From NCBI RefSeq assembly GCF_040218225.1, contig NZ_JAVJQO010000006.1, positions 1 through 64,000 of the forward strand: a stretch of 64,000 nucleotides of DNA, read 5' to 3'. Below the pieces are notes generated by a model that made no database searches, was not told where the DNA came from, and was given only the letters and a program-made list of their open reading frames with translations. Position 1 is the first letter of the stretch. Every line of letters starts with the position of its first letter. Shown here piece after piece: positions 1-64,000 of this stretch. This stretch comes from Gracilimonas sp. GTDB taxonomy: Bacteria > Bacteroidota > Rhodothermia > Balneolales > Balneolaceae. The position numbers were made by a program, and so were the translations under genes.

Positions 1-306
1 GTTCATGATTTGAGGTCCTTCGTGTTACCTATCCCCGCCCTTCGCTATCTACCACGCACTCAGGATGACAACTTTAGAATTATTTAAAAATTGAAGGTAT
101 AAAATCATAGTTGCAAGACTTAGCTAAGGACTGGTATTCATAAAGCCATTCCACCCAGTGTCATCCTGAGTGAAGAGATTTTACAAGAGTATCGTTGGGT
201 ATCGCGAAGGATCTCATCGTCAGACAGAGCAGCCAGTTCATGATTTGAGGTCCTTCGTGTTAACTGTCCCCGCCCTTCGCTAATCCCCACACACTCAGGA
301 TGACAA
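1..306. repeat. 306-bp direct repeat, copy 1 (GIY-YIG-associated repeat)
   Basis: This segment recurs almost base for base at 747-1052, an offset of exactly 746. It consists of the last 71 bases of a 190-bp unit (1-71), a 45-base A/T-rich spacer (72-116) and a full 190-bp unit (117-306). No credible gene lies in it; open frames on either strand are by-products of the repeat. It sits directly upstream of the GIY-YIG gene and probably continues leftwards beyond the window. Confidence 0.9.
117..306 (+). repeat. 190-bp palindromic unit A
   Basis: This is the first of three 190-bp units. It opens with 27 bases equal to the last eight codons and stop of the GIY-YIG gene (DLAKDWYS-stop) although no gene precedes it here. 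An outer inverted repeat follows, GTCATCCTGAG at 160-170 against CTCAGGATGAC at 294-304. An inner near-perfect pair lies inside it, CGAAGGATCTCA at 204-215 against TGAGGTCCTTCG at 245-256. The arms nest, so single-stranded DNA or RNA could fold into a long two-tier hairpin. Confidence 0.85.
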
Positions 307-363
307 TTTTCGGGTGTTTTAAAAAAGCCTGTAAGGAATTCACCTGTAATTGCTCTAACAATC

Positions 364-654
364 ATGGGTAAATCATACTATGTATACATATTGAGCAACA
401 ATTCCAGAATGCTTTACACCGGAATGACTAATGATCTCCAGCAAAGAGTTTATCAACATAAACAAAAGCAGGTTAGCGGCTTCACCAAGAAATATAACCT
501 TTATAAATTGGTGTATTATGCCGAAACAGACGATGTTGGATATGCTATCCGAAGAGAAAAGGAAATAAAAGGTTGGAGCCGAAAAAAGAAGAAGGAATTG
601 ATTGAAAGTATCAACCCTGAATGGAGAGACTTAGCTAAGGACTGGTATTCATAA
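364..654 (+). CDS. GIY-YIG nuclease family protein (UPF0213/YhbQ-like size)
   Basis: A 96-residue single-domain GIY-YIG protein. The family cleaves DNA with one metal-dependent active site, and small stand-alone members are mostly uncharacterised. The first strand motif is YYVYIL at residues 5-10, followed by YTG at 18-20. The conserved Arg28 and His32 lie in the first helix, and the metal-binding Glu65 in RREKEIKGW. All expected catalytic positions are present, so the protein is probably active. The gene is embedded in its own repeats: its last 27 bases begin a 190-bp unit that recurs twice without the gene. This suggests nuclease and repeat move or amplify together, by analogy with RAYT/REP pairs. 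That link is inference. Confidence 0.9.
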   Translation: MGKSYYVYILSNNSRMLYTGMTNDLQQRVYQHKQKQVSGFTKKYNLYKLVYYAETDDVGYAIRREKEIKGWSRKKKKELIESINPEWRDLAKDWYS

Positions 655-817
655 AGCCATTCCACCCATTGTCTTCCTGTGCGAAGAGATTTCATGCAGG
701 CATCGTTGGTTGTCGCGAAGGATCTCAATGTCTGACAGGGCAGCCGGTTCATGATTTGAGGTCCTTCGTGTTACCTATCCCCGCCCTTCGTTATCTACCA
801 CGCACTCAGGATGACAA
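628..817 (+). repeat. 190-bp palindromic unit B, overlapping the 3' end of the GIY-YIG gene
   Basis: This copy starts inside the GIY-YIG coding sequence and supplies its stop codon. The left outer arm has decayed (GTCTTCCTGTG instead of GTCATCCTGAG). The right arm and the inner CGAAGGATCTCA / TGAGGTCCTTCG pair are kept. Its final 71 bases are also the start of the second 306-bp direct repeat. Confidence 0.85.
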
Positions 818-1052
818 CTTTAGAATTATTTAAAAATTGAAGGTATAAAATCATAGTTGCAAGACTTAGCTAAGGACTGGTATTCATAAAGCCATTCCAC
901 CCATTGTCATCCTGAGCGAAGAGATTTTACAAGGGTATCGTTGGGTATCGCGAAGGATCTCATCGTCAGACAGGGCAGTCGGTTCATGATTTGAGGTCCT
1001 TCGTGTTACCTATCCCCGCCATTCGCTATCTACCACGCACTCAGGATGACAA
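747..1052. repeat. 306-bp direct repeat, copy 2
   Basis: Near-identical to 1-306, including the 45-base spacer (818-862, matching 72-116) and a complete 190-bp unit. The two copies bracket the GIY-YIG gene. They could support deletion or amplification of the intervening cassette by homologous recombination. Confidence 0.9.
863..1052 (+). repeat. 190-bp palindromic unit C
   Basis: Third full unit. It again begins with the codons for DLAKDWYS-stop without a gene in front, and has both outer arms intact (GTCATCCTGAG and CTCAGGATGAC). The remaining stretch up to the TonB receptor gene (1053-1219) shows no gene and must hold that gene's promoter. No consensus element stood out there. Confidence 0.85.
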
Positions 1053-1219
1053 TATGTGGTAGCTTAAATTGTAGTTCACCTAATTCATCATCAGACATCA
1101 ATCAAATCTTTAAAAAGACAGCATAACACTTTCTTAACATTACGGAATGAATTTAGCTCTAACTTTCTTTTAGAAAGTTCGTGTAAGTACCTCACTCAAA
1201 TTCAGACTATTCAAACTTC

Positions 1220-3487
1220 ATGTACCGCAAACTCTTACTGGTTCTCTTCATAACATTCGGGGGCATTTCATGGGTGGCAGCTCAACAATCAGCTTCACTC
1301 AATGGATACATCACTGATTCTCAAACCGGGGAAACACTCATCAGTGCCAATATTGGTTTCCAGGAAATCAATAAAGGAACGGCCTCCAACACGCTGGGCT
1401 ACTATTCTCTGCCAAACCTGCAGCCGGGTACCTACACCCTTTTTTGCAGCTATGTTGGGTACAAACCATTCCGGCGGGAGATCACGCTTGAGCCTGGTCA
1501 GAATATGCGACTGGATGTAGAACTGGTACCCGAAAGTGTGGAATTGGAGGAAATTATAGTACGCTCCAGCCGTGAGGAAGAAGAACAGAAGAATATCGGA
1601 ACCGTACAGGTTGATGCGAAGATGATTCAGGAATTGCCGTCTGTTTTTGAGGCCGATGTATTTCGGTCCATACAGTTACTGCCGGGTGTGAAAGCTGCTT
1701 CGGATTTCTCAAGCGGGTTGTATATCCGCGGGGGAAGCCCCGACCAAACCCTGATCCTGCTCGACCGGACTACCGTGTATAATCCCAGTCACTTTTTTGG
1801 ATTTTTCTCCACCTTTAACCCCGATGCCATCAAAGATGTGAGGCTATATAAAGGTGGTTACCCGGCTGAATATGGCGGACGGCTGGGTTCGGTACTCACC
1901 ATTTATAACAAAGACGGAAACCGGAATGAGATGGACGGTACGGCTACCATCGGGATGCTGGCTTCCCGGGCTTCTGTCGAAGGTCCGTACAGCAAAGGCT
2001 CCTGGATGTTTTCAGCGCGGCGCTCTACCCTTGAACCGCTGCTGGCAGGATTACGCCAAACCACCGATAACGTGCCGAGTCAGTTTTATTTCTACGATTT
2101 TAACGGCAAGGTAAACTACGATGCTACCCAGAACGATAAACTGTCCCTCGCTTTCTATGCCGGGCAGGATCGGGTTACTTTTCCTTTTGCTGATGACGCC
2201 GAATTTGCCCTGAATTATGGAAACCAAACCCTGAGCGGTAACTGGACACATATTTTTTCTGAAAAACTGTTTTCCAACTTTGTACTCACCGGCTCCCGTT
2301 ATTTCAACTTTCCGGGCTTTGATTTCGGCGGAACCAAGTTCACCCGTTCCAACAATATTTATGATTTCTCGCTTAAAGCGGATCTCGAATATCTGCCGGG
2401 CAATAATCACACCATTGAAACCGGAATCTGGTCGGGAATCTTCACCTTTAAGCTGCAGGATACCTTTGACGGTCAGGACACGTTCGCCAGCCGCATCCAA
2501 AATCAATACGCTTCTTTTTATGTGCAGGATGAATGGCGACCCAACGATCAGTGGATTTTCACTCCCGGAGTTCGCATGAACTATTTCTCGGACGGAGATT
2601 TTGTACGGATTGAACCGCGTTTTTCTATGGAGTACCGACCCACCGACCGGATTCGCCTTCAGGCTGCCTATGGCCGGTATAACCAATTCCTGACTCTCGT
2701 CACCAACGAAGCCTTTTCCGGCTTTGATGTATGGCTGACCTCAGCCGAAGGCGTCTCTCCTGCTTACGGTGATCAGTTTGTGATTGGAGCCAAAACGATT
2801 CCTTTCGAAGACTATGGACTCGACATCGAGATTTATTACCGAACCATGGAAGATCTATTCGAACTGGATCCGTTCATTCCGGATGTGGCCGGACTGTTGT
2901 ATGAGGATTTATTCCGTGTAGGTGATGGCAGTGCCTATGGAGTAGAAGTATTCTTTGAAAAAAGAGCAGGTGATTTTACCGGGTTCATCGGCTATACGCT
3001 GGGCTATACCTGGCGACGATTCCCCGGCTACAATGCCGAGATCACCGATCAGGGACAAACAGCCCGTTTTTATCCACCTAAATACGATCGCCGGCATGAT
3101 ATCAACCTGGTGGGAAATTACCAGTTCAACGACCGCTGGAAAATGACGGCCTCTTTTAATTTTGCAACGGGACAGTCGTATACACAGGTGCTGGGCCGTT
3201 ACATTCAGCTTGACCTGCCCTGGACCAACGACGACCGAAATACCTTTACCGTTGGAAGGGTGAATGCATCCCGCTTGCCAAGTTACCACCGGATGGATCT
3301 TTCGTTCGCACGCTCAGGTAAATTCTTTAACCTGGGTGACTCAGAACTTCAGCTTCAGATTATCAACGTGTACTCCCGACGGAATGTCTGGTTCTACAGC
3401 TTCGACTTTGACGAAAACCCTGTGGAACGCAATCCGGTTAACCTGTTGCCCATTTTGCCATCAATTTCATATACCGTCAATTTTTAA
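1220..3487 (+). CDS. TonB-dependent receptor with carboxypeptidase-regulatory-like N-terminal domain
   Basis: A 755-residue outer-membrane receptor. A signal peptide (about residues 1-21, ending VAAQ) precedes a CarboxypepD_reg-like beta-sandwich (about 25-105). The plug domain (about 125-225) contains the SLQ/SIQLLPGV and YIRGGSPDQ signatures typical of Bacteroidota receptors. A long beta-barrel ends in an aromatic residue (SYTVNF), as outer-membrane barrels do. Such receptors import ligands using energy from TonB/ExbBD, but the substrate cannot be read from sequence. It lies 4 bases before a DUF4249 lipoprotein gene, a recurrent pairing in this group, so the two probably form one uptake or surface complex. 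Confidence 0.93.
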   Translation: MYRKLLLVLFITFGGISWVAAQQSASLNGYITDSQTGETLISANIGFQEINKGTASNTLGYYSLPNLQPGTYTLFCSYVGYKPFRREITLEPGQNMRLDVELVPESVELEEIIVRSSREEEEQKNIGTVQVDAKMIQELPSVFEADVFRSIQLLPGVKAASDFSSGLYIRGGSPDQTLILLDRTTVYNPSHFFGFFSTFNPDAIKDVRLYKGGYPAEYGGRLGSVLTIYNKDGNRNEMDGTATIGMLASRASVEGPYSKGSWMFSARRSTLEPLLAGLRQTTDNVPSQFYFYDFNGKVNYDATQNDKLSLAFYAGQDRVTFPFADDAEFALNYGNQTLSGNWTHIFSEKLFSNFVLTGSRYFNFPGFDFGGTKFTRSNNIYDFSLKADLEYLPGNNHTIETGIWSGIFTFKLQDTFDGQDTFASRIQNQYASFYVQDEWRPNDQWIFTPGVRMNYFSDGDFVRIEPRFSMEYRPTDRIRLQAAYGRYNQFLTLVTNEAFSGFDVWLTSAEGVSPAYGDQFVIGAKTIPFEDYGLDIEIYYRTMEDLFELDPFIPDVAGLLYEDLFRVGDGSAYGVEVFFEKRAGDFTGFIGYTLGYTWRRFPGYNAEITDQGQTARFYPPKYDRRHDINLVGNYQFNDRWKMTASFNFATGQSYTQVLGRYIQLDLPWTNDDRNTFTVGRVNASRLPSYHRMDLSFARSGKFFNLGDSELQLQIINVYSRRNVWFYSFDFDENPVERNPVNLLPILPSISYTVNF

Positions 3488-3491
3488 GAAC

Positions 3492-4400
3492 ATGAAGAAA
3501 CTAACCTTATTCGCTTTATCCATTACCGCATTCATTGCTTCCTGTGATGTATATCCTCAGGATGATTATGAAGAATATTATGTGGTGGAATCGTACCTGG
3601 TTGCCAACCGCCAGCTTCCGCAGGTACGCCTTTCAACTACCGTTCCGGCTAATGAGTTTTATGATTTTGAAGACGCCGCTATCAACGATGCCATTGTTGA
3701 AGTCCGCTTGCTCCAAACCGGCCCGGAAAGCAGTGTTGAGCAATCCTTTACGTATTCCATTTCAGAACCTGGCATTTACCAGGCTGACCAGAATCATGCC
3801 GTTCTGCCGGAGAGAACTTATCAGCTGCATATTTCTTTCCCCGGCTCCGATGATATTTTAACAGCACATACCATCATCCCCGGTAGCTTTGAAATCCTTG
3901 ATGGGGTTTCAGAATCGGTGGTCTACCAGTCATCTCAGCAGCTTGAGATCACCCTGAGTGAGAGTTCCTACCCCGGCAGGCAGAATATCTTTGTATTCAA
4001 CGCCATCAGTTTTGATCCAAATGCGGAAGACCTCACTCCTCTTTATGCTGATTTATTAACAGATAGTGACAACCCGGAAGAAGATTTAATGCTGCTTTCT
4101 AATAACAGCTCCGGCATTATCAACTCGGCTAACTTTGAAAATAACCCTGATGGATCGGTGACCATTAAGTATCCGTGGATTGGAATCGCCTTTTATGGCA
4201 CAAATGATATTGTGGCGAATACTTTAGACGATAATGTCTATGACTTTGTACGGTCTCAACAAGTTCAATTGGGAGGCTCTACCCTATCACCCGGTGAAAT
4301 TCAAAACGTGATTTATCATGTACAGGGTGGAATAGGCATATTCGGGTCTATTGCTTCTGATACGGTAAGAACAAACGTGGAGCGAAATCCTAATTTGTAA
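3492..4400 (+). CDS. DUF4249-type lipoprotein, partner of the TonB receptor
   Basis: 302 residues from the ATG just after the receptor stop. The same frame stays open upstream inside the receptor gene, but this ATG gives a clean lipoprotein signal with lipobox IASC and Cys18 as the lipidated residue. The rest is beta-rich with no catalytic motif. The start of the mature protein (YYVVESYLVANRQLPQVRLS) has the feel of DUF4249 proteins, which are regularly encoded directly after TonB receptors in Bacteroidota. It is probably anchored in the outer membrane and helps ligand capture. The family assignment rests on context plus the N-terminal pattern. Confidence 0.8.
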   Translation: MKKLTLFALSITAFIASCDVYPQDDYEEYYVVESYLVANRQLPQVRLSTTVPANEFYDFEDAAINDAIVEVRLLQTGPESSVEQSFTYSISEPGIYQADQNHAVLPERTYQLHISFPGSDDILTAHTIIPGSFEILDGVSESVVYQSSQQLEITLSESSYPGRQNIFVFNAISFDPNAEDLTPLYADLLTDSDNPEEDLMLLSNNSSGIINSANFENNPDGSVTIKYPWIGIAFYGTNDIVANTLDDNVYDFVRSQQVQLGGSTLSPGEIQNVIYHVQGGIGIFGSIASDTVRTNVERNPNL

Positions 4401-4520
4401 CGTTTAAAGGATAACCCGATTTACTTCATCCCGAAACTTGCAGGGCAAAGAACAAAACTGTGATTAAGACCTTCAATGTGCTATATTTTATTCACTCTGC
4501 CGCGCTGCAATGTCTAATTT

Positions 4521-5210
4521 GTGATTAAACAGTTTATGCGATCGACTATCATTTACATTTTACTACCCCTTCTGGCCTTTACAGGCAGCCCATTGGTACT
4601 AGCACAAACTTCCGGTGAATTTGAAATTGCCCGTGCAAAATATCGTGGGGGCGGTGACTGGTATAATGACCCATCGGCTCTGGAAAACCTGATTTCCTTC
4701 ACAAAGAGTAATGTACCTATCCAAATTGCAAATTCTTACACCGATGTATCTTTGGGAAGCGCAGATCTCCATTCCTATCCATTTGTATTCTTAACCGGAC
4801 ATGGAAATATTGCACTGACATCCACTGAGGCCCGAAACGTTCGTGAGTATCTGCAAAATGGTGGTTTCTTGTACATTGATGACGACTACGGACTGGATGA
4901 ATATATCCGTCCGGCCATGAAAGAAGTGTTTCCTGACGAAGAGTTTATCGAGATACCCTTTAATCATCCCATCTACGATCAGGTATATACCTTTGAAAAT
5001 GGATTACCTAAAATCCATGAACACGATGGCAAACCCCCAAAAGGATTTGGGATTTTTCATGAAGGACGGCTCGTTGTCTTTTTCAGTGTTGAATCAAATC
5101 TCGGGGATGGATGGACGGATGCTGAAGTTCACAATACCCCGCAATCGCTCCGACAGAAGGCTTTGCAAATGGGCGCAAATATTTTAGTATATGCATTGAC
5201 CTCTAACTAA
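4521..5210 (+). CDS. DUF4159 domain-containing secreted protein
   Basis: 229 residues from a GTG start. An in-frame ATG at 4536 would shorten it by five residues and is equally plausible. A signal peptide (ending VLAQ) is followed by one DUF4159 domain, with the fold-typical stretches FVFLTGHG and LREYL/VREYLQNGGFLYIDDDYG. The domain resembles the glutamine-amidotransferase-like fold used for ligand binding, but no catalytic Cys-His pair is evident. DUF4159 proteins often sit near MoxR/DUF58 loci in this phylum. Here the neighbour is a glyoxalase-like gene 11 bases downstream, suggesting a short operon. Function unknown. Confidence 0.8.
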   Translation: MIKQFMRSTIIYILLPLLAFTGSPLVLAQTSGEFEIARAKYRGGGDWYNDPSALENLISFTKSNVPIQIANSYTDVSLGSADLHSYPFVFLTGHGNIALTSTEARNVREYLQNGGFLYIDDDYGLDEYIRPAMKEVFPDEEFIEIPFNHPIYDQVYTFENGLPKIHEHDGKPPKGFGIFHEGRLVVFFSVESNLGDGWTDAEVHNTPQSLRQKALQMGANILVYALTSN

Positions 5211-5221
5211 TACTTTCAATC

Positions 5222-5632
5222 ATGAAAACGATTGTTCCATATCTATTTTTTCGGGGAAACTGCGAAGAAGCCATGAACTACTACAAAGATTGTCTGGGTG
5301 GTGAAATTACCGTACTCCAGCGCTTTGGAGATACCGAGATGCCCGTCGACGACGATCACAAAGAAAAGATCATGCACGGAGAACTAAAAGCAGACGGAAT
5401 TCATATGATGTTTTCAGACGGAGCTCCGCATAAAGACATTGCTGTGGGCGACAATGTACAGCTGAACATCAATGTGCAAACAGAGGAAGAGCAGGACCGG
5501 CTTTTCGAGCTTCTTTCTGAGGGCGGCGAAGTTACCATGCCTCTGGAGAAAACCTTTTGGGGAGCACGCTACGGAATGCTGAAAGACAAATTTGGTATCC
5601 GCTGGATGCTCAATTGTGAACTTGAGGGATGA
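5222..5632 (+). CDS. VOC (glyoxalase/PhnB-like) family protein
   Basis: 136 residues forming one pair of beta-alpha-beta-beta-beta modules of the vicinal-oxygen-chelate fold. The N-terminal PYLFFRGNCEEAMNYY and the C-terminal FWGARYGMLKDKFGIRW are characteristic of the PhnB/YjdN-like subgroup, once labelled 3-demethylubiquinone-9 3-methyltransferase. Members of this subgroup are mostly uncharacterised small-molecule binding or conversion proteins, so no substrate is assigned. The gene follows the DUF4159 gene closely and converges on dnaG across a palindromic gap. Confidence 0.88.
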   Translation: MKTIVPYLFFRGNCEEAMNYYKDCLGGEITVLQRFGDTEMPVDDDHKEKIMHGELKADGIHMMFSDGAPHKDIAVGDNVQLNINVQTEEEQDRLFELLSEGGEVTMPLEKTFWGARYGMLKDKFGIRWMLNCELEG

Positions 5633-5643
5633 TTTATTGAGTT

Positions 5644-5716
5644 GTCATCTCGCGGTGAATGCCCGAGATCCGGATGTATGAAAGGATAACCGGATTCCTG
5701 CCTGCGCAGGAATGAC
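5644..5716. repeat. GTCA...TGAC-bounded palindromic element / convergent terminator
   Basis: The element starts GTCATCT and ends CAGGAATGAC. It contains the 8-bp stem ATTCCTGC (5694-5701) / GCAGGAAT (5706-5713) with a CTGC loop, and the self-complementary ATCCGGAT. It lies between two converging genes, so it could stop transcription from both sides. Its ends resemble those of the 190-bp GIY-YIG-associated units. Confidence 0.55.
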
Positions 5717-5740
5717 CTGACCTTATCACCTCACCAACCC

Positions 5741-7756
5741 TCACTTCTCCCCCTTCATCTTATACTGGAATACCTTGTCGTTTACCTGGTTATCCACATT
5801 CGAGTCCGGGTCGGGATACAGATCGTCAGGGTCGGTGGTTTCCCGGCGGGTAAGTTTTGATTTGATGTCCTTTTGCCGCTCCATCAGTTCCAGCTTTTCA
5901 TCGCCTTTAGCTGATGCAATTTTATCAGCGAGCTCATTTTGTTTATGGCGATAAAAGTTAATCTGAGCAGCCCGGATCGAACTTTTTGCAGTTTTATAGG
6001 GATTTTTATCTTTCTCGTACTTTAATCCTACTTTTTCTTCATGGCGGTCGCTGGCGGTATGCTGTTCCAATAACACATCTCCCACCAATCGTGGAAATGG
6101 ATCATCCAGTCCTGAATAAGCGTTCACCGAAATCTCTTTTTCTTCTTTATACCGCTCGATAATATGCTCATAGAACATTTGAAGCTCATCGTCTTCAAAA
6201 AGCCTGGAATTCGTAAAAGAACAAATATATTCCACCATGCTTCGGCCATAGATAATCATCAGCCTGATCAATTCTTTTTCGAAATGAGGCTTCTTCCTTG
6301 AGGCAGATGCCGCAGCAGTCCGAGTTCCGGGATGAGGCGGTTCTTCATTACCAGAAGACGGCAACTCACCCTCGTTCTGCTGTTGAACACGCTGCCGGGC
6401 TTCTTCTCGCCGTTGCGATCTTTTCTCTTCCCAGCGTTTGTCGTTCATTACCCGTTCCAGCTGTTCGTATAAATCGCTTTCCTTCACCTTCTGGAACTTC
6501 TGCATCTTCTGGTGCAGATACTGCACATATACCTGTCGCTGAATAGAATCTTTGATGTTGGCAATTGACTCCAGAATCTCTGTAATAACTTTAGGTGTTT
6601 CGGTAGGTTTTTCCAGCCGGCCTTCTTCTCCAGCCTTCAGCAGCAGAAAATCTACAAAATCCCCCGCTTCCTCTTTCTTAAGCTCTTCAAACGATTCTTT
6701 CCCAAACTGTTTCACAAACGAATCCGGGTCCTGATTCTCGGGAAGCTCAAGCAGTTGCACTTCCATTCCCTCAGCCAGCGCAATATTGATCCCGCGCTTC
6801 ATCGCTGTTTGTCCAGCCGCGTCGGAGTCATAAATCATAACAATACGCTCGCCATAACGATGCAATATCTTCATTTGTCCGGAAGTGAGCGAGGTTCCGC
6901 TGCTGGCCACCACATTTTTAATACCGTGCTCATTAAGAGTAATCACATCCGTATACCCTTCCACCAAAATAACTTCCTTGTGCTTACGGATTTCATTCTT
7001 GGCAAAATTCACCCCATATACCACTTCACTTTTGTTATACACTTTGGTTTGAGATGAATTGATGTATTTGGCCGTTTTCTCATTCCCAAGTACCCTTCCT
7101 GCAAAAGCAATCACTTTTCCGGTCGGATTAAAAATGGGAAACATCAGCCTTCCCCGAAAAGTATCATAAAAGCCACTCCCGCGATTACTTGGTTTGATGA
7201 GATCTGCTTCAACCAAATATTTTTCGTCTATTCCGGCGTTTTGAGCTGCTTTCCATAGTTCTTCTCCTCCTGATGGAGAAAACCCAAGCCCGAACTTTTT
7301 ATACACCTGGCGATTATATCCCCGGTTCTCCAGGTATTTGACCGCTTTTTCGGCTTCCGGGTTCTCGATCAGGTTTCGATAATAAAATACACCGGCAAAC
7401 TTAAGCGCATGATAGATCCCTTCCCGAAGTTGCATGTTTTCGCTGGGTTCATCATTGTCTTCTTCAGGAATGAAGACTCCGTACCGTTCTCCAAGCTGAC
7501 GGACCGCTTCATTAAAGCCCACTCCCTCCTGATCCATCACAAATTTGAATACATCACCAGACTCCCCGCAACCAAAGCATTTAAAAATTTCCAGGCGCGG
7601 GGTAACATTAAAGGAAGGAGTCTTTTCATCATGATAAGGACAAAGGCCAACGAAACCACTGCCCGACCGCTTCAGCTTCACATAGTCTGAAACGACCTCC
7701 ACGATATCTGCGGCAGCACGTACTTCTTCTTTTTTTTCGTCACTTATCATAGCCAA
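5741..7756 (-). CDS. dnaG: DNA primase DnaG
   Basis: 671 residues. Primase makes RNA primers on the lagging strand together with the replicative helicase. The N-terminal CHC2 zinc finger has Cys39, His42, Cys60 and Cys63. The catalytic core includes the TOPRIM motifs, with Glu266 in VEGYTD and Asp310/Asp312 in MIYDSDAAG. The C-terminal region (about 480-671) is charged and variable, as expected of the helicase-interaction domain. Length is normal. It is a single gene here, without the rpsU or rpoD neighbours seen in other phyla. Confidence 0.97.
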   Translation of the reverse strand: MAMISDEKKEEVRAAADIVEVVSDYVKLKRSGSGFVGLCPYHDEKTPSFNVTPRLEIFKCFGCGESGDVFKFVMDQEGVGFNEAVRQLGERYGVFIPEEDNDEPSENMQLREGIYHALKFAGVFYYRNLIENPEAEKAVKYLENRGYNRQVYKKFGLGFSPSGGEELWKAAQNAGIDEKYLVEADLIKPSNRGSGFYDTFRGRLMFPIFNPTGKVIAFAGRVLGNEKTAKYINSSQTKVYNKSEVVYGVNFAKNEIRKHKEVILVEGYTDVITLNEHGIKNVVASSGTSLTSGQMKILHRYGERIVMIYDSDAAGQTAMKRGINIALAEGMEVQLLELPENQDPDSFVKQFGKESFEELKKEEAGDFVDFLLLKAGEEGRLEKPTETPKVITEILESIANIKDSIQRQVYVQYLHQKMQKFQKVKESDLYEQLERVMNDKRWEEKRSQRREEARQRVQQQNEGELPSSGNEEPPHPGTRTAAASASRKKPHFEKELIRLMIIYGRSMVEYICSFTNSRLFEDDELQMFYEHIIERYKEEKEISVNAYSGLDDPFPRLVGDVLLEQHTASDRHEEKVGLKYEKDKNPYKTAKSSIRAAQINFYRHKQNELADKIASAKGDEKLELMERQKDIKSKLTRRETTDPDDLYPDPDSNVDNQVNDKVFQYKMKGEK

Positions 7757-7910
7757 TGATGAGCATTTTCACGCTGTAAATAAAGTGAAAATGTGTATTC
7801 CTTTGAGAAAGTTTAATCGGTTGGAATTTAACTGTAGTAAAACTTATTTGATACTTAATAATACCGGCCCAATTCCTTTTTCTTTCCATGTAAGTGGATA
7901 AAATAAAGCG

Positions 7911-7942
7911 TTGGCGTAGTCTGTTACTATCACGTACATTTA
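7911..7942 (+). promoter_or_regulatory. Candidate Bacteroidota-type promoter for the GH3 fusion gene
   Basis: TTG at 7911-7913 and TACATTTA at 7935-7942 are separated by 21 bases. This fits the TTG / TAnnTTTG promoter form of Bacteroidota with one mismatch in the -7 box. It lies 41 bases before the start codon. Single-site match only. Confidence 0.35.
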
Positions 7943-7983
7943 GAGCGTATTAAGGTTAAATATCATCTACTACAAATTTTTTT

Positions 7984-10884
7984 ATGAAAAGCAGGTTCTC
8001 TATAGCTTTTTTTGTCTTAATTGGATTTTTGCTGCTGAATACTACAGTGACTTCTGCCCAAAGTTTATCCGAATTTCTATTTGGACAAACAGTTAAAAAT
8101 TTTCCCGAAAAAAAACTCGATAAAAGTTCGAAGGAGTATCTAGACTCACTGATTGTTAACACCTCCCTTGAAGAGAAAATCGGACAACTGTTTTTTATTC
8201 CGGCAGAAGGTGAGTTCACAAACCGGGACGACCGTAGCTTCAAACAGCTCGAAGAAATGGTTCAGAAGCACCATGTAGGTGGAATCATTTTCATGCATGG
8301 TGATATTTACGGGCAGGCTATCATGACCAACAAACTGCAGCGTATGGCTAAGTTCCCCCTCTGGATTTCACAGGATATGGAATATGGTGCGGCTATGCGG
8401 GTGTCTGGTACTACACGATTTACACCGGCTATGGGAGTTGCTGCGAGTGGTGACAAACGCAACGCTTTCATGATAGGTAAAATCACGGCTATTGAAGCAA
8501 AAGCGTTAGGAGTTCACCAGATTTACGCGCCCGTTTTAGATGTAAACAACAATCCAGACAACCCGGTCATCAATGTGCGATCTTTTTCCGGCGACCCTCA
8601 GATTGTATCTGATTTTGGCACGGCCTTTATGCAGGGTGTACAAAGCGAAGGAATGGTGGCTACTGCCAAGCACTTTCCCGGACATGGGGATACCGATGTA
8701 GATTCTCACAGTGACCTCCCCGTGGTAGATTATGACTACAACCGCCTGGATTCTCTCGAGCTCATTCCATTTCGCGCAGCTATAGACGGAGGCATTCAGA
8801 GTGTGATGAGTGCCCATATTGCCTTTCCGAATCTGAATACCAACGAGTTCCTGCCCGGCACTCTCGATTCCGTTATACTGGGAAGCATCCTTACTGATTC
8901 CCTGAAATTTGACGGTATGGTTGTTACCGATGGGCTTGAAATGAAAGGCATCACCTCCAAATACTCTCCGGGCCGGGCTGCTGTACGGGCTCTGAATGCG
9001 GGTGCAGACATCATGCTCATTAGTCCGGATGTTTTCACAGCTATCAATGAAGTACAGAAAGCGGTTGAGAAAGGCGAAATCACCGAAGAACGCATTAATA
9101 AATCCTTTGCCAAACTCATGCTTTGGAAACAACAGTATGGGCTTTTTGATGGTGAAAACCAGGTGGAAATCGATGAACTTGACACAAAAATAAATACGGC
9201 TTTTCATGAAGCTGAAGCACGCCGTATTGCCCGGGAATCAGTAACACTGCTCAAAAATGAAAAGAACCTCCTGCCTCTGCTGCCCTCAAAATACCCGGAA
9301 ATTATGGTGGTTTCTGTAGCTGACGACCGCTCAGGCCGCACCGGTTCAGACTTTGTGAGAGAACTAAGAGATTATCATCCTGATGTTTCTTTTCATATCT
9401 ATGATGAAAGAACAAGCGAGGTCGATAAAAGAAGGATACTGAATAAAGCAGATGACGTTGACCTGATTATCATCGGTTCTTTTTTGCATCTGAAAAATGG
9501 CCAGACCGTTCACTTGAATTCAGAGCAACAATACTTTTTAGATAACCTGATCAAAAGCAGAAAACCAACGCTGCTGGTCTCATTCGGAAATCCTTATGTG
9601 CTTTCAGATTTAAGTAATACGGACGCTCACGTACTGGGCTGGCATAATTCTTCTCATCAGGTGCACGGAGTAGTCCCCGCCCTTTTCGGCGCCAGCAAGA
9701 TTAGCGCAAAACTCCCTATCGAAATTCCCGGACTTTACTCATTGGGAACAGGTTTGGAAATGGATCATTCTACGCTTCGATTTGGGGAACCGGAAGAGGT
9801 GAATTTAGACCATGAAAAGCTATTTGAAGTCGACAGGATTATTAATAATGCCATCAAAGACTCCGTATTTCCGGGAGCAGTAGTTGGGATCGTTAAAGAT
9901 GGCGTTCTGGCTTATAACCGCGGATATGGGTATCAGGACTATGCTAAAACGGAGGCGGTAAGAGATACAGATGTATACGACCTGGCATCCATCACAAAAG
10001 TAATGGCAACCACTACAGCTGCCATGAAATTAGTGGACCGCGGAGAACTGAAACTGGATGACCCGGTAGCTAAATACATCAAAGAATTTAAAACCCCTGA
10101 AAAGAAAGAAATAACCATTCGGGATCTGCTGCTTCACCAAAGCGGGCTCCCAGCCTTCCGCGTTTATGTTGATTCGCTCAAATCAAGAGGTCAGATTGTA
10201 GAGGCCATAAAGAACGAACCCCTGATTTATGAAACCGGAACTCAATATATCTACAGTGATCTTGGAATGATTCTTTTAGGTGAAATTATTCATGAAATAA
10301 GTGGCCTCCGGCTTGACCGCTTTATGAGAAATGAATTCTATTTCCCGCTGAATATGTACAGTACTTTTTTCAATCCTCATAGAAACAGCAGCTGGCTGGT
10401 TTCCAGGATTGCTCCAACCGAAATCGATACCGTCTTTGACCGTGGTGTTGTAAAAGCCCGGGCTCATGACGAACGTGCCTACTTTATGGACGGGGTAGCA
10501 GGACACGCAGGCTTATTCTCCTCTGCAATCGATATGGCTAAATTTAGTACCATGCTGCTAAACGGGGGCGTCTACTCAGGCAAGCAGTACTTAAAACCCG
10601 AAACAATTCAACTTTTCACCAGTAAGCAATCCGAATTAAATGAACGAGGGCTTGGCTTCGACAGGAAAAGTCCCTCCGGTTTCTCTACTGCAGGGCAATT
10701 AGCCAGTGAAAATGCCTTTGGACATACCGGGTTTACAGGTACCAGTATTTGGATTGACCCTGACAAGAATATGGCCGTTATTCTATTAACCAACCGTACT
10801 TATCCATATCGATCGTATGGAAAAAGAATCAGTGAAATAAGGGCCAAAGTTGCAGATGCAGCTTATTCCGCAATAACTAATTGA
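7984..10884 (+). CDS. GH3 beta-N-acetylhexosaminidase (NagZ-type) fused to a serine beta-lactamase/transpeptidase-like domain
   Basis: A 966-residue two-enzyme protein with a signal peptide ending TSAQ, so it acts outside the cytoplasm. The first half is a family-3 glycoside hydrolase. It carries the NagZ-subgroup loop KHFPGHGDTD (229-238), which supplies the His-Asp general acid, and the nucleophile Asp316 in VVTDGLEM. A GH3 C-terminal domain follows. From about residue 610 comes a beta-lactamase-fold domain with Ser669-x-x-Lys672 (SITK), a Tyr-Ser-Asp triplet in YIYSDLGM and a HTG box. This GH3 plus beta-lactamase arrangement recurs in Bacteroidota and suggests cell-wall sugar and peptide or ester trimming. 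The cytidine deaminase gene follows one base later. Confidence 0.92.
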   Translation: MKSRFSIAFFVLIGFLLLNTTVTSAQSLSEFLFGQTVKNFPEKKLDKSSKEYLDSLIVNTSLEEKIGQLFFIPAEGEFTNRDDRSFKQLEEMVQKHHVGGIIFMHGDIYGQAIMTNKLQRMAKFPLWISQDMEYGAAMRVSGTTRFTPAMGVAASGDKRNAFMIGKITAIEAKALGVHQIYAPVLDVNNNPDNPVINVRSFSGDPQIVSDFGTAFMQGVQSEGMVATAKHFPGHGDTDVDSHSDLPVVDYDYNRLDSLELIPFRAAIDGGIQSVMSAHIAFPNLNTNEFLPGTLDSVILGSILTDSLKFDGMVVTDGLEMKGITSKYSPGRAAVRALNAGADIMLISPDVFTAINEVQKAVEKGEITEERINKSFAKLMLWKQQYGLFDGENQVEIDELDTKINTAFHEAEARRIARESVTLLKNEKNLLPLLPSKYPEIMVVSVADDRSGRTGSDFVRELRDYHPDVSFHIYDERTSEVDKRRILNKADDVDLIIIGSFLHLKNGQTVHLNSEQQYFLDNLIKSRKPTLLVSFGNPYVLSDLSNTDAHVLGWHNSSHQVHGVVPALFGASKISAKLPIEIPGLYSLGTGLEMDHSTLRFGEPEEVNLDHEKLFEVDRIINNAIKDSVFPGAVVGIVKDGVLAYNRGYGYQDYAKTEAVRDTDVYDLASITKVMATTTAAMKLVDRGELKLDDPVAKYIKEFKTPEKKEITIRDLLLHQSGLPAFRVYVDSLKSRGQIVEAIKNEPLIYETGTQYIYSDLGMILLGEIIHEISGLRLDRFMRNEFYFPLNMYSTFFNPHRNSSWLVSRIAPTEIDTVFDRGVVKARAHDERAYFMDGVAGHAGLFSSAIDMAKFSTMLLNGGVYSGKQYLKPETIQLFTSKQSELNERGLGFDRKSPSGFSTAGQLASENAFGHTGFTGTSIWIDPDKNMAVILLTNRTYPYRSYGKRISEIRAKVADAAYSAITN

Positions 10885-10885
10885 T

Positions 10886-11590
10886 ATGAGCTGGAAGCTA
10901 CTTTACGAATATGTATACGTGCCGTATTCACAGAATAAAAGTGCGTGCGTTGTAGAAAGCAAAACAGGCAGATTTTATGCCGGAGTCAGAATTGAGAATA
11001 TTTCCTACCCTCTTACTATTCCGGCCGTTCAGGCAGCTTGTGCAATCTGTTTGAGTGAAGGTGAAGTTCCCGCTAAAATTTATGTAGATGATTCAGATTC
11101 AGAGCAACTGGATTATTGGGCTAAAGAATTTGAGCTGGAAATCATAGAAACGGAGAATCCCCCGCTCGATAAGCTGGAAGATCTGTTTCATAACTCTGAT
11201 ATAGAATCAGATCCATTGCCAAAATTGAAAGCATTGCTGGATAAGGCAGTCATCCCCAACTCTGATTTCCCGGTATCCGCGCTACTATTTACAAAAGATG
11301 GATATTTTGAGGGCGTGAACGTGGAGGTTAGCGAATGGACACACGGCATCTGTGCCGAGCGCGTTGCCCTTGCCAAAGCCTTTGCAGCTGGTAAAACCGA
11401 ATTCACCCGTATGGAAATACATACCAAAAAAGGTGAGATAAGCAGTCCGTGTGGCGCATGCAGGCAAGTTATATCTGAGTTGTTGCCATATCATGAACTA
11501 AAACTCCACCATGCTGATGGAACCCTTTCAGAGCATCTTTCCATAGATTTGCTGCCCTTTAGTTTTAAATCTTCTGCTCTGAAAAAATAA
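10886..11590 (+). CDS. cdd: Cytidine deaminase, two-lobed with degenerate N-terminal lobe
   Basis: 234 residues; the enzyme converts cytidine to uridine in pyrimidine salvage. The C-terminal lobe holds the full site: Cys156-Ala-Glu158 in HGICAERVA, with Glu as proton shuttle, and Cys189/Cys192 in SPCGACRQV as the other zinc ligands. The N-terminal lobe (about 8-95) keeps the fold pattern, for example YVPYSQNKSACVV and NISYPLTIPA. It has IPA where the CAE motif should be and no PCxxC, so it cannot bind zinc. E. coli Cdd has the opposite order, live lobe first. The start codon follows the GH3 stop by one base, indicating coupling. Confidence 0.85.
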   Translation: MSWKLLYEYVYVPYSQNKSACVVESKTGRFYAGVRIENISYPLTIPAVQAACAICLSEGEVPAKIYVDDSDSEQLDYWAKEFELEIIETENPPLDKLEDLFHNSDIESDPLPKLKALLDKAVIPNSDFPVSALLFTKDGYFEGVNVEVSEWTHGICAERVALAKAFAAGKTEFTRMEIHTKKGEISSPCGACRQVISELLPYHELKLHHADGTLSEHLSIDLLPFSFKSSALKK

Positions 11591-11681
11591 GCGGTGATTT
11601 TAAATGGAATTCATGTGAAATTGGTTCGTCATCAATAACCAGAAAGACTAATTTTAAGTCCACTAAAAATCTATACCACTT

Positions 11682-12326
11682 ATGCCGATTAACTTTATTG
11701 CGGTACTTGATCACCAACATTTGGAAAACTCCATTTTTCTCACCGCTTTTGCAAAGTCATTAGCCCGGCTTGGTGATCGCAAAGGACTCGTAATTCATGG
11801 TGACAGCCCCTACACCGACCGGCTCATACAAACAGGCATGATGAGAGAGGACGCTCGCCTCAGGGCTATTAAAGACCTGAATAAACGACTTGTAGGATTA
11901 TTTGCCGATCAGGGTATACCCACCATCGGTATTCATGGGTTCCAAAAAGGATTAATCAAAATGGAGGGTGACACATTCAGCCTGGAAAAAGAAGCGTTAG
12001 ACGCGCATCATGCTTCCCCCAACCTATTGATTTCGAACCTTGTGGAGCATAATGGTGACCCAAAACACATTCCCTTGCCCGAATTTACCCGTTCTATCTC
12101 CCTTGAACTGGAGCACGCTGAGATTCTTTTATTCTCTAAAAATGAAAAAGATGAAATCCTGATTTCAGAAACCGAAAAAAAGCTATCCTGGGATAATTTA
12201 CCTACTGAATTCGCTGAGAGCACACTTCCTGAAGAATTTCAAAATTTTAATCACCCGGTGAAATTGGCTACGGCTACCGATTTTGCCAACTGGCCTTCAC
12301 TTAAAAAAGTGACAAAAATTGAGTGA
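11682..12326 (+). CDS. Conserved hypothetical protein, amino-acid-kinase-fold-like
   Basis: 214 residues, no signal peptide and no membrane segment. The stretch around residues 38-90 (VIHGDSPYTDRLIQTGM, REDARLRAIKDLNKRLVGLF, DQGIPTIGIHGF) resembles the N-terminal half of N-acetylglutamate-kinase-type amino-acid kinases. There the sequence would read VHGGG, followed by a helix and a second glycine loop. Here the glycine-rich phosphate loop is HGDS rather than HGGG, and the protein is shorter than a kinase (about 260-300 residues). It may be a degenerate sugar or nucleotide binder. The resemblance is by eye only. Confidence 0.5.
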   Translation: MPINFIAVLDHQHLENSIFLTAFAKSLARLGDRKGLVIHGDSPYTDRLIQTGMMREDARLRAIKDLNKRLVGLFADQGIPTIGIHGFQKGLIKMEGDTFSLEKEALDAHHASPNLLISNLVEHNGDPKHIPLPEFTRSISLELEHAEILLFSKNEKDEILISETEKKLSWDNLPTEFAESTLPEEFQNFNHPVKLATATDFANWPSLKKVTKIE

Positions 12327-12461
12327 TTTCGAAAAAAAGTTTAAAATTTATACTAAAAAAGCACTTTTTAATTTGACTCAATATAACCGAATGAATAGCT
12401 TCAACGCACTTTCTGAAAACAGAAAATTTTTAACTAAATAATAATTTAACGGAGCTACATA

Positions 12462-12638
12462 ATGAGTAGAGTTGAAGAAATCAAAAACCTCGTAGAAGAA
12501 ACCACTGTAGAAATGGAAAAATTCTACGACAAGGGCAACAAAGCAGCGGGTACACGTGCACGTAAAGGCCTTCAAGAATTAAAAAAATTAGCTCAGGAGA
12601 TCCGTCTTGAGATTCAGGACATCAAAAACAAAGACTGA
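12462..12638 (+). CDS. Histone H1-like (Hc1-type) DNA-binding protein
   Basis: A 58-residue gene that short-ORF cutoffs miss. The GGAG ribosome-binding site lies 8 bases upstream of ATG. The protein is a highly charged helix with the conserved core KFYDKGNKAAGTRARKGLQE followed by LKKLAQEIRLEIQ. This core matches the small bacterial histone H1-like proteins found across Bacteroidota, related to the N-terminal part of chlamydial Hc1. It presumably binds and compacts DNA in the nucleoid. It is monocistronic, with a leader of more than 100 bases and a strong terminator immediately after, consistent with high expression. Confidence 0.88.
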   Translation: MSRVEEIKNLVEETTVEMEKFYDKGNKAAGTRARKGLQELKKLAQEIRLEIQDIKNKD

Positions 12639-12660
12639 TTTTTACAGCTCTAAGTTTTTA

Positions 12661-12690
12661 AAAAAGCCGCTTAAATAAGCGGCTTTTTTT
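12661..12690 (+). terminator. Rho-independent terminator of the histone H1-like gene
   Basis: A 12-bp perfect stem, AAAAAGCCGCTT at 12661-12672 against AAGCGGCTTTTT at 12677-12688, with an AAAT loop and a run of seven T residues. It starts 22 bases after the stop codon. Confidence 0.92.
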
Positions 12691-12741
12691 ATATCTATAC
12701 ATTAAGTATCTAGCAAATCACTTTTAAACGAACACAATACC

Positions 12742-13638
12742 ATGAGATTTCTACCTGCAATTCTTCTTTTTGCTTTCCTGCTTTCCTGCTCCTCTCCTCA
12801 TAATCCCGAAACCCTGAATGAACTGGAAACGCTTATCAATTCCAGGTTATCTGAGCTGGAGGGAACCTTTGGTGTTTCGTTTAAGAGTCTGCAAAACCCT
12901 GAACTTTCCATCGCTATTAATGAGGATGAGCGATTTCATGCGGCCAGCACCATGAAAACCCCGGTAATTATCGAGCTTTATAATCAGGCTGAACAAGGAG
13001 AGTTTTCCGTGCAAGACTCCATAGTAGTTCAGAACGAATTTGTGAGTATTGTAGACAGTTCTACCTTTACCATGGAAGTATCAGAAGATAGTGAGCAGGA
13101 CCTGTATGCGCTATTAGGTAAGAAAACTACGCTTTACCATCTTGCTTATGAGATGATTACAAGAAGCAGCAACCTTGCCACAAACATTCTGATTGATTTC
13201 CTGGATGCAAAAAAAGTAACTGCTACCATGCGTGAAATGGGTGCTGACAGTATTGAAGTGCTTCGGGGAGTGGAAGACATTAAAGCTTATGAAGCCGGAC
13301 TCAGTAACACAACCACTCCTGAAGATCTCAGAATTATCTTTGAACAGCTTGCCGGGGGTGATCTGCTATCTTCAGAATCAAAAGATGAGATTTTAAAAAT
13401 TCTGAAAGACCAGAAATACAACGATATGATTCCGGTTAACCTTCCGGAAGGTACTGTGGTAGCCCATAAAACAGGCTGGATTACCGGCGTCCATCACGAC
13501 TCTGGTATTGTCTACATGCCCGATGGAAGTTCTTTTGTCCTTGTCTTTCTTTCAAAAAACGCCCCTGACCGTGAATCAGTGCTGGCAGCTTCAGCTGATA
13601 TCGCTGAATACTGCTATAACTTTATGAACGCGCAATAG
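12742..13638 (+). CDS. Class A beta-lactamase-fold serine hydrolase, lipoprotein
   Basis: 298 residues with lipobox LLSC (Cys16), so it is membrane-anchored. The fold signatures of class A enzymes are all present: Ser69-Thr-Met-Lys72 (SxxK), a SSN triplet in TRSSNLATN in place of SDN, an omega-loop-like EDIKAYEAGLSNTTTP, and KTG in AHKTGWITG. It is probably an active serine hydrolase acting on beta-lactams or on peptidoglycan-related peptides. Divergent chromosomal enzymes of this sort are common in the phylum and need not confer resistance. It stands alone after a terminator. Confidence 0.82.
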   Translation: MRFLPAILLFAFLLSCSSPHNPETLNELETLINSRLSELEGTFGVSFKSLQNPELSIAINEDERFHAASTMKTPVIIELYNQAEQGEFSVQDSIVVQNEFVSIVDSSTFTMEVSEDSEQDLYALLGKKTTLYHLAYEMITRSSNLATNILIDFLDAKKVTATMREMGADSIEVLRGVEDIKAYEAGLSNTTTPEDLRIIFEQLAGGDLLSSESKDEILKILKDQKYNDMIPVNLPEGTVVAHKTGWITGVHHDSGIVYMPDGSSFVLVFLSKNAPDRESVLAASADIAEYCYNFMNAQ

Positions 13639-13712
13639 CCCGAAACCTTCTCTTCGAAACATTCACAGGGTTAGGCTTGTTATAAAAGTGAACATAAATA
13701 AAAGACGTACTT

Positions 13713-14015
13713 ATGTATCGCGATTTAGCCGACGCTGTAGAATCACTGAAAGAAAAAGGCTTTGATCACACCTACGAACTGGGAGATGACTGCATTACCT
13801 GTAAAGAAATGGAAGTGGAATACTCTACGGAAGATCTTTCCATCATTGAGACGCACAAATTTGACCAGGGAACAGACCCCGGAAGTGAGTCCACCGTTTA
13901 CGCCATCGAATCTGATAACGGAGTAAAGGGCACGCTTATCATATCATATGGCAAATATGTGGACCCTCAGAAAGCCGAACTTATAGACCGGCTCTTAGAG
14001 TCTCATGAAGCCTGA
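13713..14015 (+). CDS. Small conserved protein of the type often mislabelled phosphoribosylpyrophosphate synthetase
   Basis: 100 residues. Signature stretches are LKEKGFDHTYELGDDCITC, then EVEYSTEDLSIIETHKF, and YAIESDNGVKGTLI...YGKY. Small proteins with this layout are widespread in Bacteroidota, where databases sometimes carry the name phosphoribosylpyrophosphate synthetase. At a third of the size of a real Prs, with no PRPP-binding loop, that activity is not supported. Two cysteines in CITC could be redox or metal sites. Function unknown. It converges on the next gene with a one-base gap. Confidence 0.7.
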   Translation: MYRDLADAVESLKEKGFDHTYELGDDCITCKEMEVEYSTEDLSIIETHKFDQGTDPGSESTVYAIESDNGVKGTLIISYGKYVDPQKAELIDRLLESHEA

Positions 14016-14016
14016 A

Positions 14017-14544
14017 TTACATTCCGCTATATTTATCAGGGATGGGATTGAACTCTGATTCATGTGCCCAGTATATGGTAACCACCCACCAGCGATCTCC
14101 ATCATCAAAAAGCTGAATGCTGTTTATTCCTTTGTTGAAAGGCTCGGCATCCGATTCACTCCGCTTTGAGCCATATGTGCTGAACAGATGTACTACTCGC
14201 CCATAGTGGTGCTCCTCGCGGTGGATTTCATATTCATAAAATCCATTTTCCACAAAATATGAATCCGTATTCTCGATGAACTCTTCTGGTGTCATCACCT
14301 GGTAGACGTTCTTACCTTCCTGATTTCTTCCCGTTGGAATGAGTCTGGCTTCCGGAATTACAAGATTTCGAAAACGCTCCCAATCTCTGGGTTCTCCTTT
14401 CTCGCCGGAAATAGAAGCATATAATGCTTCTATCAGGTTGTCAATGCTTTCTACATCTTTAGCACGCTGTTCTTCACTCACTTGCGCATTTATGGTAGCG
14501 CCAGCAAATACGATAAGAATAAATAATATGATCGTTCTCTTCAT
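14017..14544 (-). CDS. Secreted SnoaL/NTF2-like protein
   Basis: 175 residues with a signal peptide ending INAQ. The mature part fits the cone-shaped NTF2-like fold: an opening helix (VESIDNLIEALYASI), acidic middle strands and a final strand pair QLFDDGDRWWVVTIYW. Such domains bind small hydrophobic ligands or act as simple hydrolases or isomerases; nothing here fixes a substrate. The gene lies 12 bases downstream of a second NTF2-like gene on the same strand, so the two are probably co-transcribed paralogues. Confidence 0.7.
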   Translation of the reverse strand: MKRTIILFILIVFAGATINAQVSEEQRAKDVESIDNLIEALYASISGEKGEPRDWERFRNLVIPEARLIPTGRNQEGKNVYQVMTPEEFIENTDSYFVENGFYEYEIHREEHHYGRVVHLFSTYGSKRSESDAEPFNKGINSIQLFDDGDRWWVVTIYWAHESEFNPIPDKYSGM

Positions 14545-14556
14545 TTGTATCTCTTT

Positions 14557-15027
14557 TTAAGATTCAACACAATTGGACTGACGATTTGTATCGACTATGA
14601 AAAATATTTTCCAGTCTCCGTCTTTCTTCACAAGCTGAAATGAATTCACCCCACAGTGCGAAAAGGTATCTCCCCTGTAAAATTCAAAAGGAGTCCATAC
14701 CGTAGCGAGATTACCATCAATATTAATGTCATAGCTTCCAATGCGTTCGTCCCAGACTTCATTTTTGGGAGAACCGATAGCATTTAAAAATGCAGCAAGA
14801 TTACCGGTATTAACCATTACTTCGCCATTCTGGTTGGTTGCCACCCTCTTCATAATTGCATCTTTAGTGAAAGCATCGGCCACCATGGCGCTATCGCTTG
14901 CTCTCATTCCATCAAAGAGCTGTTCTATGGTAGCTTGTACATCTTTGGCATCCTGAGTTTGAGCATTCACTGATTCAGGAACGGTAAACAAAAGGACTGC
15001 AACTGTTAAAAGTAAAAAGTGCTTCAT
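14557..15027 (-). CDS. Secreted NTF2-like (putative lumazine-binding type) protein
   Basis: 156 residues, signal peptide ending VNAQ. The pattern VQATIEQLFDGMRASDSAMV ... FTKDAIMKRV ... GVNSFQLVKKDGDWKIFFI is characteristic of the NTF2/SnoaL-like superfamily, in the branch often annotated as putative lumazine-binding. It is first in a two-gene unit with its downstream paralogue. Two cysteines (SHCGVN and QSNCVES) could form a disulfide in the periplasm. No enzymatic role can be assigned. Confidence 0.72.
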   Translation of the reverse strand: MKHFLLLTVAVLLFTVPESVNAQTQDAKDVQATIEQLFDGMRASDSAMVADAFTKDAIMKRVATNQNGEVMVNTGNLAAFLNAIGSPKNEVWDERIGSYDINIDGNLATVWTPFEFYRGDTFSHCGVNSFQLVKKDGDWKIFFIVDTNRQSNCVES

Positions 15028-15215
15028 CGTAAATCGGTTTGGTTAAGGGTTGAACCGAATTACGGAATAATTTTTGACAAGTTTGTATAAAAATGTAATC
15101 CCGGCAATATCTTATCTATTATTTTAAATGCAATATTAACATAAATATGCTATATGTATCTTAACTTTAGCTTTTTATCCTAAAACCACACCCTCAATAA
15201 TTGATCAATCGTTTT

Positions 15216-15893
15216 ATGAGTCCATTCCAAAAAAATTTGCTGAAATTTGTCTTCCTTTTTTCTTTTCTGCTAATCTCTTCACAACTATTCGCGCAAACAG
15301 ATCCTTCCCCAAAGCACTCACTCAAGAAAAGTTCGAAAGCACTTCAATTTCAGATCAATAACAATTTTAGTTTGTCCTCTTTTTCCGGTTCAATGCTCTC
15401 CTACAAAAAGCAAGTTACAAATAGCCGGGCACATAGATTAGGACTTAGCCTGGGTTCGAGGTTTAGAAGTTCAGACATCGAAGATGACCCTAATGAAAGG
15501 AATAATACTAACTCCAATAACAATCTTTCTTTTAGTTACACATGGATGAATTATGTGAATCCCGATGCTCAAATTAAATTCTATTATGGCTTTGGTCCTG
15601 GGGTTGATGCTGGTTTTCAGAAATCAGAAATGGATGAGATCAACAGTAAACGAACCACCAAAGAGTATACAATTGGGTTATCTGCATTGGGCTATACAGG
15701 AGTTGAATGGTTTTTTCATCCATCAATAAGCCTCCACGTTGAATATCAAATTTCCGCAACCGCAAGCTACACACAGAATCAAAGTATCAATAAAAATAAA
15801 CCAGCTGATAATACGGTTAAACAGATAATAAATGAGAGAGAGTTCGCCTTTGGCGGAAATGGAGTCCGCTTCGGATTATCAGTTTACTTCTAA
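15216..15893 (+). CDS. Predicted outer-membrane beta-barrel protein
   Basis: 225 residues from ATG; an in-frame TTG 15 bases upstream is an alternative start. A long hydrophobic signal ends LFAQ. The mature part alternates polar and aromatic residues in short strands (YTWMNYVNPDAQIKFYYGFG, WFFHPSISLHVEYQIS) and ends FGLSVYF with a terminal Phe, as barrel proteins inserted by BamA do. The internal region is Asn/Lys rich. No family could be named with confidence. It is isolated between a divergent promoter region and a bidirectional terminator. Confidence 0.65.
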   Translation: MSPFQKNLLKFVFLFSFLLISSQLFAQTDPSPKHSLKKSSKALQFQINNNFSLSSFSGSMLSYKKQVTNSRAHRLGLSLGSRFRSSDIEDDPNERNNTNSNNNLSFSYTWMNYVNPDAQIKFYYGFGPGVDAGFQKSEMDEINSKRTTKEYTIGLSALGYTGVEWFFHPSISLHVEYQISATASYTQNQSINKNKPADNTVKQIINEREFAFGGNGVRFGLSVYF

Positions 15894-15896
15894 AAA

Positions 15897-15926
15897 AATA
15901 GCCCTGACCAAATGATCAGGGCTATT
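15897..15926. terminator. Bidirectional intrinsic terminator
   Basis: The stem AATAGCCCTGA (15897-15907) / TCAGGGCTATT (15916-15926) is an 11-bp perfect match with an 8-base loop. It lies between the beta-barrel gene and the E2 gene, which converge on it, with A-rich flank on the left. Confidence 0.8.
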
Positions 15927-15951
15927 GAATGAATTGGTTACTGGCTTAAAT

Positions 15952-17211
15952 TTAAAGCAGCATGGAAAGCGGATTTTCCAACAGGTTCTTAACCGTGTTC
16001 AGGAATTCTGCTGCCTTGGCTCCGTCCACAATTCGGTGATCGCTTGAGAGCGTCACTTTCATTCGTTTGCCGGGAACTACTTCTCCGTTCTCAACAACAG
16101 GGACGTCACGAATGGCACCTACCGCTAAAATACAGGCGTTTGGTGGATTAATAATAGCTGTGAATTCTTCAATGCCAAACATTCCCAGATTACTGATGGT
16201 GAACGTACTTCCTTCCATCTGTTCCGGCTGAAGTTTACGGTCGCGGGCCAGTCCGGCAAGCTCCCTTGTTTCAGATGAAATCTGGGCAAGTCCCTTCTGA
16301 TCGGCGTGGTTGATCACCGGAGTCATCAATCCTTCCTCAATGGCCACAGCTACAGCCACATGAACATCCGCGTGCTGCTTGATGGTATCTCCCAGCCAGG
16401 AACTGTTAACGTATGGGTGGCGAGTGAGAGCAATTGCACAAGCCTTCACCACAATATCATTAAAACTGATTTTCACATCATTGGCTTCGTTCATGGAAGC
16501 TCTGGCCTGAACCGCAGCTTTCATGTCAATGTCAATAGTCTCATAGAAATGCGGATTGCTGAACTTACTCTCCGACAAGCGCCGGGCAATGGTCTTCCGC
16601 ATCTGGGAAACTTTAATCTCTTTGCTTTCCAGGCTCTTAAACGACTGGGAAGGAGCTGATGCCGCAGCGGGTTGTGCTGCTTCTTTGTAATTCTCGATAT
16701 CAGCCTTGATAATTCTTCCGCCAGGACCGGAACCATCTACCCGCGATAGATCAATACCTCTGTCATCAGCCATGCTTCGTGCCAATGGAGAAGCTTTAAT
16801 TCTTCCGTTATCTGAAGGTGATGATGTTGAGGGTTCTGACTTTGGAGATGTCAATCCAGAAGAGCTTTTAGATTTTGCTTCTTCTTTATTTTCAGATTTA
16901 GATTCTTTGGCTCCTTCTTTCTGAGCGGAAGCATCACTTCCGGCTCCATCTAAAATATCAGAGATATCTTCGCCTTCCTCACCAAGAACAGCCATTAAAC
17001 CACCCAGTGGAACAGCATCTCCTTCCCCAACCAAAATCTTGAGAACGGTACCTTCATCAAAGGCTTCCACTTCCATGGTGGCTTTATCAGTTTCTACTTC
17101 AGCAATAATATCGCCGGCTTCTACCTTATCTCCTTCGCTTACATTCCACGACGCGATTACCCCTTCTTCCATGGTATCGCTGAGCTTCGGCATTTCAATC
17201 TTAATCGCCAT
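15952..17211 (-). CDS. pdhC: Pyruvate dehydrogenase complex E2, dihydrolipoyl acetyltransferase
   Basis: 419 residues. E2 is the core of the PDH complex and passes the acetyl group from lipoate to CoA. There is one N-terminal lipoyl domain with Lys43 in ETDKATMEV as the lipoylation site, an Ala/Ser/Lys-rich linker, and a peripheral-subunit-binding domain (about 138-172, IKASPLARSMADDRGIDL). The catalytic domain has His392 and Asp396 in SSDHRIVDGAKAAEFL. A single lipoyl domain is typical of this lineage, compared with three in E. coli. It follows pdhB on the same strand across a gap holding a long hairpin. Confidence 0.95.
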   Translation of the reverse strand: MAIKIEMPKLSDTMEEGVIASWNVSEGDKVEAGDIIAEVETDKATMEVEAFDEGTVLKILVGEGDAVPLGGLMAVLGEEGEDISDILDGAGSDASAQKEGAKESKSENKEEAKSKSSSGLTSPKSEPSTSSPSDNGRIKASPLARSMADDRGIDLSRVDGSGPGGRIIKADIENYKEAAQPAAASAPSQSFKSLESKEIKVSQMRKTIARRLSESKFSNPHFYETIDIDMKAAVQARASMNEANDVKISFNDIVVKACAIALTRHPYVNSSWLGDTIKQHADVHVAVAVAIEEGLMTPVINHADQKGLAQISSETRELAGLARDRKLQPEQMEGSTFTISNLGMFGIEEFTAIINPPNACILAVGAIRDVPVVENGEVVPGKRMKVTLSSDHRIVDGAKAAEFLNTVKNLLENPLSMLL

Positions 17212-17277
17212 AATAATCTATTCTGTTGAGTGAGTTATTAATTTCTGAACTTCTGCTAATTTAACGTGTGTTTGAGT

Positions 17278-17337
17278 GAAAAGGCAAAACTGAAAGGTGA
17301 AAAGTGGTTTATGAGCACTTTTCACCTTTGCCTTTTC
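17278..17337. repeat. 60-bp inverted repeat inside the PDH operon
   Basis: The inner stem is AAAGGTGAAAAGTG (17293-17306) / CACTTTTCACCTTT (17316-17329), 14 bp perfect with a 9-base loop. The outer stem is GAAAAGGC (17278-17285) / GCCTTTTC (17330-17337), 8 bp. It sits between pdhB and the E2 gene, so in the mRNA it could act as a partial terminator, an RNA-stability element or a processing site. It lacks a strong minus-strand T run directly after the stem, which argues against full termination. Confidence 0.7.
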
Positions 17338-17338
17338 C

Positions 17339-18322
17339 CTAGTTCCTGTATGTAACCTGATTAACTGCGTCAATTACATTTTTGGCACTTGGCAACCATG
17401 CATCAAACAGTGGTTTGGAAAATGGTGCATTTACATCAGGTAATGTAACACGCTGAACCGGTGCATCTAAGTAATCAAAAGCTTCGCGTTGAATCAAGAA
17501 GCCAATCTCAGCTGCAAATCCTGCAAATGGATGCGCTTCATCTACAACTACACATCGGTTGGTTTTCTTAATTGATTCTATGATCAAAGGCAGGTCAAGT
17601 GGCTTTACCGTACGCGGATCAATAATCTCTACTTCCACTCCGTCTTTTTCAAGCTGTGCAGCAGCTTGTTTGGCCACATGATACATTTTCCCGTGTGCAA
17701 CAACAGTCACATCACTTCCTTCACGCTTGATCTTTCCTTTCCCAATCGGGATAATGTAATCTTCTTCGTCAGATACTTCCCCTTTCATTCCATACATCTG
17801 CTCCGATTCCATGAACAACACGGGGTTGTCATCACGGATCGCAGATTTCAATAATCCCTTGGCATCATCCGGCTCTGATGTGTAAATCACTTTCAGTCCC
17901 GGGAAGTGAGCATACATCGAATCGTAAGCTACCGAGTGTGTTGCTCCTAACTGACCTGCAGATGCATTTGGTCCACGGAATACAATAGGCATGCTGATTT
18001 GTCCGCCGGTCATATATCCTGCTTTGGAAGCATGATTTATGATCTGGTCGGCTGCCAGCACGGCAAAGTTAAACGTCATGAATTCTACAATAGGACGAAG
18101 ACCGTTCATTGCGGCTCCAACTCCGATCCCGGCAAAGCCAAGTTCAGAAATAGGAGTATCGATTACTCTTTTATAACCGTATTTGTCTAAAAGTCCTTCG
18201 GTGGCTTTATAAGCTCCGTTGTATTCGGCAACTTCCTCACCCATAATGAAGACTTTCTCTTCACGGGCCATTTCCTCGTCAATTGCCTCTTTTATCGCTT
18301 CTCTAAATTGTAATTCAGCCAT
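17339..18322 (-). CDS. pdhB: Pyruvate dehydrogenase E1 component, beta subunit
   Basis: 327 residues, the normal length for E1-beta of the heterotetrameric alpha2beta2 type. The transketolase-like pyrimidine-binding domain comes first (EEVAEYNGAYKATEGLLDKYG, Glu in the cofactor-activating position). The C-terminal transketolase domain follows (EVEIIDPRTVKPLD, VVVDEAHPFAGFAAEIG). With the alpha subunit it decarboxylates pyruvate using thiamine diphosphate and reductively acetylates E2. The gene starts 26 bases after the alpha-subunit stop. Confidence 0.95.
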   Translation of the reverse strand: MAELQFREAIKEAIDEEMAREEKVFIMGEEVAEYNGAYKATEGLLDKYGYKRVIDTPISELGFAGIGVGAAMNGLRPIVEFMTFNFAVLAADQIINHASKAGYMTGGQISMPIVFRGPNASAGQLGATHSVAYDSMYAHFPGLKVIYTSEPDDAKGLLKSAIRDDNPVLFMESEQMYGMKGEVSDEEDYIIPIGKGKIKREGSDVTVVAHGKMYHVAKQAAAQLEKDGVEVEIIDPRTVKPLDLPLIIESIKKTNRCVVVDEAHPFAGFAAEIGFLIQREAFDYLDAPVQRVTLPDVNAPFSKPLFDAWLPSAKNVIDAVNQVTYRN

Positions 18323-18348
18323 TACTTTATGTAGTCAGTTTTTTAAAA

Positions 18349-19449
18349 TTATTTATGGAAATAAGGATCGTCTTCAGCAAACATATCATCATAGAGAGCT
18401 GATTCTTCTGGGAAATCCGCATTGTCAGCAAAGTCAACTGCTTCAAGTACTTCATCCTCAACTTTGTCCTCTATTTCCTGAATTTCGCTGTCTTTCAGAA
18501 TTTTTTCATCTTTCAGATACGTTTTCAATCGCTCGATAGGATCTACTTTTTGATATTCTTCCAGCTCCTCTTTAGTACGGTATTTCTGAGGATCTGACAT
18601 CGAATGACCGCGGTAACGATACGTGCGGATTTCAAGGAAATACGGTTCTGAGTTCTTGCGCACATCTTCAGCTACTTCTTTCATAGCTTCATACACAGAA
18701 AAAACATCCATTCCGTTTACCACTTTTCCTTTCATGCCATAAGCTTTGGCACGGTCCACAATTTCAGTAACCGTATGGCGACGGGCAGCGGTTCCCATCG
18801 AGTAACCGTTGTTCTCTACCGCAAAAATAGCCGGCAGTTTCCAGAGGTTAGCGATGTTAAAAGTCTCGTGAAGTGCTCCCTGATCTACAGCACCATCCCC
18901 AAAAAACGTGGCCGAAATTCTGCCGTTCTGATTGTATTTGTTAGCAAAAGCAAGTCCGCCCCCAATGGGGATATGGCCACCTACAATTCCGTAACCGCCC
19001 CAGAAGTGATTTTCTGTCTTGGCAAAGTGCATGGAACCACCTTTACCTTTGGAGCATCCCGGTGCTTTACCAAATAATTCAGCCATCCCTTCTTTCGGGG
19101 TAATTCCTCGGCAAAGTCCCCAGCCGTGATCACGATAAGCTGTAATGATATCGTCGTCATCATTCAGAGCATATACGGTTCCGGTTGAAATGGCTTCCTG
19201 ACCAATATAAAGGTGAAGAAATCCACCAAATTTACCCTTCTGATACTGCTGCATGGCACGCTCTTCAAAACGTCGCTGAAGATACATCTGCTCATACATT
19301 GCCTTGAGATCATCTTCACTCAAGCCAAGGGATTTGTGTTTCTTTTTGGTTGGGGATGGAAGATCCACGCCTTTTTGAACGGCGCCGTCTTTTTCGTCTC
19401 CAATACCCCGCGGGGCAAAATTTACTTCGTCTGTTTTCTTCTTAGCCAT
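18349..19449 (-). CDS. pdhA: Pyruvate dehydrogenase E1 component, alpha subunit
   Basis: 366 residues. The thiamine-diphosphate motif is GDGAVDQGALHE ... AVENNGYSMGT, and the phosphorylation-loop region YRYRGHSMSDP is conserved as in all E1-alpha chains. A lysine-rich N-terminal tail of about 40 residues precedes the domain. It is the first gene of the pdhA-pdhB-pdhC run, with alaS upstream on the same strand across 83 bases. E3 (lipoamide dehydrogenase) is not in this window. A branched-chain 2-oxoacid specificity is the main alternative but less likely given the overall pattern. Confidence 0.94.
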   Translation of the reverse strand: MAKKKTDEVNFAPRGIGDEKDGAVQKGVDLPSPTKKKHKSLGLSEDDLKAMYEQMYLQRRFEERAMQQYQKGKFGGFLHLYIGQEAISTGTVYALNDDDDIITAYRDHGWGLCRGITPKEGMAELFGKAPGCSKGKGGSMHFAKTENHFWGGYGIVGGHIPIGGGLAFANKYNQNGRISATFFGDGAVDQGALHETFNIANLWKLPAIFAVENNGYSMGTAARRHTVTEIVDRAKAYGMKGKVVNGMDVFSVYEAMKEVAEDVRKNSEPYFLEIRTYRYRGHSMSDPQKYRTKEELEEYQKVDPIERLKTYLKDEKILKDSEIQEIEDKVEDEVLEAVDFADNADFPEESALYDDMFAEDDPYFHK

Positions 19450-19532
19450 AATTATGTTTTCAAGTCATTCTTGCATCAAATTCAAAAGGGACGCAAATAT
19501 ATCCAATTTTTATGAAGATTTTGTGATTTGAT

Positions 19533-22202
19533 CTATTGAATTGATTCGGTGATTATTTCATTCACTTTATCGAGGGCTTCACCCAGTTTTTCAGGCTGGC
19601 GTCCTCCGGCTGTAGCCAGGTTAGGCTGACCGCCTCCACCTCCGCCAACAAGCCTTCCAAGCTGACCGACAATCGCACCGGCTTTTAATCCCTTTTCCTT
19701 AATCAGGTCTTCTGAAAGGGCCACCATCAGGTACACCTTTTTTTCTTCCTCATCTTTGGATCCAAGAACTATCGCCGTGTTTTCCTTTGTTTTTTGAAGG
19801 CCATCGTAGCCAAGCTGCTTAAGAACATCCATATCAGCGCCGGCAATTTCACCTTTAACGAGTCTGATACCCGAGGTCAAAGAACTTGCGCTTTGTATCA
19901 GCTCATCCAGCTTGGCTCCGGTGTTTTGAAGCTGCATTTGTTCGAGTTCTTTTTCCAGCGATTTTTTCTCCTCTATAAGTTTCATTACATCAGCAACAAG
20001 ATCCTGGGTTTGCCCGATGGCTCCTTTTACTTGCTGAAGCAATCGTTTTTCATCCCGGAGAAGTTTATCAGCCCTGGTTCCACAAACAGCTTCGATTCTT
20101 CGAATACCAGCCGCTACAGAGGTTTCCTGAGTAAATCGAAAGTATCCGATTTCGCCGGTTGCCCCTACATGAGTTCCCCCACAAAGTTCGACAGAATAAT
20201 CTTCATCGAAAGTAATCACCCGAACGCTCTCACCATATTTCTCACCAAAGAGCATCATCGCACCGCGGTCTTTGGCTTCATCAATAGGTACGTTTCGTTC
20301 TTCTTGCAGTGGGATGTTTTCCTGAATTTTCTCATTCACCAACTGCTCAACCTCATCCAGCTGCTCATCGGTCATGGCTTCAAAGTGAGAGAAATCAAAC
20401 CTCAGATGGTTTTCATCCACCAGCGATCCTTTCTGCGCTACATGATCTCCCAGAATTCCACGAAGTGCAGCATGAACCAAATGGGTTGCAGAATGATGCT
20501 TCTGAATTTCAATTCTTCTATCCAAATCGATACTTGCTGTCCAGGTTCCGCTCAGATCTTCCGGAAGCTTATCCACATAATGAATAAACTGCCCGTTCGA
20601 CTTCTTCACATCCAATACTTTGATGTATTCATCACCATTGGTAATAAGCCCGGTATCAGCAACCTGTCCACCACTTTCGGCATAAAACGGGGTTTTGTTC
20701 AACTGCAGGGCAAATCGATCTCCTTCTTTGCGATAAGCGATGATGTTAACTTCTGCTTTAGCATCGTCATACCCTACAAACTCAAACTCATCTGTATCTT
20801 CAATTACATTCCAGGATTTTGAATCAGACTGATCAACCGAAAACTTACCGGCAGCACGAGCACGTTCTTTCTGCTCTTTCATGTTTTTGTTGAAGCCTTC
20901 CACATCTACTTCAACTCCTTGTTCCCGAGCCATTAGCTCGGTCAGGTCAATCGGAAAACCGTAGGTATCGTGCAGTTTAAAAGCATCCTCACCTGAGAGC
21001 TTATCCTTGCCTTCCACCATTTCATTGAACAGTTCAATACCCTGCCCCAATGTCTTTAGGAAGCTCTTTTCTTCGGACCGAATAACGTTTACGATATATT
21101 CTTTCTGAGCTGCAATCTCCGGGAATACCTCTTCAAACTGATCCGCAAGTACGTCTACTAACTTGAAGAAAAATGGCTCTTTGAAATCCAGCACATCCCA
21201 ACCATATCGAATAGCACGGCGCAGAATTCGTCGGATTACATATCCACGACCATCATTTCCGGGAGAAGCCCCATCGGCTATCGAAAAGGTAACCGCACGG
21301 ATATGATCTGCAATCACCCGCATGGCGATGTCTTTTTCTTCATTCTTGCCGTAAGTCTCACCGGCCATCTCCGCAATCTTGTTAATTACTGGAGTGAATA
21401 CATCCGTGTCATAATTGGATGTTTTATTCTGAAGGACCGCACAAATACGCTCAAAGCCCATTCCGGTATCAACGTGCTGTGCAGGCAGTTTTTCAAGACT
21501 TCCGTCTGGTTTCCGGTTGAACTGAATAAATACCAGGTTCCAGATTTCCATCACCCGCGGGTCATCCATGTTCACCAATTCAGCGCCGGGTTTTTTCTTA
21601 CGATCTTCATCCGAACGTAAATCAATATGCACTTCAGAGCACGGACCACATGGACCGGTTTCCCCCATCTCCCAAAAATTATCCTTCTTCCCGCATTTCA
21701 GGATATGGCCATGATCAATACCTGTCTCGCTCTTCCAAAGTTCAATGGCTTCATCATCAACAGGGAGGCCGTCTTCTTCATCTCCTCCAAAAACGGTAGC
21801 ATAAAGCCGATCGGGTTCGAGTCCCCATTCATCCACCAACAATTCCCAGGCCCACCCAATAGCCTCTTTTTTGAAGTAGTCGCCAAACGACCAGTTCCCC
21901 AGCATCTCGAACAGCGTATGATGATAGGTATCGTGGCCTACTTCTTCCAAATCGTTGTGCTTACCGCTTACGCGAATACATTTCTGAGTATCAGCGGCCC
22001 GATTCCAGTTTTTTCCTTCGTGCTTAAGCGTGTCTTCCTCTCCAAGAAAAATGGCTTTAAACTGGTTCATTCCCGCATTGGTAAATAAAAGTGTAGGATC
22101 ATTTTTAGGAACGACAGGGGCACTATCTACAATAGCATGATCTTTTTCAGCAAAGAAATCAAAGAATTCCTGACGAATCTGAGCAGAAGTCTTGTGAGAC
22201 AT
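19533..22202 (-). CDS. alaS: Alanyl-tRNA synthetase
   Basis: 889 residues from the ATG of MSHKTSAQIRQEF. The frame stays open for 32 more codons upstream, but those residues do not resemble AlaRS and the chosen start gives the usual length. Class II core motifs are present (FTNAGMNQFK, RRILRRAIRYG). The editing domain has HHSATHLVHAALR and CGGTHVG zinc ligands. A C-terminal coiled coil and a glycine-rich C-Ala domain (VGGGGGGQPNLATAGG) follow. It charges tRNA-Ala and clears mischarged Ser/Gly. Confidence 0.97.
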   Translation of the reverse strand: MSHKTSAQIRQEFFDFFAEKDHAIVDSAPVVPKNDPTLLFTNAGMNQFKAIFLGEEDTLKHEGKNWNRAADTQKCIRVSGKHNDLEEVGHDTYHHTLFEMLGNWSFGDYFKKEAIGWAWELLVDEWGLEPDRLYATVFGGDEEDGLPVDDEAIELWKSETGIDHGHILKCGKKDNFWEMGETGPCGPCSEVHIDLRSDEDRKKKPGAELVNMDDPRVMEIWNLVFIQFNRKPDGSLEKLPAQHVDTGMGFERICAVLQNKTSNYDTDVFTPVINKIAEMAGETYGKNEEKDIAMRVIADHIRAVTFSIADGASPGNDGRGYVIRRILRRAIRYGWDVLDFKEPFFFKLVDVLADQFEEVFPEIAAQKEYIVNVIRSEEKSFLKTLGQGIELFNEMVEGKDKLSGEDAFKLHDTYGFPIDLTELMAREQGVEVDVEGFNKNMKEQKERARAAGKFSVDQSDSKSWNVIEDTDEFEFVGYDDAKAEVNIIAYRKEGDRFALQLNKTPFYAESGGQVADTGLITNGDEYIKVLDVKKSNGQFIHYVDKLPEDLSGTWTASIDLDRRIEIQKHHSATHLVHAALRGILGDHVAQKGSLVDENHLRFDFSHFEAMTDEQLDEVEQLVNEKIQENIPLQEERNVPIDEAKDRGAMMLFGEKYGESVRVITFDEDYSVELCGGTHVGATGEIGYFRFTQETSVAAGIRRIEAVCGTRADKLLRDEKRLLQQVKGAIGQTQDLVADVMKLIEEKKSLEKELEQMQLQNTGAKLDELIQSASSLTSGIRLVKGEIAGADMDVLKQLGYDGLQKTKENTAIVLGSKDEEEKKVYLMVALSEDLIKEKGLKAGAIVGQLGRLVGGGGGGQPNLATAGGRQPEKLGEALDKVNEIITESIQ

Positions 22203-22380
22203 TAATTTTGATGTGTGAGTGTTGGATTTTACAGAGCCTTGAAGATAGGAAAAATCTGGTTTGAACTCATGTGCGGTTTGAGATTCGTTAATCGTCAAAC
22301 TCAGGTAGGTTTATTACTTTTTAATAGGGGCAGATGATTAGTTGAGATCGAAGTTATTACCAAAGAAGAGACGTGAGTTT

Positions 22381-23133
22381 TCAAAAAATACTCAAAAGGT
22401 ATCGTCCTATTTCAAGCCAAAGTCCAGAATTTGAGATATAATATCGTCCTAATACTGAGAGTGTTAAAACAACGGCGCCAAGCAAATAAAGGAAGTGTAC
22501 TCTTTTCTTGAACATAACATCCAATGCAGCACCGGCTAATAATGGAATAAGCCATATGATAAAAGTAGGAATTTGCGCCAATCCTATACGAGCAATTCCC
22601 GGGAATATCAGCATTAGAGAAGCAATCAAAATCAGTCTCTTGTGAATTTCGCTCTTTTTTCTGTAATACAGAGCCGGAATAAAAAATGCGATGAAGACAA
22701 TTAGGTCGCCCAGCGGATGAATCAGAAAAGAAGCTCCTCGGTCTAAAGTCCATTCTCCACTTTCAATTCTTTCCAATGGCAACATAAAAGCAGCTGCCAA
22801 GCCAAAAATGATCATCAGAGTTACATAGAACCCTCCGGCAACTCCCAGTTTTCGGTGAACTTTTGTATTCCCTGAAGCAACGAGTGAAGTTTGAACGAAT
22901 AAGAGAAGCAACCATCCTATAAAAATAAGGGCATGTGCGTGCATGCTCCAGTGCCTGACAGGAAGTTCGCTAAAGACATGACTAAAATAGGTTGGCCAAA
23001 AACCGACAATCACTAAAACCGACATGTAAGCCACAGATGAGATGTAGAAGTAATGAGTGATCTTTCTGTTCCTGAGCTTCAGGTTACGGGAAAGCACTCT
23101 TTCCGTCGATTTTTGCACCCCCAATTCTTCCAT
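22381..23133 (-). CDS. Multi-pass membrane protein of unknown function
   Basis: 250 residues with about seven hydrophobic segments and a short basic N-terminal tail. Histidines cluster near membrane edges (RHWSMHAHALIFIGW, KVHRKLG, FLIHPLGD, EIHKRL). That pattern would suit haem or metal coordination but is not proof. The HAHALIFIGWLLLLFVQ...HRKLG pattern looks like an uncharacterised family of integral membrane proteins in several phyla. It stands alone between alaS and a divergently transcribed DUF502 gene. Confidence 0.7.
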   Translation of the reverse strand: MEELGVQKSTERVLSRNLKLRNRKITHYFYISSVAYMSVLVIVGFWPTYFSHVFSELPVRHWSMHAHALIFIGWLLLLFVQTSLVASGNTKVHRKLGVAGGFYVTLMIIFGLAAAFMLPLERIESGEWTLDRGASFLIHPLGDLIVFIAFFIPALYYRKKSEIHKRLILIASLMLIFPGIARIGLAQIPTFIIWLIPLLAGAALDVMFKKRVHFLYLLGAVVLTLSVLGRYYISNSGLWLEIGRYLLSIF

Positions 23134-23271
23134 AGCATTGTTTTGAATCTATGTTTAGATCAGCAAATAGTACTTTTTTCCGCACATAAATAAAAATCGG
23201 TTAATTAATCCGGACACACATTTTTGAAGATTTACCGTTAGATTCAGGTAAAGCTAAATCATCTGCCGATT

Positions 23272-23844
23272 ATGAAAACGATTCTGAATTACTTTTTTCG
23301 TGGAATGCTGGTCATTTTACCCGTCAGCGCTACCGTCTATTTAGTTTATGTGACCCTGGTCTGGATCAACAACCTCTTTAACAATCTATTCTATAGCTGG
23401 TTTGACCTTGAGGTTCCGGGATTAGGGATTGTTACCGGCTTTATTGCCATAACCCTAATTGGGTTTGTCCTAACCCAGACTTTTGTGAAGCCCATCCTAC
23501 ACCTCTTTGAAAAACTACTCACAAAAACTCCTTTCGTAAATATTGTATATAACTCTCTGAAAGATCTTACAGAAGCTTTTGTGGGAGATAAAAAGAAATT
23601 CACCCAGCCGGTGAGTGTAGAGTTCAGTGAACCTGTTGGCATGAAACGATTTGGGTTCATTACCGAAGAATCACTGTCTCACTTTGGCCTGGAAGATGAG
23701 GTTGCCGTGTACTGCCCTCATTCCTATAACTTTTCCGGCAACTTATATATCGTTCCCAAAGATAAAGTTACACCTATCAAAACCGACCCGACAAATTTTA
23801 TGCGTTTTATCGTATCAGGCGGGGTGACCAAAATTCATTCTTAA
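23272..23844 (+). CDS. DUF502 family membrane protein
   Basis: 190 residues. Two N-terminal transmembrane segments (about 8-33 and 48-70, FRGMLVILPVSATVYLVYV and IVTGFIAITLIGFVLTQ) are followed by a cytoplasmic part. That part has the family stretches TPFVNIVYNSLKDLTEAF, KRFGFITEESL and a C-terminal MRFIVSGGV. DUF502 proteins are widespread and uncharacterised. Nothing in the neighbourhood suggests a role. Confidence 0.9.
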   Translation: MKTILNYFFRGMLVILPVSATVYLVYVTLVWINNLFNNLFYSWFDLEVPGLGIVTGFIAITLIGFVLTQTFVKPILHLFEKLLTKTPFVNIVYNSLKDLTEAFVGDKKKFTQPVSVEFSEPVGMKRFGFITEESLSHFGLEDEVAVYCPHSYNFSGNLYIVPKDKVTPIKTDPTNFMRFIVSGGVTKIHS

Positions 23845-23857
23845 ACTTGCGGCTCAT

Positions 23858-23886
23858 GTCAGATTCTGAATCAATTTCAGAATGAC
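23858..23886. terminator. Palindromic convergent terminator/repeat (GTCA...TGAC)
   Basis: ATTCTGAA (23863-23870) pairs with TTCAGAAT (23876-23883), and the outermost bases are GTCA and TGAC. It lies between the converging DUF502 and ferredoxin-NADP-reductase genes. Its ends match those of the longer GTCA...TGAC elements elsewhere in the window. Confidence 0.6.
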
Positions 23887-23908
23887 TACGAATGAAAGCA
23901 CAGAAGTA

Positions 23909-24832
23909 TTAATAAACCTCTTCAAAGGTGCGGTCACTCGGCTTTACATTACGCTTCATATCTTCCCAGTCCCAATCGGCTGGGTCCATTTCGGCGTAGT
24001 CATCTTTAATCACCAGGTATTCGTTAAGGCCTTTCTTGGCGAGCGTTTTATAAATTCCTGCTTCCATACCTTTGATACCACAGATATAAATCAGTGTATT
24101 TTCCTGGCTTAGAATTGGATCCAGAATTTCTGACTCATCTTCGATGGCAGTTTGAACGTAATACTTCGAGCCATCTGGCCGGCGATCTTCCCGGGATATC
24201 TTGGCGATATAATGAAAATTATCATTGTTCTTTTCTGCTTCCATGAGGTAATCGGGATAAATCAAATCGGTTCGGTACGCTGCACCAAAAACCAGTGCAA
24301 TTTGACTCTCCATTCCTGCTTCCAGCATTTCCATAATCATTCCCCTGAAAGGAGCGATTCCAGTACCGGTGGCAAAAAAGACATAATTAAACTTTTCGGG
24401 ATTCTCGGGTAACAAGAACCTTTTTCCAGAAGGACCGGTTGCCTTTACTTTATCACCGGGTTTTAAGTCAGCCAGGTAATTAGAACAAATACCAGTGTAT
24501 AATTTACCATCCAACTCTTCAATCGTTCGTTTCACAGTAGTTGATATCAGGTTGGACTTACCACCTTCTCCTTTAGTAGGTGATGAGACTGAATATAATC
24601 TAAGCTTATAGGGTCGCCCTTTTTCATTTTCGCCGGGAGGCAAGATCCCTATTGACTGACCGATACGAACACGTCCTTCCAATTTGGTTCCGGATACATC
24701 AAAAGTAACATGCCTTACAAAGTTAGGGCTACTTTCCTTTGTACATACATAATTTTCAACTACGGTAATTTCAGTTGGATCTTTGGGTGAGTAAATATTT
24801 AATTCAACTTCAGGTAGTACAATTTCCGGCAT
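23909..24832 (-). CDS. Ferredoxin-NADP+ reductase, plant-type
   Basis: 307 residues. FAD contacts are RLYSVSSP (78-85) and GICSNYL (114-120). The NADP-binding segment is TGTGIAPFRGM (155-165), and the chain ends in Tyr307, which stacks on the flavin in plant-type FNRs. The sequence FGAAYRTDLIYPDYL and the C-terminal DPADWDWEDMKRNVKPS also fit the chloroplast/cyanobacterial-like branch. It transfers electrons between ferredoxin and NADP(H). No ferredoxin gene lies next to it. Confidence 0.93.
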   Translation of the reverse strand: MPEIVLPEVELNIYSPKDPTEITVVENYVCTKESSPNFVRHVTFDVSGTKLEGRVRIGQSIGILPPGENEKGRPYKLRLYSVSSPTKGEGGKSNLISTTVKRTIEELDGKLYTGICSNYLADLKPGDKVKATGPSGKRFLLPENPEKFNYVFFATGTGIAPFRGMIMEMLEAGMESQIALVFGAAYRTDLIYPDYLMEAEKNNDNFHYIAKISREDRRPDGSKYYVQTAIEDESEILDPILSQENTLIYICGIKGMEAGIYKTLAKKGLNEYLVIKDDYAEMDPADWDWEDMKRNVKPSDRTFEEVY

Positions 24833-24881
24833 ATTTCTGAATTTGAGTGAGAGTGAGTGATGTTTATTGAGTGATTAAAAC

Positions 24882-24914
24882 AAAAAAAATCCCGCACTGG
24901 TTAAGCACGGGATT
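24882..24914 (-). terminator. Rho-independent terminator of the beta-barrel gene
   Basis: On the minus strand AATCCCG and CGGGATT form a 7-bp stem around a 13-base loop, followed by a run of eight T residues. It lies 22 bases after the stop of the upstream beta-barrel gene. Confidence 0.8.
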
Positions 24915-24935
24915 CTTAAAATAGGATAGTTTTTG

Positions 24936-25505
24936 TTAGAAATAAAATGTGAGTCCGGCTGAAATTACATTGCCGCTAAATTCCTTATCTGACAGATCAT
25001 CACTTCCATCTAAAAATAAATAGCGATAGTCTATATTTAAGGCAGCAGATTCCGAAAGGGCCACATCAGCACCAAAACCTAAGTGATAACCAATATTCAC
25101 CTCAGCATCATCTCCTGGATTTGTAAAGCCACCATCATAGTCATAAAAGGTATAATAGGCACCCAATCCAGCTAAACCATAAGGGGCAAGGTTTTCAGCC
25201 AACGGAGCAAAAACCAATAAAGACCCTGTAACAGGAACTTGTCGAACGGTTAGCTCACTTCCACCCGTTGTTGTATAGCTTTGCTCTCCTCTGTATTCCA
25301 GCGAAAATTCAGCTCCAACATATTTACCTTTTGTCCGGGATTGGAGACCAATAAACATGGTTCCATCTTCGGCGTCAGGGGCTTTATAGAAACCAATTTT
25401 TGGACCTATTCCGGAAGAATTCTCAATCAGGTATTCCTGCGCTGTTGCCTGCGTCAGTAGTGTTGAAATTATTATTAAAGAAAAAAGTGATAGTAATCTT
25501 TTCAT
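24936..25505 (-). CDS. Outer-membrane beta-barrel (porin-like/OmpW-OmpA-like size) protein
   Basis: 189 residues, signal peptide ending ATAQ. The mature part is a small barrel of about eight strands: GIGPKIGFYKAPD, KYVGAEFSLEYRG, APYGLAGLGAYYTF, IGYHLGFGADVAL, AALNIDYRYLFLDG and the final ISAGLTFYF with C-terminal Phe. The layout is that of the outer-membrane beta-barrel/porin families common in Bacteroidota. No ligand is assigned. Single gene with its own terminator. Confidence 0.8.
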   Translation of the reverse strand: MKRLLSLFSLIIISTLLTQATAQEYLIENSSGIGPKIGFYKAPDAEDGTMFIGLQSRTKGKYVGAEFSLEYRGEQSYTTTGGSELTVRQVPVTGSLLVFAPLAENLAPYGLAGLGAYYTFYDYDGGFTNPGDDAEVNIGYHLGFGADVALSESAALNIDYRYLFLDGSDDLSDKEFSGNVISAGLTFYF

Positions 25506-25582
25506 TGCAAATTGTTTAGTTATTTCTATTCACTATTTGTAAAGATATTTAAGAAGAAAATGTTCCGAAGAAACTCTCTTAG

Positions 25583-26272
25583 CTATTGATTACTAATACG
25601 ATAGCGGATCAGATCGTCTACCGAGGGACGTGCTCCACGTTCTTCCGTGAGGTTTTCAGCCAGGGTATGAGTTACCCCGATATTTCTCATTCTGATTAGG
25701 TTATCTTTGGTCAGTTCTTCCATTGTATAACCTAAATCCATCATATTGCTGGTGAAGAATGCCGTTACATCGGCCCGACGCAGGTCGATTAAATCCTGTA
25801 TGGTCAGGTCGTATCCGAGTTCACTCATCATTCGGGTAAAAGTCGAACTCACATCCGAGTTTTGAAGTTCAACGAGCTGTTCCAAAGTTACATCAGGATA
25901 GCCTGCATCCCGTATTTGTGACGTATATGTAGCCGTTACACCTTCTGCTCTCAAAGCGATAAGCTCTTCATGAGTAAGGACTCCATAGCCCATTTCTTCC
26001 ATCCATTCCCCCATGCTATTTAATAAGTCTTCATTGGGCTGATTAAATTCCTGTACAATATTATCCAGCGGGTTTAGGTCAATACCAGAAGAATTAAATT
26101 GTGAGCCGGCATAAAAGGTAAGCGTGGCAATGAAAGCGAAAAGCAGTATATAATTGGCAATTTTTGAACTTGACTTACTTCCTGAAACTGAAGAACCCTC
26201 ATCAATATCAAATTGCCCGTCTTGTTCCAGATCCTCTAAATCGTTGCGTAGATTTTTGAATTTTGTACTCAT
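25583..26272 (-). CDS. Membrane-anchored protein with four and a half ~28-residue helical repeats
   Basis: 229 residues. An acidic cytoplasmic N-terminus (about 1-38) and one transmembrane helix (about 39-57, ANYILLFAFIATLTFYAG) precede a repeat region. Each repeat reads roughly Leu-Thr-x-x-x-Leu-Ile-x-Leu-Arg-x-x-x-Val-Thr-x-x-Phe/Tyr ... Leu-Gly-Tyr. Repeats start near LTHEELIALR, VTLEQLVELQ, LTIQDLIDLR, LTKDNLIRMR and SVDDLIRYR. Similar repeats are found in the outer part of some M56/BlaR-like proteins of this phylum, but no protease is present here. Probably a sensor or scaffold; inference only. Confidence 0.7.
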   Translation of the reverse strand: MSTKFKNLRNDLEDLEQDGQFDIDEGSSVSGSKSSSKIANYILLFAFIATLTFYAGSQFNSSGIDLNPLDNIVQEFNQPNEDLLNSMGEWMEEMGYGVLTHEELIALRAEGVTATYTSQIRDAGYPDVTLEQLVELQNSDVSSTFTRMMSELGYDLTIQDLIDLRRADVTAFFTSNMMDLGYTMEELTKDNLIRMRNIGVTHTLAENLTEERGARPSVDDLIRYRISNQ

Positions 26273-26339
26273 AGTATTTGCCCATAATTATTTCGGACTA
26301 ACCTACGATAAAATCACTGAAAAGATGCACAAAAAGTTA

Positions 26340-26711
26340 TCAGGGAACCAACTCTAATGAGCGGGTCAATTCTCCAATCGTGAAAGGCTTTGAGATTAAA
26401 TCCACACATTCTGTGGCTTTGGCTCGTTCGTAATTTACCTTATCAGAATTTCCGGTGAGATAAATTACTTCTGTCTTGATGTGTTCTTTAATCTGAGTCA
26501 CAGCTTCGATCCCATCCATCTCTCCCTTAAGCCGGATATCCATTAACACAATATCTGGCTGATGCTCTTTAGCTAACTCAATAGCTTCATCTCCTGAGGC
26601 GGCTTTACCCACTAACGTATGGCCAAGCTTCTTGATCATATTTTCAACGACAAGTGATATAATCATGTCGTCTTCTACAATAAGTATTTTCTTATTTGCC
26701 GATTCTGTCAA
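26340..26711 (-). CDS. Single-domain response regulator (CheY-like receiver)
   Basis: 123 residues, receiver domain only. The acidic pocket is Asp14/Asp15, the phosphoacceptor Asp58 (VLMDIRLKG), the switch Thr86 (YLTGNS) and Lys108 (SKPF). The fit with receivers that follow hybrid or PAS-type kinases (MKKLGHTLVGKAASGDEAI) is good. With no output domain it must act by protein contact or phosphorelay. No kinase gene is adjacent; the nearest histidine kinase in the window is at 60680. Confidence 0.92.
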   Translation of the reverse strand: MTESANKKILIVEDDMIISLVVENMIKKLGHTLVGKAASGDEAIELAKEHQPDIVLMDIRLKGEMDGIEAVTQIKEHIKTEVIYLTGNSDKVNYERAKATECVDLISKPFTIGELTRSLELVP

Positions 26712-26842
26712 TGTTACGTCCTTTATGCTTTATGTAAAATCATCGCTCACAAAACAAGAGTAATGATCCTAACGTATGTTACTAATCTTAATATTCTGGT
26801 GTTGTAAAGAAATTTAATATTCTTTTTCACCTGTTTCCTGAG

Positions 26843-27736
26843 CTAACGAGCTCTCATATCTACCAGGAAACCTTCCTCTATATCCACATAAGCCATCCAG
26901 CCTTCAAAGCCTGAACTTTGGTTATATGAAATTGGGATGGCCCAGCAAGTACGAATCTCCAACTTTTGTTCGCTCTCATTTTCTATTGGCAAGTATACCC
27001 TCTCCGGCTTCCCGCCAATATCTTCATTTTGTATCGTATAAATCGTTTCCTCTCCGGTATAAGGTCGCATATCGATCTCCCAACCTATCATACCAGATTG
27101 TACTTCTTCGTAACCGAAGTTTACAAAATCGGGGACTTCAAAATCCTGGTACCAATTCCCCCATATTCTGCTCACTCCCTCCGCATCTATAACAACGGTG
27201 ATATCGGTTCCAACTACTTTATTCGAATCTTTCTCTTGCTCTGCAAAAGTAATTTTCAACTCTATCGGTACATTGTTAAGACCCGGTCCTTCACAGATTG
27301 TACATCCTCTTATCGGCAGTATTTCTGTAATAATAAGTTTTGATGAATCATTTACCCCGGTATAGATACTATTCTTAACCAAAGCTGATTTAGTCGCAGT
27401 TATGAGTGTATCTGTTTCCTCAATTTCTGTTCTCACAACCTCACGATCAGCACATGGGCTTTCTCCATTCACAAAAAAGATTTCGCTGTATCCGGTAAAG
27501 CCATATTTATTGAGAGTAGAACAAATATGTCCGTTATTTGCTGCCTGATATTCCTGGTTCATCTTATCAAGTTCTGAAAACTCAATAGCCGGGAAAGTGG
27601 AAGGATAATCAGAGGCTTCTCCATCTACGGTGAGCAAATTGCAGGACATTATGCTCAAAAAAAGAACAATAGTTAAAATAAATGGTATTATTTTTTGCAC
27701 GTAAAAAGCCTGTCTGTTGATAAGTAAAATTACCAA
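26843..27736 (-). CDS. Hypothetical lipoprotein
   Basis: 297 residues from the upstream ATG. An in-frame GTG at 27700 would give a cleaner signal beginning near QKIIPFILTIVLFLS and is a likely true start. Lipobox SIMSC predicts a lipid-anchored protein. The mature part has cysteine pairs (GHICSTL, ESPCADRE, RGCTICEG, RTCWAIP) that could form disulfides, and a beta-rich character. No family recognised. It is transcribed away from the adjacent oxidoreductase gene. Confidence 0.7.
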   Translation of the reverse strand: MVILLINRQAFYVQKIIPFILTIVLFLSIMSCNLLTVDGEASDYPSTFPAIEFSELDKMNQEYQAANNGHICSTLNKYGFTGYSEIFFVNGESPCADREVVRTEIEETDTLITATKSALVKNSIYTGVNDSSKLIITEILPIRGCTICEGPGLNNVPIELKITFAEQEKDSNKVVGTDITVVIDAEGVSRIWGNWYQDFEVPDFVNFGYEEVQSGMIGWEIDMRPYTGEETIYTIQNEDIGGKPERVYLPIENESEQKLEIRTCWAIPISYNQSSGFEGWMAYVDIEEGFLVDMRAR

Positions 27737-27811
27737 AATTAGTCACTTGAAACAACACGCATAGACCTTTGAACATTAATTTATTCCAACTTTTAAGCCT
27801 GTTTTTTTGAT

Positions 27812-28924
27812 ATGAAGAGAGACAAAAATGTTTGCATCATCGGTTGTGGTATAAGCGGATTAAGTGTTGCGCATCTTTTGCAACAGCATAATTGGGATGT
27901 CACCATCTTTACAGAAAAAGATCCAAGAACAGCAAAACCTGATCCAACTTTTAGCAGCCTCTTCCCGGCAGCATCTGTAATTCCACGTTCTGTATACTCA
28001 GAAAATGTGTACTCTATTTTTACAAAGAGTCAGGCCTATTTTGAAACACTCTACAAGAACAAATTCCCCGGATTAAAGCTTCACGAGCATTTCGAACTTT
28101 TTACTATGGCTCAGAGCTTACCTGACTATACCCACCTGATGAAAGGTTTTACTCCCCTGACAAACTTCAAAAACTCTTTTCATCCAAAACATCCTGAACA
28201 TGAAGTGAAAGATGGATGGAAGTTTTCCTGCTATTTTGCTGATTGGTCGCTCTATTATCCCTCTTTAATGGAGACTGTACTAAAAAATGGAGTAGCACTC
28301 GAAATCAAATCGATTCAAAAAGAAGAATTGAAAAATCTGCCTTATGACATAATCATCAATTGCTCGGAGCTGGGATCCATTCGGCTTTTTGATGACCCTA
28401 ATGATCTTATTTATAGAGGACATATTCTGCAGATTAATGATATTCCCCGCTTATTGAATTCTGAAGGGAATGTTGTTTCGTATAATTTTTCTCCCGGAGC
28501 CGATGTTTATAAAACCGAATCCGGAAACTCACAAGACATCTATTGCTACCCCAGAAAGGATGGATTGATTCTGGGGGGAAGTCGACAAATTGGCAAACTG
28601 GATGACCAGGAAAATTGGATTGGAGAAGAAACTGTCCAGCCAATCATGAACATAAATGGAATAGAGATTCCAGCTCAAATTTATAATCTGCACAAAAGTA
28701 TTATTCAGGAAACATTTGGCGTTGACATCAGCGAGTTTAAAAACCGGAAAGTAAAAATTGGATACCGATACGTTCGGAAGAAGGAGAATGGGTTAAGGCT
28801 GGAGACTGAAGAACTACACGACAAACTCTTCATTCATAATTATGGACACGGTGGTGCCGGCGTAACTTTAAGCTGGGGATGTGCACTTGAGGTTTTGCAG
28901 CTACTGGAAGAAAATATTAGCTAA
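27812..28924 (+). CDS. FAD-dependent D-amino-acid oxidase-like oxidoreductase
   Basis: 370 residues of the DAO superfamily. The dinucleotide-binding GxGxxG is at the N-terminus (IIGCGISGLS), and the C-terminal FAD signature typical of D-amino-acid/D-aspartate oxidases is HNYGHGGAGVTLSWG. A conserved GYRYVRKKENGLRLE precedes it, with Arg in the substrate-carboxylate position. The enzyme probably oxidises a D-amino acid or related amine with O2 to give H2O2. Its last 8 bases overlap the converging merC-like gene. Confidence 0.85.
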   Translation: MKRDKNVCIIGCGISGLSVAHLLQQHNWDVTIFTEKDPRTAKPDPTFSSLFPAASVIPRSVYSENVYSIFTKSQAYFETLYKNKFPGLKLHEHFELFTMAQSLPDYTHLMKGFTPLTNFKNSFHPKHPEHEVKDGWKFSCYFADWSLYYPSLMETVLKNGVALEIKSIQKEELKNLPYDIIINCSELGSIRLFDDPNDLIYRGHILQINDIPRLLNSEGNVVSYNFSPGADVYKTESGNSQDIYCYPRKDGLILGGSRQIGKLDDQENWIGEETVQPIMNINGIEIPAQIYNLHKSIIQETFGVDISEFKNRKVKIGYRYVRKKENGLRLETEELHDKLFIHNYGHGGAGVTLSWGCALEVLQLLEENIS

Positions 28925-29300
28925 TATTTTTTGATCTATAATTAAGCCAGTGTCCCCTGATTAATAAGCCACTTCCAATCAACGTCACCCCCGCTTCGCC
29001 ATACTCTCCAAGCTGATGATTAAAAAACCAGGCCACAAAAATAATGGCAAGCCCAACGAATAAATAGCCTGAGATAGATTTGAGATTCTTTCTTTTTTTG
29101 ATGGATAAAACAACCGCAGGAGCAATGGCTAGAATGAATACCAGGTGTGTGTATTCGTGAAAATCATCCAGTGCCGGCCATAGCGGTATCAGAGAAACAA
29201 AAACAGGTACCAACAGGCAATGTATTGCACATAAACCGGAAAGCCCGATTCCCAGCCGATCCCAAAATCCTTTGGATGATTCAGTATTTCTATTTTGCAT
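28917..29300 (-). CDS. MerC-domain membrane protein
   Basis: 127 residues with four hydrophobic segments. The MerC signature is the Cys24-Ala-Ile-His-Cys28 pair in the first helix (GLCAIHCLLVP). MerC proteins move mercuric ions in mer operons. In Bacteroidota, stand-alone MerC-domain proteins next to Fur-type regulators more likely handle another soft or borderline metal such as zinc. No MerA or MerR is present. It lies 25 bases downstream of the Fur-family gene on the same strand and is probably in its operon. Confidence 0.87.
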   Translation of the reverse strand: MQNRNTESSKGFWDRLGIGLSGLCAIHCLLVPVFVSLIPLWPALDDFHEYTHLVFILAIAPAVVLSIKKRKNLKSISGYLFVGLAIIFVAWFFNHQLGEYGEAGVTLIGSGLLIRGHWLNYRSKNIS

Positions 29301-29325
29301 ATTTATTTCTGTCCAGCTTTAGGTA

Positions 29326-29700
29326 CTAGGCACAATCGGCACAAATACCGGATATCATCCCGTTGAAGTTCTTTGCGATATAGTTTTCGGGTAATTTGAT
29401 GTCAATTTCCCTTGTCAAACACTCGACCTTTCCGCACTTATTGCACCGAAAGTGAAAATGATCATGATTATGATCGTGCTTTTCACAGTCTTCACAGAGA
29501 GCGAAATATTGTTTCCCATTTTCTCCAACCACCCGGTGTACCAACCCATCTTCACTAAACCGGTTCAATACCCGATATATGGTAGCCCGGTCAACTTCAA
29601 TATCAAGGGCATCTTCTATCATTTGGTGGCTCATAGCTGATTCTGCAGCTTTAAGCACAGATAGAATTTCGGTGGTCGATTGTGTTTTTCGTCTTGGCAT
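29326..29700 (-). CDS. Fur-family metalloregulator (Zur-like)
   Basis: 124 residues. The winged-helix N-terminal half (RATIYRVLNRFSEDGLVHRV) is the Fur DNA-binding signature. The hinge carries a His-rich metal loop (CEDCEKHDHNHDHFHF), then CNKCGKVECL and a C-terminal CADC, which together give the structural CxxC...CxxC zinc site. The protein is shorter than classic Fur and closest in layout to the Zur-like members of Bacteroidota. It heads a two-gene unit with merC and has a candidate operator right upstream, which suggests metal-dependent autoregulation. Confidence 0.88.
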   Translation of the reverse strand: MPRRKTQSTTEILSVLKAAESAMSHQMIEDALDIEVDRATIYRVLNRFSEDGLVHRVVGENGKQYFALCEDCEKHDHNHDHFHFRCNKCGKVECLTREIDIKLPENYIAKNFNGMISGICADCA

Positions 29701-29706
29701 AATTAT

Positions 29707-29729
29707 TTATTGCGACTGTGTTGCAATAA
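29707..29729. promoter_or_regulatory. Candidate Zur/Fur operator, 23-bp palindrome
   Basis: TTATTGC at 29707-29713 and GCAATAA at 29723-29729 form inverted half-sites around GACTGTGTT. The extended halves TTATTGCGAC / GTTGCAATAA match at all but one position about a TGT centre. It lies 7 bases upstream of the Fur-family start codon on the minus strand, so a bound repressor would block its own promoter. The size and symmetry fit Fur-superfamily boxes. Confidence 0.65.
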
Positions 29730-29892
29730 TAAAAATAATTTCTTCCTGCCGCAATCTTTTTCTTCAGATACATTCGCTATCCGGACAAATATTGAGCAGA
29801 AAAAACCTGCCTTTACCATGGTCTTTACTCTCTTTTTTTGCTGATGCAGTCCTGATTAGCTTAAAACTACATAACATCATATACCCCCAATG

Positions 29893-30147
29893 TTAGTACT
29901 GATTAGGGCTCACAAACCTTTTGACCTCTTCTTTCCTTTTCTTACGATGTTTGGTATCTCTGCCTGAAACCCTCTTTCTCCACATTTTAAAGCTGGAACG
30001 TTTCATTTCGGAGCGCATCAGTTCGATGGTTTCATCTTCTGTCAGACCAAATTGAAATTCAATGGCATCAAAAGGAGTCCGGTCTTCCCAGGCCATTTCG
30101 ATGATTCTGCTTTTGTCGGATTTAGATAAGCTGCTAAAATTGCTCAT
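29893..30147 (-). CDS. DUF2805 / TIGR03643 family protein
   Basis: 84 residues. The family hallmark is MAWEDRTPFDAIEFQFGLTE followed by MRSEMKRSSFKMWRKRVSGR and TKHRKKR, a very conserved block with a basic tail. It may fold as a small helix-turn-helix and bind nucleic acid, judging from charge and the repeated helical pattern. No member has a known function to my knowledge. It is transcribed away from the creatininase-family gene. Confidence 0.88.
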   Translation of the reverse strand: MSNFSSLSKSDKSRIIEMAWEDRTPFDAIEFQFGLTEDETIELMRSEMKRSSFKMWRKRVSGRDTKHRKKRKEEVKRFVSPNQY

Positions 30148-30316
30148 AGTCTGTCTTTTCTTTGCAATACAATTAATACAGCGGTTTCAATCCTGATGAA
30201 AATAACGTAGTTCATCCATAAAGTTTGATATGGGGTTATCATTATCAGTTCCGATTTTATACTTTTGCGTTGGAAGTTTCGAAATCATAAACGGAAATAT
30301 TTTTTAATCATATCGG

Positions 30317-31081
30317 ATGATAAGACCATACATTTTAGCTGAAAACAATTGGAAAGACCTTAAGAATGCTGACTTTGAACTGGCTGTTCTACCCTGGGGT
30401 GCTACTGAAGCTCATAATTATCATTTACCCTATTCTACCGATGTCATTGAAGCTGACCATATAGCAGCGGAATCGGCGAGGCTGGCCTGGGACGAAGGTG
30501 CCAAAGTCATTGTTCTTCCAACGATCCCTTTTGGTGTAAATACCGGGCAACCTGATATCTATCTTGATATAAACCTGAACCCGAGTACTCAGTACGCAAT
30601 TCTCAAAGATGTGATAACTGTTTTAAACCGGCAGGGCATCCATAAGCTTGTGATTTTCAATAGCCATGGTGGTAATAATTTCAAACCTCTCGTCAGAGAA
30701 TTAGGGCTTGAATTCCCCGACATGTTTCTTTGTGTAACCGATTGGTTCAAGTCGCTCGACAAGAAATTATTCTTTGATGAAGATGGAGACCATGCAGACG
30801 AACTTGAAACCAGTCTGATACTTCACCTCAAACCGGAGCTGGTGTTACCGCTGGATGAAGCAGGCCCAGGAGATGAAAGAAAGAGTAAAATAAAAGCACT
30901 TACGGAAGATTGGGCATGGGCAGAACGCCCATGGTCTCAGGTAACTGACGACACAGGAATTGGGAATCCGAAAAAAGCATCTGCAGAAAAAGGGCAAAAG
31001 TACTTCAAGGCTGTAACCAAAAAATTTGCCCGGTTTTTTATTGAATTATCTCAGGCTAACAAAGATAATTTGTATGAATGA
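30317..31081 (+). CDS. Creatininase family amidohydrolase
   Basis: 254 residues. The metal-binding pattern of the family is visible: Glu31 and His33/His36 in LPWGATEAHNYHLPYSTD with Asp42, then FNSHGGN, and the acidic GDHADELETS. The family includes creatininase, 3-dehydro-scyllo-inosose hydrolase and riboflavin- or mycofactocin-related hydrolases. All use two divalent metals to open or cut an amide or ring. No neighbouring pathway gene reveals the substrate here. The length is typical. Confidence 0.9.
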   Translation: MIRPYILAENNWKDLKNADFELAVLPWGATEAHNYHLPYSTDVIEADHIAAESARLAWDEGAKVIVLPTIPFGVNTGQPDIYLDINLNPSTQYAILKDVITVLNRQGIHKLVIFNSHGGNNFKPLVRELGLEFPDMFLCVTDWFKSLDKKLFFDEDGDHADELETSLILHLKPELVLPLDEAGPGDERKSKIKALTEDWAWAERPWSQVTDDTGIGNPKKASAEKGQKYFKAVTKKFARFFIELSQANKDNLYE

Positions 31082-31083
31082 CG

Positions 31084-31776
31084 TTACCTGCGATTTCCAA
31101 AAATCCGAAGCAAGAAGATAAACATGTTGATGAAGTCGAGGTAAAGAGCAAGTGCACCCATAATAGCCCCTTTACTCCCCTCTTCTGAATCAACATCTAC
31201 TTCCAGGCTCATTTTTTTCATCTTCTGCGTATCGTACGCTGTCAATCCGACAAACACTATTACACCAATGTAGGTGATGCCCCAATACAGCATTTCACTA
31301 TGGACAAAAATATTCACAATGGTAGCTATGATAATACCAATCAGCCCCATAAATGCAATATTTCCAATGCTGGAAAGATCTTTTTTAGTGAAATATCCAT
31401 AGGCACTGGTCACTCCAAAGGTACCTGCTGTAATAAAAAAGGTGGAAGCAATAGAAGCTGATGTATAAACCAGAAACAAAATGGAGAAGGTTAAACCATT
31501 TAAAGCGGAGTAGAGCAGAAACAGCCCAATGGCCATACTGGCGTTCATGCTGTTGATTCGGCCCGACAGCCAAACTACTAAACCCAACTCAGCCAGAATC
31601 ACTCCAAAAAATAAAATCTGGTTTTGGGCAATAGTTTCCACAAAACCGGAATCAACCACCCGCAATGCTACAAATCCGGTTATGGCAAGTGCCAGAGCCA
31701 TCCAGCCGTATACTTTATTAATAAAACTGGCCTGAATTGATTTTACCTGTTCTGCTGTAAGATGCTGTGTATTCAT
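31084..31776 (-). CDS. Bax inhibitor-1/YccA family membrane protein
   Basis: 230 residues with seven transmembrane segments. Family landmarks are VYGWMALALAITGFVALRV near the start, TYIGVIVFVGLTAYDTQKMKK, and the C-terminal GALALYLDFINMFIFLLRIFG with the conserved Asp. Bacterial homologues such as YetJ are pH-gated calcium leak channels, and E. coli YccA modulates FtsH. Either role is possible. It converges on the creatininase gene with a two-base gap. Confidence 0.94.
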   Translation of the reverse strand: MNTQHLTAEQVKSIQASFINKVYGWMALALAITGFVALRVVDSGFVETIAQNQILFFGVILAELGLVVWLSGRINSMNASMAIGLFLLYSALNGLTFSILFLVYTSASIASTFFITAGTFGVTSAYGYFTKKDLSSIGNIAFMGLIGIIIATIVNIFVHSEMLYWGITYIGVIVFVGLTAYDTQKMKKMSLEVDVDSEEGSKGAIMGALALYLDFINMFIFLLRIFGNRR

Positions 31777-31858
31777 TTCTGTTTTTAATAAATATTTAGT
31801 TCAGTTACTATTCACCTGTAGTTACAAGTTCACAAAACCTTCAAAATTAAGTTTTATT

Positions 31859-31951
31859 GTGAGAGTGAAAATACTAAAACTTCTAGCCGTTTGTGTACTC
31901 TGTATACTAATTATTACAGCTTTGGTATTTCTAATTGAATGGATTATCTAA
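31859..31951 (+). CDS. Possible 30-residue single-span membrane peptide
   Basis: A GTG-initiated frame coding a short basic start (RVKILK) followed by a hydrophobic run (LLAVCVLCILIITALVFLIE) and a stop. It lies 19 bases before the DUF2892 gene on the same strand. No ribosome-binding site stands out and no homologue is known to me, so it may be chance. Confidence 0.3.
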   Translation: MRVKILKLLAVCVLCILIITALVFLIEWII

Positions 31952-31970
31952 CTAAATAAATGAGGTTATT

Positions 31971-32177
31971 ATGAAAAAAAATATGGGTTCTGCTGATAAA
32001 ATTATACGGTTTATTTTAGCTATCATTTTTGTAGCTCTTTATTTTACAGGAACCGTAACTGGAACACTTGGCATTGTTTTGTTGGTACTTGCAGGTGTTT
32101 TTGTACTAACCAGCCTTGTTAGCTTCTGTCCCCTTTATGCTCCTTTTGGACTGACCTGCAAGACATCGGTGGAATAA
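31971..32177 (+). CDS. DUF2892 (YgaP-like transmembrane) protein
   Basis: 68 residues with two transmembrane helices. The family signature is MGSADKIIRFILAIIF at the start and FCPLYAPFGLTC at the end. The same module forms the membrane part of E. coli YgaP, where it is attached to a rhodanese domain; here it is alone. GAGG lies 9 bases upstream of the ATG as ribosome-binding site. Role unknown; stand-alone DUF2892 proteins are often near sulfur or redox genes, but none is next to this one. Confidence 0.9.
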   Translation: MKKNMGSADKIIRFILAIIFVALYFTGTVTGTLGIVLLVLAGVFVLTSLVSFCPLYAPFGLTCKTSVE

Positions 32178-32204
32178 AAAAGCCCCACACTTGTGCTGTG
32201 GAGC
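32176..32204 (-). terminator. Intrinsic terminator for the DUF5916 gene
   Basis: On the minus strand GCTCCACA and TGTGGGGC form an imperfect 8-bp stem, then a run of six T residues. The plus-strand A run makes it asymmetric, so it serves mainly the minus-strand gene. Confidence 0.65.
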
Positions 32205-32219
32205 ATTGTTGTAGTTGCG

Positions 32220-32249
32220 ATAGTAAGGGCGTGTTAGCGCCCTTACTAT
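32220..32249. repeat. 12-bp perfect inverted repeat in a convergent gap
   Basis: ATAGTAAGGGCG (32220-32231) and CGCCCTTACTAT (32238-32249) flank a TGTTAG loop. There is no T run, and another terminator lies beside it, so it looks like a REP-type or protein-binding palindrome rather than a second terminator. Confidence 0.7.
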
Positions 32250-32273
32250 TGATGAACGTTATATCAGGTTATA

Positions 32274-34988
32274 TCAAGTGCCGAACCAATAGCTTAGTTT
32301 AACAAGGAATACATTGGTTGGTTTAGAACTGAACAGGCCATCCAGATCTCTTCCCAGGTCAAAGTTACCCATACCTACAAAATCATCCCGCTGCTGCTGC
32401 CACACAAGAAACAGGGTTGACCCCGGCGTGTATTCCCATCGAAATACAGCATTACCTTGCACCGATCTGAAATTAAAGTCAGGGTCTTGAAAACTAAAGG
32501 CAGGTGAACTACCGTTGCCATCCGGATCAATGGAGTAATCGTCATCAACTTTGGTTATGGTTCCTTTGTCTTCACCATATCTGTCAAAATTATATGTGCG
32601 AGGCTCCGCAAATTCCTTAAAGTGTGAATACTCTCCGCTGGATATAAACGGGCGGACATAAGTTTGAAGGCTTATCGTTGGTGAGAATGTCCAGTTAAGA
32701 CGAATACTGGTTACAAAAGTACGCTGTTTGATATCAGCAAAAACATAGCGGCTTCCATAAGTTTCTGTTGCATTCACATCTTCGACCCGTGTTACGTATT
32801 GGTCTGTATCTCTTTGGTAAATAAATTCTGGTGAAATGGATACCTGAATAAATGTTGTAGGCAGAAAAGTGACTCCCATCCAAATATCATTATCAAATTC
32901 ACCTGAAACATCCTGCCGCTGGTAAGTACCAAAGTTGAATGAGATGTCTTTGTTCTGATTGGTATTAATATTCATGTTAAAATTCCAATCCTTGGGACGT
33001 TCCATCAAGGGTCCTCCCCGGGTTGTTCGATCCATAAATTGATTACCTGCTAAATTAGCATTGTAATTGAAGGTCCAAAGGTTATCAAACCGAACGAATC
33101 CACCTGTTCCATACCAATTATTGATCAGGTCTCCGTCATAATTCCACGCATTTCCTTTGAATAACCAGGTTTCAAGATACTGTACCAGTTTAGGATCCGT
33201 TTCCCGATAGATAACACCTCCATTTAGAGAACGATAGTCAGCACGGTTCTGAAAACCGATATCATTCGTCTCATATCCCGGAGTTACATCAGAATAAGTA
33301 AGTGAAGTGAGCCAGTTGTCGTCTCCCCCTCTTTTTTGAATGCTTATCTCCGTTGCAAAGCCGGATAGACTTGTTTTATTTGGATCTACTGAGAGTTCGT
33401 CCGAATCTACCCGGTCATAATGCCTGACTGGTGAAGTCTGGGCTCGTCGAATGGCTTCTTTTGAACCGTTTATAACGCTGTAAGAGAAAGCACCACTGGT
33501 GATCCAGTTTCGATTGCCAAAGTTGTGTTCAAAATCAACACCGCCCAGGTAAGCAGATGAACGGAGAAAATCTTCAAAGTAAGTGCCATCAATGCTCCGG
33601 TTTACCGCACTTGCAAATCCGCCAAAATAAGTATTGCCTGAATTTAGATCTTTTTTGGTTCTGCCAACCATATAGTTCGTAGCTGGTTCAACAGCAAAAG
33701 AGCTTTCATTTCCTGAAGGATTTGTGAATTGAGCTGATTCCTCTAACGTATAAGCATCCAGGAAACCTATAGACCATCCATTCTGGGTTTTACCACTTAC
33801 CTTGGCCGCAGCTGCAATTGTTGTGAAATCTGGCCTGTCTACATATTCGGCGTTTACGCCAGCCCTGTTGGCATTACCCTGTGGTGCCCGGCCAATCCTT
33901 CTGGAATAAAACGTCACAGGGTTTCCAAACCGACTAAATGTTTTAGTATTCCCAAATTGAAATATATCATTTCCTTCCAGGAAGAACGGACGTCGCTCGG
34001 AAAAGAAATTCTCATTCGCCGTAAGATTTATGACGGCCGGATCAGCTTCAACCTGTCCAAAATCCGGGTTAATTGTAGCAGTTAATGTTAAGTCAGTTGT
34101 GAGCCCATATTTGATATCTCCTCCGACTCCACCGCCTAATTCATTTCTGCTGAAATATGGATTATTAGTATTTGAAGATGGAACCCGTGTTAAATCAGCA
34201 GACAGGTAAGGAATAATCTCCAGTCTACGCGGTTCTTTCAGGTTTTGAATTCCATTAAGCCGGCCAAACTTGGAGACGATACCTGTTTCATTCTGAGATG
34301 TGGGCGACCAGAAAGATATCTCTCCGTTTCGTGCTATCCTTCGCTGAAAATTAACCCCCCACGATTGCTCTTCATTATTAGAGCTGAAGCGCAACTGTGA
34401 AAGGGGAATTTTCATCTCTGCTGACCAGCCATTATTTAAAATCTTTGTTTCTGCCTGCCACACAGCATCCCAAAGCTGATCTTCATCGGTATCATCATAA
34501 AGCAGGATATCTTTTTGTACACCCCGAGGATTTATACCGAAAGTAAAAGCCGTACGCTTGTCGTTGTAGCTATCAAAAAGTACATATACCCAGTCGCTGG
34601 CTTCATCACCATCGCGCCGGAAAAGCGGTGCTTTTATAGAATCCGGTGCTGAATCGTAGGCCATAATTCCTACATACAAATAGTCATCGGTATATATTAA
34701 TTGAATCTCTGTTTTCTCTGAGGCAGCGCTGCCATCATCAGGTGCCCGCTGCGTAAACTGAGTAGCAATGGGAACATTTCTCCAAATGGATTCGCTCAAA
34801 AGTCCGTCTAAAACAATTTCATTTTCACCATCAATTCTGACAGCGTGCATGGCTGGGTTTTCAGCCGTTCCTCTTCTTACATCATCTGTTTTTATGGCTA
34901 CAGTATCACCTTTCTTTTGATAGGAAGTCTGTGCAAATACGTTCGCACAAAGACATACCAATACCACAGTAGTATATATGCTTTTCAT
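32274..34988 (-). CDS. DUF5916 protein with N-terminal CBM9-like domain
   Basis: 904 residues, signal peptide ending VFAQ. The N-terminal part (about 48-245) is a family-9 carbohydrate-binding-module-like beta-sandwich: IDGENEIVLDGLLSESIW, TDDYLYVGIMAYDS, and NNGWSAEMKIPLSQLRF. The remaining 650 residues are DUF5916, a large beta-rich region with FFSERRPFFLEGNDIFQF and a C-terminal aromatic end (KLSYWFGT) that suggests an outer-membrane barrel. The family is abundant in Bacteroidota, Gemmatimonadota and relatives and is uncharacterised. A surface role in binding polymers is plausible. Confidence 0.9.
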   Translation of the reverse strand: MKSIYTTVVLVCLCANVFAQTSYQKKGDTVAIKTDDVRRGTAENPAMHAVRIDGENEIVLDGLLSESIWRNVPIATQFTQRAPDDGSAASEKTEIQLIYTDDYLYVGIMAYDSAPDSIKAPLFRRDGDEASDWVYVLFDSYNDKRTAFTFGINPRGVQKDILLYDDTDEDQLWDAVWQAETKILNNGWSAEMKIPLSQLRFSSNNEEQSWGVNFQRRIARNGEISFWSPTSQNETGIVSKFGRLNGIQNLKEPRRLEIIPYLSADLTRVPSSNTNNPYFSRNELGGGVGGDIKYGLTTDLTLTATINPDFGQVEADPAVINLTANENFFSERRPFFLEGNDIFQFGNTKTFSRFGNPVTFYSRRIGRAPQGNANRAGVNAEYVDRPDFTTIAAAAKVSGKTQNGWSIGFLDAYTLEESAQFTNPSGNESSFAVEPATNYMVGRTKKDLNSGNTYFGGFASAVNRSIDGTYFEDFLRSSAYLGGVDFEHNFGNRNWITSGAFSYSVINGSKEAIRRAQTSPVRHYDRVDSDELSVDPNKTSLSGFATEISIQKRGGDDNWLTSLTYSDVTPGYETNDIGFQNRADYRSLNGGVIYRETDPKLVQYLETWLFKGNAWNYDGDLINNWYGTGGFVRFDNLWTFNYNANLAGNQFMDRTTRGGPLMERPKDWNFNMNINTNQNKDISFNFGTYQRQDVSGEFDNDIWMGVTFLPTTFIQVSISPEFIYQRDTDQYVTRVEDVNATETYGSRYVFADIKQRTFVTSIRLNWTFSPTISLQTYVRPFISSGEYSHFKEFAEPRTYNFDRYGEDKGTITKVDDDYSIDPDGNGSSPAFSFQDPDFNFRSVQGNAVFRWEYTPGSTLFLVWQQQRDDFVGMGNFDLGRDLDGLFSSKPTNVFLVKLSYWFGT

Positions 34989-35110
34989 AGGTTATAGATT
35001 TTAAAGAAAGGAGTCCTATCCCTGCAAGCCTCTTAGCTTAAATGACTTACAGCTCCTGGTTTTGATTTGTACTTTAGACGAGTTGAATCTAAAAAGGTTG
35101 CTGAAAAAAA

Positions 35111-35917
35111 TTACTTTTTACGAATTGAAATATCTCCGTGCAAGGTTTTGAAAAGAAATTCAGGCCCTCCACCATTCACTTTTCCAAAAATCCATTTATT
35201 TACGGCTACACGATATTCTCCGTCTTTGGTATTCACTTCAGGTTTAGAAGCAGAGCGGTCTATCTCCATATCGAAGTTAGTGTATACATCACCCCACTCT
35301 GTTTTCATTTTTGCAGTGAATTTGGCGCTTGCCGGAAAAGAAACTTCGATATCTCCATTCACTCCGGTGAAAGACATCGGTGAATTTGCTGTTATCTCTT
35401 TGAAATCGATCTCCATATCTCCATTCACGCTATTGACAAGAACAGTTCCTGAAATATCTGATAATTCGATATCCCCATTTACCGCACTTATTTCCAATTC
35501 GCCTCGTAAACCAACAACTTTCACATCTCCTTGTACCGTATTCAGCTTAAGCGAAAAATTACGGGGCACATAAATAATCATTTCAAAATCATCATTCGGC
35601 ATTGGACCAGTATTGACGCGCACTTCATTATTATCTTCTGTCACTTCAATACCTATTCCTCCACCTGAAATTCGGCGCATTCCGTTTCTCATAGCATCAC
35701 GATCATCGTCACTATCTTCGCCGTCATAATTCACAATAACGTTATTCTTATCATGACCTCTGATTTCAACTTCATCAGAAAAGTTAGCAGCCACAATCAA
35801 TCTGCCAGGTTCGCCAGGGTTTGAAAGTGGAATTTCAAGATTATTCTGAGCCAGGGCCGGGATGGAAATAAGGCCAGCTACTACTACAAAAAGCGCATGT
35901 TTTATTGATCTACACAT
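35111..35917 (-). CDS. DUF4097 family secreted beta-repeat protein (second copy in operon)
   Basis: 268 residues, signal peptide ending ALAQ. The body is a right-handed beta-solenoid-like repeat of short strands with the recurring Val-Asn-Gly-Asp motif (SAVNGDIELSD, NSVNGDMEID, TGVNGDIEVSF) typical of DUF4097. DUF4097 proteins are usually encoded with ECF sigma and anti-sigma genes, as here, and are assumed to sit in the cell envelope. It is last in the sigma-factor operon, 12 bases after its paralogue, and ends with a basic KTLHGDISIRKK tail. Confidence 0.87.
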   Translation of the reverse strand: MCRSIKHALFVVVAGLISIPALAQNNLEIPLSNPGEPGRLIVAANFSDEVEIRGHDKNNVIVNYDGEDSDDDRDAMRNGMRRISGGGIGIEVTEDNNEVRVNTGPMPNDDFEMIIYVPRNFSLKLNTVQGDVKVVGLRGELEISAVNGDIELSDISGTVLVNSVNGDMEIDFKEITANSPMSFTGVNGDIEVSFPASAKFTAKMKTEWGDVYTNFDMEIDRSASKPEVNTKDGEYRVAVNKWIFGKVNGGGPEFLFKTLHGDISIRKK

Positions 35918-35929
35918 AATTATTTTTCT

Positions 35930-36910
35930 TTATGATTTTCTTTGTTTGATATAAGCGTTTCCATTCAAAAGCTGGAACCGCAGTTCGGGGCCGCCTTCGC
36001 CAATTTGAATTGGAGCAGCTTGCTCAATACTGTATCGGGTTGTCCCATCCTGGCTTTTATTTACCCGCTTAGGCAAATATTCAATATTGTTGAAGTCGGT
36101 ATATAGTTCACCGTGTAAACTTTTAAAGGTTACAACAGCAGATAAATTTTTAGGGGCATAAACTTCAATGGTCCCATTTACCGTATGAAATTCCGAATCT
36201 CTTTCAGGCGTTTTCGCAAATTCTACCCGGATATTTCCATTCACTGTATGTGCATCCACTTTTCCGGATACTTCATTCACAAATACGCTGCCATTTACAT
36301 TATTAGCTTCCACACCGTTACTCATTCCTTCAACTACAACTTCTCCGCCATTGATAGTTGAAATCTCTGACATCAGATAGTGGGGAATTTTGAGCTGAAG
36401 GTTGAATTCAAAATTCAGACGATCATCATCTCCATATTTATTCTTATGTCGTCTTTTGTAATTGTAATAAAGGTCATCTCCATTAATTTTTACTTCTACA
36501 CCAGGCTGCCGAACAAATATGAAAATACTATTATCTCCATTCAGCCGATCCAGATAAATTTCGTCCGGGTTAAAATCTCCGATCAATCTTGGCTTGGTCG
36601 TTATAACTTTAGTTCCTGTGATGATGATTTCATCTCCTTCATATCCTTCCGCATTCAGATCGCCATTTATATTTTTTATGTGAAAAAACGTCTCGGCATT
36701 GAACTCAGAAGCGGGAATTCTTATCTCAATACTTTCCTGTGTTCGCTGGGATGTGACAGAAGTTTGGGCAGCGGATTGTAGTGCTAACAAACAGTTGAGA
36801 AGTGCTCCTAAAATCAAAAATATCGATAATAGAGATTGCTTCGTCGTAAATATTCCTTGGCTAATACTATACAGTGATTCTCTTCGCAATGACTTTTTCA
36901 TATCTCTCAC
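35930..36910 (-). CDS. DUF4097 family secreted beta-repeat protein (first copy in operon)
   Basis: 326 residues. It starts at a GTG whose last bases overlap the TGA of the anti-sigma gene (GTGA). An ATG nine bases later is the alternative. A long signal/anchor (about 22-48) ends QSAAQ. The repeat region carries the same Val-Asn-Gly motif as its neighbour (NNVNGSVFVNEV, HTVNGNIRVEF, HTVNGTIEVYA). An acidic/basic insert (YNYKRRHKNKYGDDDR) interrupts it. Four-base overlap implies translational coupling to the anti-sigma gene. Confidence 0.85.
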   Translation of the reverse strand: MRDMKKSLRRESLYSISQGIFTTKQSLLSIFLILGALLNCLLALQSAAQTSVTSQRTQESIEIRIPASEFNAETFFHIKNINGDLNAEGYEGDEIIITGTKVITTKPRLIGDFNPDEIYLDRLNGDNSIFIFVRQPGVEVKINGDDLYYNYKRRHKNKYGDDDRLNFEFNLQLKIPHYLMSEISTINGGEVVVEGMSNGVEANNVNGSVFVNEVSGKVDAHTVNGNIRVEFAKTPERDSEFHTVNGTIEVYAPKNLSAVVTFKSLHGELYTDFNNIEYLPKRVNKSQDGTTRYSIEQAAPIQIGEGGPELRFQLLNGNAYIKQRKS

Positions 36911-37695
36911 ATTAATGCAGCAATGCTGCTTTCCAGTTTTTGTTGAACCGTGAAGTCAAGCTCGCGCTCTTCAATTAAACGCCTGAATTCTGGTGCAGAA
37001 TTTCGCAGCTCTAACTCAAGCATCGCATCTGCAAGCTCCACAATTACAATCGGTGACTCCTGTTTTGCAATGGCTTTAACCAGCCCCTCTCTCACACGCT
37101 CGTTATTGCCCCATCGCTTAAGAGCTTCAATGGATTGTACGCGAACATTTATACTTGGATCGTTATTGAGTGTAAACAATAATGCATGGATAGCCTCTGA
37201 ATCAACAGATGTCATTTCGCTGCTGATGGTCACCGCTTTAAGCCGATCCGCAGCCGATGCCCCTTCCAACATATTTACCATCATCACTTCCCGCATGTCT
37301 TGTACCTGCTGGCTAAGTTGTTCGATTTCGGAGTCATTGTTATTTATTTGTGAACCAATGAATCCGCCCACAATCAATAAAATCAGCCCATATGCTAAAC
37401 GTGGCATAGTTAGTTCAGCAATCATCTGCTGAACCTGATCCTTTAATAACTGAAACCAGGGGTTTTTAACCGATTGCTTTTCTTCTTCCAGCATAGCATA
37501 GAAATTCGAGCTCATTTCTTTGCTGGGGGAAGGTGCGGGGATCGACCCCAGGTCTTCATGCAATTTTTCCAACTCCCGAAATTCCATAAAATCAATTTCG
37601 CCACTGGCAATTAGCTCTTCCACTTTTGTCTTGCCGGTATCATCAAGATTTCCGGCCAGGTAGTCAGCTATTAATTGTTGATGTTGTTCATTCAT
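36907..37695 (-). CDS. Anti-sigma-like membrane protein with HEAT repeats
   Basis: 262 residues from the ATG preceded by GAGGA; an ATG 15 bases upstream is possible. The cytoplasmic N-terminal part (EQHQQLIADYLAGNLDD) resembles anti-sigma factor domains, but no HxxxCxxC zinc motif is seen. One transmembrane helix (about 99-116) leads to a periplasmic region with HEAT-like helical pairs (IHALLFTLNNDPSINVRVQS, ALKRWGNNERVREGLVKAI, VELADAMLEL). It overlaps the sigma gene by 8 bases. It probably holds the sigma factor at the membrane and senses an envelope signal through the HEAT part. Confidence 0.82.
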   Translation of the reverse strand: MNEQHQQLIADYLAGNLDDTGKTKVEELIASGEIDFMEFRELEKLHEDLGSIPAPSPSKEMSSNFYAMLEEEKQSVKNPWFQLLKDQVQQMIAELTMPRLAYGLILLIVGGFIGSQINNNDSEIEQLSQQVQDMREVMMVNMLEGASAADRLKAVTISSEMTSVDSEAIHALLFTLNNDPSINVRVQSIEALKRWGNNERVREGLVKAIAKQESPIVIVELADAMLELELRNSAPEFRRLIEERELDFTVQQKLESSIAALM

Positions 37696-38251
37696 GGCTG
37701 CATTCCTCATTTAAGGTATTAACCAAATCTTTTAACTCTTTCATGGCCCTAAACATTTTTACTTTAATCGCTCCCTCTGTGGTTTCCAGTATGTCGGCGA
37801 TTTCTTTGTATTTCAAACCTTCGTAACGGCTCAAAATAATAATCTCTCTTTTGTCCTCGTCAAGTCGGTCGAGTGCAACTTCCAACAGTTCTTTCTTCTC
37901 CTGTTTGTTGACAACCACCTTGGTTTCTTCATCATCGAGCTCCAAACGCTCTTCGTCAATCTCTACCGGAATTCCTTCCCGCTGCTGTTTTCGATAATGA
38001 TCGATATGAGCGTTCCGGGCAATACTAAACATCCAGGTAGTGAACTTACCATCACCGGTATAGGTATCACGGTATTTTAATATGCGTTCAAAAACTGACT
38101 GTACCAGGTCTTCACAAAGCTCTGCTTCTTTACACATCCGGTAGAAAAAACTAAAAAGCGGGCGATTATACCGTTCAAACAGCAGACCTAATTTATCAAG
38201 GTCTCCGTTCTTCACTTTCATCATCAATGCCTTATCCGAAGTTGAATCCAC
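37688..38251 (-). CDS. RNA polymerase sigma factor, ECF type
   Basis: 187 residues. Sigma region 2 includes FSFFYRMCKEAELCEDLVQSVF and the -10-recognition helix FTTWMFSIARNAHIDHYRKQ. Region 4 is LDEDKREIIILSRYEGLKYKEIADILETTEGAIKVKMFRAM. Regions 1.1 and 3 are absent, which defines the extracytoplasmic-function class. It heads the operon sigma / anti-sigma / two DUF4097 genes and very likely drives its own operon. No clear self-promoter was found in the 259 bases upstream. Confidence 0.95.
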   Translation of the reverse strand: MDSTSDKALMMKVKNGDLDKLGLLFERYNRPLFSFFYRMCKEAELCEDLVQSVFERILKYRDTYTGDGKFTTWMFSIARNAHIDHYRKQQREGIPVEIDEERLELDDEETKVVVNKQEKKELLEVALDRLDEDKREIIILSRYEGLKYKEIADILETTEGAIKVKMFRAMKELKDLVNTLNEECSHE

Positions 38252-38486
38252 CGTGTAAATTTCCCGAGCTTTATGTTTCCACCCTTATACACTGATGATA
38301 AAGAAAAAGGTTACAGGTTTTTTGGGTTCCGTTAATAGTTATTCGTTGAATCGGTATTGAGATGCGGAAATAATCATCAATAAATCAGTAATTATCCGCA
38401 ACATCAGGCTCATCCGTGTTCCATAATTCAAAATTTCCTCATTTAAAATTCATAATTCTAAAGGCGAGTTCTTATTTTCAGCTTCC

Positions 38487-38494
38487 TAATTTTG
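38487..38494 (+). promoter_or_regulatory. Possible -7 box of the tex promoter
   Basis: TAATTTTG matches the Bacteroidota -7 consensus TAnnTTTG exactly, 16 bases before the tex start codon. No TTG is present at the expected upstream distance, so the assignment is weak. Confidence 0.3.
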
Positions 38495-38510
38495 AAAACG
38501 AATATCATCA

Positions 38511-40691
38511 ATGAGCGACACTTCTATTTTTAGTTTTTTAGCAAAGCAACTGAACTTTTCACCCAAGCAAGTCAGCACGGTAGCTAACTTTTTGGATGAT
38601 GGTGCTACGGTCCCATTCCTGGCCCGTTACCGTAAAGAAGCCACAGACGGACTGGATGAGGAGCAAATCCGTGCCATCCGGGATGGCATTGAAACCCAGC
38701 GAACGCTCGAGGCCCGTAAAGAAACCGTTCTTAAATCTATCAAAGAGCAGGATAAACTCACACCGGAGCTGGAAGAGCAAATTAAGGCTTGCACGGATCT
38801 CACTACCCTGGAAGATATTTACCTTCCCTACAAACAAAAGCGTAAAACACGGGGCGACAAAGCCAAGGAAAAAGGACTGGAACCATTGGCTCAGCTTATC
38901 TGGGATCAGGAAATTGAAAAAGGCGACCCTGCTGAATACGCCAAAGAATACATCAACAAAGAAAAAGAAGTTGAGACGGTTGAAGATGCTTTTGACGGCG
39001 CCACAGATATTGTAGCTGAATGGATCAATGAAAGCCTGGAAGTGCGGGAGATGCTTCGAAAGGTATTTGCAGAGCATGCTAATATCGTGACCAAGAAAAA
39101 CCCGGCCGTTAAAGACCGCACGAACTATGAAGATTATTACGAATTCTCCTATCGCGCCAGCAAAATGAAGCCTTACCAAATTTTGGCTATAAACCGGGGT
39201 GAAAAGGAGAATGTACTGTTTGTAAATGTGGAACTTTGGGAAGAACGCACGCTGGAAAACATTGATGATCTGGTCATCAATAACGAGCTGAGTATTTTCA
39301 CCGAGTACCTGCAGGATGCAGTGGAAGATGCTTACAAACGCCTGCTCTTCCCTTCCCTTGAACGAGAACTAAGAAGTGAGCTTACCGATAAAGCCGACGA
39401 ACACGCTATTGAAACCTTTGCCACCAACCTTGGCAACCTGCTGATGCAACCCCCGCTCGACAAAAAAGTGGTTATGGGAATCGATCCTGCATTCAGAAGT
39501 GGGTGTAAAGTGGCTGTTGTAGATGAACATGGAAAGTACATGGAAGGAACCACCACTTACCCTACTCCTCCACAGAATAAAGTAGCGGAAGCAGAAGCTG
39601 TTTTCGAAAAGCTGATTGACAAATACGGAGTAAGCCTGATCGCCATTGGTAATGGTACGGCCAGCCGGGAAACAGAGCAGATTGTGGCCGATTTCCTTCA
39701 AAAACGAAAAGAAAAACACCCGGATGAAGAACTGCACTATCTTATTGTGAATGAAGCGGGTGCTTCGGTGTACTCAGCTTCCAAAGTTGCTCGTGAAGAG
39801 TTTCCGGAACTGGATGCTGCCCAACGTGGAAATATATCCATCGCCCGAAGAGTGCAAGATCCACTGGCTGAGTTGGTTAAAATCGATCCAAAGTCGATTG
39901 GCGTTGGCTTATATCAACATGATGTGAACCAGAATCAGTTAGCTGGCAAGCTGGATGATGTAGTGGAAAGTTGTGTAAACGAAGTTGGGGTGAACCTGAA
40001 TACAGCTTCAGCACCTTTGCTTTCGCATATCTCTGGTTTGAGTAAGCGGGTTGCCACCAACATCGTGAAACACCGGGAAGAAAAAGGAATTTTTATGGAT
40101 CGTGAGCAAATTCGGAGTATCGATGGGGTTGGAGATTTCCGCTTCCAACAGGCCGCCGGATTCATGCGTATTCCCGAATCCAAAAATCCACTCGACAACA
40201 CCGCCATTCACCCCGAAAGTTACGAAGCCGCAGAAAAGCTCTGTAACCTGTTTAATATTGATCTTGAAAATCTTTCAGCTGAAAAAGACAAGATTGCATC
40301 TAAATTTAAGAATGTGAATCTCAAAGAAACAGCTGAGCAAATCGGAGTAGGTGTTCCTACCCTTGAACTCATCATCGAAAACCTGCAGAAGCCAGGTCGC
40401 GATCCCCGCGAAAGCCTGCAGAAGCCATTACTCAGAACCGACGTGATGAAAATGGAAGACCTGAAAGTGGGAAAAAAACTGGAAGGTACCGTTCGAAACG
40501 TTGTAGACTTCGGTGCTTTTGTTGATATCGGAGTAAAACAAGATGGCTTGCTCCATATTTCCAACATGGCTGAGAACAAGAAGATTGAAGAACCACACGA
40601 TGTGGTTAGCGTGGGCGATATTATCAGTCTTGAAATTATTACCTTGGACCTGGAAAGAGGCCGAATTGGACTTAAGTTGGTTAATGGGTAA
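38511..40691 (+). CDS. tex: Tex family RNA-binding transcription accessory protein
   Basis: 726 residues. Domain order matches Tex/YhgF: helical N-terminal domain (VPFLARYRKEATDGLDEEQI), a RuvC/YqgF-like nuclease-fold domain (VMGIDPAFRSGCKVAVVD), helix-hairpin-helix segments (VGVNLNTASAPLLSHISGL and IRSIDGVGDFRFQQAAGF), and the C-terminal S1 domain (KLEGTVRNVVDFGAFVDIGV). Tex binds RNA and is linked to transcription, RNA turnover and stress tolerance. It is a single gene here, followed by the RAYT element. Confidence 0.96.
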   Translation: MSDTSIFSFLAKQLNFSPKQVSTVANFLDDGATVPFLARYRKEATDGLDEEQIRAIRDGIETQRTLEARKETVLKSIKEQDKLTPELEEQIKACTDLTTLEDIYLPYKQKRKTRGDKAKEKGLEPLAQLIWDQEIEKGDPAEYAKEYINKEKEVETVEDAFDGATDIVAEWINESLEVREMLRKVFAEHANIVTKKNPAVKDRTNYEDYYEFSYRASKMKPYQILAINRGEKENVLFVNVELWEERTLENIDDLVINNELSIFTEYLQDAVEDAYKRLLFPSLERELRSELTDKADEHAIETFATNLGNLLMQPPLDKKVVMGIDPAFRSGCKVAVVDEHGKYMEGTTTYPTPPQNKVAEAEAVFEKLIDKYGVSLIAIGNGTASRETEQIVADFLQKRKEKHPDEELHYLIVNEAGASVYSASKVAREEFPELDAAQRGNISIARRVQDPLAELVKIDPKSIGVGLYQHDVNQNQLAGKLDDVVESCVNEVGVNLNTASAPLLSHISGLSKRVATNIVKHREEKGIFMDREQIRSIDGVGDFRFQQAAGFMRIPESKNPLDNTAIHPESYEAAEKLCNLFNIDLENLSAEKDKIASKFKNVNLKETAEQIGVGVPTLELIIENLQKPGRDPRESLQKPLLRTDVMKMEDLKVGKKLEGTVRNVVDFGAFVDIGVKQDGLLHISNMAENKKIEEPHDVVSVGDIISLEIITLDLERGRIGLKLVNG

Positions 40692-40730
40692 TCGTTATTT
40701 GTGAATTGTACCACAGCGAATGCTCTTGTG

Positions 40731-40780
40731 CTCGTTCCGAACGTCTCGTTCGGAATGCCTTCGGGAACCTCTGGTTCCCC
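40731..40780. repeat. REP-like hairpins, left flank of RAYT (TCT loops)
   Basis: Two hairpins. TTCCGAACG (40735-40743) pairs with CGTTCGGAA (40747-40755) around TCT, and GGGAACC (40763-40769) with GGTTCCC (40773-40779) around TCT. The stretch opens with CTCGTTCC, whose exact reverse complement GGAACGAG closes the right flank. Confidence 0.85.
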
Positions 40781-40795
40781 AAGAGTTAGCAAATG

Positions 40796-41353
40796 CTACC
40801 CAGCGTAAATAGTAACTGGAATTAGCCCTTCCTGCCCCAGATAATTCCTTGCCGATGAATACCGCCAATACTCGGGACGATCCACAAATCCACGTGCTAC
40901 CGGATTGTTATGTATATACTCCAGTTTCTGAGCTACTATCTCATCACATGTAAGTTGCTTAGGATGAAATCCTTCCTCCCAAACCTGATGTTCAGATCTT
41001 AACTTATGTATCAATTTTCTAAATGCGATCTGGCTTAACAGTTTACTGTTACCATTCTCTTTCATAAGATCAATCATCTTTCTTGCCATGAAAGACTTTG
41101 TGAGTCTTAATTTCTTAGACAAGTCCCCTCCTTTTACTACAGCATGAAAATGATTTTCCATGATTACATAACCATAAAGCTGTACATTTCGGCTGTTTTG
41201 AAGAAATACTAAACTTTCTAATACAACTTGAGCTATTTCAGGTTTTGCGAAAAGTGGCAATCCATCTTTTATTGTACTTGTAATGAAGTATGGGTAGTGT
41301 TCTTCAAATATTCTGTATCGACTTCGTCCCATTGTCATCTCTTTTGTTATCAT
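40796..41353 (-). CDS. REP-associated tyrosine transposase (RAYT, TnpA-REP type)
   Basis: 185 residues, Y1 HUH superfamily. The HUH pair is His68 and His70 in MENHFHAVV. The nucleophile is most likely Tyr146 in LEYIHNNPVARGFV, the hallmark block of RAYT proteins. The N-terminal YPYFITSTIKDGLPLF is also typical. It cuts and rejoins single-stranded REP hairpins and is thought to spread REP elements rather than move as a transposon. A Met at residue 8 is an alternative start. Flanking TCT-loop hairpins on both sides fit this role. All catalytic residues are present. Confidence 0.92.
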   Translation of the reverse strand: MITKEMTMGRSRYRIFEEHYPYFITSTIKDGLPLFAKPEIAQVVLESLVFLQNSRNVQLYGYVIMENHFHAVVKGGDLSKKLRLTKSFMARKMIDLMKENGNSKLLSQIAFRKLIHKLRSEHQVWEEGFHPKQLTCDEIVAQKLEYIHNNPVARGFVDRPEYWRYSSARNYLGQEGLIPVTIYAG

Positions 41354-41415
41354 AGTTAGAGGGGCTTCGTTACGATTCCTTACAGAAATAATTTCATAAG
41401 CCTATTTCAACATCT

Positions 41416-41463
41416 CGAACCAGAGGTTCGGGCAGGCGTTTCCAACCAGAGGTTGGGAACGAG
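41416..41463. repeat. REP-like hairpins, right flank of RAYT (AGA loops)
   Basis: CGAACC (41416-41421) pairs with GGTTCG (41425-41430) around AGA, and CCAACC (41442-41447) with GGTTGG (41451-41456) around AGA. Read on the minus strand the loops are TCT, as on the left flank. The two flanks are therefore inverted relative to each other. The stretch ends GGAACGAG, mirror of CTCGTTCC at 40731. Confidence 0.85.
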
Positions 41464-41499
41464 GTATCATTGTATCACAACTAATAACGAAACTACAAA

Positions 41500-42678
41500 A
41501 TGAACAAAGCGCAGCAGCTCGAAAAGCAATATCACTTTCAGGTGTACAATCGCCTGCCCGTCACCTTATCTCATGGCAAAGGAGCCTTGGTTTGGGATAC
41601 AAAAGGCAATGAATATCTGGATGCTTTTGGTGGACTCGCCGTAAATAACCTCGGACACTGTCATCCAAAAATTGTTGCAGCTATCAAAGAACAGGCAGAA
41701 AAGCTGCTGCACGCCTCCAATTTCTTTTATAACGAACCACAGAGTTTACTGGCTGAAAGACTTGCAAAACTTTCCGGTTTAGACCGGGTTTTCTTTTGTA
41801 ACAGCGGCGTGGAAGCTATGGAAGCCTGCGTAAAACTAGCCAGAAAATGGGGTAAGAAGAATGGAAAAAGCGGGGATGTAATCACGCTAAGTGAAGGGTT
41901 CCACGGCCGTTCGGTAACCACCATCGCAATGGGAATGCCAAGTTATCAGGAAGGGTTTGACCCCATGCCAACCGGGTTTGACCAGGTTCCTTTTAATGAT
42001 TTCGAAGCCCTGAAAGCCAAAGTCAATGAAGATACCATCGCGATTGGTTTTGAAACTATACAGGGCTCCGGTGGAGTGAATGTAATAGATGGTGAATTCC
42101 TTAAAAAAACCCGCCAGCTTTGTGATGATCTAAATATCCTGATGATTATTGACGAAGTGCAGTGTGGCGTAGGCCGGTCCGGTAAATTCTACGCGTATCA
42201 ACATTTTGATGTAAAACCAGATATCGTTGCTACCGCTAAAGCATTGGCTGGAGGCATACCCATCGGATCTATTATGGCGAAAGAAGAAGTTGCTTCTGCC
42301 CTTGGATTCGGTGATCACGGCACCACTTTTGGCGGCAATCCATTTGCCTGTCACGTTGCCAATGCTGCTTTGGATGCTATTGAAGAAGAAGGACTCGTCG
42401 ATGGAGCTGCAGAAAAAGGGGCTTTCATGATGGAATTACTTAAAGAAAAAGTAGCCGGCCTTACTTCGGTAAAAGACATTCGTGGACTTGGACTGATGTT
42501 AGGTGTGGAACTTAACCGGCCAGCCCGACCTGTAGTTGATAAAATGTTTGAACATAATATTCTGGGTAATGCAGCTCATGGAACCGTTGTAAGATTTCTT
42601 CCACCTCTGGTCATCACAAAAGAACAAATTGAACGTGTTGTTGATGAGCTGGTTTGGGCTTTGAACCAAACTGACTGA
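41500..42678 (+). CDS. Class III PLP aminotransferase, ArgD/DapC-like
   Basis: 392 residues, the length of acetylornithine-type aminotransferases. Landmarks are GNEYLDAFGGLAVNNLGHCHP, the PLP-phosphate loop NSGVEAMEACVKLAR, FHGRSVTTIAMG, the cofactor-binding DEVQCGVGRSG, and the Schiff-base Lys in ATAKALAGGIPIGS. It moves an amino group from glutamate-type donors to an omega-semialdehyde. ArgD-type enzymes often also serve as succinyl-diaminopimelate aminotransferase (DapC). The lysine cluster further along has dapD but no dapC, so that second role is attractive but unproven. Confidence 0.85.
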   Translation: MNKAQQLEKQYHFQVYNRLPVTLSHGKGALVWDTKGNEYLDAFGGLAVNNLGHCHPKIVAAIKEQAEKLLHASNFFYNEPQSLLAERLAKLSGLDRVFFCNSGVEAMEACVKLARKWGKKNGKSGDVITLSEGFHGRSVTTIAMGMPSYQEGFDPMPTGFDQVPFNDFEALKAKVNEDTIAIGFETIQGSGGVNVIDGEFLKKTRQLCDDLNILMIIDEVQCGVGRSGKFYAYQHFDVKPDIVATAKALAGGIPIGSIMAKEEVASALGFGDHGTTFGGNPFACHVANAALDAIEEEGLVDGAAEKGAFMMELLKEKVAGLTSVKDIRGLGLMLGVELNRPARPVVDKMFEHNILGNAAHGTVVRFLPPLVITKEQIERVVDELVWALNQTD

Positions 42679-42727
42679 TAGAAAGCGGATTACGCCGATA
42701 TAATGGATTCTTTAATTCAGTTCGTCG

Positions 42728-43570
42728 TTACTTCTTAACCTGCTGTGCTGTCAGGTAAAACCCGATATTGTATTTTACAAACTGATCCATTTTCAGCAAT
42801 GGAGCCTGACTGGTTGTTCTGAACCAGGTATTGGGTTTTCTCATCGTACGATCTGCCCTGAAACTGATATCCTGTATCTCACTGTTATTAAGAGAAACGG
42901 CCTCAATCCACTCCACCGTCAAAAGTACATTTTCTTCAGTGACAATGTCATAACCTCTTAAATTTACTAAAACAGTGCCGGGTTCTTTTGGTGCTCTGAA
43001 TAATTCATTTTCCGTAATAAGATTTCGAACAGGTTTATCACCATTCATCTCATACAAATTCACCCGGAAAAGCAGGCTGTCATCACCGGTGTGATTGAAA
43101 ATAAAATGAGCCGAGTATATCAATGTTTGACGGTCTATTTCTATCAGTCCGCCGATTTCCGTTCCAAGCAGAGTACTTCCAAAACTAATGCTTTGTCTCT
43201 TTTTATTGAGATTGTATCCTAATTCTTTAATCCGACCCAATGCTTTTTCTTTTACGGTAATTTCATCGAGATTATAGGTAGCCGGATTAAGAAGAATAAC
43301 CTCATCCGCTAATATGTCTTTAATAGAAAAGGTATCTGTTTCGTACCCAATAGCTGAGAATGTTACACTATCAATTTCAGCAGTGTAACCTAAACTAAAT
43401 TTACCTTCAGCATTGCTGACTGTTCCTTTCATCAGGCTTATGATACCTATATTGACATAAGGAACCGCTTTTCCTGTTTCAGCATCCTGAACAATTCCTG
43501 TTACTTTTTCTTGTGAGAATGATAGCGTTGAAAGTAAAAGTGGTATGATGAAGGCAAGGAATATTCTCAT
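42728..43570 (-). CDS. Secreted carboxypeptidase-regulatory-like domain protein
   Basis: 280 residues, signal peptide ending SFSQ. Residues about 22-105 form a CarboxypepD_reg-like domain (VTGIVQDAETGKAVPYVNIG, KGTVSNAEGKFSL, TFSAIGYETDTF), the same module that precedes TonB receptors. Here it is followed not by a plug but by a 170-residue beta-rich region with no recognised family. The phrase NLDEITVKEKAL is the usual linker after this domain. It may bind partners in the outer membrane. Confidence 0.8.
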   Translation of the reverse strand: MRIFLAFIIPLLLSTLSFSQEKVTGIVQDAETGKAVPYVNIGIISLMKGTVSNAEGKFSLGYTAEIDSVTFSAIGYETDTFSIKDILADEVILLNPATYNLDEITVKEKALGRIKELGYNLNKKRQSISFGSTLLGTEIGGLIEIDRQTLIYSAHFIFNHTGDDSLLFRVNLYEMNGDKPVRNLITENELFRAPKEPGTVLVNLRGYDIVTEENVLLTVEWIEAVSLNNSEIQDISFRADRTMRKPNTWFRTTSQAPLLKMDQFVKYNIGFYLTAQQVKK

Positions 43571-43626
43571 ACATGTTTTCTTTATGGTTTAGTTCTCACT
43601 TCTAGACAACTTCTGTTTTGAGGTAG

Positions 43627-44805
43627 TCAGTCAGGCAGACTTATTTTCCCAAAGTGAATTTTCTCTTTTGTTACTCCGGGAATTTTGAAACCCTCTCCGG
43701 CTACCAATTCATTGGCAAAAAAGGCCATCATTGCCGCTTCTTTTGCATCTGCTGAAATTCCCAATTCTTCAAAATCTTTGAATTCTGCATGAGGGTTTCT
43801 GTCTTTCAGATCTTGCATTAACGTTAGGTTATGAACACCTCCCCCGCTCACATAACACTCAAACGCTTCTTCACCAATTATTTCATCAAAAGCGCGACTT
43901 ATGCTCTGTGATGTAACGGCTGTCAATGTGGCCACCAAATCTTCGGGCGACAATTCGATCTGATGTCCTTCCATCAGATTTTCGATAAACTCCAACTGGA
44001 AGTCTTCCTGACCGGTGGTCTTCGGAAATGCTTTTCTGAAATACGGTTCAAGCAGTATATATCTCACCAATTCGGAATGAACCGTACCTGATGCCGCAAT
44101 CTTTCCATCTTCATCAAAAGGCTGACTGAAATGCTTTTGCATGGCCTCGTTAATCAATGTGTTTGCAGGACCGGTATCGCTGGTCAGTACTTCTTTTTTA
44201 CTCTTATGAGAAGGAAGCCAGGTGAAGTTTGCTATACCCCCCAAGTTTAGAAGAAGTCGGTTTTGTTTCTGATCCCGAAATAAAACTTCATCAAATATAC
44301 CGGCCAGCGGGGCTCCTTCTCCTCCAACCGCTGTATGCTTCTGACGAAAGTCAGATACCGTAATAATTCCTGTTTTTTGGGCTATGTGATCACCATCAAC
44401 GATCTGCAAGGTTGCATTGTTCTGATCCTGACTTTGGGCCGGGGCATGATATATGGTTTGACCATGGCTGGCTATTAGATCGACTTCCCCGGACGTAATA
44501 TTTAAGCTCTTTAGCGCTTCTAAAATAGCTGAGCTATAATGATCGGCAAGTTCAGAATGCAACACTGTTAATTCACGGGCATTAACCTGCTCTTTGGATT
44601 GTACAGCAAGAATACGATTTCGTAAACCTTCAGAATATTCTTGTGTTAGGAACCGTAGAACATCAATAGACGTGCCCGTTCCGTCACCGGATACTTTGCA
44701 TACACAAATATCCAATCCATCAAGGGATGTCCCTGACATCAGGCCGATTATAAGACGTTCTGATTTTTGGGAAATTTCCCACAGTTTTGCCAAATATTTA
44801 TTCAT
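43627..44805 (-). CDS. anmK: Anhydro-N-acetylmuramic acid kinase
   Basis: 392 residues. The family signature IIGLMSGTSLDGLDICVC opens the ATP-binding fold. LLNLGGIANFT, TSDTGPANTLINEAM and CYVSGGGVHNLTLM are the other conserved loops. AnmK opens and phosphorylates 1,6-anhydro-MurNAc to MurNAc-6-phosphate in peptidoglycan recycling. That fits functionally with the NagZ-type GH3 domain encoded in the same window, although the two genes are some 33 kb apart. Start at MNKYLAKLWEISQKSERL; slightly long N-terminus for the family. Confidence 0.93.
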   Translation of the reverse strand: MNKYLAKLWEISQKSERLIIGLMSGTSLDGLDICVCKVSGDGTGTSIDVLRFLTQEYSEGLRNRILAVQSKEQVNARELTVLHSELADHYSSAILEALKSLNITSGEVDLIASHGQTIYHAPAQSQDQNNATLQIVDGDHIAQKTGIITVSDFRQKHTAVGGEGAPLAGIFDEVLFRDQKQNRLLLNLGGIANFTWLPSHKSKKEVLTSDTGPANTLINEAMQKHFSQPFDEDGKIAASGTVHSELVRYILLEPYFRKAFPKTTGQEDFQLEFIENLMEGHQIELSPEDLVATLTAVTSQSISRAFDEIIGEEAFECYVSGGGVHNLTLMQDLKDRNPHAEFKDFEELGISADAKEAAMMAFFANELVAGEGFKIPGVTKEKIHFGKISLPD

Positions 44806-44843
44806 AGATTTAAGCTGAATTTATAAGCTAGAACCTAAGGAAA

Positions 44844-45089
44844 ATGAGCGAACCTACCGAAGACGAAATTAAAGCTTTTATTGAAGATGTTGAATTTCTG
44901 ATTCAAACCCTTAAGGACAGTTTTGAGTCTGCCGATGCGCAGTTTTTCATTGATGAGCATAATGATATTCTATACGTGAAATTAGAGGGATTGAATGATT
45001 ATGACGAACACGAAATTGAAGAAATTGCGGCTCCGGTGTTAAGCGAACTGGATTTGGATTTTGAAGAAATTATTTTGCTCCCATTATAA
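44844..45089 (+). CDS. Small acidic hypothetical protein
   Basis: 81 residues, strongly acidic (about 27 Asp/Glu), cytoplasmic, no Cys. A helix (EIKAFIEDVEFLIQTLKDSF) is followed by short strands (AQFFIDEHNDILYVKLEG) and another helix. I do not recognise a family. It stands between the divergent anmK and the threonine-synthase fusion, with its own terminator. Codon use looks like that of its neighbours, and an AAGGAAA ribosome-binding site precedes the ATG. Confidence 0.65.
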   Translation: MSEPTEDEIKAFIEDVEFLIQTLKDSFESADAQFFIDEHNDILYVKLEGLNDYDEHEIEEIAAPVLSELDLDFEEIILLPL

Positions 45090-45092
45090 TCA

Positions 45093-45117
45093 GAGCGCCT
45101 AAAAAAGCGCTTTTTTC
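45093..45117 (+). terminator. Intrinsic terminator after the small acidic gene
   Basis: The short stem AGCGC (45093-45097) / GCGCT (45107-45111) is followed by a run of six T residues. The stem is weak but correctly placed 4 bases after the stop. Confidence 0.6.
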
Positions 45118-45176
45118 TTTATTTTTTGATAACTTCGGTTTCGTATTATCTGCGATAATCCCAATAAAACTAACCC

Positions 45177-46886
45177 ATGAAGTCAAGCAATTCCGGATAT
45201 ACCATGAGCTGCATTATGTGTGGCCAGGAAAATGACGAAAGAGAGACAAGTACGTACTGCACTTATTGTGGAGGTGTTCTGGAAATTGAATACAATCAGC
45301 CTGAAAAGAATATTCAGTATCCTCTTAAAGAGATTCTTCCCGATCCTTTGAAGAACCATTTTACCTCGCTCAAAAGACTGAACCGGCTTTCAGAAAAATA
45401 TGGTGCTGAACTATATGCAAAGCTCGAATTTGAACACCCCACCGGGTGTTTTAAAGACCGGGGAAGTTATGTTGAAGTACAAAAAGCACTTGAATTAGGT
45501 GCAGATGCAATCTGTCTGGCCTCCACGGGAAATATGGCTGCTTCAGTAGCAGCATATGCTTGCTATTTTAAAATTCCTTGTTTCGTTTTTGTACCCGAAA
45601 AGACGCCGGAAGTAAAGCTGGCTCAAGCGACCATTTACGATGCGACTATCATCAAGATTAAGGGAGATTTCATGGCTTGTGAAAAACTGTGCCGTGAGTT
45701 TGCCAAATCCGGGAATTATTATCTGGCTGGTGATTATGTATTCCGGCAGGAAGGCCAGAAATCATTCTCTTATGAGCTATACGAGCAAGGTGATACAGAT
45801 TTCGATTACATTTTTGTACCCATTGGCGCCGGTACTAATTTTGCTGCTATCTATAAAGGATACAAGGAAATGAAAGCTTCAGGGATGATTGACAAAATCC
45901 CAAGCTTTGTAGCCGTTCAACCCGAACAAAGTTCGCCGGTTGTTGAAGGTATTTTCAAAAAAGACAAGATCGTCAAAGATCAGGTGAATACCATGGCTGA
46001 TGCCGTTGCTGTAGCCGATCCACTGGATTTCTACAAGGTATTTCGCGGGATTGAGGAAACTGACGGACTAGCTTTTACCGCTACGGAGAATGAACTGCTC
46101 GATTCTATGAAAGAAATGACGGTTGAAGAGGGGTATTTCACCGAACCAGCCTGTGCTATTCCTCTTGCTACCTTCAAAAATAACCTGGAGCAATTCAACG
46201 GCAAAAAATGTCTGTTTGTTCTAACCGGAACCGGACTTAAAAGCTCACATATTGTTGCCAAATACTCTCTGTCTTCCCCTGTTCTTCCTCCAAACCTGGA
46301 AAGGGTCCAACAGTATATAGAGTCCGGATTTATTGATATGCAAAAGAACAGCTGGGGACAATCCCGTAATACCGGGTTTGAGAATGTCAATATGGACGAA
46401 GGACATACCAAGCTATATGATGAGTATGTAAATAACATCAACCGTAAAGGGAAAACGCTTAAGGAAGAAGAAATCAAAGTGCTTCGTTCGCTTGTCTACA
46501 ACGAAGATGCCGACCTTGTTTACCCGGTCGAAGTGGTAGACTACAAACTTACCATGCGCAAACACGGATTGGTAAGTGCAGCCGTAAAGCTGAAGATTGA
46601 AGATCGGGATGAAATCATTTCTTTAGATCAAGGCGTGGGCCCTATTGATGCGATTTTGACAGCTATTAAGGCCGAAACGGATGCATTTCTGCCGCTGGAA
46701 GTGATTAATCACGAAGTGGAAATCTTAAGTCCAGATACTGATTCACTCGTCGTCGTAACCTTAACGCTTGGAAAAGAAGGGCATCGATTCACATCCAAAG
46801 GTGCCTCCCCTGATACGCTTGAGGCTGTTATTCAAGCATTTGTGAAAGGACTGGCTGTGGCTAATAAAGCACTGGCTGTTGGGTAA
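45177..46886 (+). CDS. Threonine synthase-like PLP enzyme fused to a LeuA-type allosteric (dimerisation) domain
   Basis: 569 residues. An N-terminal zinc ribbon has Cys12/Cys15 and Cys28/Cys31. The fold-type II PLP domain (about 50-365) carries Lys93 in TGCFKDRGS as Schiff base and ASTGNMAASVAAYA as phosphate loop, most like threonine synthase. From about 412 the sequence matches the C-terminal part of 2-isopropylmalate synthase. First comes a linker segment (YDEYVNNINRKGKTLKEEE), then the regulatory domain (about 450-569) with GVGPIDAILTAIKA and SPDTLEAVIQAFVKGLAVANKAL. In LeuA and citramalate synthase this domain binds Leu or Ile for feedback inhibition. Here it would let a branched-chain amino acid control threonine formation. 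Start at Met10 is possible. Confidence 0.85.
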   Translation: MKSSNSGYTMSCIMCGQENDERETSTYCTYCGGVLEIEYNQPEKNIQYPLKEILPDPLKNHFTSLKRLNRLSEKYGAELYAKLEFEHPTGCFKDRGSYVEVQKALELGADAICLASTGNMAASVAAYACYFKIPCFVFVPEKTPEVKLAQATIYDATIIKIKGDFMACEKLCREFAKSGNYYLAGDYVFRQEGQKSFSYELYEQGDTDFDYIFVPIGAGTNFAAIYKGYKEMKASGMIDKIPSFVAVQPEQSSPVVEGIFKKDKIVKDQVNTMADAVAVADPLDFYKVFRGIEETDGLAFTATENELLDSMKEMTVEEGYFTEPACAIPLATFKNNLEQFNGKKCLFVLTGTGLKSSHIVAKYSLSSPVLPPNLERVQQYIESGFIDMQKNSWGQSRNTGFENVNMDEGHTKLYDEYVNNINRKGKTLKEEEIKVLRSLVYNEDADLVYPVEVVDYKLTMRKHGLVSAAVKLKIEDRDEIISLDQGVGPIDAILTAIKAETDAFLPLEVINHEVEILSPDTDSLVVVTLTLGKEGHRFTSKGASPDTLEAVIQAFVKGLAVANKALAVG

Positions 46887-47013
46887 AACATGAGTGCTGT
46901 ATTTTCGGGGCAATTCATGACTTTCGGGTGTTGCAGCGATTAAGCTACAGCAGGTGAAAAATAGTTCTGTCTCAACTTTTATAAATAAAACTCGCTGCTA
47001 ATTCTTGTATTAG

Positions 47014-47021
47014 TATATTTG
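47014..47021 (+). promoter_or_regulatory. Possible -7 box ahead of the metallo-hydrolase gene
   Basis: TATATTTG fits TAnnTTTG exactly. If used, transcription would begin just downstream, making the ATG at 47067 the real start and excluding the TTG/ATG at 47019/47022. No TTG is found at the right distance upstream, so confidence is low. Confidence 0.3.
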
Positions 47022-47066
47022 ATGCCATCAGAAATAAAGAAGCTGATAATTATCAAATTGAATTCT

Positions 47067-48197
47067 ATGAGCAAGCTTCTATCCATATCTAAAAAAATTA
47101 TGACTGCATTTATTGGCCTCGGATTGGCGTTGGCTGTGGCTACTTTTCTCTACATGAAGCAGGAAAAGTTTGGCCAGGCACCTTCTGGCGTCCATCTGGA
47201 TAAAATCACTTATTCCCCAAACTTTGTTGATGGAGAATTCCGGAATCTCAACTTCACTCCAGATTTAACGGAGGGTTATTCAATGATGGGGATCATTTAT
47301 GAACAGTTTTTCAAAACACATCCACGAACGGAACCAGAACAGCCTATTCCATCACAGAAGACAAGCTTGCTGAATTTAGCTCAAGATGAAAATGTGCTCA
47401 TCTGGTTTGGGCATTCTTCTTATTTCATTCAACTGGATGGAAAAAAGATTTTGGTTGATCCTGTTTTCAGCGGTAATGCCTCTCCCATTCCCGGTACCGT
47501 AAAGGCTTTTAAAGGAACCGATGCTTATTCTGTTGATGATATTCCGGAAATCGATTATCTATTTATCAGTCATGACCATTACGATCACCTGGACTACACC
47601 ACAATAAAAGCACTCAAAGAGAAGGTGAAGATGGTTATTTGCGGGCTTGGTGTTGGTGCCCATTTTGAACGGTGGGGCTATTCATCACAACAAATTTTAG
47701 AACAAGATTGGTATGATAAGCTTGAGCCAGACTCTGGTTTCGTAATACGAACGTTGCCAGCCCGACATTTTTCCGGGCGGGGATTCACCCGAAAAAATAC
47801 ACTTTGGGCTTCTTATCTATTTCAGTCTCCTTCCCAGAAAATCTACTTTGGTGGTGACAGCGGCTACGATCCTTTCTTTGCTGAAATTGGAGAAAAGTAT
47901 GGACCCATCGACTTAGCGATCCTTGATAATGGCCAATATAATGTGGCATGGCGAGAGCTCCATTTATTCCCGGAGGAAGTCATGCAGGCTACAAAAGACT
48001 TAAAAGCCAAACGACTATTTCCGGTGCACTCGTCAAAATTTGTACTTGCAATGCACCCATGGGATGAGCCACTTAATGAGCTGGACAGGCTAAATGAGAA
48101 TCAGGCTATTCCACTGGTTACACCTGTCATTGGAGAAAAGGTATTGCTGGGAGATTCAACCCAAGCTTTCAGCAAATGGTGGAAGAATTTAGACTAA
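47067..48197 (+). CDS. MBL-fold metallo-hydrolase (NAPE-PLD/RomA-like)
   Basis: 376 residues from MSKLLSISKK; upstream in-frame TTG and ATG codons would add up to 16 residues. One N-terminal membrane anchor (about 12-30) is present. The metallo-beta-lactamase core has the zinc motif SHDHYDHLD, then LPARHFSGRG, GGDSGYD and a final FPVHSSKFVLAMHPWDEP. This matches the UlaG/N-acyl-phosphatidylethanolamine phospholipase D-like branch (RomA-type proteins). The substrate is probably a lipid or phosphodiester and the active site faces the periplasm; both are inferences. Confidence 0.85.
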   Translation: MSKLLSISKKIMTAFIGLGLALAVATFLYMKQEKFGQAPSGVHLDKITYSPNFVDGEFRNLNFTPDLTEGYSMMGIIYEQFFKTHPRTEPEQPIPSQKTSLLNLAQDENVLIWFGHSSYFIQLDGKKILVDPVFSGNASPIPGTVKAFKGTDAYSVDDIPEIDYLFISHDHYDHLDYTTIKALKEKVKMVICGLGVGAHFERWGYSSQQILEQDWYDKLEPDSGFVIRTLPARHFSGRGFTRKNTLWASYLFQSPSQKIYFGGDSGYDPFFAEIGEKYGPIDLAILDNGQYNVAWRELHLFPEEVMQATKDLKAKRLFPVHSSKFVLAMHPWDEPLNELDRLNENQAIPLVTPVIGEKVLLGDSTQAFSKWWKNLD

Positions 48198-48266
48198 AAC
48201 TTTGTTAATCATGTATTCGTTGAACCGGTTTTAATACGATCCAACGAATAATGATTTTCTGAATTC

Positions 48267-49013
48267 TTATCTGAGTGCTTCTTCAAGCTCTAGTGATGCG
48301 TTACTTCCTGAATCACGGTATTTCACGATAATCGGGCACGCCATACTGAGTCCGTTTTCTTTCGCCCAGTCGTTGTTTACAGGACGGGTTCCGGGAATCA
48401 CAACGGCATTTTCAGGGATGGCTGAGCCACGTTCCAGAACTTTCTCATTCACGGTATCATAAACAGGAACTGCTTTGGAAAGGGTTACGCCCGGAGCAAT
48501 TACCGCTCCCTTCTTAACCAAAATCCCTTCTACAATAACAGAACCTGCTCCGATAAAGCAATCGTCTTCTATGATCACCGGATTCATTCCTACCGGTTCT
48601 AAAACTCCCCCGATTTGAACTCCCGCTGAAAGGTGAACATTTTTACCAATCTGTGCACAAGAACCCACCAGTGCATGACTGTCTACCATGGAGCCTTCGT
48701 CAACATAAGCCCCAACGTTAACGTAGGCCGGAGGCATGATAATCACACCGGAAGAAACATAAGCTCCGCGCCGGACTGATGAACCACCGGGTACCAATCG
48801 TACTCCATCTTCAGGACCAAAGAACCGGGGAGGCAGGTTGTGTTTGTCTACAAATCCTTCATAGATACCTTCGTATGAGGTGTTTTCGCCATCTTTGAAA
48901 GAAGCCAATATAGCCTCTTTAACTTCTACATTAGCCTCCCAACCATTCTCGGTTTTATTGGCTGCGCGTACGGTTCCTTCTTCTAATTGATCTAAAATTT
49001 CTTCGTAACTCAT
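48267..49013 (-). CDS. dapD: Tetrahydrodipicolinate N-succinyltransferase (DapD)
   Basis: 248 residues, somewhat shorter than E. coli DapD (274). The left-handed beta-helix of hexapeptide repeats is clear: YVNVGAYVDEGSMVDSHALVGSCAQIGKNV is the DapD signature region, with VIIEDDCFIGAGSVIVEG after it. The enzyme succinylates tetrahydrodipicolinate in the succinylase branch of lysine/diaminopimelate synthesis. Acetyl-CoA specificity is a possible alternative. It is last in the minus-strand lysC-dapB-dapA-dapD set, separated from dapA by a repeat element. Confidence 0.9.
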   Translation of the reverse strand: MSYEEILDQLEEGTVRAANKTENGWEANVEVKEAILASFKDGENTSYEGIYEGFVDKHNLPPRFFGPEDGVRLVPGGSSVRRGAYVSSGVIIMPPAYVNVGAYVDEGSMVDSHALVGSCAQIGKNVHLSAGVQIGGVLEPVGMNPVIIEDDCFIGAGSVIVEGILVKKGAVIAPGVTLSKAVPVYDTVNEKVLERGSAIPENAVVIPGTRPVNNDWAKENGLSMACPIIVKYRDSGSNASLELEEALR

Positions 49014-49045
49014 TCTGTGTTTTTGTTTTTGAATTCATTAATTGT

Positions 49046-49126
49046 GTCACCCTGATCCTGATTTGTAGAGTAAAGAATCTAAATTAGTCAAACACTTGAA
49101 GATTCTTCGCTTCCGCTCTGAATGAC
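49046..49126. repeat. GTCA...TGAC palindromic element between dapA and dapD
   Basis: The element begins GTCACCCTGA and ends TCTGAATGAC. The inner stem is AAGAATCT (49073-49080) / AGATTCTT (49100-49107). It resembles a degraded version of the 190-bp GIY-YIG-associated element (GTCATCCTGA ... GAAGGATCT ... TCAGGATGAC). It could weaken readthrough from dapA into dapD. Confidence 0.6.
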
Positions 49127-49131
49127 TTGAA

Positions 49132-50025
49132 CTATCTATTACTTTGTTCAGCAAGCCACGCTGCAATTTCTTCGTCTGCTTTCATCAGGTTTTCTTCCAC
49201 TTCCTCTGATATATCCCCAAGAGATAGTGGTAACCTAACGGTATCATTATCAATCCAGTTCTTTTTGCTAAGCAGAACTTTAACGGGAACCGGATTGGGT
49301 GCTTTAAACAATCGATCGGTGGCAGTTTTCCATAAAGGAAATAAATCATCTGTTTGCCCTTTTATGCAAAGCTCCACATATTTGTGGGTCGCTTTTGGCC
49401 ATACATTGGCTGCAACGGAAACCAGTCCAACTCCACCTTCTTTGCTGAAAGCCGGAGTCATTCCATCATCACCACTGTAGAACTTAACATCAGGGGCTTC
49501 ACGACGAAAAGCTTTAAACTCTTCTACGCTTCCACTGGCTTCTTTCACTCCCATCAGGTTATCAAATTCTCTACTGAGCCGAGCCGGAACACTTGGGTGC
49601 ATTTTTACCCCCGTTCGGGATGGCACATTATACAACATGCAGGGTATATCGGTTTCAGCCATCAGCTCACTGAACCATTCAAACTGTCCTTCTGCACCGG
49701 GCTTTGCGTAAAGAGGGGTTACCAATAGTAAAGCGTCCGGCTTCACTTCGTTGCAGAAATGAATAAAGTCAACCTGGGCTGGCAAGTTAAAGCCACCTAC
49801 TCCAACCATCAAAGGAACGTCCAGATTCAAATCTTTGGCAAACTCAGCGACTTCCCTTTTTTCTTCTTCATTCAGATTCAGTCCTTCGCCGGTACTTCCC
49901 AAAACCAACACTCCATTTCCGGCCTCTTCCTGCTTTCTGAGAATGTTTTCAAAACTGCTGTAGTCTACGCTCCCATCTGTATTCATTGGGGTTACAATGG
50001 CTGTCCAAAGGGGAAATTTTTCCAT
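49132..50025 (-). CDS. dapA: 4-hydroxy-tetrahydrodipicolinate synthase
   Basis: 297 residues, TIM-barrel. Pyruvate-binding motif GSTGEGLNLNEEEKREV, Tyr in YNVPSRTGV and the Schiff-base Lys in GVKEASGSVEEFK are all present. It condenses pyruvate with aspartate semialdehyde as the first committed step to diaminopimelate. Its ATG shares one base with the dapB stop (TAATG), so the two genes are translationally coupled. Confidence 0.95.
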   Translation of the reverse strand: MEKFPLWTAIVTPMNTDGSVDYSSFENILRKQEEAGNGVLVLGSTGEGLNLNEEEKREVAEFAKDLNLDVPLMVGVGGFNLPAQVDFIHFCNEVKPDALLLVTPLYAKPGAEGQFEWFSELMAETDIPCMLYNVPSRTGVKMHPSVPARLSREFDNLMGVKEASGSVEEFKAFRREAPDVKFYSGDDGMTPAFSKEGGVGLVSVAANVWPKATHKYVELCIKGQTDDLFPLWKTATDRLFKAPNPVPVKVLLSKKNWIDNDTVRLPLSLGDISEEVEENLMKADEEIAAWLAEQSNR

Positions 50026-50702
50026 TATTGTTGTTCCTCAATTACTTGATCAAATAACTGCCCAAAGGTACGAATTCCAGCTTCCATCTTCGAATTGTTT
50101 ACCAGTTGCCTGGCGGCCCAAATCGCTCCCTCTGCAAATAAAGCACGATCCAGAGCTTTGTGTCTTAAAGTAATTTCTTCGGTATCGGTCTTTAGTGTCA
50201 GCTCATGAATTCCCTTTACATCACCTTCTCGGGCTGAGGTCACTTCCGCCTCTTTACCCAACCATTCTTTCCATGAAAGGGCCGTTCCGCTTGGGGCGTC
50301 TTTTTTGTGAATGTGATGAACTTCATGAATATGAAATTCCGGGTCTTTCAAAATGTTAGAACCAGCTGAGATAGCCTCGATGCTTTTCCGGATGATATTC
50401 ATACCCAGGCTAAAGTTGGAAGCCATAATCCATTTGGTATTTTTTGATTTCACACGATCTTCCAAATCATCCGGCCAGGCATATCCGGTACTACCCCAGG
50501 CAGCCGGAATCCCTGACTCAATAACCGCATCAATTACATCCGGTACGGCATCACCAGGTACAAAAATAATGACGGCGTCAGCTTGTTTAAGTTTTTCTAC
50601 GGTAGGCGGATTATGTGCATCAAATGCTTCCGAGAGTTCTTCTCCGAGTAGCTCAACTACTTTTCCACCTGTCTTTCCAGTTCCTATAACCGCGATCTTC
50701 AT
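50025..50702 (-). CDS. dapB: 4-hydroxy-tetrahydrodipicolinate reductase
   Basis: 225 residues, at the short end for the family (typically 240-275). The N-terminal Rossmann start is IAVIGTGKTGGKV, with Lys/Thr rather than the usual GRMG, a variation seen in Bacteroidota enzymes. The substrate-binding signature is HHIHKKDAPSGTAL, with SNFSLGMNI before it. It reduces the DapA product with NAD(P)H. It lies 11 bases after lysC and overlaps dapA by one base. Confidence 0.93.
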   Translation of the reverse strand: MKIAVIGTGKTGGKVVELLGEELSEAFDAHNPPTVEKLKQADAVIIFVPGDAVPDVIDAVIESGIPAAWGSTGYAWPDDLEDRVKSKNTKWIMASNFSLGMNIIRKSIEAISAGSNILKDPEFHIHEVHHIHKKDAPSGTALSWKEWLGKEAEVTSAREGDVKGIHELTLKTDTEEITLRHKALDRALFAEGAIWAARQLVNNSKMEAGIRTFGQLFDQVIEEQQ

Positions 50703-50713
50703 AAATCTGATTC

Positions 50714-52042
50714 TTATTCAGTGATAAATTTATTGTGCAACATGCGAACAATGTCTTCAGCTTGTTTTTGATCAACCAGAAAACACAAGTTATTCGGGCT
50801 TGCGCCATGACAAATCAAGCGAACATTGTAATCCTCAAGTGCTGTAAATAAAGGGCCTCCAATACCTGACGTTTTCTGAAGGTCATTACCAATAAGCGCA
50901 ATTAAAGCGAGACCTTTTTCAACGATTACTTCAGCAAACCGCCCGAGCTCTTCCAAAATATTATCATCCAACTCTACTTTATTAGCTGCATTTACGGCTG
51001 TATCCAGAGTGAGTGCTACACTAACCTCACTGGTACTTACCAGGTCAACAGAAATTTTATGCTCAGCCAATACTTTAAACAAATGCGCCAGAAAACCATG
51101 CTGGTGAAGCATTTCAAGACTATTCAAGGTCAGCAATGTTTGATCTCTTCTCAGGGAAATTGCCCGAATTGGGGGCTTTTTATCCGCATCTTTTACGATA
51201 TACGTTCCCGGGTTTTCAGGATCAGAACTCGAAGCTACCCGAACATTCACACCACCCCTGATCGCTGGCTTAAGCGTTGCCGGATGGAGCACCTTGCCGC
51301 CAAAAACTGAAAGCTCGGCTGCTTCATCAAAAGTAATTTCGTTAATCGGAAAGGCTCCCGGTACAATTCTTGGATCGGTTGTAAACACCCCAGCTACATC
51401 TGTCCAGATTTCCAGGGTATCTGCTCCGACTGTTTCAGCAAATAATGATGCAGAAAAATCACTACCACCCCGGCCCAGCGTCGTTGTATTTCCAAATACA
51501 TCCGAACCGATAAAACCCTGAGTCAGATAGGTCTTCCCTTTCTGAATATGCTTTGCAGCTTTCTTCTTTATGGATGCTAAAATGGGTTCTGCATTTCCAA
51601 ACGTGGAATCCGTTTTCATCACATTCCGGGCATCCAGCCACTCGGCATCCACACCGTTTTGCCTCAGGACTTCTACAAATACCCTGGTAGACATCAGCTC
51701 TCCAAAGGCATACAACGCATCTTTCCAGCGCTTATCACGGCCTACAAAATCAAGATGTTCCCGTAGTTTTGAAAACTCAGTATAAAAGGCATCACGAAGC
51801 TTTTCTTGCTCTTTACAATGTTCAATAATTTCAAGATGGCGCTTTTCGATGTTGCCAAGCAGTTCTTCCCGTTGGGTAGAATCCAGCTGATTAGCTGAAA
51901 GAGCTACCAGATCGTTGGTAGTACCTGAAGTAGCACTGATTACAATAAGCTGACGGTCAGGATCGGCCGCCACAATACGGGCACTGCGCTGCATGGCTTC
52001 AAACGTGCCCACGCTGGTGCCTCCGAATTTGGATACAATCAT
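50714..52042 (-). CDS. lysC: Aspartate kinase
   Basis: 442 residues, monofunctional. The amino-acid-kinase domain begins IVSKFGGTSVG and includes TLGRGGSDFSASLFAE, the classic aspartate-kinase loop. Two ACT domains follow (ISVDLVSTSEVSVALTLD and IALIGNDLQKTSGIGG), implying feedback control by lysine and/or threonine. It phosphorylates aspartate at the head of the lysine, threonine and methionine pathways. It is the first gene of the lysC-dapB-dapA-dapD set, which points to a lysine-sensitive form. Confidence 0.94.
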   Translation of the reverse strand: MIVSKFGGTSVGTFEAMQRSARIVAADPDRQLIVISATSGTTNDLVALSANQLDSTQREELLGNIEKRHLEIIEHCKEQEKLRDAFYTEFSKLREHLDFVGRDKRWKDALYAFGELMSTRVFVEVLRQNGVDAEWLDARNVMKTDSTFGNAEPILASIKKKAAKHIQKGKTYLTQGFIGSDVFGNTTTLGRGGSDFSASLFAETVGADTLEIWTDVAGVFTTDPRIVPGAFPINEITFDEAAELSVFGGKVLHPATLKPAIRGGVNVRVASSSDPENPGTYIVKDADKKPPIRAISLRRDQTLLTLNSLEMLHQHGFLAHLFKVLAEHKISVDLVSTSEVSVALTLDTAVNAANKVELDDNILEELGRFAEVIVEKGLALIALIGNDLQKTSGIGGPLFTALEDYNVRLICHGASPNNLCFLVDQKQAEDIVRMLHNKFITE

Positions 52043-52226
52043 TAATTAAAAAAGTTTGTTTGATGAATGAGCGAATTCTGAAAATAAAGACTCTTACACT
52101 CAATCCCTTATAGAAAAGCGCTGTTTACCTATTTTTTACGGTTTTTAAGAGATGAATGAGTACATGCCTCATTCCCAAGAATTTTGTATCCTCACTCGAC
52201 ATTAAATTCAGAACAAATTTTACTTC

Positions 52227-53474
52227 ATGGATTCAGCACTAATCACCAGCGACGCGGTTACATTTGGACTTTTGATGGCTATACTTGCCGGAATTTTTGT
52301 CACCTCCCACAGTGAAAATCCTAAATGGCAGAAATTCTACAAGTTTGTTCCTTCGTTGCTCTTGTGCTATTTCATCCCCTCGCTGCTTACTACTTTTGGA
52401 GTGGTTTCTGAAGCCGACTCCAATCTCTATTATGTAGCTTCCCGGTATCTGCTGCCGGCAAGTTTGGTATTGCTTACCCTGAGCATTGATCTCAAGGGAA
52501 TTATGAACCTGGGACCTAAAGCTATTATTATGTTTTTGGCAGGAACCGGGAGTATAATGATTGGTGGTCCTCTCGCCTTATTGATTGTAGGAACCATCAG
52601 TCCGGAGATTGTTGGCGGAACCGGACCGGAAGCCGTTTGGCGTGGACTCGCGACTGTAGCCGGAAGCTGGATCGGTGGTGGTGCTAACCAAACGGCCATG
52701 CTGGAAGTATTTGAACCCAGCACCGATTTATTCGGTGCTATGGTTACCGTGGATATTATCGTGGCCAACATCTGGATGGCTTTTCTGCTATACGGTGCCG
52801 GTATTTCCGAACAGGTGGACAAATGGTTCAAAGCAGATGCCTCTGCTATTGATGAGCTCAAACACAATATTGCCGAATATCAGGCAAACATCGCTCGGGT
52901 TCCTACTTTAGTCGATTTCACCAAAATAATAGCTGTCGCATTTGTGATCGTGGCCCTTGGTCACCTTGCCGGTGATTCCATTGGTCCATGGATTGATGAA
53001 AATGCACCCGCTCTTGCAGATTTAAGTCTGAACTCGTCCTTTTTCTGGATTGTAGTCGTAGCTACTACTGGCGGACTGATTTTGTCGTTCACTAAAGTTC
53101 GTGATTTGGAAGGAGCAGGAGCTTCGAAACTGGGAAGTCTTTTTCTGTACATCCTGGTGATGACCATTGGAATGAAGATGAATATTGCCTCTATGCTCGA
53201 TGCACCCGGTTTTTTCGTAATTGGTGCGGTCTGGATTCTGATCCATGTGGCCGTATTGTTAACTGTGGGTAAGCTCATCAAAGCCCCTTTCTTCTTTGTA
53301 GCGGTAGGCAGTCAGGCCAACGTAGGAGGTGCTGCATCTGCTCCCATCGTGGCCTCAGCTTTCCACTCAGCCCTTGCTCCGGTGGGCGTATTACTTGCCG
53401 TACTGGGATATGCCTTAGGTACTTATGGAGCTTATTTATGTGCTATTATGATGCAGGCGATTTCAGGAATGTAG
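52227..53474 (+). CDS. DUF819 family membrane protein
   Basis: 415 residues with about eleven transmembrane helices. Family marks are VPSLLLCYFIPSLLTTFGVV, the glycine-rich re-entrant-like GSWIGGGANQTAMLE, and the second-half GSQANVGGAASAPIVASAF. The two similar loops, one in each half, suggest an inverted-repeat transporter fold. The Arabidopsis relative acts in potassium/nutrient handling. In bacteria the substrate is unknown. Divergent from lysC across 184 bases. Confidence 0.92.
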   Translation: MDSALITSDAVTFGLLMAILAGIFVTSHSENPKWQKFYKFVPSLLLCYFIPSLLTTFGVVSEADSNLYYVASRYLLPASLVLLTLSIDLKGIMNLGPKAIIMFLAGTGSIMIGGPLALLIVGTISPEIVGGTGPEAVWRGLATVAGSWIGGGANQTAMLEVFEPSTDLFGAMVTVDIIVANIWMAFLLYGAGISEQVDKWFKADASAIDELKHNIAEYQANIARVPTLVDFTKIIAVAFVIVALGHLAGDSIGPWIDENAPALADLSLNSSFFWIVVVATTGGLILSFTKVRDLEGAGASKLGSLFLYILVMTIGMKMNIASMLDAPGFFVIGAVWILIHVAVLLTVGKLIKAPFFFVAVGSQANVGGAASAPIVASAFHSALAPVGVLLAVLGYALGTYGAYLCAIMMQAISGM

Positions 53475-53510
53475 ATCCAAAGATTAATACCATTCTTTTA
53501 ACCCCATAAA

Positions 53511-53595
53511 GGCCACAAAGACACAAGGGCGCAGATTCACTAAGTTTTTGTGCACATTAACTTTGTGGCACTTAGTGTCTTACAGCCTTGGTGGC
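53511..53595. repeat. Imperfect long palindrome of the GCCAC(A)AAGRCAC type
   Basis: The left part GGCCACAAAGACACAAG and the right part GTGTCTTACAGCCTTGGTGGC are imperfect inverted copies. A central CACTAAG (53538-53544) / CTTAGTG (53571-53577) pair is perfect. It looks like a decayed intergenic repeat; nothing else is seen between the DUF819 gene and the next one apart from a promoter. Confidence 0.55.
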
Positions 53596-53661
53596 AATCT
53601 GTATTCAAAGTTTTACCGTCGAATACCCCGATTCTCAGAAATCCTTAATTCCTTTCAAAAT

Positions 53662-53694
53662 TTGAGATATGCTCTGCTCTTCTTCGTATCTTTG
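53662..53694 (+). promoter_or_regulatory. Candidate Bacteroidota-type promoter
   Basis: TTG at 53662-53664 and TATCTTTG at 53687-53694, 22 bases apart, match the TTG / TAnnTTTG form. They lie 36 bases ahead of the start codon of the pseudo-beta-lactamase gene. Confidence 0.45.
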
Positions 53695-53730
53695 AAGCCT
53701 AATTTTAACCCTGATTAAATATCCTGTTTC

Positions 53731-54900
53731 TTGAAGAGAGCACTTAAGTTCCTGTTCACCTTTCTGGCCGCGGCAGCCTTTGTTTTTGCTATGGTCATTG
53801 GGCTCAATTATTCCGGCTTTGAAACCCTTTTTGAAAATGAAGCCGGCATGGCTGAAGGTAGCCAGTATATCGAAAACACTTATTCTTTAGCCGGACTGGC
53901 TGAATTTATCGGCGAACACCCCGAATGGGTTTCTATCACTTCCTATAATGTAAACCAACCAGATTCCGGCATCTTTTATCAGGAAAACGTGCCCCGTGCA
54001 TTGGGAGCAACAGCCAATTTATTCCTGCTCATAGAATATGAAAGACAGATTGCCGAAGGACTCCTTAATCCAACAGAATCGATTAGTCTGACTGAGATTA
54101 AAAAATTTGCATTACCTGAAATCAGTGAAAACAATCATAATAAACTGATTGAAGAGTTTGAAGATGGTTCTGCTCCTCTCGATGATGTGGTTCTGGCTAT
54201 GCTTCAGAACAGTGATTTGGTTTCGGCTGATTACCTGTGGTTTCGGCTGGGAGAAGAAAATATACGTGCATTAATTGATACGCTGGGAATGTCCGAAACA
54301 TCACTACCTCTTCCCTTCAGTGGAATGTACACGCGTATCAATCCTTCTTTGAACGATACATCTGTTTTAAATAAACTAAGCTACTCTGATTTTGCGGAGC
54401 AATCCATTGCTGAAGCAAGAAAATTGAAGGACGATGCCGATTACAATCAAAAAGTAAAAGATCAGTTTTATGATGACCGGTTGTCTATTACATTCATGCA
54501 GGAAAGAGATGCTCTGGCTTATTTCCCTCAGGCTACCACTAACCAACTCACTCAATTAATGACGCTGCTTTTGGATAACGAAATCATAAATTCTGAGGTT
54601 TCCGAGGCCGTAAAAAATAAACTTCGCTGGCCAATGGGCTCTGAACCCATTACCCGGAGCTTTAAAGACTATGGAGCTATTTATGATAACCGGATGGGAC
54701 TTTTAGGAGGTATCGATTTCGGAACTTCCATCTATGATGGACATACTTCTGTTCAGGCTGTTTTCTTTGATCAGCTTCCGGTTGGATTCTGGGTGCATAT
54801 GAGCGCCAATCATATGCAGGAAGACTATCAGCAGCGACTCATTTGGGATCCTGCCCTGTACGAAACCACACAAAATGAAATTGCCGGCGACAATGAATAA
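53731..54900 (+). CDS. Membrane-anchored beta-lactamase-fold protein lacking the catalytic SxxK
   Basis: 389 residues from a TTG start, N-terminal membrane anchor (about 6-24). The layout follows class A beta-lactamases: N-terminal strands, a helix beginning where SxxK should be (RALGATANLFLLIEYERQIAEG, with Thr/Asn-Leu in place of Ser-x-x-Lys), an SDN-like loop (MLQNSDLVSADYLWF), and a late strand pair. With the nucleophile and general base missing, it should be catalytically dead and act as a binding or regulatory protein. It is translationally linked to the next two genes. Confidence 0.65.
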   Translation: MKRALKFLFTFLAAAAFVFAMVIGLNYSGFETLFENEAGMAEGSQYIENTYSLAGLAEFIGEHPEWVSITSYNVNQPDSGIFYQENVPRALGATANLFLLIEYERQIAEGLLNPTESISLTEIKKFALPEISENNHNKLIEEFEDGSAPLDDVVLAMLQNSDLVSADYLWFRLGEENIRALIDTLGMSETSLPLPFSGMYTRINPSLNDTSVLNKLSYSDFAEQSIAEARKLKDDADYNQKVKDQFYDDRLSITFMQERDALAYFPQATTNQLTQLMTLLLDNEIINSEVSEAVKNKLRWPMGSEPITRSFKDYGAIYDNRMGLLGGIDFGTSIYDGHTSVQAVFFDQLPVGFWVHMSANHMQEDYQQRLIWDPALYETTQNEIAGDNE

Positions 54901-55375
54901 CTACCGACTTTTATATCTCTATTGGGTTATACCTGCCTACCTTTTGTTTCTGGTTGTTCAGCAGGGCCTGGTTCATCAAAGTGCAATTGATACCTATGAG
55001 AATGGAACTACCTATCTTGCTGAAGTGACGGATTTTGATATCAAACAAATTGCGGCTCAAAGCAATGGTTATATTGATATCCGCTTTGAAGTTGAAGGAG
55101 AAGTTATTGAGCGCCGGTTATCCTTATCCGTTCAAATGGCACAGGAGCTGATGGAAAGTTCTAATATTCCTATACGCTATCAGAAAGGAGCTTTCCAGGA
55201 AATTGTACTTTATCCCACTTTTAATATTCAGAAAAGCACATCCCTTTTTAACATGAGTGTGGCCTTTGTAGGTTTGGTCGTGACTGTAATTTCCGGTTTT
55301 TTTGTACATCGTTATGTACGAAGAAAAGTCACAAATGAAAACGACGAGAAATTTGAAATTGAACGGGTAGATTAA
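54893..55375 (+). CDS. Two-span membrane protein of unknown function (DUF3592-like layout)
   Basis: 160 residues from the ATG inside the previous stop region (ATGAATAA); an upstream ATG at 54875 is possible. There are two transmembrane helices (about 8-24 and 122-143) with a beta-rich loop between them (YLAEVTDFDIKQIAAQSNGY, EVIERRLSLSVQ, IRYQKGAFQEIVLYP). The layout is that of DUF3592-type proteins, though identity is not certain. It overlaps its upstream neighbour by 8 bases and its stop shares one base with the next start (TAATG). Confidence 0.65.
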   Translation: MNNYRLLYLYWVIPAYLLFLVVQQGLVHQSAIDTYENGTTYLAEVTDFDIKQIAAQSNGYIDIRFEVEGEVIERRLSLSVQMAQELMESSNIPIRYQKGAFQEIVLYPTFNIQKSTSLFNMSVAFVGLVVTVISGFFVHRYVRRKVTNENDEKFEIERVD

Positions 55376-56088
55376 TGGAAACCGGTACACTTTATCTTAT
55401 CCCAACAACACTAGGCAAAACTCCGGATAACAATACCATTCCAGAGTATACTCTCAATGTTTTAAGAAAACTAGATGTATTGATGGTGGAAAACCTGAAG
55501 AGCGCTACGTCTTTTTTGCAGTGGGTTGGTGATACCGTTCCTGAGTACGAGATCGATTTTTATCCGTTGAATAAAAACACGCCCGAGCAGGAAATTCATT
55601 CCTTCCTGAAACCCATGCTAAATGGTCGTAATGCCGGAATTCTCTCCGAGGCTGGCGCTCCAGGTGTAGCCGATCCGGGAGCCCGATTAGTAAAGTTAGC
55701 TCATCAATACCAAATTAGAGTCGTTCCTCTTGTAGGACCTTCCTCTATTTTGCTCGCGCTGATGGCTTCGGGTTTTAACGGGCAGGAATTCTCTTTTCAT
55801 GGTTATCTGCCAATGGATCAGAACAAGAGAAAGTCTATGATTACCCAATTGGAGGGAGAATCCAGACGCCACGACCGGACTCAGATTTTCATGGAGGCTC
55901 CTTACCGGAATAATGAACTATTTGGAGATATCATTTCAACCTGTTCCCCGGCCACCCGGCTGTGTACTGCAACCGATATCACCCTTCCTTCCGAAGAAAT
56001 AATTTCGAAACATATTTCTGAATGGGAATCTATGAAAAAGCCTGATCTGCATAAACGACCTACCATCTTTATTCTCTATGCAAAATAA
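55375..56088 (+). CDS. RsmI-like SAM-dependent tetrapyrrole-methylase-fold methyltransferase
   Basis: 237 residues, shorter than RsmI (about 280). Motifs of the fold are TLYLIPTTLGKTPDN at the start, SEAGAPGVADPGARLV as the SAM-site loop, and VGPSSILLALMASGFNGQEFSFHGYLP. The last is diagnostic of the RsmI branch, which 2'-O-methylates C1402 of 16S rRNA. The short C-terminus (ITLPSEEIISKHISEW ... KRPTIFILYAK) fits a paralogue common in Bacteroidota whose target is not established. It is third in the coupled trio with the pseudo-beta-lactamase. Confidence 0.82.
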   Translation: METGTLYLIPTTLGKTPDNNTIPEYTLNVLRKLDVLMVENLKSATSFLQWVGDTVPEYEIDFYPLNKNTPEQEIHSFLKPMLNGRNAGILSEAGAPGVADPGARLVKLAHQYQIRVVPLVGPSSILLALMASGFNGQEFSFHGYLPMDQNKRKSMITQLEGESRRHDRTQIFMEAPYRNNELFGDIISTCSPATRLCTATDITLPSEEIISKHISEWESMKKPDLHKRPTIFILYAK

Positions 56089-56116
56089 AAAAGCCCCGTC
56101 AATTGATGAGGCTTTT
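56089..56116. terminator. Bidirectional terminator
   Basis: AAAAGCC (56089-56095) pairs with GGCTTTT (56110-56116), and the loop region holds TCAATTGA. It separates the converging RsmI-like and ankyrin genes. Confidence 0.7.
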
Positions 56117-56142
56117 CACTTACTAAAGTAGATAGCTTTAAT

Positions 56143-56526
56143 TTAATGTGCACCAGCAGCATTCAATAATTCTACCACACCATCGTGGTGATGCGTTATT
56201 GCCTGATCTTTTGCAGACCAACCACGATCGTCATGCACGTCTACGTCGCCGCTGTTTTCTATCAATAATTGTACAATATCATAATGCCCGTTCGTCGAAG
56301 CCCAATACAACGCTGAGGTTCCCCTGTTGTCACGGTGATCTATAGCTGCACCCTTTTTAATCAAAAGCTCAACTATTTTTTTATGCCCATGTTTGGCAGC
56401 CTTCAATAGAGCTGTTCTTTCATGGCTATCTTTCGTGTTTACATCTATACCATCTTGAAGCAGACTATTGATGGTTTCAAAATCGCCGCTTTCTGCGGCA
56501 TCCAGAAATGATATTTCGTCATTCAT
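56143..56526 (-). CDS. Ankyrin repeat protein
   Basis: 127 residues, almost entirely ankyrin repeats: DAAESGDFETINSLLQDGID, then KDSHERTALLKAAKHGHKKIVELLIKKGA, DNRGTSALYWASTNGHYDIVQLLIENSG, and DDRGWSAKDQAITHHHDGVVELLNAAGA. It has four units with regular 33-residue spacing and no signal peptide, so it is a cytosolic protein-binding scaffold with unknown partner. Confidence 0.93.
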   Translation of the reverse strand: MNDEISFLDAAESGDFETINSLLQDGIDVNTKDSHERTALLKAAKHGHKKIVELLIKKGAAIDHRDNRGTSALYWASTNGHYDIVQLLIENSGDVDVHDDRGWSAKDQAITHHHDGVVELLNAAGAH

Positions 56527-56655
56527 AACGTATCCTCCTCTAATGAGAGATTTAGATTGGCTCCTGAATTGTAATTTTCAGGTGGTCAAATGTCAAATTA
56601 GAAATACAACGCTAATTTAAAGATTGGATGAATTGCGATAGTTAGAAAAGAAAAA

Positions 56656-56728
56656 CCCGATATCAGTTTTTGAGAGCTACTATGTTTAAAAAGCTACTAA
56701 TAAAAATCGGCTCTGTACAGATATCGGG
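56656..56728 (-). terminator. Long-loop inverted repeat, possible minus-strand terminator
   Basis: CCCGATATC (56656-56664) and GATATCGGG (56720-56728) are 9-bp exact inverted copies 55 bases apart. On the minus strand the second arm runs into GGGTTTTTCTTTT, like a terminator for the radical SAM gene. The loop contains AGCTAC twice. The rest of the 277-base gap shows nothing else. Confidence 0.5.
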
Positions 56729-56803
56729 CTAAAGCTACATTACTTAAGACGAGTATAAATCTGAATAGTTTCTACATTGATGTTAAATAATTGTAAATGA
56801 AGT

Positions 56804-57862
56804 TTAGAATAATCTAAGCTGTGTACCTGTGCTTTTCACAAAATGGTCTGTAGTCAGATATCGTTTCTTCTCATTGAGCCCCAAACGTTTAGCCTGAACT
56901 TTAAAAAGATCTGAAATCTGTTTTGAGAAATTTCCTTTTCCCTTCATGCGCTCATTCCACTCATAGCTGTTTAACTTCCCGTCACGGATATCTAAAATTT
57001 TGCGCAGTACTTTCTTTTTTCTTTCCGGATAATGCTGCTCCAACCATTCTTTGAACATATCTTTAACTTTATAGGGCAACCTCACAATGGTATATCCTGC
57101 AAATGATGCCCCGGCCGCTGAAGCTTTTTCTAAGATCCTGGCACATTCATGATCCGTTAATCCGGGGATGATGGGTGCTACATTTACTCCAACAGGTATG
57201 CCGGCATCAGCCAGCTGGCGGATAGCATCTAACCGGCGATTAGGACGGGATGTCCGAGGTTCCATCACTCCGGTCAGGTCTTTATCCAGGGTTGTAACCG
57301 ATATTGTTACGCTAACACAGTTATAATCATTCAACTCACAGAGGAGATCAATATCCCGCGTTATCAGGTGATTCTTTGTTATCAACCCAACTGGATTTCT
57401 GAATTCAGCCAACACTTCCAGGCAACCTCTCGTTAACTCCAGCTTTCTCTCAAGCGGTTGATATACATCCGTAACACCACTCATAGCAATTACCTGTGGT
57501 TTCCATTTTGGAGAACTCAGCTCCTTCTTAAGCAGTTCAGGCGCATTGTATTTGACGACAATCTTGGATTCAAAATCCAAACCTGAAGAATACCCCAAAT
57601 ATTCATGATATGGCCGGGCATAACAATAAATACAGCCATGCTCGCATCCCCGATAGGGATTTATACTTGCGTTAAAACCAATATCTTCGCTCTTGTTGTA
57701 GGTTATTACTGTTTTGGTATCGTCCCTGATTAATTGGGTTTTTTGGGATGGTTTCTCCCCTGTCTCTTCATCCAAATCGTAATCAATATAATTTCCTTCA
57801 AAACGGTTAACGGGATTATCTGATGCGCCTCTCCCTCTTAGTGGATTTTGCTTGCCTGCCAT
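56804..57862 (-). CDS. PA0069-type radical SAM protein
   Basis: 352 residues from the ATG preceded by a perfect AGGAGG five bases upstream. The frame continues 27 codons further upstream but that part is hydrophobic and unsupported. The radical SAM cluster is CxxxCxxC in GCEHGCIYCYARPYH. SINPYRGC before it and MSGVTDVYQPLERKLELTRG after it match the PA0069/spore-photoproduct-lyase-like family. The reaction is unknown. Family members typically lack the SPL lesion-binding Cys and are not DNA repair enzymes. Confidence 0.92.
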   Translation of the reverse strand: MAGKQNPLRGRGASDNPVNRFEGNYIDYDLDEETGEKPSQKTQLIRDDTKTVITYNKSEDIGFNASINPYRGCEHGCIYCYARPYHEYLGYSSGLDFESKIVVKYNAPELLKKELSSPKWKPQVIAMSGVTDVYQPLERKLELTRGCLEVLAEFRNPVGLITKNHLITRDIDLLCELNDYNCVSVTISVTTLDKDLTGVMEPRTSRPNRRLDAIRQLADAGIPVGVNVAPIIPGLTDHECARILEKASAAGASFAGYTIVRLPYKVKDMFKEWLEQHYPERKKKVLRKILDIRDGKLNSYEWNERMKGKGNFSKQISDLFKVQAKRLGLNEKKRYLTTDHFVKSTGTQLRLF

Positions 57863-57929
57863 AAATGCCTCCTGAATTATTTGTACATATATCACACATA
57901 TAATATATGATTTCAGAAGTTCTTTTAAA

Positions 57930-57962
57930 ACAAAAAGCCCCATCTGATTTCAGATAGGGCTT
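57930..57962 (-). terminator. Rho-independent terminator of the hypothetical lipoprotein gene
   Basis: Minus strand AAGCCC-t-ATCTG pairs with CAGAT-g-GGGCTT around AAAT, followed by TTTTTGTTTT. It lies 35 bases after the stop. Confidence 0.82.
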
Positions 57963-57997
57963 CAAATAGTGCACCAGGTATTAAGCGATGTAATTAA

Positions 57998-58789
57998 TTA
58001 TTCAGTGCAGGTGGTGTTATTCAGATTTTCGTCCCAGCAGGATTTTGCACCATTATTGTAATTAGGTGATATAATAAATCCGGTAATTGTTTCAGTGTTA
58101 TAGCTGATCGTTGTTGTCTCATCCTCAGATACATCTGTAAAAACGACTGTCTTTACAGTTCCATCAAATTCGTAGCTAATGGTATCACCTAGATTATTAT
58201 TTCGATCACTTTCAACCTCAAGCATTACTGAAGCTGAATTTTCAGATCGTTGCCAGGTAACTACAGAAACTTCCTGTCCGGATCCCAGGTCAAAATAAGT
58301 CCAGGTACCACTTGTAGCATCAAAGTCGGATGTTCCTGTGAAAAAGAGTTGGTTATCAAGACCGAGTCCGGAACTTGTAACATAAAAATTCCAGATTACT
58401 TCATCAGTAGACTCGGCGTTAGCTGTCAGCCTAACACCAAAATTCTGGCCATTGGCAGCGGTATCAAAACTCCACTCCCATTCTGAGTTATTTACAACTT
58501 CGGCAGTTTCATCTTGAGCGGCTGTAATCAATACTTTTGGAATAGCCAGGTTTACTTCTAGAATTGCTTTAGCTACACCTGCTGCAACCAAAGCAGTATT
58601 GAAATTTGATTCCGCTAATTTAGCAACTGTTTTATTTGATGCTGTTTGCATCTCGGATATATCTACAGACGTAGATTCAACCGGTGGTATTTCTGGTGGG
58701 TTTTTATCACTGCTTGTGGTATTGCAGGAAAATAGAAACAGGGAAACGGTAAGCAATAAACAGGTAAAAGATGTTATTCGGTATTTCAT
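57998..58789 (-). CDS. Hypothetical lipoprotein
   Basis: 263 residues from the ATG that gives a compact signal (KYRITSFTCLLLTVSLFLFSC, lipobox FSC). ATG codons eight and two codons upstream are alternatives. After a Pro/Ser-rich linker the protein is beta-rich, acidic and Asn-rich with a Cys pair near the end (KSCWDENLNNTTCTE). Regular strands such as TISYEFDGTVKTVVFTDVS hint at a beta-sandwich. No family recognised. Single gene with its own terminator. Confidence 0.7.
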   Translation of the reverse strand: MKYRITSFTCLLLTVSLFLFSCNTTSSDKNPPEIPPVESTSVDISEMQTASNKTVAKLAESNFNTALVAAGVAKAILEVNLAIPKVLITAAQDETAEVVNNSEWEWSFDTAANGQNFGVRLTANAESTDEVIWNFYVTSSGLGLDNQLFFTGTSDFDATSGTWTYFDLGSGQEVSVVTWQRSENSASVMLEVESDRNNNLGDTISYEFDGTVKTVVFTDVSEDETTTISYNTETITGFIISPNYNNGAKSCWDENLNNTTCTE

Positions 58790-58852
58790 AATCATAGATT
58801 CTTTAGTGTTCATTGCCTTAAACCAGCTTCCAAAACTGATGTTCCCGACTAA

Positions 58853-60508
58853 TTACTCGGAAACACCATACACCTTTTCACCAGCAACCCATGTTTCCAG
58901 AATGTTTACTTTCCAGATTTCACTGGCAGGAATCTCAAAATAATCCTGATCAATAATTACAAAATCAGCCCACTTTCCTTTTTCTATTGAACCGATTACA
59001 TCTTCCTGGTGAGCGGAATAAGCAGCATCGACGGTAAAAGCTTTGAGTGCTTGCTCTCTGCTCAGCGATTCATCCGGATACCAGCCATTGGGTGGGTTTC
59101 CCTGGTGATCCATTCGGGTTACTGCAGAATATAATCCCCAAAAAGGGTTTGAAGGCTCAACCGGAAAATCAGAACCGGCAGCAACTACTGTTCCCTGATC
59201 TAAAAACGTCTGCCAGGCATAGCCGCCTTCGATTCGTTCTTCTCCGACCCGATCAACCGCCATATTTTTATCGCTGGTGGCATGTCTGGGCTGCATAGAG
59301 GCAATTATATCTAATTCTTTAAATCGTGGGATATCTTCAAGGGCTACTATCTGGGCATGCTCAATTCTGTGCCGAAGCCCCTGATTTCCAAGTTCATCCC
59401 GAATATGAGCAAAAGCATCCAGGATCACGCGGTTTGCCCGGTCTCCGATAGCATGCACATTGGTTTGAAAACCTGCAGAAGCAGTTGTCATCATTGTCTT
59501 GTTAAATTCTTCCTGATCGGCAAACAGTAATCCACGGTTACCGGGATCATCAGAATAGGGCTCAATCATAGCTGCTCCCCTGCTCCCAAGTGCCCCATCC
59601 GAATAAAGCTTTACACTTCTCAGAGCCAATCGGTCATTCGCGTATGATTCTACCGGTCCATTCTGAGAAAGCTCTTCAAAGGCCTCCATACCGCCAATCA
59701 TAGCATAAACTCGGGTGGTCATTTTATCCTGATCAGCAAATTCTTTATAAATTTCCCAGTTTTTAGCGCTTACGCCAGCATCATGAACCGATGTAAGTCC
59801 AACACTAGCCATCTGCTTTAATGCTTCTTCCAGTGCCCGTTTTCTTTCAACTTCAGTGGGCTCTGGTATTACTTCATTGATATAATTTTCAGCTGCATCA
59901 ACAAAAACACCGGTAGCATTTCCGCTGGCATCCCGGATGATTTTACCGCCTTGAGGATCCGGAGTGTCTTTACTGATTTGAGCCAGCTCCATCGCTTTGG
60001 AATTTACCCAGCCAGCATGTCCGTCTACTCTTGAAAGATATACCGGACGATCAGGTACAACTCTGTCTAAATCTTCGGCGGTTGGAAATTCATTTTCTTC
60101 CCACAGGGTCTGATTCCAGCCACGACCCTGAATCCATTCCAGTTCAGGGTTTGCTTCCGCGTAAGCTTTGATAGTATCCAGTGTGGCTTCAAGTGATTCT
60201 ATACCCGCTACATTCACATTCAATTCCTGAAAACCCAGTCCCATTACATGTCCATGAGCATCAATTAAACCAGGAAGAACGGTCTTTCCTTCTAAATCAA
60301 TGACCTCTCCGGCAGCTCCATCAGAAAGTTCTTGTCCCCCAACCTGTTTTATTTTTCCATCTTCAATAATCATGGTTTCAAACGTGACGAGTGAATCTCC
60401 GGAAAATGTATATCCATTGGCATTGACAAAAGTTTTAACATCTCCGCTATTTGTACAAGCGCTTATTGAAATTGCGAGAGCAAAAAGAAAAACAAGTAGT
60501 TTTTTCAT
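58853..60508 (-). CDS. Amidohydrolase family lipoprotein (YtcJ/exoenzyme regulatory AepA-like)
   Basis: 551 residues from the ATG starting the lipoprotein signal (MKKLLVFLFALAISISAC); an in-frame ATG 22 codons upstream gives an unlikely cytoplasmic prefix. The metal site motif is LPGLIDAHGHVMG, followed by VPDRPVYLSRVDGHAGWVNS, HDAGV, VHAIGDRAN and GSDFPVEPSNPFWG. These are the set seen in YtcJ-like metal-dependent hydrolases. Substrate unknown; the lipid anchor places it in the envelope. Confidence 0.92.
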   Translation of the reverse strand: MKKLLVFLFALAISISACTNSGDVKTFVNANGYTFSGDSLVTFETMIIEDGKIKQVGGQELSDGAAGEVIDLEGKTVLPGLIDAHGHVMGLGFQELNVNVAGIESLEATLDTIKAYAEANPELEWIQGRGWNQTLWEENEFPTAEDLDRVVPDRPVYLSRVDGHAGWVNSKAMELAQISKDTPDPQGGKIIRDASGNATGVFVDAAENYINEVIPEPTEVERKRALEEALKQMASVGLTSVHDAGVSAKNWEIYKEFADQDKMTTRVYAMIGGMEAFEELSQNGPVESYANDRLALRSVKLYSDGALGSRGAAMIEPYSDDPGNRGLLFADQEEFNKTMMTTASAGFQTNVHAIGDRANRVILDAFAHIRDELGNQGLRHRIEHAQIVALEDIPRFKELDIIASMQPRHATSDKNMAVDRVGEERIEGGYAWQTFLDQGTVVAAGSDFPVEPSNPFWGLYSAVTRMDHQGNPPNGWYPDESLSREQALKAFTVDAAYSAHQEDVIGSIEKGKWADFVIIDQDYFEIPASEIWKVNILETWVAGEKVYGVSE

Positions 60509-60679
60509 ATGTATGATTTGATTAGAATTTCTTGAATATAAGGAAAGGAATGGGCTTTGATAAGCGTTTTGCAAGCTTTGATGTTTTTCACATTAAGGTT
60601 GTATAATATTCGGTAATTACTGTTGATAATAATTTTGAATAGAATTATTTAGCTCCAAAATAAAAGGAAGTCTTACTTA

Positions 60680-62737
60680 TTGAATCATCTGCAGTTCACA
60701 TATAGCTTGTTACTTTTTCTGGTTTTCATCCTTGGCATCCCGGGGTATTCACAAAATACTGAAGCTGACAGCCTCAGGAATATTATAAATGCATACAATA
60801 CTGATTCCTCTATAGAAGACACCACACTGGTCAATACACTTATAGAGTTGAGTACATTCTATCGCTTTTCTGATATGGATAGTACCCTAAAGTATGCTAA
60901 CCTAGCTGCTTCGGAAGCCATTAATGCTGATTTCACCAAAGGAAAATTAAATGCCCGTTATTTACAGGCTATTGTTTATTACAACCGCGGGGATTATGAA
61001 AGAACGGCTGAAATAGCTCGTCAATCTTTAGGCGAAGCCGGAAGTGAACAGTTCAAGCAGGAACGAGCACTGCTTAATCAGTTAATAGGAATTTCATATT
61101 CTGCCCGGGGAAGCTACCAACCCGGACTTAGTTATTTCTTCGAAGCTTATGATCTTTTTAAAGAACTTGGAAATGATTTAGGCACCTTTCAAAACCTCAA
61201 TAATATTGGGGTAAGTTACCTGAAGCTGGAAGATTATGAAGAGGCTCTTGCTATTTTTTCAGAGCTCGATTCCCTTCGCTCACTTGAACCATCTACCATT
61301 TCCATTCCCGTGAACCTGGGATTTATCTATTATGAACTTGATCAGTTAGAAAAAGCAGAGCAACAATTGATGCGGGTTATAAATTTTGATGGATCTGATT
61401 TTGATCAGCGTGCAATTGGCCTCTCCACTTTTAAACTTGGTGAAATTCACCTCCGCTGGAGAAATTATTCCAAAGCTCTCGATTACTTCAATCGGTCTAT
61501 AGACAAGTATGAAGAGCTTGGCAACGAACTGGAAAAAGTACAGTCTTTAAACGGGATTGCTCGCAGCTATTTACAACAAGGAGCCTTAAATCAGGCATTA
61601 CGTTTCGGAAATAATGCCTTTAAAATAGCCAATGAGCTAGGCGGACTTCCTGAGAAAAACATGTCAGCCGGAACCCTTTATGAAATTCACAAAGCTCATG
61701 GGAATTTTGAGAATGCACTTAGCTATCATGAGATTTACAAAAATCTTTCTGACAGCTTAAGTAATGATGAAATAAATCGTGAGGTTGGAAGGCTGGAAGC
61801 GGAATACGAATTCCGTGAAAAAGAACTGCAAATGCGGGAAGCTCAGCAGCAACAAAATCTTGAAAACGCAAGTCGGGTTGCAAACAGAAATATTCTGATT
61901 CTAATTAGTCTATCCCTGTTATTTATTGCTGTGATTGTTGCTTATGCACAATACCGAAACTCTGCTCTTCGCAAGAAAGCAAACGATCTTCTTCGCGAAA
62001 AAAATGACCATATAGAACAGCAGGCCGTTCGTCTTGAGGAGATGAACGATATAAAAATGCATCTTTTCTCTATTATTGCACACGACCTGAGAGGTCCGCT
62101 GAGTTCGTTATATGGGTTTATCACTTTGAACCAAATGAATGAGCTTTCAAAAGAAAAGATACAGGAACTAATTCCTGAGCTGTCTGATAAATTCCGCTAT
62201 ACCTCCAATCTGCTGAATAATTTATTGAACTGGGCTAAAAGTCAGCTGGAAGGTTACAGAGTAATTCCTGAAGAGTTTAATTTGAGACAGTTGCTGGTGG
62301 AAAATCAGAAGCTTCTGGATTATCAGGCAAAAGAGAAGAACATCACGGTTAAAAATAACACTGATGATGAGACTGTATATGCGGATAAGAATATGATCAG
62401 CCTGGTACTGCTGAATCTTCTTTCAAACGCCATAAAATTTACTCCGGAAAATGGAAGCATCGCTCTTTGGACTGAGACGAAAGAACACCATATCCAATTT
62501 AGCATAAGAGATACGGGTGTCGGAATTCCTGAAGATAAGCTTACACTCTTATTTGAAGAATCCAGTTTTTACACAACTGATGGAACCAATAATGAAAAAG
62601 GTACCGGCCTTGGCTTGATGCTTTGCAAAGATTTTATCAAGAAAAACCATGGAAAGTTTTGGGCAGTCAGTGAAGTTGGAAAAGGAAGTACATTTAATTT
62701 TACGGTTCCAAAAACTAAAACTGCCTTCAAGAAATAA
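60680..62737 (+). CDS. Tetratricopeptide-repeat sensor histidine kinase
   Basis: 685 residues from a TTG start with AAGGAAG upstream. A signal peptide (ending GYSQ) leads into a periplasmic TPR array of about seven units (residues about 45-370). A coiled coil, one transmembrane helix (about 408-430), and the HisKA domain with phosphoacceptor His468 in IIAHDLRGPLSSL follow. The HATPase domain has the N box NLLSNAIKF, then DTGVGIP and GTGLGL. This is the TPR-sensor architecture of Bacteroidota. No response regulator is adjacent; the orphan receiver at 26340 is a conceivable partner. Its stop overlaps the converging Nudix gene. Confidence 0.92.
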   Translation: MNHLQFTYSLLLFLVFILGIPGYSQNTEADSLRNIINAYNTDSSIEDTTLVNTLIELSTFYRFSDMDSTLKYANLAASEAINADFTKGKLNARYLQAIVYYNRGDYERTAEIARQSLGEAGSEQFKQERALLNQLIGISYSARGSYQPGLSYFFEAYDLFKELGNDLGTFQNLNNIGVSYLKLEDYEEALAIFSELDSLRSLEPSTISIPVNLGFIYYELDQLEKAEQQLMRVINFDGSDFDQRAIGLSTFKLGEIHLRWRNYSKALDYFNRSIDKYEELGNELEKVQSLNGIARSYLQQGALNQALRFGNNAFKIANELGGLPEKNMSAGTLYEIHKAHGNFENALSYHEIYKNLSDSLSNDEINREVGRLEAEYEFREKELQMREAQQQQNLENASRVANRNILILISLSLLFIAVIVAYAQYRNSALRKKANDLLREKNDHIEQQAVRLEEMNDIKMHLFSIIAHDLRGPLSSLYGFITLNQMNELSKEKIQELIPELSDKFRYTSNLLNNLLNWAKSQLEGYRVIPEEFNLRQLLVENQKLLDYQAKEKNITVKNNTDDETVYADKNMISLVLLNLLSNAIKFTPENGSIALWTETKEHHIQFSIRDTGVGIPEDKLTLLFEESSFYTTDGTNNEKGTGLGLMLCKDFIKKNHGKFWAVSEVGKGSTFNFTVPKTKTAFKK

Positions 62738-63170
62738 ATTCGGACCAAAACTGTGATTTTATAAATTCTGGAGCTGTGTTCATTTCGGCTATTTCCCTCC
62801 GGCTGTAAAATCCAATGTTTCTGAGAATTTGTTGGTCAGATTCTAATTCCGGATCAGTACCCAGATTTAAACTGCCCCCTTCTTCTTTCACCAAAAAATA
62901 AAATTCAATGGCATGTATGGGGGGTTGAATCACCTGATTGATGTGGACTCTCGTCCCAACTGATATTTCCAGTCCGGTCTCTTCTTCAAACTCACGGATA
63001 AGAGCCTCTTCTATCGATTCCCCAAACTTGACCCCACCGCCGGGCGGAATCCAGGTCCATTGATTTGTAACCGGAGATCGCAGCTCGACAAGCAATAACT
63101 TTTCATCCTTAACCAGTAATCCACAAGATCGTATTCGTAAACGATTCGAGTAAGAATCTGACGTTATCAA
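62727..63170 (-). CDS. Nudix hydrolase
   Basis: 147 residues from a TTG that overlaps the pyrG stop (TTGA). The complete Nudix box GX5EX7REUXEEXGU runs from Gly45 to Leu67 (Glu51, Arg59, Glu60, Glu63, Glu64 present), so it should hydrolyse a nucleoside-diphosphate-linked compound. The position behind the CTP synthase gene suggests a nucleotide substrate, but this is inference. The final bases overlap the histidine-kinase gene on the other strand by 11. Confidence 0.88.
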   Translation of the reverse strand: MITSDSYSNRLRIRSCGLLVKDEKLLLVELRSPVTNQWTWIPPGGGVKFGESIEEALIREFEEETGLEISVGTRVHINQVIQPPIHAIEFYFLVKEEGGSLNLGTDPELESDQQILRNIGFYSRREIAEMNTAPEFIKSQFWSEFIS

Positions 63171-64000
63171 TTTTCAGCTACAGCTTTTTTAGCTTTTCGG
63201 GGCTCATATAATTTAGAAGATTTTGCATATTTGAGACTGGCTTTCACAAAATCAACAAAGAGTGGTTGTGGATTATTCACGGTACTGCGTAACTCAGGGT
63301 GAAACTGCACACCTACAAACCATGGATGATCAGGTATCTCCACAATCTCTACCAGATCACGTTCCGGGTTCATCCCCGCCAGTACCATTCCATTCTCGGT
63401 AAGTTTATATCTCAGGTTGTTGTTTACCTCATACCGGTGACGGTGTCGTTCCTCAACAACTTCCTGGCCATAAGCCTCAAAAGACTTTGTCCCCTCCTTC
63501 AGCTTACAGGTATACTTCCCAAGACGCATGGTACCACCCATATTCTCGATATTCTTTTGATCGTGCATAATATCGATGATGGGGTATTCGGTGTTTTCGT
63601 CAAACTCGGTGCTATTTGAGTCTTCCCACCCGCAAACATCTCTTGCATATTCAATGACTGCACACTGCATACCCAAACAAATTCCAAAAAATGGAATCTT
63701 ATTTACGCGGGCATATTCCACAGCTGCCAGTTTTCCGGAAATACCTCTGCCTCCAAAACCCGGTGCAACAAGTACACCCGATACATCTTTGAATTCTTTT
63801 TCGACGTTCTCACGAGACAGGTTATCAGATTGAATCCATTTAATGTTCACTTTGCAATCATTAACTGCTCCGGCATGAATGAAAGCTTCTACAATAGATT
63901 TATAGGAATCATGGTGTTCAACGTATTTCCCAACCAAAGCAATATTTATATCTCCCGATGGATTGCAAACTGCCTCAACAAATCCAATCCAGTTATCGAG
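63167..64000 (-). CDS. pyrG: CTP synthase, C-terminal part (cut by window edge)
   Basis: The 3' 277 codons of pyrG. The reading frame is open to the last base of the window, so the TTG at 63937 is not the start. This is the glutaminase domain: Cys nucleophile in FFGICLGMQCAVIEYARDV, oxyanion loop LVAPGFGGRG, and the His-Glu pair in VGVQFHPELRS. CTP synthase converts UTP to CTP with glutamine nitrogen. The missing N-terminal half holds the synthetase domain. A lysine-rich tail (KSSKLYEPRKAKKAVAEN) ends the protein. Confidence 0.95.
   Translation of the reverse strand, partial: LDNWIGFVEAVCNPSGDINIALVGKYVEHHDSYKSIVEAFIHAGAVNDCKVNIKWIQSDNLSRENVEKEFKDVSGVLVAPGFGGRGISGKLAAVEYARVNKIPFFGICLGMQCAVIEYARDVCGWEDSNSTEFDENTEYPIIDIMHDQKNIENMGGTMRLGKYTCKLKEGTKSFEAYGQEVVEERHRHRYEVNNNLRYKLTENGMVLAGMNPERDLVEIVEIPDHPWFVGVQFHPELRSTVNNPQPLFVDFVKASLKYAKSSKLYEPRKAKKAVAEN

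Follow-up and report, generated by a model that had tools for sequence, protein, structure and literature searches.

Small GIY-YIG nuclease genes flanked by GTC-headed hairpins: a candidate enzyme partner for the CGTC REPs

Introduction

Why should a small nuclease gene lie among three copies of a nested palindrome? The question is raised by the first kilobase of a 64,000-nucleotide stretch of Gracilimonas sp. DNA (contig NZ_JAVJQO010000006.1, positions 1 to 64,000; hereafter the window). A partnership of enzyme and palindrome is known from the REPtron, in which GTAG REPs go with a Y1/HUH tyrosine transposase, the RAYT. A preliminary description of the window, made from its letters alone, proposed that the same logic applies here with an unrelated GIY-YIG enzyme.

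Few bacterial repeats are as well known or as widespread as REPs, and the CGTC REPs form one of their two large superfamilies. In the accessible sections of the paper by Di Nocera, De Gregorio and Rocco 2013 (PMC3733652), the CGTC superfamily was described without a dedicated transposase, and no tyrosine transposase flanked by CGTC repeats was found. The main text of a 2025 REP survey of bacteria and archaea (PMC12306157) holds no words beginning with nuclease, transposase, RAYT or GIY. We found no link between a GIY-YIG enzyme and CGTC REPs in the open full text of PubMed Central, a collection that leaves most subscription papers and all of bioRxiv outside.

Results

The preliminary description of three 190-bp units around a GIY-YIG gene, each with an outer and an inner inverted pair, was confirmed: the blocks lie at 117-306, 628-817 and 863-1052, with the gene at 364-654 among them. 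The features are as follows.

1..69, no strand: partial dimer copy at the contig edge, the remainder being on contig C8 (141-base overlap)
117..143, plus strand: detached copy of the gene's last 27 bp, head of block 1 (117-306)
160..304, no strand: palindrome dimer copy 1, head-to-head, left of the gene, GTC...GAC
364..654, plus strand: type-A GIY-YIG nuclease gene, 96 aa, ATG start, single domain (PF01541 match, AlphaFold2 model)
628..654, plus strand: the intact gene's own last 27 bp, head of block 2 (628-817)
671..815, no strand: palindrome dimer copy 2, head-to-head, right of the gene
863..889, plus strand: detached copy of the gene's last 27 bp, head of block 3 (863-1052)
906..1050, no strand: palindrome dimer copy 3, head-to-head

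Compared with the third block, copy 1 is identical at 176/190 positions and copy 2 at 174/190. In each block the gene's last 27 bp are followed, after a short spacer, by a head-to-head palindrome dimer of 145 bp, which reads GTCATCCTGAG...CGAAGGATCTC...GAGGTCCTTCG...CTCAGGATGAC with GTCAT heads. The outer pair (GTCATCCTGAG / CTCAGGATGAC) and the inner pair (CGAAGGATCTC / GAGGTCCTTCG) were found in the blocks, the left outer arm of copy 2 having two mismatches; the copies carry TGTC at the head and CTC after the inner arm, and the arms stand about 45 nt apart. When folded as single-stranded DNA, units 1, 2 and 3 gave z values of -3.7, -2.2 and -3.2, and dinucleotide shuffles folded as well in 0, 3 and 1 of 200 cases, respectively.

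The source genome comprises 3.54 Mb in 11 contigs, and the window begins at the end of contig C6. A 164-bp unit had 12 matches genome-wide, 4 of them in the window and 1 at the overlapping end of C8. Three more surround a small GIY-YIG gene at C8:874 kb, one lies about 0.9 kb from a small GIY-YIG gene at C8:888 kb, and three are distant from any type-A gene (C8:658.9 kb; C6:95.6 and 96.1 kb). A chance arrangement of gene and repeats is excluded. The last 141 bases of C8 are identical to the first 141 of C6, and in two relatives (G006 and G008) the DUF72 gene found at the end of C8 directly adjoins the TonB-receptor gene found at window position 1220 (names by Pfam). Because these two genes are neighbours there, the array probably bridges C8 and C6, which probably join here, the assembly having broken inside the repeat.

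The product of ORF 364-654 matched PF01541 (GIY-YIG) over most of its length (E 5.5e-15); this was its sole match, and no Y1/HUH tyrosine transposase domain was detected in it. In an alignment of 74 type-A sequences, as we call the family of this gene, Y18, G20, R28, H32, E65 and N84 were among the invariant residues, and Y8 was conserved at 90% or more. Residues like these are catalytic in GIY-YIG enzymes, and the match and alignment together place a GIY-YIG domain with putative catalytic residues in the window protein. Its AlphaFold2 model was confident (mean pLDDT 92.7). In a Foldseek search of the PDB, the UPF0213 protein 1zg2 was the only match at E <0.001 (E 5e-5), followed by 1ywl (E 0.024) and then by Slx1 entries (E 0.07-0.19, probability 0.96-0.99), so that the UPF0213/YhbQ and Slx1 proteins are the nearest structures. 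Slx1 is a branched-DNA nuclease. A profile built from the 74 proteins scored the type-A genes of the window's own family at 88.8-148.9 bits and the other small GIY-YIG genes of that set, including those that we labelled YhbQ-like by our own reading, at no more than 58.5 bits, which by sequence sets type A apart as a family of its own.

The genome contained 11 PF01541 matches, of which nine were small type-A genes; the other two sit in open frames of 619 and 289 codons. We scored the left flank of each of the nine genes against the right flanks of all nine. A gene's own pair scored 27-516, whereas other combinations mostly scored about 20, and values of 58-94 off the diagonal occurred only between three pairs of related genes. 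For seven of the nine, the gene's own two flanks were the best match. The repeat heads vary by gene (GTCATCCTGAGCGAAG, GTCATCCTGAGGAATG, GTCATCGCGAGGAG, GTCATGCTGAACTTG, GTCATTCC..GGAATC and GTCATTCTGAGGGTACC), and among these nine genes of one genome only closely related ones share a repeat. The two exceptions scored higher with the flank of a sister gene: L050:2540 (27 with its own flank, 58 with the sister's) has no clear repeat pair of its own, and L054:8408 scored 75 and 94, respectively.

At the type-A loci of the own family, the own right flank ranked first in 35 of 53. A direct repeat spanning the gene with a score of at least 60 was present at 38/52 loci vs 10/480 random 300-bp stretches from the same loci, and absent at that score from the remaining 14/52. 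This test was dropped as specific evidence, since other small GIY-YIG genes also scored (14/26), many through duplicated tRNA ends. A strict hairpin test was positive at 18/52 own-family loci, with 0.84 hairpins per kb near the gene vs 0.10 per kb far from it; wide-arm palindromes like those of the window are missed by this test.

To look beyond the family, we scanned 84,980 species genomes with the type-A alignment, using protein alone, and took the best 80 of 581 confirmed loci. Hosts among these 80 include Bacteroidetes, several proteobacterial classes, Chloroflexi, Omnitrophota, Planctomycetes, Nitrospinae, Elusimicrobia, Mesoaciditogaceae, Verrucomicrobia, Oscillospiraceae and others; one of the 80 (L110, a Balneola sp. 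EAC52 record contained in G004, a genome of the own genus) is identical in sequence to a locus of the own genus (L075). Strict detection of whole dimers had missed many units and was replaced by detection of single hairpins with a perfect 8-bp stem and a GTC head. Within 500 bp of the gene we found 168 such hairpins (2.17 per kb), and more than 1 kb away 26 in 268 kb (0.097 per kb), a 22-fold difference in density. The difference was 9-fold when non-coding DNA alone was considered (116 hairpins in 29.3 kb, or 3.95 per kb, near the gene vs 15 in 35.8 kb, or 0.42 per kb, far from it). Among the 77 loci with two usable flanks, three of the 80 being left out for short flanks, 59 had at least one GTC hairpin and 39 had one on both sides.

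The order of the parts recurs as well. With a 7-of-8 stem rule and a 450-bp limit, the innermost hairpins of the 80 loci were most often arranged as hairpin(+)-gene-hairpin(-) (25 loci), that is, as terminal inverted repeats around the enzyme gene, followed by (-)gene(+) at 8, (+)(+) at 8 and (-)(-) at 2; 24 loci had a hairpin on one side and 13 had none within 450 bp. The window itself has whole dimers on each side. In simple loci, 35-50 bp separate the start of the upstream hairpin from the start codon, and the downstream hairpin follows the stop codon after 4-20 bp. The Oscillospiraceae locus had no hairpin within 450 bp, and the Verrucomicrobia locus had no convincing REP.

As controls, we searched within 500 bp of 19 other small GIY-YIG genes (17 loci) of the own-family set and found 0 GTC hairpins; 0/7 YhbQ-like genes had one within the same distance, and 8 UvrC loci had none. 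These zeros are weaker than they look, because these stretches lacked distant hairpins too (0 in 131 kb) and most of the UvrC sequence is coding. YhbQ-like genes thus differ from type A both in profile score and in lacking GTC hairpins nearby.

A second group of small GIY-YIG genes, mostly of 80-95 aa, lies downstream of tRNA genes (Leu, Met, Gly-GCC and Pro) at loci L023, L025, L028, L031, L033, L037, L062, L065, L066, L070, L071, L076, L083, L092, L096 and L108. ARAGORN found a tRNA at 16/17 loci of this group vs 0/7 YhbQ-like loci. At several of them the 3' half of the tRNA and its terminator are duplicated on both sides of the gene, the protein subgroup seems to match the tRNA species, and some genes stand in tandem (G002:C37 and G021:C4). 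These genes are possibly tRNA-directed selfish genes.

We then asked whether the hairpin sequence goes with the enzyme. At the 41 loci with both hairpins, the left and right hairpins of one locus were 0.874 similar vs 0.664 between loci, and none of 10000 permutations was as high. Across 61 loci (6 of the 80 had been removed by protein length and 13 more for having no hairpin), protein identity correlated with hairpin similarity (Mantel r = 0.568, Spearman; 0/2000 permutations as high). Pairs from different phyla taken by themselves (1137 pairs) gave r = 0.623 against a permutation maximum of 0.320, the groups being labelled from record titles, with Chlorobi, Ignavibacteria and 'Deltaproteobacteria' kept separate and two bacteria each alone. 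Because the between-phyla pairs give this value, shared host taxonomy is unlikely to cause the correlation: hairpin sequence follows protein sequence even between phyla. The association that the preliminary description had proposed to look for elsewhere is thus present in other phyla, with the hairpin class following the protein, and its analogy with RAYT/REP is supported. Its unit needs redrawing. The palindromes stand, and the general unit is a GTC-headed hairpin, often in head-to-head pairs, in place of the local 190-bp block.

How do these hairpins compare with the CGTC REPs, as characterised in the accessible parts of the published descriptions? Among the 168 hairpins near type-A genes, C or T precedes GTC in 154 (GTC itself was required by the search), the stem begins with AT in 145 (8-bp stems were likewise required), and the CCA tail of the CGTC REPs is present in 106, the rest having mainly CTA, CTC, CTG or CTT. 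Both are multicopy and form head-to-head pairs, as in the GTC...GAC dimers of the window with their 12 genome matches, and their hosts overlap (rhizobia, sphingomonads, Azospirillum, Neisseria and Bacteroidetes). The window dimers differ in the spacing of their arms: CGTC REPs carry an unpaired CGTC or TGTC tag and a stem of 8-9 bp that begins with AT, and have loops of 4-5 nt. Judged by sequence, the hairpins near type-A genes largely fit the CGTC REP superfamily. We also observed, in a Neisseria gonorrhoeae record (L193, NZ_CP119142.1; 2.17 Mb, labelled plasmid), a type-A-like GIY-YIG match among nine GTCATTCCC-type hairpins within about 500 bp.

Next, we surveyed whether gene and repeat occur in the same genomes. 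Each of two surveys used one repeat class, distinct from the window's own 190-bp unit, and counted related genomes as independent, which bears on every p value below. The own-phylum survey covered 296 genomes, with type A called at E <=1e-19; Balneola belongs to Bacteroidota in GTDB and to Balneolota in the NCBI taxonomy. Type A was present in 129/296 genomes and one REP class in 47/296. The gene occurred in 40/47 repeat-positive vs 89/249 repeat-negative genomes (p 3e-10), in 30/32 genomes with three or more repeats and, outside the own family, in 22/28 vs 76/232 (p 5e-6).

The second survey covered 297 genomes of the order of Rhizobium oryziradicis (Hyphomicrobiales in NCBI, Rhizobiales in GTDB) with another repeat class. 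Type A was present in 164/297, and the association was modest: the gene occurred in 66/90 repeat-positive vs 98/207 repeat-negative genomes (odds ratio 3.1, p 4e-5), and for genomes with at least ten repeats the difference was not significant (23/32 vs 141/265, p 0.059). That the repeat is not equally common without the gene therefore holds in the own phylum and is less clear in the Rhizobium order. In that order, 9/32 genomes with at least ten repeats had no gene; seven of these nine had no match even at E 0.001, and two had weaker matches with no flanking hairpins. Divergent genes were considered as the cause of such genomes and rejected: of 31 repeat-positive gene-less genomes in both surveys, 11 were re-searched, and four matched up to E 0.001, none with a flanking GTC hairpin pair. 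A composition artefact was rejected as well, the backwards-read control patterns giving 0 in the rows examined. Genomes carried up to 42 (own phylum) and 88 (Rhizobium order) pattern matches and from none to ten type-A copies, some with internal stop codons in both surveys. The repeats thus survive the gene or get away from it, as is possible for non-autonomous copies, but repeats with a mover of their own would give the same picture.

Finally, we examined the ends of the element and its orthologous sites. The ends are sharp: in an alignment of Rhizobiaceae elements, similarity starts at CGTC upstream (four sequences) and stops at GAC downstream (six sequences), which makes three independent places upstream and five downstream, since L195 and L197 are one site in two Shinella. 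One sequence (L192) has an extra base in its last arm. In Azospirillum lipoferum 4B, a dimer-gene-dimer lies between sufB and sufC; 11 other Azospirillum records listed among the 23 matched had both flanks with a much shorter spacer, and the four suf spacers that were read held no insert. In Sinorhizobium meliloti Ak57 the gene has next to it a pair of hairpins with the 3' end of a second gene copy between them, and Sinorhizobium K101 (96% identical) lacks both gene copies at that site and shows only collapsed palindromes; when 100 kb of each strain were compared, only two collinear pieces came out near the known locus, with no further insertion.

In Sphingobium strains TomMM7A, TomMM15 and TomTYG46, fnrL and a response-regulator gene are separated by a hairpin-gene-hairpin. 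At this site TomTYG64 (89% identical) carries a bare CGTC-stem-loop-stem-GACG, as does TomTYG74 (92%) in imperfect form, as though all between the two left arms were missing, and TomTYG72 (91%) has no palindrome. The two-headed palindrome may be read as a loss between arms or as a pre-insertion target, and both readings fit. The most precise pair of sites, inspected for a target-site duplication, has an 8-bp direct repeat that belongs to the palindrome itself. Within the own genus, G001 and G007 lack the solo dimer of C8:873130, and the window array is missing at the orthologous site in G006 and G008. At the window site the spacer of G005 is longer and contains other repeat-like sequence, with no type-A hairpin, and G001 has other repeats in the stretch before the receptor gene.

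The absence from orthologous sites in relatives, which the preliminary description had proposed to check, was thus found in the own genus and in Sphingobium. The Azospirillum suf and own-genus sites were set aside as exact empty sites, being too drifted for base-exact ends, and the other empty sites, in two Sphingobium and in Sinorhizobium K101, hold a palindrome, so that no insertion into an undisturbed target was seen among the sites compared. No listed relative matched both flanks of the Rhizobium CIAT894 locus. At the Shinella site at least ten listed relatives lacked the gene by annotation or match, and the spacer was read in PSBB067.

Among the scanned loci, which excluded L207-L210, only six strict matches to two-headed GTC-stem-loop-stem-GAC palindromes were found, and two of these are of a different type (GTCAAACTGC, in L023 and L031). 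Loci with two-headed palindromes are L273 (1267), L274, L204, L126 (3714), L131 (3290) and L136 (3435). Three of them, at L273, L274 and L204 (the last two imperfect), occupy places where the gene is present in relatives and are possible scars or target sites. Separately, at L222 4088-4540 (G001:C1, about 329.4-329.8 kb), a Y1_Tnp ORF (PF01797, E 3.2e-23) lies among GATGCCGTAAACGACTCGCTTG... repeats in a RAYT-like arrangement.

Discussion

Taken together, we think it probable that gene and palindromes make up one mobile unit, a GIY-YIG counterpart of the REPtron. On the best reading of these data, type-A GIY-YIG genes are the missing partner of the CGTC REPs, and hairpin-gene-hairpin is the autonomous form. 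The likeness to the REPtron extends to an enzyme gene flanked by matched palindromes, to several enzyme-specific repeat families per genome and to gene-less dimers dispersed in the manner of REPINs; the differences are a GIY-YIG enzyme instead of an HUH one and a GTC tag instead of GTAG.

We propose the following scheme. The basic element would be about 0.4 kb long and consist of a (C/T)GTC-hairpin, about 40 bp, a single-domain GIY-YIG gene of 90-105 aa, about 10 bp and the first hairpin again in inverted orientation, each enzyme clade having its own hairpin sequence. The enzyme, with a fold like that of Slx1, would recognise its own hairpin, either extruded or on the lagging strand, and cut it, and repair or replication would then copy the hairpin-bounded unit elsewhere, especially into palindromes sharing its arms. 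What we observe is linkage of gene and hairpin, local enrichment, a recurring architecture, sharp ends, co-divergence and patchy presence at orthologous sites. That the enzyme cuts its own hairpin and that cutting drives copying, we infer from the GIY-YIG domain, the Slx1-like fold and the analogy with RAYT. Internal deletion of the gene would give head-to-head hairpin pairs; such gene-less pairs, dispersed as non-autonomous copies, would be the CGTC REPs, and the window dimers would be pairs still joined to 27 bp of the gene end. REP dimers in general may derive from the gene-bearing unit in this way. The preliminary suggestion that the repeats are spread or maintained by a GIY-YIG nuclease is accordingly worded here as a proposal: the nuclease may do so. 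Whether all this amounts to a new class of self-mobile DNA, about 0.4 kb in size, that encodes as its sole protein a GIY-YIG nuclease of one domain directed at the hairpin ends of the element, and that has the CGTC REPs of many phyla as its non-autonomous offspring, seems to us evenly poised.

Free-standing GIY-YIG homing endonucleases are self-serving genes at preferred sites. Type-A genes share with them the catalytic domain and that habit, and differ in having a single domain, of 96 aa in the window, with no visible DNA-binding extension and in being flanked by their own inverted hairpins, whereas a homing endonuclease interrupts a host gene or intron. The gene might nonetheless behave like one: the REPs would be pre-existing sequences spread by another agent, with no role beyond providing the cutting site and the homology arms, and the gene would copy itself into the cut palindrome by break repair without moving the REPs. 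The bare two-headed palindrome in two Sphingobium strains, at the site where relatives carry hairpin-gene-hairpin, fits this account, insertion being at least as simple there as loss, as do the persistence of repeats in genomes without the gene and the small GIY-YIG group that adjoins tRNA genes, which resembles site-directed insertion. We regard it as unlikely, however, given that dimers joined to or enclosing gene-end remnants (in the window and in S. meliloti Ak57) suggest that some REP dimers came from a gene-bearing unit, and that a hairpin class tracking the enzyme clade across phyla is hard to square with an independent mover of REPs. The sites without any palindrome, in TomTYG72 and at the window site in G006 and G008, also speak against it, though the earlier state of those sites may differ.

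The gene could instead be a resident one, coding for an Slx1-like enzyme domesticated to trim or resolve REP cruciforms, with the nearby REPs regulating its expression or kept as its substrate. Slx1 is among the nearest structures, at weak E-values, and the hairpins lie near the start and stop codons, but a resident enzyme would hardly be so patchy (129/296 and 164/297 genomes) or vary from none to ten copies per genome, have stop codons in some copies and be absent from orthologous sites; we consider this quite improbable. Least probable, in our view, is hitch-hiking, in which REP-rich intergenic regions tolerate insertions and accumulate small selfish genes while the REPs are mobilised in trans, for example by a RAYT. 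The intergenic site at C8:871-877 kb has a GIY-YIG element in G000 and a Y1_Tnp (IS200-like, PF01797) ORF with a different repeat family in G001 and, because it holds these different elements, suggests that some sites are shared hot spots. Yet left and right repeats pair within one genome, order and spacing recur across loci, other small GIY-YIG genes lack hairpins, and the accessible part of PMC3733652 reports no tyrosine transposase flanked by CGTC repeats.

We thus favor a mobile unit of gene and palindromes, and the type-A GIY-YIG family is a strong candidate for the enzyme of the CGTC REPs, with a prediction for each clade of the hairpin that it recognises. This makes an open question testable with one purified small protein and synthetic hairpins. 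If the proposal is true, the pairing of REPs with an enzyme has evolved more than once, from unrelated enzymes, and GIY-YIG would be a new kind of transposition enzyme beside DDE, HUH, serine and tyrosine recombinases and Cas1.
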